Positions 1 through 32,257 of a stretch of 32,257 bases of DNA are shown one piece after another. Below the pieces are notes generated by a model. That model did not search any database, was not told where the DNA came from, and saw only the letters and a program-made list of their open reading frames with translations. Source of the DNA: Gemmatimonadota bacterium (GTDB lineage: Bacteria > Gemmatimonadota > Gemmatimonadetes > Palauibacterales > KS3-K002). How positions within the stretch are numbered: the first letter of the stretch is position 1; each line of letters begins with the position of its first letter. Location of the stretch: positions 1,312,991 to 1,345,247 of the forward strand of contig CP070823.1 of NCBI GenBank assembly GCA_020344375.1, in the 5' to 3' direction. The translations under genes were made by a program, and so were the position numbers.

Positions 1-779
1 ACACCGTTTTCCCGAGCCGCCGCCTCGAGGGCCTTGGCGAGGCTACCGATGCCCCCGCGCAAGCGGGTTGTGCCCCGCAGGGCGCCATCGCGCATGCCTA
101 CATGATGGTGTAGAAAGAGGTAGGCCGTGCCGGCCGCCATCGGCCCTTGAAAGATCCCGCTGACGCCTGCTGCGCCCAGCGCCCCTTTCAATAGGTCGGT
201 CTCGAACCATTCGTCGAGCAGCTCCCTGACCGTCATGGGAAGCAGCCGTAACACGTCAGTCATCTCCCGCCGGCCCAAGCTCCGCAGGCGACGGCGCACT
301 CGCACTAGGTTCCACAGATCGCTGAACTTGCGAGACAGCACGTTCGGTGGTGGTGCGTCGTACAGCGATTCGAGAAAGCCGGCCGCCTGGGCCACCAACC
401 CGGCGAACGCCTCCCACCTGTCGGCATCCGCTTTCGAGTGCTGGCGTATTGCCTCGATCGAGTCCTTAGGCCGCCGCCACAGCAGGAGATGGCCCCCATC
501 CGGGCTCGGTGCGAACACCGTTGGGTCGCAGGGCATGAGTTCGAGCCCTCGCGCCGCGAGTCGCAAGTCTCTCATCACGGGGCGGTGAAGCCAGCTGATA
601 TGGTGAGCCCCCGTGTCAAACTTGAAACCCGGAAAGACCTCTTCACTGACTACAGCACCGCCCAAGAGTTCTCGGCGTTCCAGCACCAGGACCCGCAGCC
701 CGGCCTTGGCCAGGTATGTCGCCGCGACCAAGCCGTTGTGCCCGGCACCGATGACGATGGCATCGTATGCTTCACTCAT
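1..779 (-). CDS. FAD-dependent oxidoreductase, PYROXD2/phytoene-desaturase-like (C-terminus beyond window)
   Basis: This reading frame runs off the left edge, so only the first 259 residues are present. It opens MSEAYDAIVIGAGHNGLVAA, a Rossmann dinucleotide-binding motif (GxGxxG, residues 11-16), followed by the E-R-R acidic end of strand beta2 and an LGG turn near residue 40, as in the phytoene-desaturase/PYROXD2 family of flavoproteins. The ATG at 779 lies 2 bp after the stop of the upstream flavoprotein gene, with a GAGGGA stretch about 9 nt before it. It is clearly paralogous to that neighbour, sharing GHNGLV, RVLVLERR, L-D-E-W-F-E and a GTAY..LHH segment. It is the third gene of a GcvT-flavoprotein-flavoprotein operon. 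The substrate is unknown; oxidation of a methylated amine or a similar C-N/C-C bond is inference from the neighbours. The real gene probably ends about 800 bp outside the window. Confidence 0.88.
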   Translation of the reverse strand, partial: MSEAYDAIVIGAGHNGLVAATYLAKAGLRVLVLERRELLGGAVVSEEVFPGFKFDTGAHHISWLHRPVMRDLRLAARGLELMPCDPTVFAPSPDGGHLLLWRRPKDSIEAIRQHSKADADRWEAFAGLVAQAAGFLESLYDAPPPNVLSRKFSDLWNLVRVRRRLRSLGRREMTDVLRLLPMTVRELLDEWFETDLLKGALGAAGVSGIFQGPMAAGTAYLFLHHHVGMRDGALRGTTRLRGGIGSLAKALEAAARENG

Positions 780-781
780 GG

Positions 782-2365
782 CTATGAGTCCCTCAGCATT
801 TCCAGGGCGGCCAGGCGGCCAGAGGTGCCCGAGATGCCACCACCCGGGTGAGTGCCCGAGCCGCACTGGTAGAGGTTCTTGAGCGGTGTGCGATAGTCGG
901 CCCACCGCGGCGCCGGTCGCATGAACAGCAGCTGATGCAGTGCCAGCTCGCCGTGGAAGATGTTGCCCTCGGTGAGTCCGTACTCCTCCTGCATGTCCCA
1001 CGGCGTGACGACCCAGCGATGGAGGATTAGATCTTTGAGATTCGGCGCGTACTCGGACAGCGTGTCGATCACCACGTCACCAAACGCTTCGCGTCGCTCG
1101 TCGTTCCAGCCGCCCTCCAGTGCGAACGGCGCATATTGCACGAAGATCGACATCACGTGTTTGCCCGGCGGTGCCATGCCAGGGTCGATCATCGAAGGGA
1201 TGATGATGTCCATGTAGGGGCGTCGGGAGAAATTCCCGTACTTGGCGTCGTCGTAGGCGCGCTCCAGATACCCAATACTGGGACTGATCGAAATCGCACC
1301 CCGCAGATGCGGACCGCGTCCCGGCAGGCAGGTGAGGTTCGGTAAGTCGTCCAGAGCCAGGTTCACCTTGCCCGACGAGCCGCGGATCTTGTAGCGGCGG
1401 ATGGCATCGACGAAGTCGCTGGGCAACTCCCTCGGCTCGACCAGCTTGAGGAACGTGAGCTTTGGATCGACCGCGGATACGACCTTACGCGCTCGGATCT
1501 CCTCGCCGCTATCCAGTGCCACCCCGACGGCTCGCCCGTTCTTCACGATGACCTGCTGGACTGCGGCCTCCGTTCGGATCTCCGCTCCCAGCCGCCCGGC
1601 CGCCGCCGCGATGGCGTCGGCGACCGCACCCGCCCCGCCCCTGGGGAAGCCCCACGCCCGGAACACACCGTCGATCTCACCCATGTAATGATGAAGCAGC
1701 ACGTAGGCAGTACCCGGCGAGCGGGGACCCAAGAAAGTGCCGATGATCCCACTGGCCGACATCGTCGCCTTCAGTGGCTCGTACTCGAACCACTCATCCA
1801 GAAAATCGGCCGAGCTCATCGTCAGCAGCTTGCAGAGAGCGTAGAACTGCTCTGCACCCAGGTTCTGGAAATGTTTCCCGATTCTCGCAAGAGAGAGCAG
1901 ATCTCTCGGGCTGAGCGAGGTCGGATCCGGCGGCACGATGCCCAGGATCGGCTTGACCGCGAACGCGAGCTGGTACATCAACTTTCCGAAGTCGTCGTAC
2001 GTGTCCGCATCCCTCGGAGAGTGGCGGTACAGCTCGCGCCGGGTCTGATCATGGTCGGCCCAGCGCACCAGGTAGTCGCCGTCCGGCAGGGGCGTGAGCG
2101 TGCTCTCCAGGGGTAGGATCTCCAGGCCGTGCTTCGGTAGCTCCAGCTCGCGGATGATCTCTGGACGCAAAAGGCTCACCACGTACGACAAGACCGAGTA
2201 CTTGAAGCCAGGGTAGATCTCCTCGGTCACGGTGGAGCCTCCCAACACGTGGCGCCGCTCCAGCACCAGAACCCGCTTGCCTGCCCGCGCCAGGTAAGCC
2301 GCGTTGACGAGCCCGTTGTGCCCGCCGCCGATAATCACCGCGTCGTACCGCTTGGCCGCACCCAT
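782..2365 (-). CDS. FAD-dependent oxidoreductase, PYROXD2/phytoene-desaturase-like
   Basis: Complete 527-aa flavoprotein. The N-terminal FAD site reads IIGGGHNGLV (residues 11-20) with E36-R-R and LGG at 41-43. The C-terminal FAD-closing motif GSGTHPGGGISG lies at about 502-513, followed by GRLAALEML. Both ends are typical of the carotenoid-desaturase/PYROXD2 superfamily, and its length (about 500-540 aa) is normal. There is no signal peptide, so it is probably cytosolic or membrane-associated. The ATG at 2365 follows the TGA of the GcvT-family gene by 2 bp, and its own TAG is 2 bp before the next flavoprotein, so the three are almost certainly co-transcribed and translationally coupled. No crt genes are nearby, so a carotenoid role is unlikely. 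Oxidation of a methylated or amine substrate that feeds the GcvT-like protein is inference. Confidence 0.92.
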   Translation of the reverse strand: MGAAKRYDAVIIGGGHNGLVNAAYLARAGKRVLVLERRHVLGGSTVTEEIYPGFKYSVLSYVVSLLRPEIIRELELPKHGLEILPLESTLTPLPDGDYLVRWADHDQTRRELYRHSPRDADTYDDFGKLMYQLAFAVKPILGIVPPDPTSLSPRDLLSLARIGKHFQNLGAEQFYALCKLLTMSSADFLDEWFEYEPLKATMSASGIIGTFLGPRSPGTAYVLLHHYMGEIDGVFRAWGFPRGGAGAVADAIAAAAGRLGAEIRTEAAVQQVIVKNGRAVGVALDSGEEIRARKVVSAVDPKLTFLKLVEPRELPSDFVDAIRRYKIRGSSGKVNLALDDLPNLTCLPGRGPHLRGAISISPSIGYLERAYDDAKYGNFSRRPYMDIIIPSMIDPGMAPPGKHVMSIFVQYAPFALEGGWNDERREAFGDVVIDTLSEYAPNLKDLILHRWVVTPWDMQEEYGLTEGNIFHGELALHQLLFMRPAPRWADYRTPLKNLYQCGSGTHPGGGISGTSGRLAALEMLRDS

Positions 2366-2367
2366 GG

Positions 2368-3555
2368 TCAGGCTCGCTTCCTTTCGGGCTCGAAGAAGGG
2401 AGTATCCACAACGCGCGCCAGCGCCCGCTTCCGCTCGTGCTCCACGGTGACCTCCATCGCCACCTCGCCACCTTGCGCCGCGTACGCCGAGCGCAGGTGC
2501 GCCAGCGCGATGTACTTCTTCAGCGTCGGCGACCAGCAGCCGCTGGTGGCATAACCGATCTGTCTACGATGGACATAAACCGGTACGCTGGTTCGCCAGG
2601 CGAAGCTTGGAAGCTCGGGAGGCAAACCGAACTCCCGGTAGACCGCCTCAAGCGAGCCCCACTGGATCTCCAGACCCTTGAGTTGCCAGGCCGGGCCACG
2701 GCGCCACTCGTCCAGCAAGGCCGCACGGCCGACGAACGGGCCCTTCTCCAGCTTGACCGTCCATCCAAGTCCGAGTTCGAAGGGAGAGGACTTGCGGGAA
2801 TCGATGATCGCCCTGTGCGCCGGGATGTAGTCCACCCCGGGCAGCAGCAGGCCGGCCTCGATCCGGGCGACATCCAGGGCGAGTATCCCCGCAGGTGTTA
2901 TCCCATACCGCTCTCCGCTGTCCAGCAGAACATCCCAGAGTCGCACAGCGTGCTGGGAGTCCACCCATATCTCGTAGCCGAGATCGCCCGTGTAGCCCGT
3001 GCGCGAGATTGTCACGGGGATGTCGCCCACTCGGGCGTAGGTCAGGCGAAAGAACTTCAACTCATCCAGCTCGGCGTCCGAGATGTTCTTGAGGATCTCT
3101 CGTGAGTTGGGTCCCTGGAGAGCCAGGGCGGCCGTCGAGTCGGACACGTCGTCCACGGTCACTCTCAGTCCCGCAGAGCTGTCGCTGAGCCAACGGAGGT
3201 TCGGCAGGTTGGTCGTCAGCCGGAAGACGTCTTCATCCAGGCGCTGAAGCGTGCCGTCATCCATCGCCTTCCCAGCCTCGTCACACCAGGTGGTGTACAT
3301 GACCTGGCGGACCGCACACTTCGTCACGTCGCGGGTCACGACTCGGTTGAGAAGCCGCTCGGCGTCGGAGCCGCGTATCAAGTACTTGTGGAGCGGGGAG
3401 ACGTCGAACAGGGCTGCCGAGGTGCGGACGGCGTAGTACTCGCGTTCGTGCGTGAGTTCGTAGGAGCTTGCCGCCAGGTAGCCTGCCCAGCGCCGCCAGT
3501 TCTGCGCCTGGCAGAGGGGGGCGGTCCTCGCATGGAACGGTGTACCTCTCAGCAT
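2368..3555 (-). CDS. GcvT-family aminomethyltransferase / folate-dependent demethylase-like protein
   Basis: 395-aa protein of the glycine-cleavage T-protein fold. It has the folate-site Asp pair in GKAMDD (D99/D100), ALQGPNSREIL at about 145-155, and the diagnostic SRTGYTGDLGYEIW at 184-197, with a C-terminal barrel ending in the GYATSGCWSPTL region. The family moves a one-carbon unit from a bound donor to tetrahydrofolate (GcvT) or demethylates methylated substrates (DmdA, sarcosine and dimethylglycine enzymes). No gcvH or gcvP is nearby, so a stand-alone demethylase role is more likely than the glycine cleavage system. The ATG at 3555 is preceded by GGAGG (3563-3567) at 7-nt spacing. It is the first gene of the minus-strand operon, divergent from two homocysteine methyltransferases. 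Family assignment is firm; the substrate is not known. Confidence 0.9.
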   Translation of the reverse strand: MLRGTPFHARTAPLCQAQNWRRWAGYLAASSYELTHEREYYAVRTSAALFDVSPLHKYLIRGSDAERLLNRVVTRDVTKCAVRQVMYTTWCDEAGKAMDDGTLQRLDEDVFRLTTNLPNLRWLSDSSAGLRVTVDDVSDSTAALALQGPNSREILKNISDAELDELKFFRLTYARVGDIPVTISRTGYTGDLGYEIWVDSQHAVRLWDVLLDSGERYGITPAGILALDVARIEAGLLLPGVDYIPAHRAIIDSRKSSPFELGLGWTVKLEKGPFVGRAALLDEWRRGPAWQLKGLEIQWGSLEAVYREFGLPPELPSFAWRTSVPVYVHRRQIGYATSGCWSPTLKKYIALAHLRSAYAAQGGEVAMEVTVEHERKRALARVVDTPFFEPERKRA

Positions 3556-3844
3556 GGGAGATCCTCCGACTCAGGCCGCGACGTGCCTTGCCGTGCGACG
3601 CGATAGGGCCATGGCCGGGCTCGGATCACGGCGCCACGGCCCCGGTCCGCCTCCTTGTACGAGGACGCGGCTTGCTCTGGGGTTAGGGCCGAGAAGGCTA
3701 GGGCCGGAGAAAAACTAACCCGGCCCGGTGGAGCCGCAATGACGGCGGCCCCAGAGACTCGAACGGTTGCCCTTGCTCGTCAGCCCTACCCGGCTACATA
3801 CTTGTGCTAGGTTTGCCCGATTCCAGAAAGAACAGCGAGATAAC
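3556..3844. promoter_or_regulatory. Divergent intergenic control region with TAGGGCC repeats
   Basis: This gene-free stretch separates the GcvT operon from the HMT pair and must carry both promoters. It contains three copies of TAGGGCC (3604-3610, 3684-3690, 3699-3705), two of them in a longer near-repeat of the form TAGGGCCg(g)AGAA. A 7-bp inverted repeat GGGTTAG/CTAACCC (3680-3686 and 3715-3721) encloses those two copies. Only poor -35/-10 matches are visible (for example TTGCTC at 3773 with TACATA at 3795), so no promoter is called. Regulator binding is inference. Confidence 0.35.
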
Positions 3845-4774
3845 GTGCCCGCCTACGAACGAGTACGCGCGCTTTTGGACCGCGGGGCAGCGGTGCTGCT
3901 CGACGGCTCCGTAGGTAGTGAGCTCGTGCGGCGTGGCCTGCGCTGGCGCTGGCATGGGCTGCGCACCGATCCCCAGAAAGTCCAGGTTCTGCACGAAGAG
4001 TACCTCGCCGCTGGTGCTGATCTGATCCGCACTAACACGTTTCAGCTCAACCGGCGCGTCTATCTGAACGTCTTCCGCAATCCCGAGCACATGCGCCATA
4101 TCGGTGCACCTGGCGTCGAGACTCGGGCCGAGGAACTCAGCCGCAAGGCCGTAGAGGTCGCGCGGGCTGCCCGCGACGCGTCCGGCCGCGACGCGGCCAT
4201 CGCTGGCGTGATGTCCCCGCTTGAGCATTGCTTCCGGCCGGACCTGGCCCCGAAAGCGGCGCAGGCTCGTGCTGAGCATGCTGAGATCGCCAGCTTGCTC
4301 GCTGAGGGCGGCGTCGACCTTCTGCTCTTGGAATCGATGAACACGATTGCCGAGGCGCAGGCGGCGGTCGAGGCGGCTCTCGATACGGGGCTCCCGGTCT
4401 GGGTGAGCTTCGTGCCGGGACCCGAGGGTGAGATCCTGAGCGGCGAGTCGCTGGTGGCGGGGGCGAAAGCGATGCACGAGCGGGGCATTGACGTGATCCT
4501 GGTCAACTGCGCGCCGCCCGAGGACATCACGCTGGCGCTGTCGAAGCTGCGTGCGGCAACCGACCGGCCGATCGGTGCTTTTGCCCACATCGGTTCCTTC
4601 GATCCGCCTTCCTGGAAGTTCGAGTTTCACCCGCAGTTCACCGGTACCGAGGCGTGGCCACCCGATCGCTACGCCGACATCGCCCGAAGCTGGCTAGAGG
4701 CTGGTACTCGCGTGATCGGCGGCTGCTGCGGGACAGGTCCGGACCATATCCGGGCGCTGCGGGAGGCTCTGTGA
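3845..4774 (+). CDS. Homocysteine S-methyltransferase family protein (first of tandem pair)
   Basis: 309-aa (beta/alpha)8-barrel methyltransferase with the three zinc-binding cysteines of the family: C222 in VNCAPP, and C294/C295 in IGGCCG near the C-terminus. The N-terminal LLDGSVGSEL and TNTFQLN segments are also typical. The family transfers a methyl group to homocysteine from betaine, S-methylmethionine or similar donors. I chose GTG 3845 because the resulting N-terminus (PAYERVRALL) aligns with that of the paralogue downstream (SNYDVIRERL). A TTG at 3767 would add 26 unaligned residues. The Shine-Dalgarno sequence is weak. The stop overlaps the GTG of the next gene by 4 nt (GTGA), so the pair is coupled. 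Opposite orientation to the GcvT operon suggests shared regulation of methyl-group catabolism (inference). Confidence 0.88.
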   Translation: MPAYERVRALLDRGAAVLLDGSVGSELVRRGLRWRWHGLRTDPQKVQVLHEEYLAAGADLIRTNTFQLNRRVYLNVFRNPEHMRHIGAPGVETRAEELSRKAVEVARAARDASGRDAAIAGVMSPLEHCFRPDLAPKAAQARAEHAEIASLLAEGGVDLLLLESMNTIAEAQAAVEAALDTGLPVWVSFVPGPEGEILSGESLVAGAKAMHERGIDVILVNCAPPEDITLALSKLRAATDRPIGAFAHIGSFDPPSWKFEFHPQFTGTEAWPPDRYADIARSWLEAGTRVIGGCCGTGPDHIRALREAL

Positions 4775-5688
4775 GCAACTATGACGTGATCCGCGAACGC
4801 CTCGAGGCTGGCGAGCTGATCATCTTGGATGGCGGGATCGGCACTGAGATTCTCAGGCGCAACCTCTCCTGGGCCGACCATCAGGTCACCGGCTCGCCTG
4901 ACGCCATCCGCGGGCTCCACGAGGACTACATTCGGGCGGGCGCCGACGTCATAACCACGAACTCGTTTCAGCTCGCACGTCGAAGCTTCCTCAGCCACTT
5001 CCGCGACGAAGCTCATATGCGGCAAGTCGGCGCCGCGGAGCTGGGTGCGCGCGCAGCAGAGATGCTTGCCGCCTCGGTCGAACTGGCGAAGGAGGCACGT
5101 GCCAATGTGGCCGCCGGTCGCTCCGTCGCCATCGCTGGCGCCGTGACCACGCTCGAGTGGTGCTTCCGCCCGGACCTCGCGCCACCGGCTCACGAGATGC
5201 GCAGCGAGTACCGGGAGATCATGGACGTGATGGCCGAGGCTGGTGTCGATCTCATATTGCTCGAAACCGTGAACAGCGTCACCGAGGCTACGGTCGGGCT
5301 CGAGGCAGCCCGCCAGGCTGGCCTGCGCTGCTGGGTGGGTTTCGTCTGCGACGAGCGAGGTGCGCTCTTCACCGGCGAGACCATGGCGGATGCCGAGAAG
5401 GCGCTCGCGCCGCTGGAGCCCGACGCCGTTCTCGTCAATTGCGTACCGCCGGATGATGCCACCACCGGTTTGCGCGAACTGCTCGCCGTGCGGAGTGGGC
5501 CGTGTGGTGTGTACCCGCATATCGGTCGCTTCGACCCGCCGGAATGGTTCTTCACCGACGAGTACCCGCCGCCCAGGCTGTTGGAGGAGGCGCGGCGCTG
5601 GCGCGAGATGGGGGCCCGAGTGATCGGCGGCTGTTGCGGCACGACACCCGACCACATACGGGCGCTGGCGACCGGGCTCAACAGTTGA
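4771..5688 (+). CDS. Homocysteine S-methyltransferase family protein (second of tandem pair)
   Basis: 305-aa paralogue of the preceding gene, with the same zinc ligands: C224 in VNCVPP and C288/C289 in IGGCCG. Both share ILDGG.GTE / LLDGS.GSE, TTNSFQL / TNTFQLN, and a C-F-R-P-D-L-A-P stretch near residue 131. The start is GTG 4771, inside the stop of the first copy (4-nt overlap). A longer frame upstream is just read-through of the overlapping gene. Two complete, diverged copies with intact metal sites suggest either two donors or a heteromeric enzyme; this cannot be decided from sequence. It converges on the next gene with only 15 bp between stops. Confidence 0.88.
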   Translation: MSNYDVIRERLEAGELIILDGGIGTEILRRNLSWADHQVTGSPDAIRGLHEDYIRAGADVITTNSFQLARRSFLSHFRDEAHMRQVGAAELGARAAEMLAASVELAKEARANVAAGRSVAIAGAVTTLEWCFRPDLAPPAHEMRSEYREIMDVMAEAGVDLILLETVNSVTEATVGLEAARQAGLRCWVGFVCDERGALFTGETMADAEKALAPLEPDAVLVNCVPPDDATTGLRELLAVRSGPCGVYPHIGRFDPPEWFFTDEYPPPRLLEEARRWREMGARVIGGCCGTTPDHIRALATGLNS

Positions 5689-5703
5689 CGCCCGATCATC
5701 CGG

Positions 5704-6114
5704 TCAGTGGCCAACCCTGTAGATGCGGATCGTCGGTCCACCGAGGGTTACGCTGTCCGGCACGAATTCCTTAACGAGCTGATTCTCCGCGAAGAAGGTC
5801 AGATAGAGCTCGGCTTCCCTCGGGTAACGTTCCGGATTGGCGACGAAGCGATCGTAATCCGTGCTGCTGAGGATCACGTAATCAGTGGTCTGGATTACGG
5901 CTGGTGAGCGGGTCAGGCCGTAGTAGCCTAGGTACAGGACCTCGTAGTCGTCGGTTAGCTGGTCGACCGGCGGAGTGTAGTGCTCGCGGCCGATGCGCAC
6001 GGCCAGCGGGTAGCCGAACCAGACACCCTTGAACCGTAGGCCGAACGCCGCAGTTGCCACAGTCAGAGCCAGCAGCCGACAAAGTCGATCGGTTCTGGCC
6101 TGCGGCTCGACCAT
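5704..6114 (-). pseudogene. GT39-type glycosyltransferase remnant, apparent internal deletion
   Basis: A 136-residue frame. Its last about 90 residues (from REHYTPP through LGYYGL, DYVILSS..YDRF, PERYP.E..LY..FF and VKEF to GPTIRIYRV) look like the soluble C-terminal end of ArnT/PMT-like GT39 membrane glycosyltransferases, which normally span about 450-600 aa. Its first about 40 residues hold one hydrophobic segment followed by F-G-L-R-F-K-G-V-W-F-G-Y-P, which resembles the first membrane helix and loop at the true N-terminus of the same family. The ATG at 6114 keeps a good AGGAG ribosome site (9 nt spacing). The simplest reading is an in-frame deletion that joined N- and C-termini and lost the catalytic Asp-Glu loop and about 10 helices. 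Alternatively it is a genuine small protein. The upstream ATG at 6135 has no ribosome site. Confidence 0.5.
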
Positions 6115-6387
6115 GTACGTCGCTCCTGGTCTCAAGTTCGGGAGTCTGGGCTAGCCGATGGGCCGCGAATCCCGCGTGTCCTGGGGCTTTCTGGCAGGGG
6201 AACTGGCTAGGTAGCTGACCGATCGCCCGCCCAATTATCGGATCGACCTGTCCAGAACGCAACACAGGACTGCTCAAGTCGACGCGCGGCTGGCGCGCTA
6301 CCAGCGCCCGCCACGTAGGGCTATCTTGTAGGGCCGACCCGACAGCCGCATTCTCAGCCCAGCGGGCGAGTTATCAGGAGGCCCAGC

Positions 6388-6612
6388 ATGACCGCCTATC
6401 GGCCCAGTCGCTTCAACTTCCGCTGCCCGAAGTGCGGGAACACGACCTGTGAGACAGGTGAGATTCGCACAACGGGCGGCTTCTGGAGCAAGATCTTTGA
6501 CGTCCAGCACAAGAAGTTCACGACAGTTACCTGCGATCGCTGTAAGTACACCGAGATTTACAAAGCCGAGACCAGCGCGCTCGGCAACATCTTCGATCTG
6601 TTCACCAACTGA
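6388..6612 (+). CDS. Small zinc-ribbon protein (zinc_ribbon_13-like)
   Basis: 74-aa protein with two CxxC pairs, CPKCGN and CDRCKY, spaced as in a one-zinc ribbon, with the sequence between them (GFWSKIFDVQHKKFTTVTC) and the tail (LGNIFDLFTN) matching the conserved family of stand-alone nucleic-acid-binding-type Zn ribbons. A strong AGGAGG at 6377-6382, 5 nt before the ATG, fixes the start. The protein is basic and soluble with no signal peptide. It stands alone between the GT39 remnant (divergent) and the BNR gene, 71 bp upstream of the latter. Binding of DNA or RNA is a family-level expectation only. Confidence 0.85.
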   Translation: MTAYRPSRFNFRCPKCGNTTCETGEIRTTGGFWSKIFDVQHKKFTTVTCDRCKYTEIYKAETSALGNIFDLFTN

Positions 6613-6683
6613 ATCCGCAGGCGCTCGCCTAGCCCTCTTGCGCGCAGGCGGCGCCCACAACAGCTATGGAGGAGGCAAGACAC

Positions 6684-9600
6684 ATGTCCTCTCGCTCCCG
6701 CTTCTCTGTCGCTTTTGCCTCGATAATCGCAGCGCTGCTCTTGCCGGCCGCAACCCTGGGTCAAACGGCTTCGGTGTCGACCGAACTGCTGAGTGGACTG
6801 CGCTTTCGCTCGATCGGGCCGGCGGTGACCGGCGGCCGCATCCACGACGTGGAAGCGTTGCCCGACGACCCGTCGACCATCTACCTGGCTACGGCGTCGG
6901 GCGGGCTCTGGAAGTCCATCAATAAAGGCACGACCTGGACGCCGATCTTCGATAACCAGCCAGTCAGTACATTCGGCGACGTAGCCATCGCGCCGGCCAA
7001 CCCGCTGGTCATCTGGGCGGGCACGGGCGAGCAGAACAACCGACAGAGTACATCGTGGGGTAACGGGGTCTACCGCTCCAACGACGGCGGCCAGACCTGG
7101 ACGCATCTCGGCCTCGATGAGACCCGCCACATCGGGCGGGTGCTGGTGCACCCGAGTGACCCGGAGATCGCCTATGTGGCAGCGCTCGGCAACCTCTGGG
7201 CGCCCAGCCGGGAGCGAGGCGTCTACAAGACCAGCGACGGCGGTGCCACCTGGAGCCAAGTCCTCTTCGTTGACACGCTGACCGGTGTCGTCGACCTGGT
7301 GATGGATCCATCCAACCCGACCACGCTCTACGCCGCCGCCTACCAGCGGCTGCGCCGAACCTGGGGGTTCAACGGCGGTGGCCCGGGCAGCGGCATCTAC
7401 AAGACCACGGACGGTGGCCGTAGCTGGCGGAAGCTGGAGAACGGGATTCCCGCAGGCGACAAGGGCCGGATTGGCCTGGCGATAGCGGCGACGAACTCGC
7501 GCGTCCTCAACGCGATCATTCAACACGCCGACACGCTGATGGAGTCGGGCGTGTATCGGAGCGAGGACGGCGGCGAGAGCTGGGAGAGGGTCAACCGCCT
7601 GAACCGGCGGCCGATGTACTACAGCCACATCTATATCGACCCGACCAACGAATACCGGATCTACGTTCTGGCTACTTCGTTCTACATGAGCGAAGACGGT
7701 GGTCGCACGTTCCGCACCATGCCGACCCGACCCACCTACGACGTCGGCGTGCACAGCGACTTCCACGCGCTCTGGATCGATCCCAATGATTCGAGACACT
7801 TCTATCTGGTAGGCGATGCCGGCCTCTACGAGAGCTGGGACCGCGGCGCCACGTACATCCGGATCAACAACCTGCCCATTGGTCAGTTCTACGCCATCGG
7901 CGTGGACATGCGCGACCCGTATTACATCTACGGCGGCATGCAGGACAACCACTCGTGGATGGGCCCCAGTCGTACCCGGAGCTGGACCGGCATCATCAAC
8001 GACGAGTGGCGCCAGATCGGTTTCGGCGACGGGATGTACCACCAACCGGATCCGACCAACTACCGCTATGTCTACGGCAACTCGGAGAACGGTGAGCTCA
8101 CCCTGCTCGATCCGGAGACCGGCGATCGAGTGGATATCCAGCCGCATCCGCGCGAGGGCGAGCCGCCTTACCGATTCGATTGGGTCACGCCGAGCCTCCT
8201 GTCACAGCATGATCCGCGCGTCGTCTACTTCGGCGGAAACCACCTCTTCATCTCGCGGGACCGCGGTGTGAGCTGGGACGGCACCGTAGATCTCACACGC
8301 CAGATCGATCGGGACACGCTGCGGCTGATGGGTGTGTTGGGGTCCGACTCGATGCTCTCGAAGAATGATGGGACCGAGTCGTTCGGCGAAATCACCAGCA
8401 TCGCTGAGTCCCCGCTCGACCCGAAGATCCTCTGGGTGGGAACAGACGACGGCAACCTGCAAGTCTCCCGCGACGGCGGCTACACCTGGACCGAGGTCTC
8501 GCGTAACGTCGAGGATGTGCCCGACGGGACGTACGTGAGCCGCGTGATCGCCTCCGCCATCGCGCCCGGCGTCGCGTACGTGACCTTCGACGCGCATCGT
8601 GACGGCGACTTCGCTCCCTACGTCTTCAGGACGGAAGACTTTGGGGATGGCTGGACAGCCTTGATGAGCGACTTGCCGCCCGAGGGGTCGGTCAATGTGA
8701 TCCGCGAGCATCCACGGAACCCGAACCTGCTCTTCCTGGGCACCGAGCACGCCCTTTTCGTGTCCATGAACGCGGGCCGAAACTGGACGCACTTCAAGTC
8801 CAACCTCCCGACGACGCTCTATGATGACCTGGTCATCCACCCACATGATGACGACCTGATCGTCGCGACCCACGGTCGCAGCCTCTGGATCCTCGATGAT
8901 CTCACCCCGCTGGTGGAGTGGTCGGCGGAGGTGGCGTCGTTAGCGGCTCATCTCTTCTTGATCCGACCAGCCACGATCTTCCAGTATTGGAAAGACACAT
9001 CCTATCGCGGGCAGGCGGCCTACGCCGGCGAGAATCCCGTCGAGGGCGCGATTCTCAGCTACTACCTGAGGCGTCCAGCCGATGCCGCCAGCATCTCCAT
9101 CTCAGACGAGACGGGACGCGTGATCCGCCGTTTCGGCGTCCCTGGGTCCGCTGGCGTGATCCATCGGGTGAACTGGGACCTGCGGCACGAGCCGCCTCCC
9201 TTCGAGCCCGAGACCGCCCGCACCGAGGCGCTGCCGCGCCTGCCACGACCGGTGACGCCGCGCGGACCTTTCGTGTCACCGGGCACCTACACCGTGACCC
9301 TGCGGGCTGGCCGCGCCCGCTCCTCGCAGACGGTCGTCGTGGGAGGCGATCCGCTCCTCGCGCTGAACCCGGCGGAATGGCAGGAGCGCGAGGCCTTCCT
9401 GCTCGCGCTGCTCGAGCTGCAGCGCCGGGCCTGGGAGGCGGATCAGCGGGCCGATCAGCTCAGACGTGAGCTGGTGGCGGAGCGCGATTCCCTGGCCGCC
9501 GAAGGCGAGGTCCTGGCGGAACAGATCGAGCACGTTGATTCTGTCTCGGCGCTGGCCCGCCGACTGAGAGATCTCCGCCGCACCATCTACCGGCTGGCCG

Positions 9601-9734
9601 AGGAGCTGAACGGCTCCGGCGTGAGGCAGGGGAGCCTGTATCCGCCGACGCAGACACAACGGCAGCGGATGCGCGATCTCGAGGCGACGCTAGATCGCGA
9701 GCTGGCAGCGCTCACCAGGGAAGAGCAGTCCTAG
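6684..9734 (+). CDS. Exported BNR/sortilin-type beta-propeller protein
   Basis: 1016-aa secreted or periplasmic protein. The N-terminus is a signal peptide (hydrophobic residues 8-25, cleavage likely after ATLG or near Q27). The body carries at least ten Asp-box/BNR repeats of the form SxDxGxTW, for example SNDGGQTW, TSDGGATW, SEDGGESW and SRDGGYTW, which mark a VPS10/sortilin-like beta-propeller of the WD40/YVTN/BNR superfamily. After about residue 740 comes a non-propeller domain with a Pro-rich linker, and the last about 110 residues are highly charged and helical, likely a coiled coil. ATG 6684 is preferred over 6666 because GGAGGAGG (6668-6675) sits 8 nt upstream. The next gene begins 2 bp after the stop. 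These proteins are common in Gemmatimonadota and Bacteroidota, but their substrate is unknown. Confidence 0.88.
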   Translation: MSSRSRFSVAFASIIAALLLPAATLGQTASVSTELLSGLRFRSIGPAVTGGRIHDVEALPDDPSTIYLATASGGLWKSINKGTTWTPIFDNQPVSTFGDVAIAPANPLVIWAGTGEQNNRQSTSWGNGVYRSNDGGQTWTHLGLDETRHIGRVLVHPSDPEIAYVAALGNLWAPSRERGVYKTSDGGATWSQVLFVDTLTGVVDLVMDPSNPTTLYAAAYQRLRRTWGFNGGGPGSGIYKTTDGGRSWRKLENGIPAGDKGRIGLAIAATNSRVLNAIIQHADTLMESGVYRSEDGGESWERVNRLNRRPMYYSHIYIDPTNEYRIYVLATSFYMSEDGGRTFRTMPTRPTYDVGVHSDFHALWIDPNDSRHFYLVGDAGLYESWDRGATYIRINNLPIGQFYAIGVDMRDPYYIYGGMQDNHSWMGPSRTRSWTGIINDEWRQIGFGDGMYHQPDPTNYRYVYGNSENGELTLLDPETGDRVDIQPHPREGEPPYRFDWVTPSLLSQHDPRVVYFGGNHLFISRDRGVSWDGTVDLTRQIDRDTLRLMGVLGSDSMLSKNDGTESFGEITSIAESPLDPKILWVGTDDGNLQVSRDGGYTWTEVSRNVEDVPDGTYVSRVIASAIAPGVAYVTFDAHRDGDFAPYVFRTEDFGDGWTALMSDLPPEGSVNVIREHPRNPNLLFLGTEHALFVSMNAGRNWTHFKSNLPTTLYDDLVIHPHDDDLIVATHGRSLWILDDLTPLVEWSAEVASLAAHLFLIRPATIFQYWKDTSYRGQAAYAGENPVEGAILSYYLRRPADAASISISDETGRVIRRFGVPGSAGVIHRVNWDLRHEPPPFEPETARTEALPRLPRPVTPRGPFVSPGTYTVTLRAGRARSSQTVVVGGDPLLALNPAEWQEREAFLLALLELQRRAWEADQRADQLRRELVAERDSLAAEGEVLAEQIEHVDSVSALARRLRDLRRTIYRLAEELNGSGVRQGSLYPPTQTQRQRMRDLEATLDRELAALTREEQS

Positions 9735-9736
9735 CA

Positions 9737-10813
9737 ATGCCCGGATCTGGAGGTTGCCGCATCTGCGAGCGCGGCAGCGCTCACACGGCCAGCGCGCTGG
9801 GCGTCTGTGTTGAGTGCGTGCGCACGAACTTCCCTGCCGCCCGGCCCTACGTCGAGTCGGCGCACGCAGAGGCGCGTGCCGCGTTCGACCTACCTGCCAA
9901 GGCGCCGCGCCACGACCCCGGTGTGCGCTGCCCTCTCTGCGTGAATCACTGCATCATCGGAGAGGGGGAGCGCGGCTTCTGTGGGCTGCGCACGGTGCGC
10001 GCCGGCAAGCTCGTACACCTGGCGGGGACGCCGGGGCGTGGCCTGCTGAGCTGGTACCGTGACCCCCTGCCGACTAACTGCGTCGCGGACTGGGTGTGTG
10101 ACGGCAGCCGACATCGCGGTTTTCACAACCTGGCGGTCTTCTACGAGAGCTGTACCGCGGACTGTCTCTTCTGCCAGAACTGGCATTTCCGCATGTCATC
10201 GCCGTTGCGCGGCGAAACGACCAGCGCGGAGGAGCTCGCCTCAGCGGCCAACGAGCGCACGTTCTGCGTCTGCTTCTTCGGCGGCGATCCAGCGTCGCAG
10301 ATGCCCCACGCGCTGGCGGTCTCCAAGCGGCTGGGAGCTCGCGGTGTCCGTGTCTGCTGGGAGACCACCGGCACGATGCACCCCAAGCTGCTCGACGCGG
10401 CAATAAACTACTCGCTCGACACCGGCGGGTGCATCAAGTTCGATCTGAAAGCCTTCGACGAGGCAGTGCACCTGGCGCTGACCGGAATCTCCAATCGGCG
10501 CACGCTTGAGAACTTCAAGCGTGCAGCCGAGCGTTGCCGGGAGCGGCCGGATCCGCCGCTGGTGATTGCGAGCACACTGCTGGTGCCGGGCTACGTGGAG
10601 GCCGACCAGGTGGGCAAGATCGCGAATTTCATCGCCTCGATCGATCCTGAGATCCCTTACTCGCTCCTTGCCTTCGCACCCAACTTCTGCATGGGCGACT
10701 TGCCCTTTACGTCGGCGCGCCACGCACGGGACGCGGAGAGCGCGGCCAGGATGGCCGGACTTGAGAACGTCCGAATAGGGAACCGGCACCTGCTGGGGCT
10801 TCGCCGCGCCTAA
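9737..10813 (+). CDS. Radical SAM protein, AmrS/PflA-related, with N-terminal Cys-rich ribbon
   Basis: 358-aa radical SAM enzyme. The [4Fe-4S] motif CX3CX2C is C139-T-A-D-C143-L-F-C146, followed by QNW. Upstream lies CPLCVNHCIIGEGERGFCG (C65, C68, C72, C82), the Cys cluster characteristic of AmrS, the radical SAM member of the AmmeMemoRadiSam set and relative of PflA activases. Later motifs FFGGDP, WETTG, and DLKAF fit the partial TIM barrel. The first 30 residues add a further CxxC...CxxC (C7, C10, C24, C27) that looks like a zinc ribbon. No AMMECR1 or Memo gene is adjacent. The ATG is 2 bp after the BNR gene stop, so it is probably co-transcribed. The reaction is unknown. Confidence 0.87.
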   Translation: MPGSGGCRICERGSAHTASALGVCVECVRTNFPAARPYVESAHAEARAAFDLPAKAPRHDPGVRCPLCVNHCIIGEGERGFCGLRTVRAGKLVHLAGTPGRGLLSWYRDPLPTNCVADWVCDGSRHRGFHNLAVFYESCTADCLFCQNWHFRMSSPLRGETTSAEELASAANERTFCVCFFGGDPASQMPHALAVSKRLGARGVRVCWETTGTMHPKLLDAAINYSLDTGGCIKFDLKAFDEAVHLALTGISNRRTLENFKRAAERCRERPDPPLVIASTLLVPGYVEADQVGKIANFIASIDPEIPYSLLAFAPNFCMGDLPFTSARHARDAESAARMAGLENVRIGNRHLLGLRRA

Positions 10814-10829
10814 GGGCGGTACAAGCCCT

Positions 10830-10846
10830 CGGTCCTTACGGGACCG
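10830..10846 (+). terminator. Possible hairpin after radical SAM gene
   Basis: A 6-bp perfect stem CGGTCC/GGACCG with loop TTACG begins 17 bp after the stop codon. The flanking GGCGGT (10815-10820) can pair alternatively with ACCGCC (10843-10848). No U-tract follows, so termination is only a possibility. Confidence 0.3.
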
Positions 10847-10951
10847 CCGTGCATGCTGCCTGCGAAACCTTGAGAGAGCGACAATCACCCTGGCGCCAGG
10901 TATGAGTGGCAAGGTAAAGGCTAGGGACTGACGAGGTCGGAGGGCGGAGTG

Positions 10952-11911
10952 ATGCGGAAACTACTGGTGTGCCTGTTCGTGCTTGCCATCCAGGGTCGGA
11001 GTTCAGCGGCACAGGCCCAGCATGACCACACAGCCGAGACGAACCCCGCGCCGGAGGCGGCTGTCGGCGCCCGCCGGTACGAGGTGGTTAAAGCCCAGCT
11101 CGAGCCGAGCTACATCACGATCCTCGGCGGTGCGGGTAACATCCAGCCGCTTCTGTTCGAGGCAGATATCGCGCCACATTTCGCGTTGGCCTGGCGCACA
11201 CACGGTTTCGTGGCAACCGCGAAGGTGCTGTTCCGGATGTTCAACGACTCGACACGCTCCGCACCCATCCGAACGCCCAGCTTCATGCCGCGCCTCACCT
11301 GGTACTACTGGGGATTCAGATCCTCGGCCGATCCCGACCGCGTGGATCTCGTCTCCGTGCGGTACAGCCACCACTCCAACGGCCAATCCGGGCCTTTTCA
11401 CTTTTCCGACACCACCGAGCCCAATACGATCGACGGCTCGTTCTCGACCAACTTCATCGAGGTGATGTATCACCGCGCCTATGGCGCGGCGCCCGCGCTT
11501 CAGGCAACCTGGCTCAGATACGGCTTGCGCATCCACATCCCCTTCAACGAGGACAGAGAACTCCGCGATTCGGAAGGTGACGATGAGTACGGGCGCTACC
11601 GATTGCTGCTGGGAGGGCAGAGGAGGGGAATCGTACCGATCTTTCCATGGTTAAGGTTGCCGTTCCTCGCGCGGGCCGAGTACTTCTACATCCTCGACAG
11701 GCACTTCCAGGGAGAGCCCTTCTTCAGCCGGGATCGGCTGGGCTTCTCGCTCACCTGGATCTCGGTGATCCCCGCCGACGTGCCCCTCGGCTTCTTCGTC
11801 AACTTCTATGCCGGCCAGGACTACTACAACATCTGGTACAAGCAGTACCTGACGATCCTACGCGTCGGCTTCACGGTCCAGTCGATCACGACGCTGCTCG
11901 CGCCGCGCTAG
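10952..11911 (+). CDS. PldA-like outer-membrane beta-barrel (phospholipase A1 family candidate)
   Basis: 319-aa protein with a signal peptide (residues 1-21, AQA-like cleavage) and alternating aromatic strands typical of a 12-strand barrel. The segment RYSHHSNGQSGP carries the H-x-S-N-G core of outer-membrane phospholipase A. H140 and S142 match the catalytic His142/Ser144 of E. coli PldA. SFSTN (N167) matches the SRSWN strand that supplies the catalytic Asn156, but 13 residues further away than in E. coli. The C-terminal YAGQDYYNIWYKQYLTILRVGF resembles the PldA strand region before its C-terminus. ATG 10952 follows GGAGG (10939-10943) with 8 nt; GTG 10949 is possible. Expected role: calcium-dependent hydrolysis of misplaced phospholipids in the outer leaflet. 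A catalytically different barrel remains possible. Confidence 0.72.
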   Translation: MRKLLVCLFVLAIQGRSSAAQAQHDHTAETNPAPEAAVGARRYEVVKAQLEPSYITILGGAGNIQPLLFEADIAPHFALAWRTHGFVATAKVLFRMFNDSTRSAPIRTPSFMPRLTWYYWGFRSSADPDRVDLVSVRYSHHSNGQSGPFHFSDTTEPNTIDGSFSTNFIEVMYHRAYGAAPALQATWLRYGLRIHIPFNEDRELRDSEGDDEYGRYRLLLGGQRRGIVPIFPWLRLPFLARAEYFYILDRHFQGEPFFSRDRLGFSLTWISVIPADVPLGFFVNFYAGQDYYNIWYKQYLTILRVGFTVQSITTLLAPR

Positions 11912-12058
11912 CGGATGAACCACCCGGCGCCGTCCCCCGCCACCTGCGGGCCTTACATCCGGGCCCGGCTCTTGTAGATTCGGTGCCGTGCGCGCCGACC
12001 GGCCGCCGTTTTCCCCCGGGTCACCGGTGTCACGCCCAGCCAACGGAGGCGCAACTCT

Positions 12059-13477
12059 ATGCAAATGAACGACTTCCTCGCCCGGGTGGAGGCCTTCCGC
12101 GAGAACATGGAGCGCTACGTCGCCGAGATGAGCTGCCGGGACGGGCTCGATCTCTCCAGTACCGCCGACGTGGTCAAGTACTGCTCCGAGCACGGCGTAA
12201 CCTCCATCCGCCTCTGGTTCACGGATATCCTCGGGTACCTGAAGTCCTTCGCAATGACGCCCGCCGAACTGCAGGGCGCCTTCGACGAGGGAATGGGCTT
12301 CGATGGGTCCTCGATCGAGGGCTATCAGCGGATCCAGGAGAGCGACATGGTGGCGTTCCCCATCGCCTCCACGGCCCAGGTGATCCCGTTCAGGATGGGC
12401 GGGTCCCGCGCTATCCGGATGATCGCGGAGATCCGCAATCCCGACGGCAGCTCCTACGCCAGCGACCCGCGCGAGGTGTTGAGGCGGAACCTGGCGCGCC
12501 TCGAGGACTACGGGTTCTCGCACATGAACATCGGCCCTGAGGCCGAATACTACTACTTCAAGACCGATCGGGCGCCGGAGATCATCGATCGCGCCGGGTA
12601 CTTCGACATCGTGCCGGTGGACCTGGGCGACGACCTGCGCGAGACCACGGTCTTCGCCCTCGAATCGATGGGCATTCCCGTCGAGTACATGCACCATGAG
12701 GTCGCGCCCAGCCAGCACGAGATCGACCTGAAGTACCAGGAAGCGCAGCGCATGGCCGACGGGCTCCAGACTCACAAGTGGCTCGTCAAGGAGATCGCTC
12801 GGCGCAACGGTGTGCACGCCACCTTCATGCCCAAGCCGCTGTTCGGCGAGAACGGGAGCGGCATGCACACCCACGTCTCGATCTTCAAGGACGAGAAGAC
12901 CAACGCCTTCTACTCAAAGGACGAGAGCTATCACCTGTCGGAGACCGCCAAGCACTTCCTGGCTGGCGTGCTCGACCACGCCAGCGAGATGGCGCTCATC
13001 ACCAACCAGTGGTACAACTCCTACAAGCGACTGGTCGTCGGCTTCGAAGCCCCGGTCTACATCGCCTGGGCGGAGCGCAACCGGTCGGCGCTGGTCCGGG
13101 TGCCGGTCTACAAGCTGGGCAAGGAACTGGCCACACGCATCGAGCTCCGCTTCCCCGACGCGGCGTGCAACCCGTACCTGGCCTTCGCTGTGATGCTGGC
13201 CGCGGGTCTGGACGGGCTCGATCGCAACCTGCCGCTCCCGGAGCCGATGACCCTGGATCTCTACGAGCTGACGCCGGTGGAGCGCGAACGGAAGGGGATC
13301 CGCTCGCTGCCGCACGACCTTTACGCGGCGATTCTGGAGGCAGAGGACAGCGAGCTGCTGACCAAGACCCTGGGCGAGGACGTGTTGAACAAGATCCTGG
13401 AGACGAAGCTCGCCGACTCGGAGAGGTTCCGCCTCTACATCTCGCCGCTGGACCTCGAGACGCACATGGAGCTCTAG
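12059..13477 (+). CDS. glnA: Glutamine synthetase type I
   Basis: 472-aa glutamine synthetase: ATP-dependent amidation of glutamate with ammonium, forming a dodecamer in the cytosol. Signature blocks are all present: MGFDGSSIEGY near residue 80, the metal site GPEAEYY, HHEVAPSQHEIDLKY, the flexible-loop and ATP site NGSGMHTHVSIF, and RIELRFPDAACNPYLAFAVML. Length and the lack of the 25-residue insertion point to the alpha subclass (GSI-alpha). The region where beta-type enzymes carry the adenylylated Tyr reads LYELTPVERERKGIRSLP, the alpha pattern, so adenylylation control is unlikely. GGAGG at 12045-12049 lies 9 nt before the ATG. It is a single-gene unit, closed by a strong hairpin. No PII or amt gene is adjacent. 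Confidence 0.96.
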   Translation: MQMNDFLARVEAFRENMERYVAEMSCRDGLDLSSTADVVKYCSEHGVTSIRLWFTDILGYLKSFAMTPAELQGAFDEGMGFDGSSIEGYQRIQESDMVAFPIASTAQVIPFRMGGSRAIRMIAEIRNPDGSSYASDPREVLRRNLARLEDYGFSHMNIGPEAEYYYFKTDRAPEIIDRAGYFDIVPVDLGDDLRETTVFALESMGIPVEYMHHEVAPSQHEIDLKYQEAQRMADGLQTHKWLVKEIARRNGVHATFMPKPLFGENGSGMHTHVSIFKDEKTNAFYSKDESYHLSETAKHFLAGVLDHASEMALITNQWYNSYKRLVVGFEAPVYIAWAERNRSALVRVPVYKLGKELATRIELRFPDAACNPYLAFAVMLAAGLDGLDRNLPLPEPMTLDLYELTPVERERKGIRSLPHDLYAAILEAEDSELLTKTLGEDVLNKILETKLADSERFRLYISPLDLETHMEL

Positions 13478-13485
13478 CGCTGCTC

Positions 13486-13516
13486 AGGGGTCGGCCGCGA
13501 TCAGCGGCCGGCCCCT
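13486..13516 (+). terminator. Strong hairpin downstream of glnA
   Basis: A 13-bp stem (AGGGGTCGGCCGC with GCGGCCGGCCCCT, one G-U pair) closes a 5-nt GATCA loop, 8 bp after the glnA stop and before the next start. It is followed by CTTAG rather than a long U-tract, as is common in GC-rich genomes. It very probably ends the glnA transcript. Confidence 0.75.
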
Positions 13517-13546
13517 CTTAGCTGCGATCGCAACGTTGCCGATGTG

Positions 13547-14176
13547 ATGGCCTTCCTCTCGCGGTTCCTCGAGTCGGCGCGCCGGTGGGCTGTGAGCCGC
13601 TCATGGCACTGGCGGGCCCTCGTACTGGCCTACCTGGTCTATGCCGCCTCACGCTCCCTGGCAGACGCTGACTACGTGAGCATGTTCTCCGGGATTACCC
13701 TCGTGTTTCACGAGATGGGGCACATCCTCTTCTCACCGTTCGGAGACGTGCTGATGATCGCCGGCGGGAGCATCACCCAGCTCGCTATTCCGATCGTCGT
13801 TGCCCTGTACCTGCTGCTGCGGCAAGGGGACTACTTCGGGTTCGCCGTAGGTGGCGCCTGGCTCGGGTTCAGCGCTCTGGACCTGGCCCGCTACATCGGT
13901 GACGCCCGGATCCTCGAGTTACCTCTCGTGAGCCTCGGGCCCGAGGCGGAGCACGACTGGTTCTACCTGCTGAGCCGCTTGGGTTGGTTGCGCTACGACA
14001 CGCAGATCGCCGGCCTCGTGCGGAGCTCCGGCACTGTGATCCTCTTCCTCTCCATCGCCTTCGGGGTCTGGCTCTGCTTCCTGATGGGGCGGGGCTCCGG
14101 GGCCCGGGACGACGAAGCTCGGGAAGACCCTGAGACCCGGAAGTTCAAAGACTGGCTGCGCGAGCGAGGGAGCTAG
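13547..14176 (+). CDS. Integral membrane protein with HEMGH motif (putative membrane metalloprotease-like)
   Basis: 209-aa protein with about four to five membrane segments (roughly 23-40, 48-70, 76-91, 98-115, 158-180) and a charged cytosolic tail. Residues 55-59 read HEMGH, an HExxH zinc motif inside a hydrophobic helix, as in M50-type intramembrane metalloproteases. A possible third ligand lies in SALDLARYIGD. It lacks the PDZ and NPxxxLDG features of RseP-type enzymes, so protease function is only suggested. The ATG at 13547 follows a GTG at 13544; neither has a convincing ribosome site. It lies downstream of the glnA terminator and so has its own transcript. Confidence 0.65.
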   Translation: MAFLSRFLESARRWAVSRSWHWRALVLAYLVYAASRSLADADYVSMFSGITLVFHEMGHILFSPFGDVLMIAGGSITQLAIPIVVALYLLLRQGDYFGFAVGGAWLGFSALDLARYIGDARILELPLVSLGPEAEHDWFYLLSRLGWLRYDTQIAGLVRSSGTVILFLSIAFGVWLCFLMGRGSGARDDEAREDPETRKFKDWLRERGS

Positions 14177-14249
14177 GGCAGCTGCCGTAGGACTTCGTGC
14201 TCATCCGGCCAGGAAGTGGCAGAAGGACGGAGTAAGGGGCCGGTGGCCC

Positions 14250-14278
14250 TTGACTAGGGTGAAGTCCGGGGGCATGAT
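14250..14278 (+). promoter_or_regulatory. Sigma-70-like promoter of the efflux operon
   Basis: A -35 box TTGACT (14250-14255, five of six consensus bases) and a -10 box CATGAT (14273-14278, four of six) are separated by exactly 17 bp. The -10 overlaps the first palindrome of the operator, and the start codon of the TetR gene lies 27 bp downstream, giving a short leader. Confidence 0.6.
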
Positions 14279-14307
14279 ACGAACGTATGAAGGAGGTCAT
14301 ACGTATG
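14277..14307 (+). promoter_or_regulatory. Palindromic TetR operator overlapping -10, RBS and start codon
   Basis: Two palindromes, ATACGAACGTAT (14277-14288) and the perfect CATACGTATG (14298-14307), flank the ribosome site. Read together, ACGTATGA (14283-14290) and TCATACGT (14297-14304) form an 8-bp inverted repeat whose 6-nt centre is exactly the Shine-Dalgarno AGGAGG (14291-14296). This is what an autoregulatory TetR operator would look like; in RNA it also makes a hairpin with the ribosome site in its loop. Protein binding is inference. Confidence 0.65.
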
Positions 14308-14925
14308 AATCAAACCGCCCCCACCACTGACGCCGCTCTCGTCCGCGCGGCCCGCGAGCTCTTCGCTGCCCACGGCTACGACGGCACCTCCGTCCGCGCC
14401 ATCACCGCCCGCGCTGGCGCCAACCTAGGCGCCATCACCTATCACTTCGGCTCAAAGCAGGCTCTCCACGACGCCGTCATCGCCAGCGTCATGGGCCCGG
14501 GGCGCGAGCGCATCGTCGAGGCGGCGGCGGGGCCGGGTACGCCCCTCGATCGCCTGGAAGTCGTGGTCCGGGCCTTCTTCAGTTACCTGGACGAAAACCC
14601 TGACGCTATCCCACTGATGATGGGCGTTATGCTGAGTTCGAGGCCGTTACCCGACGTCGTTGCGCGCACCATCGCAGCCAACGTCGATACCGTGTCTTCG
14701 CTGATCGGCGAGGGACAGCGGGACGGCTCGGTCCGCGCCGGCGACCCGAGCTTGCTGGCGCTCGGCATCGTCGCCCAGCCGCTCTTCCTGGCGCTGGCCC
14801 GGCGCGCCTTGGAGGAGGCGGTGGCGATCGACCAGACCGATCCCTTGACACGCGCTCAGCTGGTGGAGAGTGTCCTCAGCTTCGTGCGCGCTGGTCTCGC
14901 AGCACATCGGGAGAAATCAGAATGA
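14305..14925 (+). CDS. TetR/AcrR-family regulator of the efflux operon (CecR-like)
   Basis: 206-aa repressor. The N-terminal helix-turn-helix spans about residues 9-55 (LVRAARELFAAHGYDGTSVR.ITARAGANLGAITYHFGSKQAL), the canonical TetR pattern; the C-terminal ligand domain resembles CecR/YbiH, which controls ybhGFSR in E. coli. ATG 14305 is chosen because AGGAGG (14291-14296) sits 8 nt upstream; the ATG at 14287 precedes that site. It is the first gene of a seven- to eight-gene efflux operon and overlaps the TolC gene by 4 nt (ATGA). The operator overlapping its own promoter implies autorepression relieved by the exported compound (inference). Confidence 0.92.
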   Translation: MNQTAPTTDAALVRAARELFAAHGYDGTSVRAITARAGANLGAITYHFGSKQALHDAVIASVMGPGRERIVEAAAGPGTPLDRLEVVVRAFFSYLDENPDAIPLMMGVMLSSRPLPDVVARTIAANVDTVSSLIGEGQRDGSVRAGDPSLLALGIVAQPLFLALARRALEEAVAIDQTDPLTRAQLVESVLSFVRAGLAAHREKSE

Positions 14926-16301
14926 GACGCCCGGCTCACAGATCCGTCGTTCGCGCAGCCGTGCACGCCGGCCTGATTCTCTCAGGCGTGGCGACGTCGG
15001 CAGCTCCCCAGGAAACCGCCGAGCGCGATTCGCTGACTCTGGCTCAGGCCGTTGCCTTGGCCCAGGAGACCTATCCGAGCGTCGCAGTCGCCCGAGCGGG
15101 TGAGGACGCTGCGGCCGCCAGCTTGGGTCAGGCGCGGGCGGCGTGGTGGCCTCAGCTCAGCACGCAGGCCACGGCAGTAAGCTACGAGGAACCGATGCTC
15201 GTGGCGCCGATACACGGCTTCAGTCCCCAGCAGTTCGAGCGGATCGAACTCGAGAAAACACTCTTTCAGGGCAACGTTTCCCTGGGCTGGACCATCTTCG
15301 ACGGTGGCGCTCGTGTCAACAGGATTCGCGGTGCACGTGCCGGCGCCGCCGGAGCAGTCGCGGGCCGCACGGCTGCCGAGATGGCGCTCACGGCTCGCGT
15401 CGCTGGCGCCTACCTGCAGGCCCTCAGCGCCCGTGGCGTTCTCGATGCACAGGAGCGGCGGATCGAGGCTCTGAGTGCCGAGCGTCAACGCGTTGAACAG
15501 CTGCTGGGCGAGGGCCGGGCCGCGCGCGTGCAGCTGCTGCGCGTGGACGCCGCACTGGCTGAAGCGGAGGCACAGCGGGTCGCGACGCTCACCAGGCTCG
15601 ATCTCGCGGAGCGCGAGTTGGCGCGCTTGCTGGGTGTCAGCCCTGCCGAGGCGCGGGTGGACAACCTGCGTCCCGTACGGCTGGCCCTTGGCTCAGAACT
15701 GGACGAGCGCGCCGATCTGGTTGAACGGGCCAAGGCGGACAACCCCGAGCTGGAGCGTGCGCGCCGCGCGCTGGAGACGGCGGAGGCGAACCGCCGGGTA
15801 GCCAAGGCGGCCTGGATCCCCAGCCTCAACCTCACAGGCGGCCTGTTGGGTTTCAGCAGCGAAGCTGGGAATACTACCACGGAGTGGAACGTGGGCATCG
15901 CCCTCGCCTATCCGTTGTTCACCGGCGGTGCTCGTGCTAGCGCCGTCAGCCGTGCAACCGCCGAGGCGCGTGCGGCGCGTGAGGAGTCGCGCCTGGCCGT
16001 ACTGCGGACCGAAGAAGCTGTAGACCGCGCACTCAACGCTGCACTCGAGACTCAGGCCCTGGTCGACGCGCTGACTCGCGCCGTGCGCCACCAGACGGAG
16101 GTCGTGCGAATCGAGCAGCTCTCGCTGGAGGCTGGCGCGGGTACTCAGACGGACTACCTGCGGGCGGAGGCCGATGTGGCCCGCGCGCGTGCCCTGTTGG
16201 TCGAGGCGCGACATGCGGAGATCGCGGCCCGCGTGGAGCTTGCAAGAGTCGTGGGCGAGCTCACGCCTGGGTGGCTCGCGCAGAATCTGGAGAATCCATG
16301 A
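14922..16301 (+). CDS. TolC-family outer-membrane efflux channel
   Basis: 459-aa TolC-type protein: outer-membrane exit duct of a tripartite pump. A signal peptide (about residues 1-28) precedes SLTLAQAVALAQETYPSVAVARA, the standard first helix of the outer-membrane-efflux domain. Two internal repeats of long Ala/Arg/Glu-rich helices each contain a barrel strand region, with GWTIFDGGAR and ALAYPLFTGGAR as the paired beta-strand motifs. Overlap with the TetR gene stop (ATGA) and with the HlyD gene start shows strict translational coupling. Having tolC inside the operon differs from E. coli, where YbhGFSR would use the unlinked TolC. Confidence 0.93.
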   Translation: MRRPAHRSVVRAAVHAGLILSGVATSAAPQETAERDSLTLAQAVALAQETYPSVAVARAGEDAAAASLGQARAAWWPQLSTQATAVSYEEPMLVAPIHGFSPQQFERIELEKTLFQGNVSLGWTIFDGGARVNRIRGARAGAAGAVAGRTAAEMALTARVAGAYLQALSARGVLDAQERRIEALSAERQRVEQLLGEGRAARVQLLRVDAALAEAEAQRVATLTRLDLAERELARLLGVSPAEARVDNLRPVRLALGSELDERADLVERAKADNPELERARRALETAEANRRVAKAAWIPSLNLTGGLLGFSSEAGNTTTEWNVGIALAYPLFTGGARASAVSRATAEARAAREESRLAVLRTEEAVDRALNAALETQALVDALTRAVRHQTEVVRIEQLSLEAGAGTQTDYLRAEADVARARALLVEARHAEIAARVELARVVGELTPGWLAQNLENP

Positions 16302-17296
16302 TGAACAAGAGACTGCGGGTGGCGATCCCGATGGTGGTCCTGATCGCGGCCACCCTGATACTCTGGCTCTCCGTCTTCAGGTCGGGTTATAACGGCGCCA
16401 TCGTCGCTGCGGGCACCGTGGAAGCGACGGAAGCGGACCTGGGCTTCCAGCTGGCGGGACGCATCGAGCGTATCGCCGTCCGGGAGGGTGACCCGGTCGA
16501 GCAGGGTCAGGAGCTCGCCTGGCTCGATCGCGCTGAGCTTCAAGCGCGTCGCCGTGCCGCTCAAGCCCAGGCCGAGGCCGCTCAGGCGATGCTGGCCGAG
16601 CTAGAGCGCGGCTTCCGCTCCGAGGAGGTCGCTCAGGGGCGCGCTGCCGTGCGCGCAGCCCAGCAGCGGATGAACGATGCGCTTCGCGACGTCGAGCGTA
16701 GCCGCCGACTGTACGACGGCGGCGCGGTGAGCAGGGAACTCCTCGACAAGCACGAGACGGCCTACGAGCTGGCGAAGGCGGATTATGAGAGCGCGCTGGA
16801 GCAGCTCCAGATCCTGGAGACCGGGCCGCGCCAGGAACGCATCACGGCCCAGCGGGCTGCTCTGGAGCAGGCCGAGGCCAGCGTGGCACAGATCGACGCG
16901 GCTCTCGACTTCGCAGTGATCTGGGCGCCCTTCGGCGGTCTCATCACGGTGCGCCACCGGGAGCCGGGCGAGACAGTGCCGGCCGGCGCGCCGGTCCTGA
17001 CACTGATGAATCCGGACGATCGCTGGGTCCGCATCTACGTGCGCGAGGATGAGGTAGGCCGCGTCGGCCTCGGGCAGCCGGCGATGATCACTGGCGATGC
17101 CGATCCCGACCGCGAGTACGAGGGGCGCGTCGTCTTCATTGCCAGCCAGGCCGAGTTCACCCCTCGTAACGTGCAGACGACCGAGGAGCGCGTGAAGCTG
17201 GTCTACAGGGTGAAAGTCCAGGTCACTGGTGACCCCGGGTTCGAGCTCAAGCCCGGGCTCGCCGCCGACGTGCGGATCGTCGCGCAGGAGCGCTGA
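16298..17296 (+). CDS. HlyD/YbhG-type periplasmic adaptor protein
   Basis: 332-aa membrane-fusion protein linking the ABC transporter to the TolC channel. A single N-terminal anchor (about residues 8-27) is followed by the first lipoyl half (GTVEATEADLGFQLAGRIERIAV.EGD.V..GQ), a long coiled-coil hairpin of about 150 residues, the second lipoyl half (IWAPFGGLITVRHREPGETV) and a beta-barrel domain (VRIYVREDEVGRVGLGQPA). The order and length match YbhG. The start is ATG 16298, overlapping the TolC stop; ATG 16301 is equally possible since GGAG (16289-16292) serves both. Confidence 0.92.
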   Translation: MMNKRLRVAIPMVVLIAATLILWLSVFRSGYNGAIVAAGTVEATEADLGFQLAGRIERIAVREGDPVEQGQELAWLDRAELQARRRAAQAQAEAAQAMLAELERGFRSEEVAQGRAAVRAAQQRMNDALRDVERSRRLYDGGAVSRELLDKHETAYELAKADYESALEQLQILETGPRQERITAQRAALEQAEASVAQIDAALDFAVIWAPFGGLITVRHREPGETVPAGAPVLTLMNPDDRWVRIYVREDEVGRVGLGQPAMITGDADPDREYEGRVVFIASQAEFTPRNVQTTEERVKLVYRVKVQVTGDPGFELKPGLAADVRIVAQER

Positions 17297-18238
17297 GTGA
17301 AGATGGAACCCGCCGTCTCGCTCCGGGGGCTGACTCGCGACTTCGCTGATCTGCGCGCCGTGGACAACCTCAGCTTCGACGTGGCTCACGGCGAACTGTT
17401 CGGCATCATTGGCCCGGACGGCGCCGGCAAGACGACGACGCTTCGTATGCTCGCCGGTGTTCTGCGCCCCAGTTCGGGGGACGCGACGTTGGCGGGCGTG
17501 AGCGTTGCCCGGGACCCGGAGGGCGTGAAGCGCCATATCGCCTACATGTCTCAGCGCTTCGGCCTCTACACGGACCTCACCGTCGGAGAGAACTTGGAGT
17601 TCTACGCCGACCTTTATCAGGTGCCTCGGTCGGAGCGGCCGGCGCGGCTGGATCGGCTCTACGCCTTCTCCGGGCTCGGCCCCTTCCAGGACCGCCGCGC
17701 CGGCCAGCTTTCCGGCGGCATGAAGCAGAAGCTTGGCCTCTCCTGCGCGCTCATCCACGAGCCGGAGGTCATGCTCTTGGACGAGCCTACCTTCGGTGTG
17801 GATCCCATCTCGCGCCGCGACCTCTGGCTCATCGTCCACGAGATGGTGGCCCGGGGCGTCACGGTCATCGTTTCGACCGCTTACCTCGATGAAGCGGAAC
17901 GCTGCGATCGCGTGGTCGTGCTGCACCTGGGTCGCGCGGTCGCCCTCGACACGCCCGACGCGTTGCAACAGCGTCTCCGTGAGAAGGTCCTGGCCGTGCG
18001 AACCGACCGGCCCCGAGAGTCGCGGGACCGCCTGCGTGGACACCCGGCTGTTCGGCAGGCTGTGCTGTTCGGCGAGATCCTTCACGTAACGCTGCGTGAG
18101 GGCGTGCAGGACTGGCCGGCCGTTCGCGCCGATCTGCAGGCGGCGGGTGTCGAGGTGCTCGGCGAAGGGACCGTCGAAGCGTCGCTGGAGGATGTGTTCA
18201 TCGACCTGACCCGGCGACCGGAGGTGGAGGGTGAGTAA
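17297..18238 (+). CDS. ABC transporter ATP-binding protein 1 (YbhF N-half-like, degenerate H-loop)
   Basis: 313-aa ATPase subunit of the ABC-2 exporter. Walker A is GPDGAGKTT (39-47), the signature LSGGMKQ (138-144), and Walker B VMLLDEP with D162-E163. The H-loop position reads VSTAYLDEAE, with A195 where a catalytic His is usual. A C-terminal extension of about 80 residues resembles the YbhF/CcmA-type regulatory tail. The GTG start at 17297 directly follows the HlyD stop with GGAG at 6 nt. Its reading frame overlaps the second ATPase by 8 nt. In E. coli YbhF the two ATPase domains are fused; here they are separate genes. The altered H-loop suggests this half forms the non-hydrolysing site. 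Confidence 0.93.
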   Translation: MKMEPAVSLRGLTRDFADLRAVDNLSFDVAHGELFGIIGPDGAGKTTTLRMLAGVLRPSSGDATLAGVSVARDPEGVKRHIAYMSQRFGLYTDLTVGENLEFYADLYQVPRSERPARLDRLYAFSGLGPFQDRRAGQLSGGMKQKLGLSCALIHEPEVMLLDEPTFGVDPISRRDLWLIVHEMVARGVTVIVSTAYLDEAERCDRVVVLHLGRAVALDTPDALQQRLREKVLAVRTDRPRESRDRLRGHPAVRQAVLFGEILHVTLREGVQDWPAVRADLQAAGVEVLGEGTVEASLEDVFIDLTRRPEVEGE

Positions 18239-19169
18239 GGCAGTCGAGGTGTTCGAGCTCACCCGCAAGTTCGACGACTTCACCGCCGTCGATCGGGTGA
18301 GCTTTGCCGTGGAGGAGGGCGAGATCTTCGGATTTCTGGGGCCCAACGGAGCGGGGAAGACCACTACGATCAAGATGATGACCGGGCTGTTGCGCCCCAC
18401 CTCAGGATCGGCGCAGGTAGGAGGCTACGATGTCGTGGTGGAAGTGGAGCAGGTTAAGCTCAACATCGGTTACATGTCCCAGCTCTTCTCGCTCTACCCG
18501 GACCTCACCGTACTGGAGAACATCCAGCTCTTCGCCGGGCTCTACGGGGTGAGTGGCCGGCGCTTCGCCGAGCGCCGTGATTGGGTGCTTGAGATGGCAG
18601 GCCTGGGTGACTACAAGGATCGCCTCACCGGGCAGTTGTCGCTGGGCTTCAAGCAGCGTCTGGCCCTGGGCTGCGCCGTGCTGCACGAGCCCTCCATCCT
18701 CTTCCTCGACGAGCCCACTTCCGGGGTAGACCCGATCTCGCGGCGCAACTTCTGGGACCTGATCTACGGGTTCGCCGATGTGGGAACCACCGTCTTCGTG
18801 AGTACGCACTACATGGAGGAGGCGGAGTACTCCCATCGGCTGGCGGTCATGAATCGCGGGGCGATTGTCGCGCTGGACCGACCGTCCGCGCTGAAGGCCA
18901 AGATCCGTGAGCCCATCCTCGAGGTGATCAGCGAGGACCCGCCGCAGGCGGTGGAGGCGCTCCAGGGCGGCCCGGGCATCATCGAGGTGACGATGTTCGG
19001 CCGCGCGATCCACGTCATGGTCGAGGACCAGGCAGCAGGAGAGCGCCATATACTCGAGATCCTCGAGGCCGCCGGTCAACGAGCGGGCTCGATACAGCCC
19101 ATCGAGCCATCCCTCGAGGACGTGTTCGTCTCCTTCGTCAGACGCAGCGGTGGGACGGTGGCCGGATGA
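18231..19169 (+). CDS. ABC transporter ATP-binding protein 2 (YbhF C-half-like)
   Basis: 312-aa second ATPase. Walker A GPNGAGKTTT (38-47), Walker B ILFLDEP with D160-E161, and a normal H-loop STHYMEEAE (H193) are intact, but the signature reads LSLGFKQR (136-143) instead of LSGGMKQR. It therefore complements the first ATPase, which has a good signature but no H-loop His. The GTG start (18231) lies 8 nt inside the preceding gene. The stop overlaps the permease start as ATGA. A C-terminal tail of about 80 residues is shared with the paralogue (ending SLEDVF). Confidence 0.93.
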   Translation: MSKAVEVFELTRKFDDFTAVDRVSFAVEEGEIFGFLGPNGAGKTTTIKMMTGLLRPTSGSAQVGGYDVVVEVEQVKLNIGYMSQLFSLYPDLTVLENIQLFAGLYGVSGRRFAERRDWVLEMAGLGDYKDRLTGQLSLGFKQRLALGCAVLHEPSILFLDEPTSGVDPISRRNFWDLIYGFADVGTTVFVSTHYMEEAEYSHRLAVMNRGAIVALDRPSALKAKIREPILEVISEDPPQAVEALQGGPGIIEVTMFGRAIHVMVEDQAAGERHILEILEAAGQRAGSIQPIEPSLEDVFVSFVRRSGGTVAG

Positions 19170-20284
19170 TGAGCCTGGCGCGGCTTCTGGCCGTGAGCCG
19201 CAAGGAAGCCATTCAGCTTCGGCGCGACCCGCGAAGCCTGTTGCTGGCGTTCTTGTTGCCGCTCTTCCTGATCGTCTTCTTTGGCTACGCCATCACCTAC
19301 GATGTCAAGAACATCGAGATGGCGGTGCTTGACGAGAGCAATAGCGAGGAAAGCCGCGCGCTCGTCGAGTCATTCGTGAGCTCCGGGTACTTCCGAATCC
19401 ACGAGTATCCGGCCCGCTACCAGGATGTCCAGATGCTCCTCGACGCCGGGGTGGTTCGGCTAGTACTGGTCATCCCGCCCGACTTCAGCCGGGACCTGGG
19501 CGCCGGTCGCGGCGCGCCGGTCCAGATCCTCCTCGATGGCGCCGACGCCAACACGGCCACCATCGCCCGGAACTACGCCACAGCCATCGTCGCCCGTTAC
19601 TCGACGGAGGTCGTCCTCGGGGGGCGGGAGCTCCGGCTCCCTGTCGAGGCGGAGACCCGAGTCTGGTACAACGAGACGCTCGAGAGTCAGAACATGATCG
19701 TGCCCGGCCTGGTGGCGGTGATCATGTCGATCATCGCAGCGCTGCTCACTGCCCTCACCATCGCCCGCGAGTGGGAGCGCGGTACGATGGAGCAGCTCGC
19801 GGCAACGCCCGTGCACCGGTTCGAGGTAGTGCTGGGCAAGCTCTTGCCCTACGTCGTGATCGGCCTCTTCGATGTGTCACTCGCCGTCCTGGCCGGACTC
19901 TTCATCTTTCAGGTTCCGTTCCGCGGCAGCGTGCTCCTGCTCTCTGGGCTCACGCTCCTCTTCCTGGTGGGTGCCCTCAGCCTCGGAATGTTCATCTCGG
20001 CGGCCGCCAGGGCCCAGTTGTTGGCGACGCAGTTCGCCATCATCGCCACTTTTCTGCCGGCGATACTCCTCTCGGGCTTCATCTTCGCCATCGAGACGAT
20101 GCCGATCCCGATTCAGGCGATAACCTACATCGTGCCAGCACGCTATTACGTCACTGTCACCAAGGGGATCTTCCTCAAAGGGGTGGGCCCCGACGTCCTG
20201 TGGATCGAGGCGCTGGCGATGATCATCTTCGCGACGGCGGGGCTCTCGCTGGCGGCACGCGCCTTCCGTAAGGAGCTGGAGTGA
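19166..20284 (+). CDS. ABC-2 type permease 1 (YbhS/YbhR-like)
   Basis: 372-aa membrane subunit. One N-terminal helix (about 25-45, preceded by the RKEAIQLRRDPRSL amphipathic elbow) leads into a large extracytoplasmic domain of about 130 residues, followed by five helices from about residue 178 onward and a short basic tail. The elbow, the WERGTMEQLAATPV coupling helix and the RYYVTVTKGIFLKG segment are hallmark motifs of YhhJ/YbhS/YbhR permeases. It is expected to form a heterodimer with the next gene product, energised by the two ATPases, and to dock on HlyD. ATG 19166 overlaps the previous stop by 4 nt. Confidence 0.93.
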   Translation: MMSLARLLAVSRKEAIQLRRDPRSLLLAFLLPLFLIVFFGYAITYDVKNIEMAVLDESNSEESRALVESFVSSGYFRIHEYPARYQDVQMLLDAGVVRLVLVIPPDFSRDLGAGRGAPVQILLDGADANTATIARNYATAIVARYSTEVVLGGRELRLPVEAETRVWYNETLESQNMIVPGLVAVIMSIIAALLTALTIAREWERGTMEQLAATPVHRFEVVLGKLLPYVVIGLFDVSLAVLAGLFIFQVPFRGSVLLLSGLTLLFLVGALSLGMFISAAARAQLLATQFAIIATFLPAILLSGFIFAIETMPIPIQAITYIVPARYYVTVTKGIFLKGVGPDVLWIEALAMIIFATAGLSLAARAFRKELE

Positions 20285-21408
20285 TGAGCGTCTCCCCGCT
20301 GCGCGTCCGCGAGATGCTCAAGAAAGAGCTGCGGCAGATCTTCCGCGATCCCCGCCTGAAGCGGGTCATCTTCATCCCGCCGCTCATCCAGCTCATCGCC
20401 TTCGGCTACGCGGTCAACACGGACATCAAGAACACCGCCACCTTCGTTGTGGACCATGACGGGAGCCGGGACTCCCGGGAGCTGATCGACGCTTTCACGT
20501 CCACCGGCTACTTCCGCGTCGTCGCCCGCTCCCAGCGCGCCGCCGACCTGGTGAACGCGCTGGACGGCGGCGACGCAGCCGTCGGCATCGAGATTCCCGT
20601 GGACTTCGCCCGTACGCTGCCGACCCGGGACGGCGCCCGCATCCAGGTGATACTCGATGGAACGAGCTCCAACTCTGCCACCGTGGCTCAGGGCTACACT
20701 AGCCTGATCGCGCAGCGCTACGCTTTGGAGCGTGCCGCGGCACAGGGCAGCCTGCCCAGCGGCGGTGTCGACCTCCGCATGCGCGCTTGGTACAATCCCG
20801 AGCTGAAGAGCCGCGTCTATAACGTCCCGGCTGTCATCGGCCTGCTGGTTCTGCTCCTGTCGCTGCTGCTCACCGCCCTCGCCGTCGTCCGCGAGCGCGA
20901 GATGGGGACCCTCGACCAGCTCGCCGTGAGCCCGCTATCCGCATCGGAGCTCATGCTTGGGAAGACGCTGCCGGTGGTGCTTATCGCGCTCATGGATCTC
21001 TGCCTCATCACCGCCGTGGCCATCCTCTGGTTCGGGATCCCTATGCGCGGCTCGTTTCTGGTCCTCTTGCTGGCATCGCTCCTCTATATCACGGCCGGGA
21101 TCTCCGTCGGGCTTCTCATCTCCACGCTCTCCCGGACACAGCAGGAGGCTATCATGACGATGTTCCTCTTCCTGCTGCCGGCCATCATCCTCTCCGGCTT
21201 CTTCTATCCCATCAGCAGCATGCCCCGGTTCTTCCAGTGGCTCACGCTGTTCAATCCTGTGCGACATTTCCTGGAGATCGTGCGCTCGGTCTTCCTGAAG
21301 GGCGGTGGCCTGGACATCCTCTGGCCGCAGTTCCTGGCGCTCGTCGTGATGTCGGCGGCTGTTCTCCGCCTCGCCGTGTTCAGATTCCGCCGCACCATCG
21401 CGACCTGA
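20284..21408 (+). CDS. ABC-2 type permease 2 (YbhR-like)
   Basis: 374-aa paralogue of permease 1 with the same plan: elbow KKELRQIFRDPRLKR, first helix ending GYAVNTDIKN, extracytoplasmic domain to about residue 175, five further helices, the coupling segment REMGTLDQLAVSPL and RHFLEIVRSVFLKGGG near the end. The two permeases are diverged, which fits a heterodimer. ATG 20284 shares one base with the preceding stop (TGATG) and has GGAG 8 nt upstream; GTG 20281 is an alternative. Its stop is 5 bp before the DUF488 gene. Confidence 0.92.
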   Translation: MSVSPLRVREMLKKELRQIFRDPRLKRVIFIPPLIQLIAFGYAVNTDIKNTATFVVDHDGSRDSRELIDAFTSTGYFRVVARSQRAADLVNALDGGDAAVGIEIPVDFARTLPTRDGARIQVILDGTSSNSATVAQGYTSLIAQRYALERAAAQGSLPSGGVDLRMRAWYNPELKSRVYNVPAVIGLLVLLLSLLLTALAVVREREMGTLDQLAVSPLSASELMLGKTLPVVLIALMDLCLITAVAILWFGIPMRGSFLVLLLASLLYITAGISVGLLISTLSRTQQEAIMTMFLFLLPAIILSGFFYPISSMPRFFQWLTLFNPVRHFLEIVRSVFLKGGGLDILWPQFLALVVMSAAVLRLAVFRFRRTIAT

Positions 21409-21413
21409 GGCTG

Positions 21414-21974
21414 ATGGCACGCATCTACACCGTCGGCCACTCCACGCGGAGCGTCGACGAGTTGCTGGCGCTGCTGCGTGAGCACCGCGTCGCCTGCCTC
21501 GTGGACGTGCGGCGCTTTCCCACGTCGAAGCGGTACCCGCACTTCGCGAAGGACGCCCTGGTAGCGTCGCTGGAGGCGGCCCAAATCGCCTACGTCCACG
21601 AACCCGATATGGGCGGCTACCGCAAGCCGCGCCCTGACTCAGCCAACACGGCCTGGCGTGTTGCCGGCTTCCGCGGTTACGCCGACCACATGGAGACCCC
21701 GGAGTTTCAGGCGGCACTGGAGCGAGTGATCGAGCGGGCCGGCCGGGCGCCGACGGCGATCATGTGCGCCGAGATCACACACCGCCGCTGCCACCGCCAG
21801 CTCATCGCTGACGCGCTGGTCGCCCGTGGTCTCGAGGTGATTCATGTCGTGGGTCCCCGTAAGATCCAGCCCCACGCCCTAAACCCGCACGCTCGGGTGC
21901 TTGAGGGTGGCCGGCTCGTCTACCCTGAGCCGTCAGCCGATCAGCACGACCTGCTGCTTCGCGACGGGTCGTGA
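21414..21974 (+). CDS. DUF488 family protein
   Basis: 186-aa soluble protein. The opening IYTVGHSTRSVDELLALL, LVDVRRFPTSKRYPHF, and the pair CAEITHRRCHR (two Cys eight residues apart) are the defining DUF488 motifs. The biochemical role of the family is unknown; the conserved Cys and His residues suggest a catalytic or metal site. The ATG (21414) lies 5 bp after permease 2 with GAGG just upstream, so it is translated from the efflux operon message. A longer frame reaching into the permease gene is rejected because it would overlap it by about 170 bp. Confidence 0.9.
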   Translation: MARIYTVGHSTRSVDELLALLREHRVACLVDVRRFPTSKRYPHFAKDALVASLEAAQIAYVHEPDMGGYRKPRPDSANTAWRVAGFRGYADHMETPEFQAALERVIERAGRAPTAIMCAEITHRRCHRQLIADALVARGLEVIHVVGPRKIQPHALNPHARVLEGGRLVYPEPSADQHDLLLRDGS

Positions 21975-22561
21975 GCGAAGCGGTGCGTGGGGCTGACCAG
22001 GCTCACACGCGCGTCGGCTAGGTTCGCACAGGATGTAGCGGACGTTCGGAAACGTCTGCCGGTCCAGTCGCCCGGCTCCGGTCCTGGCCCGACACTTGGC
22101 CGAGGGCAGACGACGGCAACAAGACGAGGGTAAGAACTAGAACGACTATCAGCGGGCGCCGCCCCGAAGTGCGAGCAAGAGAAAGCGTCGGGTTAACGGG
22201 GCAGGATCCTGCGGAGTCTCAGCTGGCCCACCTCGTCGGCCCGGAGACAGGGCCCAGTCAGCCTCACGGCGGGGCGGCGTTCGTTGCGCTGCGCCCTGCA
22301 ACAGCAGGTTCTGGGGGACGAGTGCCAGGACCAGGCTGCAGGCTTGGCAGCATTCCTGCACGAGGGGGGCTGCTAGCTGACGCGCGCCGCTTCCTCTATC
22401 TTATTAGGGACGTCACGAATACGGGGCCGTAGCGGGTAGCACCCATGCTTTCTCACTCTACGACGGAGTCCGCGCTAGGGAGTCCCAGTGGCGAGCCCTG
22501 CGCGAGACAAGAACAGTAAGGCGAACCTCCAGTTATCGGTTTCACCAAGAAGGGGCCCGAA
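21975..22561. other. Gene-free stretch upstream of RRM gene
   Basis: About 590 bp with no convincing reading frame. It holds an 8-bp hairpin at 22039-22058 (CGGACGTT, loop CGGA, AACGTCTG, one G-U pair), which may end the efflux operon, a perfect 12-bp palindrome GCAGGATCCTGC (22201-22212), and an AT-rich patch TATCTTATTA near 22398 that may be the -10 region of the RRM gene, leaving a long leader of about 150 nt. No tRNA or known riboswitch was recognised. Confidence 0.4.
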
Positions 22562-22858
22562 ATGAACATCTACGTGGGGAACTTGTCTCGCGACGTCACT
22601 GAAGACGACCTGCGACAAGCTTTCGAAGCGTTCGGCCAGGTCGCATCCGTAAGTGTCATAACCGACAAGTTCAGCGGGGAATCAAGAGGCTTCGGCTTCG
22701 TCGAAATGCCCGTCCAGGCTGAAGCTCAGTCCGCGATCGATGAACTGAACGGCAAAGAGATGAAGGGACGAACGCTCACCGTTAATGAGGCTCGTCCCCG
22801 CTCCGAGAAGCGTCGAGGCGGTGGAGGGAGACGAGGCGGCGGCCGACGCCGCTTCTGA
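22562..22858 (+). CDS. RRM-domain RNA-binding protein with Gly/Arg tail
   Basis: 98-aa single-RRM protein. RNP2 is IYVGNL (residues 3-8) and RNP1 is RGFGFVEM (about 43-50), both with the aromatic residues that stack on RNA. The last about 18 residues form a Gly/Arg-rich tail. This is the layout of the bacterial Rbp family first described in cyanobacteria, often cold-induced. AAGGGG lies 6-10 nt before the ATG. It is monocistronic, with a long upstream leader that could carry regulation (inference). Confidence 0.93.
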   Translation: MNIYVGNLSRDVTEDDLRQAFEAFGQVASVSVITDKFSGESRGFGFVEMPVQAEAQSAIDELNGKEMKGRTLTVNEARPRSEKRRGGGGRRGGGRRRF

Positions 22859-23028
22859 GTGGGCGGCACTTCGCCTGACACGCGCTGGCAGTTGGCGCGA
22901 CTGGCACCTCTGATCCGGCCTGAGCGCCCATTACCCGCAAGTTCGATGTCGCGCAGCTGAAGCGCCGATCCGTTGGGGAGCTGCCACAGGGGCGTGTCGT
23001 GGCAACGAGGGGAAGACGGAGTCGCGCT

Positions 23029-23508
23029 GTGAAAAGGCACGATCTAGTTGCGCCCTGCGGCGACTACTGTGGAGGCTGCGCCCAGTACAGCGGCTTGGCG
23101 GTCACGATCGCCCGGCACATGAGAGCACTGGCGGACCTGTACGGGTTCGAGTTCCGGGCCCGAGGGGCGTTCGACTTCGCCGAGTTCCTCAAGGGGTTGG
23201 ACTGGTTCGTCGCCCACGCCACGTGTCCGGGCTGTCGGGAAGGCGGTGGGCCGGCCTGGTGTCAAGTTAGAGGGTGCTGTGTTGAGAAGGATCTGTTGTT
23301 GTGTTTCGAGTGTGATGACTTCCCGTGCGCAAAGCTGGACGAGGTGGCAGATCCAGACACGATGGATCGGTACCAGAGATACCGGGAGCTGGGGCTGCAG
23401 GCCTGGGTTGACGAACAGGCACGCCGGGCAGAGCGAGGCTACGAGATACATCTACAAAAGGTGGTCTCTCTGAGGTCAAACCGCCTAGATCACAGCCAAG
23501 GTCCCTAA
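23029..23508 (+). CDS. DUF3795 cysteine-rich protein
   Basis: 159-aa protein starting KRHDLVAPCGDYCGGC, the typical DUF3795 opening, with a second Cys set at CPGC, WC, GCC and C.EC...PC. About twelve cysteines suggest bound metal or an Fe-S centre. GTG 23029 is preferred since GGAG (23017-23020) is 8 nt upstream and the resulting N-terminus matches the family; GTG 22999 would add ten residues. Function of the family is unknown. It lies alone between the RRM and lipoprotein genes. Confidence 0.82.
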   Translation: MKRHDLVAPCGDYCGGCAQYSGLAVTIARHMRALADLYGFEFRARGAFDFAEFLKGLDWFVAHATCPGCREGGGPAWCQVRGCCVEKDLLLCFECDDFPCAKLDEVADPDTMDRYQRYRELGLQAWVDEQARRAERGYEIHLQKVVSLRSNRLDHSQGP

Positions 23509-23654
23509 TCAGGCACGGTCGGTCTGGCCTGGCTGGCGTACTCTGGCGTGAGAGAACGGCCGAACATCTAGTTAGTGTCGACGTCGGGTCCTGTGCGTGC
23601 GAGGAGTAGCGCGCCAAGACGGAGCAGTTGGTCGATTCAGAAAGGAGATGACTC

Positions 23655-24128
23655 ATGCGGTACCGCACCGGCATCGTCTGGCAGGTCGCAATTCTTGCCG
23701 GGTGCCTTCAGTTTGCGTGTGCTGCGCCCGAGACTCGTCAGCCGCTCGACGTAACCGAGGAGATCCAGGCGGCGAATGAGCAATTCGTGGCGGCATTTGC
23801 GAGCAGTGACGCGGAAGCGCTAACGGCTCTGTACACGCAGGATGGAAAGCTGCTACCGCCAAACAGCGATGTCGTGGCTGGCACGGCCGCGATCCAGGGG
23901 TTCTGGCAGATGGTGATGGAAGCAGGTGTCGCTCAGGCGCAACTGACGACCGAGGAAGCGGAGGGCTTCGACGGAACCGCGTTCGAGGTCGGGGGCTACA
24001 GTCTCTACGACTCAGACGGCAACATGATTGACGAGGGCAAGTACGTCGTGATCTGGAAGAGAACCGAGGACGGGTGGAGGCTGCATCGGGATATCTGGAA
24101 CAGCAGTGTGCCCATCGCCTCAGAGTGA
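23655..24128 (+). CDS. DUF4440/SnoaL-like putative lipoprotein
   Basis: 157-aa exported protein. Residues 1-22 form a signal sequence ending in L-Q-F-A-C, a lipobox-like site with Cys22, so it is probably a lipoprotein. The rest has the NTF2-like cone pattern: EEIQAANEQFVAAFASSDAEALTALYT, then a beta-rich half ending in VVIWKRTEDGWRLHRDIWNS, the diagnostic DUF4440 closing strand. AAGGAG lies 8 nt before the ATG. Ligand or enzymatic role is unknown; the fold often serves small-molecule binding. It is followed after 75 bp by the creatininase-family gene. Confidence 0.85.
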   Translation: MRYRTGIVWQVAILAGCLQFACAAPETRQPLDVTEEIQAANEQFVAAFASSDAEALTALYTQDGKLLPPNSDVVAGTAAIQGFWQMVMEAGVAQAQLTTEEAEGFDGTAFEVGGYSLYDSDGNMIDEGKYVVIWKRTEDGWRLHRDIWNSSVPIASE

Positions 24129-24203
24129 GTCCGCCGCTGTCGTCTCAGGGCCCGACGTCGTCTTAGACACCACGGCGACAACATCGAGGGAGTGAGTGTA
24201 GAG

Positions 24204-24974
24204 ATGGCTGGCCGTCCGTACGTGCTGGCGGAGACGACCTGGAAAGCCGTCCGCGAGACCGACTACGAGGTCGCTGTCCTGCCCTGGGGTGCCACCGAGG
24301 CCCACAACTACCATCTGCCGTACGGCGCCGACATCATCGAGTCAGAGCAGATAGCGATTGAATCGGCTCGGCTGGCATGGGAAAGCGGAGCCAAGATCGT
24401 TGTGCTGCCGACCGTGCCCTTCGGCGTCAACACCCAGCAGCTCGATATCACGCTCACCCTCAACCTCAACCCGAGCACACAAGCCGGTGTGTTGGAGGAT
24501 CTGGTCCGCAGTTTGGACGGCCAAGGCATTCCCAAGCTGGTGATCCTGAACGGGCATGGCGGGAACGATTTCCGCCAGATAATCCGTGAACTCCAGCCAA
24601 AAGTGCGGATCTTCCTCTGCACGCTGAACTGGTACACGGTAGTCCCTGCCGAGGAGTTCTTCGAGAAGGCCGGCGACCATGCCGGTGAGCTGGAGACGAG
24701 CCTGATGCTGCACCTGGCGCCCAATTGGGTCTTGCCGCTGTCCGAGGCAGGGGCAGGTCGGGCGAAGAACTTCCGCATCAGAGCATTTCGAGAGGGCTGG
24801 GCCTGGACCCCGAGGCATTGGACCCAAATCACCTCCGACACGGGTGTCGGAGAACCGTCACTCGCCTCGGCTGAGAAAGGGCACTGCTACTACGAGGCTG
24901 TGACGCAGAAGACCGCGGAATTCCTGGTCGAGCTTGCTGCTATTGATTTGGCCAGGCTCTACGATGACTCGTAA
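24204..24974 (+). CDS. Creatininase-family amidohydrolase
   Basis: 256-aa member of the creatininase/FAPy-hydrolase/MftE-type family. The metal ligands are visible: E32 and H34 in GATEAHNYHLPYGAD with D43, then LNGHGGND, and HAGELETS with the second Glu. The family hydrolyses cyclic or linear amides with two divalent metals. ATG 24204 is preferred on N-terminal pattern, although no ribosome site is ideal; GTG 24192 adds four residues. No creatine, mycofactocin or riboflavin genes lie near, so the substrate is open. Confidence 0.88.
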   Translation: MAGRPYVLAETTWKAVRETDYEVAVLPWGATEAHNYHLPYGADIIESEQIAIESARLAWESGAKIVVLPTVPFGVNTQQLDITLTLNLNPSTQAGVLEDLVRSLDGQGIPKLVILNGHGGNDFRQIIRELQPKVRIFLCTLNWYTVVPAEEFFEKAGDHAGELETSLMLHLAPNWVLPLSEAGAGRAKNFRIRAFREGWAWTPRHWTQITSDTGVGEPSLASAEKGHCYYEAVTQKTAEFLVELAAIDLARLYDDS

Positions 24975-25615
24975 GCGTGCGTCTCGCTCGGTCTCAATCA
25001 TCCTGCACGTCGGTCTCGCGCCGCCTCTGCACTGCCTTGCCGGCGGGCCTCAGGTCCCTTGATTTCGGGGACGTTAATCGCTCGGACGGATGACCGATAG
25101 GCCCGGTGTTGACCCGATAGTGCTGTATGAGCTGTTGAAGTGGCGATCGCGCCGCTCGTCGGATAGATTCGTACCAGTCTGTGACAGCTGAAGGATGCAA
25201 GATCGACTACTACTTGTAGACTGACGTCGGAATATGCTTCCCAAGTTGCTTCGAATACTGGTGCCCGAGTGCTATCCGCGGCCACGCGTTCCTGGTTGCT
25301 TCCCGGAGGGAGGCGTCGGTGACCGCGGGTGCTACCCCCAGCGTGGCCGCGCACCGGGACGCCGCAGTCAGGCGCCAGCCAGGCGAAGCTCGCGGTCGGC
25401 GCGGCGCGGTCAAGAGCCGACGAGGAAGCGCCGGTAGCCGGGGCCTGTCACGCCAGGCCGCCACCTCGCTTGATCTTCGGGGCCCGGTCGCCCAGTTTGT
25501 GGCGGTAATCAATAGCAGTTCGCGGCGAGTGGTGGTGGACCGACCGGTGGGCGGCCGGAGCTGCTGTGAGTCTAAGTGCTTGTAGGGTATATAGTTAACT
25601 TAGGGGGATTTGGAC
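24975..25615. other. Gene-free stretch upstream of bfr with candidate structured element
   Basis: About 640 bp without a supported gene. Positions 25277-25351 can fold into a three-way junction: an 11-bp perfect outer stem (CGCGGCCACGC, 25277-25287, with 25341-25351), an inner 7-bp stem GCTTCCC/GGGAGGC (25298-25314) and a 4-bp stem GGGT/ACCC (25327-25337). The last 40 bp before bfr are AT-rich, with TATAGT at 25590-25595 as a likely -10 box but no good -35. Confidence 0.4.
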
Positions 25616-26095
25616 ATGCACGAGAAGAGCATCGAGCTGCTAAACAAGGCGATTGCAGATGAGCTCTCCGCCATTCATCAGTACATGTACTTCCATTTCC
25701 ATTGTCACGATCGGGGGTATCATCTCCTGGCCAATCTGTTCGAGAAGACGGCGATCGACGAGATGCGTCATGTCGAGAAGGCGGCGGAGCGAATCCTCTT
25801 CCTGAAGGGAGAGGTGGAGATGAAGCCGTCGGAGGGGGTACAGAAGATACACGACGTGCGCCAGATGCTCGAGCGGGCCGCCAAGATGGAGGAGCAGAGC
25901 GCGCACGAATACAACGAGTGGGCGAACGAGTGTGCGGCGAACTCGGATTCCGCATCCAGGCGCATATTCGAGGAGCTCGTCGCGGATGAGGAGCGACACT
26001 TCGATCAGTTCTCGATCGAGATGGAGAACTTCGACAAGCTTGGTGACCAGTACCTCGCGCTCCACTCCATCGAGCACAGCAAGAGCATATCCTGA
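25616..26095 (+). CDS. bfr: Bacterioferritin
   Basis: 159-aa four-helix ferritin subunit for iron oxidation and storage, expected to form a 24-mer shell. All ferroxidase ligands of the family can be placed: E16, E49, H52, E92, E125 and H128, each two less than in E. coli Bfr. M50 matches the heme-ligand Met52, so heme binding at subunit interfaces is likely. ATG 25616 is preferred over the TTG two codons upstream because AGGGGG (25602-25607) gives 8-nt spacing. It is monocistronic, with no bfd or fur gene adjacent, and is followed by a strong hairpin. Confidence 0.93.
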   Translation: MHEKSIELLNKAIADELSAIHQYMYFHFHCHDRGYHLLANLFEKTAIDEMRHVEKAAERILFLKGEVEMKPSEGVQKIHDVRQMLERAAKMEEQSAHEYNEWANECAANSDSASRRIFEELVADEERHFDQFSIEMENFDKLGDQYLALHSIEHSKSIS

Positions 26096-26127
26096 GGCGC
26101 TGTCCTCACATCTCCGATAGCGCCGGA

Positions 26128-26168
26128 GTGAGGCGGCTCGCGAGCAAGGGGCTTGCGGGCCGCCTCAC
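26128..26168. terminator. Long 18-bp hairpin downstream of bfr
   Basis: Arms at 26128-26145 and 26151-26168 pair over 18 bp with only two G-U pairs and close a 5-nt AAGGG loop; the outer ten pairs (GTGAGGCGGC) are perfect. It starts 32 bp after the bfr stop and lies between convergent genes, so it probably acts as a terminator in one or both directions. Confidence 0.7.
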
Positions 26169-26255
26169 AGCGTTCGCAGCCAGCGCGGAGTCAGCAGGGA
26201 GATAGGTTAGCCACGCCTCTCGTGCGTCTCCGGGCGTTCGCCAACCTCGAAAGGG

Positions 26256-26294
26256 TTGCGGGCGGAGTAGTCTGTGCGCTACTCCGGCCCGCAA
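26256..26294. terminator. 15-bp hairpin downstream of TGS GTPase gene
   Basis: TTGCGGGC-GGAGTAG (26256-26270) pairs with CTACTCC-g-GCCCGCAA (26279-26294), leaving one bulged base and an 8-nt loop. Read on the minus strand it lies 20 bp after the GTPase stop. A further 6-bp stem CGTTAG/CTAACG (26298-26319) runs into that stop codon. Confidence 0.6.
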
Positions 26295-26313
26295 TCGCGT
26301 TAGCACACAGGCC

Positions 26314-27303
26314 CTAACGGGTGTGCAGCTCCACGATGTCGCCGTCCGCCAGCACGTGGTCCTCGCCCACCCGCTGGCCCTGAAACCTTCCCGAAACGCC
26401 CCAGAGGCGCGCGTAGCGCAGGTTGGCCAGAATCTCCTTGTGGATCTTGCCGGCCAAGTCGCGGACGGTGCTGCCGCTGGACAGGACGAACGGCTCGCCC
26501 AGGTCAGCCTCCTTGCCGGGCTGCTTAGTGAACACGCGGGTGATCTGCATGACGTTGAAGAGCGCCCGCTTGAACTCCTCGAGGCCGGTGCCCGTCTCGA
26601 TGGAGACGGCGCTAATGGGGAAGCGATCGGCGAAGCGGTCCTGCAGCGCCTTCAGCACCGCGCCGGCCCCGGATGACTCCGACTTGTTCCCGACCAGCAG
26701 CGTCGGGATGCAGACCTCGAAGCCCTCGCGCTCGTCGGGCACCCGGCCGATGAGCACCACGTCGCGGGCCTCCATGCTGTCCACGATGTAGGCGATCCCC
26801 TCCGGGCTGCCCGTGTCGGAGAGGTCGGCGAGCAGCACACAGGCGTCGGAGCGACGGGCGAGCTCCGGAATCCAGCCGACGTCGAACTCCTGTGACCAGG
26901 CCGGCGTGTCGATCAGCTGGATCTGGATGTTCTCGAATGGCATCATCGCCGGCACCGGTGTCTGGGTTGTGAACGGGTACTCGGCGACTCGGACATCCGC
27001 ATGCGTCACCCTGGCGATGAGCGCCGACTTCCCGGCGTTGGGTGGGCCGATCACCGGGACCTGGCCAGCTCCGACCTTCTCGATCACCCACTGGGGCACT
27101 TGCCGGGCCACCGGCGCCTTCTTGGCCTGCTCCTTGAGCTGCGCGATCCGCCGCTTGATGTCCGCCTGGAGCTTGTCCGTGCCCTTGTGCTTGGGCATGA
27201 CGGCGTACATCTCGCGCAGCGCCTCGATCTTCTCCTCAGGCGTATTGGCCTGCCGGTAGCGCTTCTCGGCTGCGTGATAGACGGGAGGCAGGTTTGCGGG
27301 CAT
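26314..27303 (-). CDS. Obg/DRG-like GTPase with C-terminal TGS domain
   Basis: 329-aa GTPase. G1 is GPPNAGKS (86-93), switch I F-T-T-Q-T follows, G3 is D132-T-P-A, and G4 is N206-K-S-E, slightly altered from NKxD. An N-terminal Lys/Arg-rich helical region (1-75) resembles that of DRG proteins. The C-terminal about 70 residues (VFTKQPGK...VRDLAGKIHKEIL...GQRVGEDHVLADGDIVEL) are a complete TGS domain. DRG/Obg-type GTPases act on ribosomes or translation factors; a ribosome-related role is expected here. The start ATG 27303 has only a weak upstream GCGAGA. It is transcribed divergently from the next gene. Confidence 0.9.
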   Translation of the reverse strand: MPANLPPVYHAAEKRYRQANTPEEKIEALREMYAVMPKHKGTDKLQADIKRRIAQLKEQAKKAPVARQVPQWVIEKVGAGQVPVIGPPNAGKSALIARVTHADVRVAEYPFTTQTPVPAMMPFENIQIQLIDTPAWSQEFDVGWIPELARRSDACVLLADLSDTGSPEGIAYIVDSMEARDVVLIGRVPDEREGFEVCIPTLLVGNKSESSGAGAVLKALQDRFADRFPISAVSIETGTGLEEFKRALFNVMQITRVFTKQPGKEADLGEPFVLSSGSTVRDLAGKIHKEILANLRYARLWGVSGRFQGQRVGEDHVLADGDIVELHTR

Positions 27304-27446
27304 GACGATCTCGCTCGGTGTTGTTGTCGCTACGCCCTCTAAGCTGTCGCGCTGTTACGCAGCTGGCAACATCGCAGCCGTTGCCGGCCCCGAGTCCGCT
27401 TCCTATGATGGAGTCGAAGGCATTGTCCCAAGCGAGAGGCCCCCCA

Positions 27447-27926
27447 ATGGACAGCGGAACGCCCCAGCCGCGCTACAATCTGGAGATCAACGGCAATGCC
27501 TATGAATTAGGCGAGGCCGAGTTCAACGGCGTGCTCTTCGAGATGGTCACCACGCTGGTCTTCGAGAAGGTCGTGGACCGCGTCTGCTACGTGCTCGAAG
27601 CCGCTGAGCACGAACTCACTGGGTCCGGCGGCACTCACTTCGATCCCCTGAGCGTGAGCCTCTACCGGCACCTGAAGGTGGAGCGCTGCCAAGCGCCTTC
27701 CTATCCCGAGTTCGGCGGCGAGACCCAGGCTTTCCGGCTGCATGCCATCGTCGATGCGCTGACGGCCGTCGCCTTCTTCCTCAAAGGCGGTGACGCGGTT
27801 CCTCATATGATTGTAGGGCGTCCGGGTCAGGCCGTGCTCAGCGTGCTGGATCGCGGGACGCGAACGATACTGACGCTGGACGATCCGCACCTGCTGGCCA
27901 AGCTGACGCGGCTGATCCCGGCCTAG
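27447..27926 (+). CDS. Hypothetical protein, alpha/beta, soluble
   Basis: 159-aa protein I do not recognise. No signal peptide, membrane segment or metal motif is seen. The sequence alternates strands and amphipathic helices (NLEINGNAYELG, then a helix EFNGVLFEMVTTLVFEKVVDRVCYVLE cut by a Gly/Ser-rich loop, later AFRLHAIVDALTAVAFFLKGG). ATG 27447 is chosen since GAGAGG (27434-27439) lies 7 nt upstream; the frame is open further but that part is Pro/Ser-rich and unlike the rest. Codon use fits the neighbours. Confidence 0.65.
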   Translation: MDSGTPQPRYNLEINGNAYELGEAEFNGVLFEMVTTLVFEKVVDRVCYVLEAAEHELTGSGGTHFDPLSVSLYRHLKVERCQAPSYPEFGGETQAFRLHAIVDALTAVAFFLKGGDAVPHMIVGRPGQAVLSVLDRGTRTILTLDDPHLLAKLTRLIPA

Positions 27927-28043
27927 ACAGGATCAGCACGCGCACGCGCTCACCGCTTGGCGCGCCCTGAAAATGCCGCATAACAAGGGGCTCAAACCTC
28001 AAGAAGAGTGGGGAGAAGCGCTGAAGGCGATCGACCGGTACAA

Positions 28044-28862
28044 CTACGGTCGGGTGGCGACGACGCTCAGCCAGTTGCGGGGCCAGGCCGTCATACCCCC
28101 AACCTCGGCGAACGTCTCCTTGACCGATTCGACCAGGACGTCGCTCGCCGTCTTGATGGGGACGCCCGGCAACGCTCCAGCGACGAAGTCGGAGAACCGG
28201 CTGATGTCGACATAGCCCTGCTCGGGCACGGCAGTGCGGACGATCTCCTGCGACTTGATCACGAAGCCCTGGTACTCCAGAAGCTCGAGGTATTGCTCCG
28301 GCGAAAGCTGCTTGCGTGCCTCGACCTTCGTGTGCTCCGGACTGAGGTTGTACTCCGTCTTCAGCTTGCGCAACGCCTTCAACATCCAGCGGCGGTAGTA
28401 CTTCTGCGTCTCGGGCGGCATGGCGCCCTCGAAGAAGCCGGTGTTGAACGCGAAGATCCCGCCGGGCCGCAGCGTCCCGTAGACTTCCTTGACAAGACCG
28501 ACCTTGTCCTCGATGTAGTGGATGCCGTTGCAGAAGACGACCGCATCGGCCGCCCGCCGCACCGCCTTCGACAGCTCCTCAGCACGGGCCTGGACGAACT
28601 CGACGACGGCGTCGTACACGCCCGCCACCTTCTGTCGCGCATCCCGCAGGGCCGTGGCCGACATGTCGATCCCGATCACCACGGTGTCTCGGGCACCACG
28701 GATCTTCTCGAGGATGAGCGCGGTTGCGGCGCCACTGCCGCAGGCCACGTCCACTACCGTCCAGCCGCGCCTGAGGTCCGCGCGGTCCAACAACGCCTCG
28801 TTGACCTCGCGGTAGAACGCGTGCTCGCTGAAAGCCTTGAATGAATACTCGTCGGAGGCCAT
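28044..28862 (-). CDS. Class I SAM-dependent methyltransferase
   Basis: 272-aa cytosolic methyltransferase. Motif I VVDVACGSGAAT (about residues 37-48), the acidic end of strand 2 in VIGIDMS, the motif AVVFCNGIHYIEDK and the post-motif LRPGGIFAFNTGF give a Rossmann-type AdoMet domain like UbiE/methyltransf_11. The C-terminal 100 residues form a substrate-capping region. ATG 28862 has GGGGAG 7 nt upstream; the open frame continuing to 29477 has no ribosome site and low-complexity sequence and is rejected. The acceptor is unknown. Confidence 0.88.
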   Translation of the reverse strand: MASDEYSFKAFSEHAFYREVNEALLDRADLRRGWTVVDVACGSGAATALILEKIRGARDTVVIGIDMSATALRDARQKVAGVYDAVVEFVQARAEELSKAVRRAADAVVFCNGIHYIEDKVGLVKEVYGTLRPGGIFAFNTGFFEGAMPPETQKYYRRWMLKALRKLKTEYNLSPEHTKVEARKQLSPEQYLELLEYQGFVIKSQEIVRTAVPEQGYVDISRFSDFVAGALPGVPIKTASDVLVESVKETFAEVGGMTAWPRNWLSVVATRP

Positions 28863-29011
28863 GTGCGACTCCCCGGCTGAACCCTGGCGTCTCATGCAGC
28901 TACAACAATCTATTCGGATGCCCGCTCTGCCGCGAGTGCTTGCGGTCTCCCGGCGGCGCTCGTACTCTCTTCCGGGTGCTCCCGCCGCGTATCCCCCTAT
29001 TTCACATGCAG

Positions 29012-29296
29012 CTACGGCGATCGCGCTCGGCCGCCGCCGCGTCTGCCTGACCGCCGGGCTGGCCGTCGTCGGCGGTCGCGGAGGAACACCAGGCGGTGCT
29101 TCACGAAATCCGAGATCCCCGGATCCCAACCCGTCGCGGCATCGTGCGTTCCGATCGACTCGACCTTGACGAGCTTCCGACGCTTGGCGCAACGGAGGCA
29201 GAAATTGGCCAGCCTCCGCCGCCCGTTCACCACGAGCTGGAGATAGGGGAACCCTGTGGGGAGCCCACATTCGCTGCAGATTCGACGCCGTCCCAT
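29012..29296 (-). CDS. Small zinc-ribbon protein, uncharacterised
   Basis: 94-aa frame with two CxxC pairs: C7-S-E-C10 and C33-L-R-C36, separated by GLPTGFPYLQLVVNGRRRLANF, consistent with a one-zinc ribbon. A strongly basic C-terminal tail (many Arg) follows after residue 75. The ATG at 29296 directly follows a GTG; no clear ribosome site is seen. The regular Cys spacing argues for a real gene, the Arg-rich tail and weak start against it. It lies between the methyltransferase and rmuC. Confidence 0.5.
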   Translation of the reverse strand: MGRRRICSECGLPTGFPYLQLVVNGRRRLANFCLRCAKRRKLVKVESIGTHDAATGWDPGISDFVKHRLVFLRDRRRRPARRSGRRGGGRARSP

Positions 29297-29403
29297 CACA
29301 TTGCACCAGTTGGACCAGAGCTGGCGGGTTGGACCTCAAGCTACGGGCCGCAGTGGCTGGGTTCAAGTAGCATACCAGTCGTAAGGACGTCTGGGAGGTG
29401 GAG

Positions 29404-30414
29404 ATGGATGTCATGACGCTGTCGCTTGCCGCCCTTGTGCTCCTCCTGTCCCTGATCCTCTGGCTCGGCTGGCGCATCGTCCGGCTGGGGGGCGAGCTGA
29501 AACGGTTGGCCGAGGCGCCTCCAGCCTCCCTGCAGCTCCTGCAGCGCGAGGTCCAGGCCGTGAGGTCCGGGGTGGACGAGCGGCTGCGTGAGCACCTCCA
29601 GCAGACACACGAGCTGAGTCAACGCATCGGCCAGCTCCAGAAGGCGACGCAGAACGTGGAGCAGCTTGGGGAGGGCCTGGCGGAGCTACAGAAGATCCTC
29701 CAGCCATCACAGCTACGCGGCGCGTTCGGCGAGCGTATGCTGGAGGATCTGCTCGCGGACACGCTACCCCGGGAGCGCTACTGTGTGCAGTACACCTACC
29801 CGACGAGCGGTGTGCGGGTGGACGCGGTAGTCTTCGTGGGAGAGAAGCGGCTGCTGCCGATCGACTCGAAGTTCCCACTCGACAACTTCCGGCGCTACCT
29901 CGATCTGCGTGGCTCGGGCAGCCCGGACGTGGAGGCCGCGCTGCGCGCCTTCGCACGTGACGTGAGGCGTCACGTGGACGATGTTTGCGGCAAGTACCTG
30001 TCGCCTGACGATGGTGCGCTGGATGTGGTCTTCATGTACATCCCCTCGGAATCGGTCTTCCACGAGGTCGCGCTCTGCCGACTCGACGATGAGAGTCTCT
30101 CACTCGCCGAGTACGCGCTCAGAAGGCGGGTCGTCCCGGTGTCGCCCAACATGCTCCACGCCTATCTGGCGGTGGTGCGTATGGGCTTACGCGGCTTCCA
30201 GCTACAGGAGAGCGCGCGCGAGGTCCTCGGCTCTCTCACGCATCTGCAGGCGGATGTAGAGGAGCTGCGCTCGAAGCTCGATACGGCGCTCAGGCAAGCT
30301 CGCCACTCACTGGCCAACCTCGGTGACGTGGACGGCGCGTTGCTGCGCGTGGAGCAGCGGCTCGAAAGCGTGGGTGAGGCCGAGGTGCCGCAGCCGGATA
30401 GGCTCGAGCAGTAG
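29404..30414 (+). CDS. rmuC: RmuC-family DNA recombination protein
   Basis: 336-aa protein with an N-terminal membrane anchor (residues 5-24), a coiled coil (about 30-100: LQREVQAV...QTHELSQRIGQLQKATQNVEQL) and the RmuC core from FGERMLEDLLAD through VDAVVFVGEKRLLPIDSKFPLDNFRRYL, whose D...D-S-K pattern resembles a PD-(D/E)xK nuclease active site. The E. coli homologue limits inversions at short inverted repeats. ATG 29404 has GGAGG (29394-29398) 5 nt upstream. It is somewhat shorter than E. coli RmuC (475 aa). It converges on the next gene with 9 bp between stops. Confidence 0.92.
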   Translation: MDVMTLSLAALVLLLSLILWLGWRIVRLGGELKRLAEAPPASLQLLQREVQAVRSGVDERLREHLQQTHELSQRIGQLQKATQNVEQLGEGLAELQKILQPSQLRGAFGERMLEDLLADTLPRERYCVQYTYPTSGVRVDAVVFVGEKRLLPIDSKFPLDNFRRYLDLRGSGSPDVEAALRAFARDVRRHVDDVCGKYLSPDDGALDVVFMYIPSESVFHEVALCRLDDESLSLAEYALRRRVVPVSPNMLHAYLAVVRMGLRGFQLQESAREVLGSLTHLQADVEELRSKLDTALRQARHSLANLGDVDGALLRVEQRLESVGEAEVPQPDRLEQ

Positions 30415-30423
30415 CGTTGGCCT

Positions 30424-30915
30424 CTACGACCCTAAGCGCGCCTGCAGATCCGCGACAAAGCCGTCCAGGTTCTCTGGACTCACCAGCAGATGCTGGGCCT
30501 GCACGTAGTAGATGCGCGGAATGACCGGAAGCCGCCGTGGTGTCCAGAACCAGACGTCGGCCACGGGGCCCGCGGTCGTGACGACCGCCACCATGTCCCT
30601 CAGGTTCGTGCGCACGCCCAGCCCGCCGATGATCTTCCATTCCGTCATCTCGATCCGCGAGATCTCGGAGAGCGGAATCGTCTCGTCGAAGATCATGCCG
30701 AGCTTGATGCGCAGACTCTTCTCCCCGATCTCAGCGAACGAGTCACCCAGGCTGCGTCCGAGCCACATCAGGCTGCCGCCCACCAGCATGGGCATCGCGA
30801 GTGGGCCCAGGGCGCGCTTGGCCGCGGCGCGAGCCAGCCCCCACGCCCCGGCAGCCAGCCCGCCCCCGGCGGTGAGCGCTGCGAGACTGTCCTTTCCCGC
30901 CAGTGGATATTCCAT
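30424..30915 (-). CDS. Small membrane protein with PH-like C-terminal half, uncharacterised
   Basis: 163-aa protein I do not recognise. Residues 12-60 form one or two Ala/Gly-rich membrane segments. Residues 68-160 are beta-rich (LRIKLGMIFDETIPLSEISRIEMTEWKIIGGLGVRTNL) and end in an amphipathic helix (PENLDGFVADLQARL), a layout reminiscent of bacterial PH domains. ATG 30915 is chosen with AGGAGG 11 nt upstream; the GTG at 30927 would sit inside that ribosome site. Confidence 0.7.
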   Translation of the reverse strand: MEYPLAGKDSLAALTAGGGLAAGAWGLARAAAKRALGPLAMPMLVGGSLMWLGRSLGDSFAEIGEKSLRIKLGMIFDETIPLSEISRIEMTEWKIIGGLGVRTNLRDMVAVVTTAGPVADVWFWTPRRLPVIPRIYYVQAQHLLVSPENLDGFVADLQARLGS

Positions 30916-30986
30916 GCCTAGCTTCACCTCCTATTGAGGAGTGAACCGTTTCCATCTGTACCATACGAGTGATCGCCGTTTCGAGT

Positions 30987-31006
30987 GCCAGCGCTACTTC
31001 GCTGGC
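30987..31006 (-). terminator. Hairpin downstream of DUF5916 gene
   Basis: A perfect 7-bp stem GCCAGCG/CGCTGGC with a 6-nt loop lies 19 bp beyond the stop of the DUF5916 gene on the minus strand. There is no strong U-tract. Confidence 0.45.
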
Positions 31007-31025
31007 GTGCGGCGAGTCGGACACC

Positions 31026-32257
31026 TCAGAACCAGCGCAGGTAGGTCAGCTTTACGATGAAGGCGCGACTCTCCGGATTCCAGCGGCCATCTTCTACGTC
31101 ACGCCGCTCGTTGAACACGATGAATAGATCGCTGCCCGGTCGATGGATGAAATCGACCCGCAGGTTGGCGGAGAAGGCGCCGCTCTGGCTGTTGTACTGG
31201 AGCAAGGCGTTGCCGAAGAGCCGCGTGTTGACCGCCAGCTTCAGGCGGGCCTGCACCAGGTCGGTGGTGAAGGCGCCGCCCGGGACATCGATATCGTTGT
31301 GGCTGTACTCCAGCTCGAGCCCGATGTGGGGGCTGTTGAAGCTGATCTCACCGCCAAGCTCCCAGCGGTCCCCACCCCAGAATCCCTGCACGCCCCCGGA
31401 GACCTCAGCGGCCAGCGGCCTGCTACCGCTGGTGTTGACACGCCCCTCGAATCTCCAATCCTCGTAATCTCCCTCAGGTACGATGATAGGTGCGGTGTCG
31501 CCCTGCGTGAGCTCGAATGCCTCATCGAGGCGCTGGAACTGGTAGCCCAGCTCGAAGTCGGCCTCGTCTCCTGAATCGAGTTCGGGGGTGACGCTGATCT
31601 CCCAGCTGCGGTCGAGCATCTGGCGTGACTGGGCGTCGACTACGTACTCGAGGCTGTTGCGGATGTCGATCTTGCGCAGGCCGGGTATCGGCGGTCGCGG
31701 GGTGAGCCTCAGGCTCGCGGAGCTGCGGGCGAAGTCGCGGCGCAGCACGAACCCCATCCCTGGCTCCAGCTTCTCTCCGATCTCCAGATGATCGGCCCGC
31801 CAGCCGATCCAGTCGCCGGTGTAGTCGAGGTTGAGGTGCCAGGCGTGATCTTCACCGCCTGGGCCCGAGTCCCACGTCCGTGCGTAGAAGCCCTCCAGGG
31901 CCAGCGACGCGGAGAGCCAAAGGTTCCAATCCACGCCGCCTGCCACGTTACTCGCTCCGCCCTCCTCCAGGCGGTGAGTGGCCATCGCGCCGACGTACGA
32001 CCGGCGGCCCACGTCTCGTTTCAGGCGCGTCACGGCGAAGTTCGTCAGCGGGGCACCCACGCTCTCCTCTTCGGCGGTCGTGACGTTGAGGAGACCGATC
32101 GTCTGGGCGCCGGCGCGGCCCGTGAGGCGCGCGCCCGCGATGATCGGTACCGTCTGAGCCTCCTGTAGCCCGATGCGGCGGGAGAAGAAGAGCAGGAGGG
32201 GTGGCGGTCCGTGGAAGTGCGGCGCGCCGAACTCGAAGATGCCCGCGTTTTCCAGGA
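31026..32257 (-). CDS. DUF5916 outer-membrane protein (C-terminal part; N-terminus beyond window)
   Basis: The frame stays open from the right window edge to the stop at 31026, giving 409 residues of a larger protein. The first residues in view, FEFGAPHF then LLLFFSRRIGL and VPIIAGARLTGRAGAQTIGLLNV, are the conserved entry to DUF5916, which normally follows a family-9 carbohydrate-binding domain in proteins of about 700-900 aa. The remainder is a run of amphipathic strands (e.g. RWELGGEISFNS, ALLQYNSQSGAFSANLRVDF) ending in L-R-W-F, an aromatic C-terminus like that recognised by BAM. It is thus probably a 16-strand-type barrel of unknown cargo. No start is visible in the window; GTG 32060 is internal. 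Confidence 0.82.
   Translation of the reverse strand, partial: LENAGIFEFGAPHFHGPPPLLLFFSRRIGLQEAQTVPIIAGARLTGRAGAQTIGLLNVTTAEEESVGAPLTNFAVTRLKRDVGRRSYVGAMATHRLEEGGASNVAGGVDWNLWLSASLALEGFYARTWDSGPGGEDHAWHLNLDYTGDWIGWRADHLEIGEKLEPGMGFVLRRDFARSSASLRLTPRPPIPGLRKIDIRNSLEYVVDAQSRQMLDRSWEISVTPELDSGDEADFELGYQFQRLDEAFELTQGDTAPIIVPEGDYEDWRFEGRVNTSGSRPLAAEVSGGVQGFWGGDRWELGGEISFNSPHIGLELEYSHNDIDVPGGAFTTDLVQARLKLAVNTRLFGNALLQYNSQSGAFSANLRVDFIHRPGSDLFIVFNERRDVEDGRWNPESRAFIVKLTYLRWF

Follow-up and report, generated by a model that had tools for sequence, protein, structure and literature searches.

The sequence in front of the tetR gene studied here raises a question: do the palindromes that overlap its promoter and ribosome-binding site form an operator for the TetR protein, a hairpin in the mRNA, or both? 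The gene lies in the window, by which we mean the whole stretch of 32,257 nucleotides analyzed, taken from a 3.04-Mb, single-contig genome whose nearest named relatives are Gemmatimonadota. tetR (+ strand, from 14287 or 14305 to 14925) encodes a TetR-family repressor (Pfam TetR_N, 1.2e-15; TetR_C_29, 1.5e-6) whose helix-turn-helix domain (PF00440, 1.2e-15) exceeds the Pfam family cut-off. It heads an apparent operon that continues on the + strand with predicted genes for a TolC-like outer membrane efflux protein (14922–16301; Pfam OEP, 2.5e-52), an HlyD/YbhG-like adaptor (16307–17296; HlyD_3), two ABC ATPases (17297–18238 and 18231–19169, together 17297–19169; ABC_tran), and two ABC-2 permeases (19166–20284 and 20281–21408, together 19166–21408; ABC2_membrane_3). 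The adaptor scores 236 bits against NCBIfam PRK03598, under the cut-off of 393. Between glnA and tetR lies a 210-amino acid ORF (13544–14176) without a Pfam match. An Rfam scan of the window returned zero matches at gathering thresholds, and a terminator scan of 13480–15000 found zero terminators.

The sole promoter-like match in 13480–15000, where 0.1 would be expected, is TTGACT-17-CATGAT, followed by ACGAACGTATGAAGGAGGTCATACGTATGAATC before tetR. In the promoter scan, its −35 hexamer TTGACT (14250–14255, + strand) and −10 hexamer CATGAT (14273–14278, + strand) are spaced by 17 bp and match 9 of 12 consensus bases. The palindromes listed in a preliminary description of this DNA are all real. 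An inverted repeat with exact 8-bp arms, ACGTATGA (14283–14290) and TCATACGT (14297–14304), has the Shine-Dalgarno (SD) sequence AGGAGG (14291–14296, + strand) at its center. Two further palindromes flank it, ATACGAACGTAT at 14277–14288, which touches the −10 CATGAT, and TCATACGTATGA at 14297–14308, which contains the ATG at 14305–14307 (+ strand), 8 nt after AGGAGG. When the genome was searched for such a repeat with 4–8 nt between the arms, the SD-centered one proved to be unique. The same description had overlooked a second ATG, at 14287–14289 (+ strand), from which translation reads MKEVIRM...; the spacing in the window leaves both ATGs in frame, six codons apart.

Comparison with relatives revealed that what is conserved is not the palindrome centered on AGGAGG but the one that overlaps the −10, TCATAC-N4-GTATGA (14275–14290 in the window). 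We searched 119 relatives, then 394 genomes of the class, plus named genomes. A profile search of the class gave 86 hits with E values up to 1e-30; two (G001 and G151) were excluded since their genes are cut by the contig start, the nine weakest were kept apart, and upstream DNA was analyzed for the remaining 75. At a threshold of at least 10 of 12 arm bases within 400 bp upstream, the site was found in front of 69 of these 75 close orthologs, with perfect arms in 51 of the 75; the sequences are related, so these counts are not independent events. In the named genomes, a set that overlaps the class set, the site occurred at 70 of 80 loci, compared with 2 of 383 control windows taken at these loci. 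Allowing one mismatch, the pattern was present in 71 of the 394 genomes, mostly as one copy each, with about 2 for the reversed control. When the orthologs were aligned on the site, all 16 columns carried 1.0 to 2.0 bits of information, and the flanks dropped towards zero save for a few adjoining bases and a TTGAC-like −35. The latter (at least 4 of 5 bases) stood at −27 to −24 in 39 of 68 orthologs; controls averaged 1.8. In the window, operator A (TGATAC-GAAC-GTATGA, 11 of 12 arm bases) is the predicted conserved TetR site; it lies 25 bp from the −35 TTGACT, the same distance as class-wide, and its left half overlaps the −10. The conserved palindrome overlies tetR's own promoter in 69 of 75 orthologs, with the −35 at a fixed distance. 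These data lend good support to the proposal, made in the preliminary description, that a TetR operator is present in the DNA, and place it on the −10 palindrome instead of the SD-centered repeat. Three individual loci, titled Verrucomicrobia, Lentisphaerae, and Burkholderiales (L130, L133, and L135), also had the same site with the same start position.

The site was found in front of none of the nine weaker paralogs under the same threshold and within the same 400 bp. Six of the 75 orthologs lack it at 10 of 12 or better; five of these have degenerate look-alikes by eye, and the sixth, G111, has a perfect site elsewhere. In that genome, an ABC/FtsX-permease/HlyD/OEP operon ends with tetR (L257, 6436–7035), and the site (574–589) marks the operon head, at a distance of 5.9 kb; the gene has moved to the operon end and the operator has stayed where it was. 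Because the site keeps to the operon head with tetR at the far end, its association with TetR is more than positional. The DNA-binding part of the window TetR aligns closely to 2fbq, which we take to be PsrA.

The right half-site includes an ATG, and an in-frame tetR start lies within the site in 58 of 69 orthologs. The codon at the half-site ATG position is in the tetR frame in 57 of the 69, compared with 7 and 5 for the other two frames; 11 have no in-frame start within the site. An SD ahead of a later in-frame start was found in only 5 of the 69, the window among them. Since the start codon mostly sits in the right half-site and SDs are few, the usual tetR mRNA in these relatives is probably leaderless. 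As judged from the −35 and −10 distances, transcription should begin at the half-site ATG or a few bases from it, because the −10 sits on the left half of the site; the bases at the −10 position are TATCAT in most relatives and CATGAT in the window. The class-wide form of the element would thus be an operator covering the −10, the start point, and the start codon of a repressor gene whose mRNA is probably leaderless. The window's ATG at 14287, within operator A, occupies this usual place and is a possible leaderless start.

The window departs from the common form by a predicted weaker second site, operator B (TCATAC-GTAT-GAATCA, 14297–14312, 10 of 12 arm bases), 22 bp from A. The SD-centered repeat (14283–14304) consists of the two inner half-sites, the right one of A and the left one of B, which face each other, and the 6-bp gap between the two operators is exactly AGGAGG, as it also is in one relative. 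We had first considered an 18-bp register for the second site, owing to the direct repeat of ACGTATGAA at 18 bp in the window and to 18-bp pairs in other lineages. That placement (14293–14308) matches 7 of 12 arm bases by hand count versus 10 of 12 at 22 bp, and the 22-bp register is preferred for this reason.

Whether B is a functional site can be argued both ways. Operator A alone might be functional, with the second half-palindrome and the SD-centered symmetry being side effects of a local duplication from which the SD and a second start codon came. The 18-bp direct repeat of ACGTATGAA fits such a duplication, and B is absent in most relatives, which have A without it. Likewise, G002, a member of the genus that includes G007, kept A and AGGAGG and lost B; its ATG within A is out of frame with tetR, so that only the SD-led ATG can serve as the start there. 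On the other hand, B-like sites recur in several lineages and at several distances: at 22 bp in the window (G000) and three relatives (G007, G004, and G005), at 18 bp in G064, G110, G379, and G285, and at 21 bp in G260. In G005, B is perfect and the SD is absent, and the symmetry survives two double changes, although the latter is a weak argument. We therefore hold a functional A with an incidental B to be possible, if somewhat unlikely. Judged by G002 versus G005, the SD and the second site are separable.

The explanation that we favor, and regard as likely, is an autoregulatory operator of the TetR repressor that leads the ABC efflux operon, with A and B in tandem and an SD derived from their linker at an ancestrally leaderless gene. 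The analysis shows that the operator is conserved and establishes where it lies, its frame, and its linkage; binding, repression, transcription start, the choice of AUG, and induction are inferred. A TetR dimer on operator A would keep RNA polymerase out, its site spanning the −10, the probable start of transcription, and the first ATG. A second dimer could occupy the weaker B, about two helical turns downstream, side by side with the first; B probably strengthens autorepression at A. An inducer that frees TetR would open the whole operon. In most relatives, A would act alone, and the ATG within it would begin an essentially leaderless mRNA. The window's family would have gained the second site, and in some of its members the 6-bp linker would have become an SD, yielding an mRNA with two in-frame starts, the old near-5′-terminal AUG (14287) and the SD-led AUG (14305). 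The nested look of the region would follow from operator, promoter, SD, and start codons sharing the same 40 bp.

A more elaborate proposal is that this 40-bp element is read in four ways, as −10, as tandem TetR operator, as leaderless AUG in a half-site, and as SD-led AUG, with TetR occupancy or small shifts of the transcription start choosing between leaderless and SD-led translation of the repressor. We consider it unlikely that all four readings are in use. If they were, the inner dyad would be a hairpin only in a longer transcript, and, class-wide, the TetR recognition sequence itself would spell the start of tetR.

The preliminary description had gone further, proposing that the SD-centered repeat is a dual element that also folds in the RNA, displays the ribosome site in its loop, and brings translation under control. 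Our data make this very unlikely. The isolated 22 nt do fold at −8.1 kcal/mol (z −5.4); however, a 60-nt RNA beginning at 14285 gains no stability over its shuffles (z +1.0), and the stem disappears if the RNA begins at 14287, a start that the orthologs make plausible. Such a hairpin, presenting the SD in the loop, is not conserved among the 75 orthologs: the repeat is present in only five, the window (G000), G007, G004, G005, and G060, with the respective centers AGGAGG, AGGAGG, AGGGAG, ATGAAG, and ATGAGA, so that the loop carries AGGAGG or AGGGAG in three and no SD in two. Conversely, the SD is kept without the repeat in G002. The five taxa that bear the repeat retain pairing at all 8 positions, with changes on both sides in two cases and on one side in none. 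We discarded this covariation as proof of a hairpin, as it comes from five taxa obtained through a filter requiring pairing, amounts to two paired changes, and is equaled by 29 of 500 shuffles; the double changes also agree with two half-sites tracking one protein. A class-wide search for the SD-centered repeat with three mismatches matched 283 of 394 genomes, the control often being comparable, and was not used for counts. Orthologs without the inverted repeat had been named in advance as the finding that would speak against the element; they are what we observe for the SD-centered repeat, and not for the operator as redefined here.

That the palindromes arose by chance and regulate nothing is hardly credible given the class-wide conservation with matched controls, the ortholog set already contradicting chance for operator A, even though 144 random nt of the same composition contain a perfect 8-bp inverted repeat (spacer of 0–12 nt) with a probability of 0.04. 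By itself, such a repeat is only moderately unlikely; a perfect one centered on AGGAGG appeared in 0 of 60 random windows. As we read these comparisons, the strong evidence for the element is its conservation, rather than the chance count.

Several known systems resemble parts of the preferred arrangement, a self-repressing tandem operator. The homodimer of PsrA, a TetR-family regulator of Pseudomonas, binds TTCAAAC-N4-GTTTGAA, according to the available part of PMC13104628. As described there, the PsrA operator is likewise a palindrome with a 4-bp center, differing by one base per arm, and PsrA autorepression acts near the start codon, as we predict here; unlike the window TetR, which heads an efflux operon, PsrA has fatty acid genes and rpoS under its control (PMC13104628). 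By the alignment to 2fbq, the DNA-binding domains are similar. Against the PsrA family model NF053516, the window protein scored 56.7 bits, over the DNA-binding part only, versus a cut-off of 300. The PsrA arms CAAAC/GTTTG are not those of our consensus, CATAC/GTATG, and the length of the center agrees.

The acuR-acuI-dddL operon of Rhodobacter sphaeroides is led by a TetR-family gene, and its leaderless mRNA has been mapped to the AUG, as stated in the available sections of PMC3017554. It has a self-repressing first gene and an operator over the promoter, features that are predicted from sequence for our locus; a leaderless mRNA is probable for most of the relatives, whereas the window is one of the 5 of 69 with an SD before a later in-frame start. 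Whereas the acuR transcript was mapped, the start proposed here derives from the distance of the −35 and −10 to the ATG. The acuR operator, TAATAGAC-n6-GTCTATTA, and the genes it regulates are different, and those sections of PMC3017554 describe no SD in the operator gap. In E. coli, the CecR (YbiH)-YbhGFSR system also has a TetR-family gene at the head of an operon for an adaptor and an ABC-2 exporter, although the operon in the window includes a tolC-like gene and has its ATPase as two genes (comparison based on the available text of PMC7190983). The window repressor scored 29.3 bits against the CecR family model NF008587, far under its cut-off of 365. Finally, E. coli mRNAs with a 5′-terminal AUG upstream of an SD exist, as reported in the accessible part of PMC4965119. 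Like these, the window mRNA would have a 5′-proximal AUG with an SD and another start after it, its 5′ end being a prediction; unlike what that part of the source describes, the AUGs in the window are in frame, six codons apart, and within a putative repressor operator (PMC4965119). The AGGAGG-type SD agrees with the profile given for Gemmatimonadetes in the portion of PMC10783764 available to us.

A self-repressed efflux pump is an ordinary kind of regulation. What would be new is a start codon embedded in the operator, conserved across a class, together with an SD change within it; our literature searches returned no description of this operator motif or arrangement, and none for Gemmatimonadota. 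The analysis provides a precise predicted operator, nearly unique per genome, for a TetR subfamily spread through Gemmatimonadota, and the position of this operator predicts leaderless repressor mRNAs in that phylum. In the window's family, a probably leaderless start appears to have given way to an SD-led one within a conserved operator, so that one can test how start sites evolve while regulation constrains them.

Some further sites were noted during the searches. The operator pairs at L182, L191, L203, L215, and L201 (18 bp in four genomes and 21 bp in one) lie mostly between the −35 and the start codon. Operator-like sites with no tetR relative in the examined stretch occur in G143, G202, G260 (C135), G262, G286, and G314 (C61), and also in G156, where the site is near a contig end; operator matches at L053, L054, L259, L260, and L262 have no tetR relative nearby. 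Eight of the nine weak paralogs (L247–L254) carry another palindrome, approximately TTTAATTAATCGTTTAATTAA, just 5′ of the start codon, which by eye would make up another operator family, distinct from the first, within the class.
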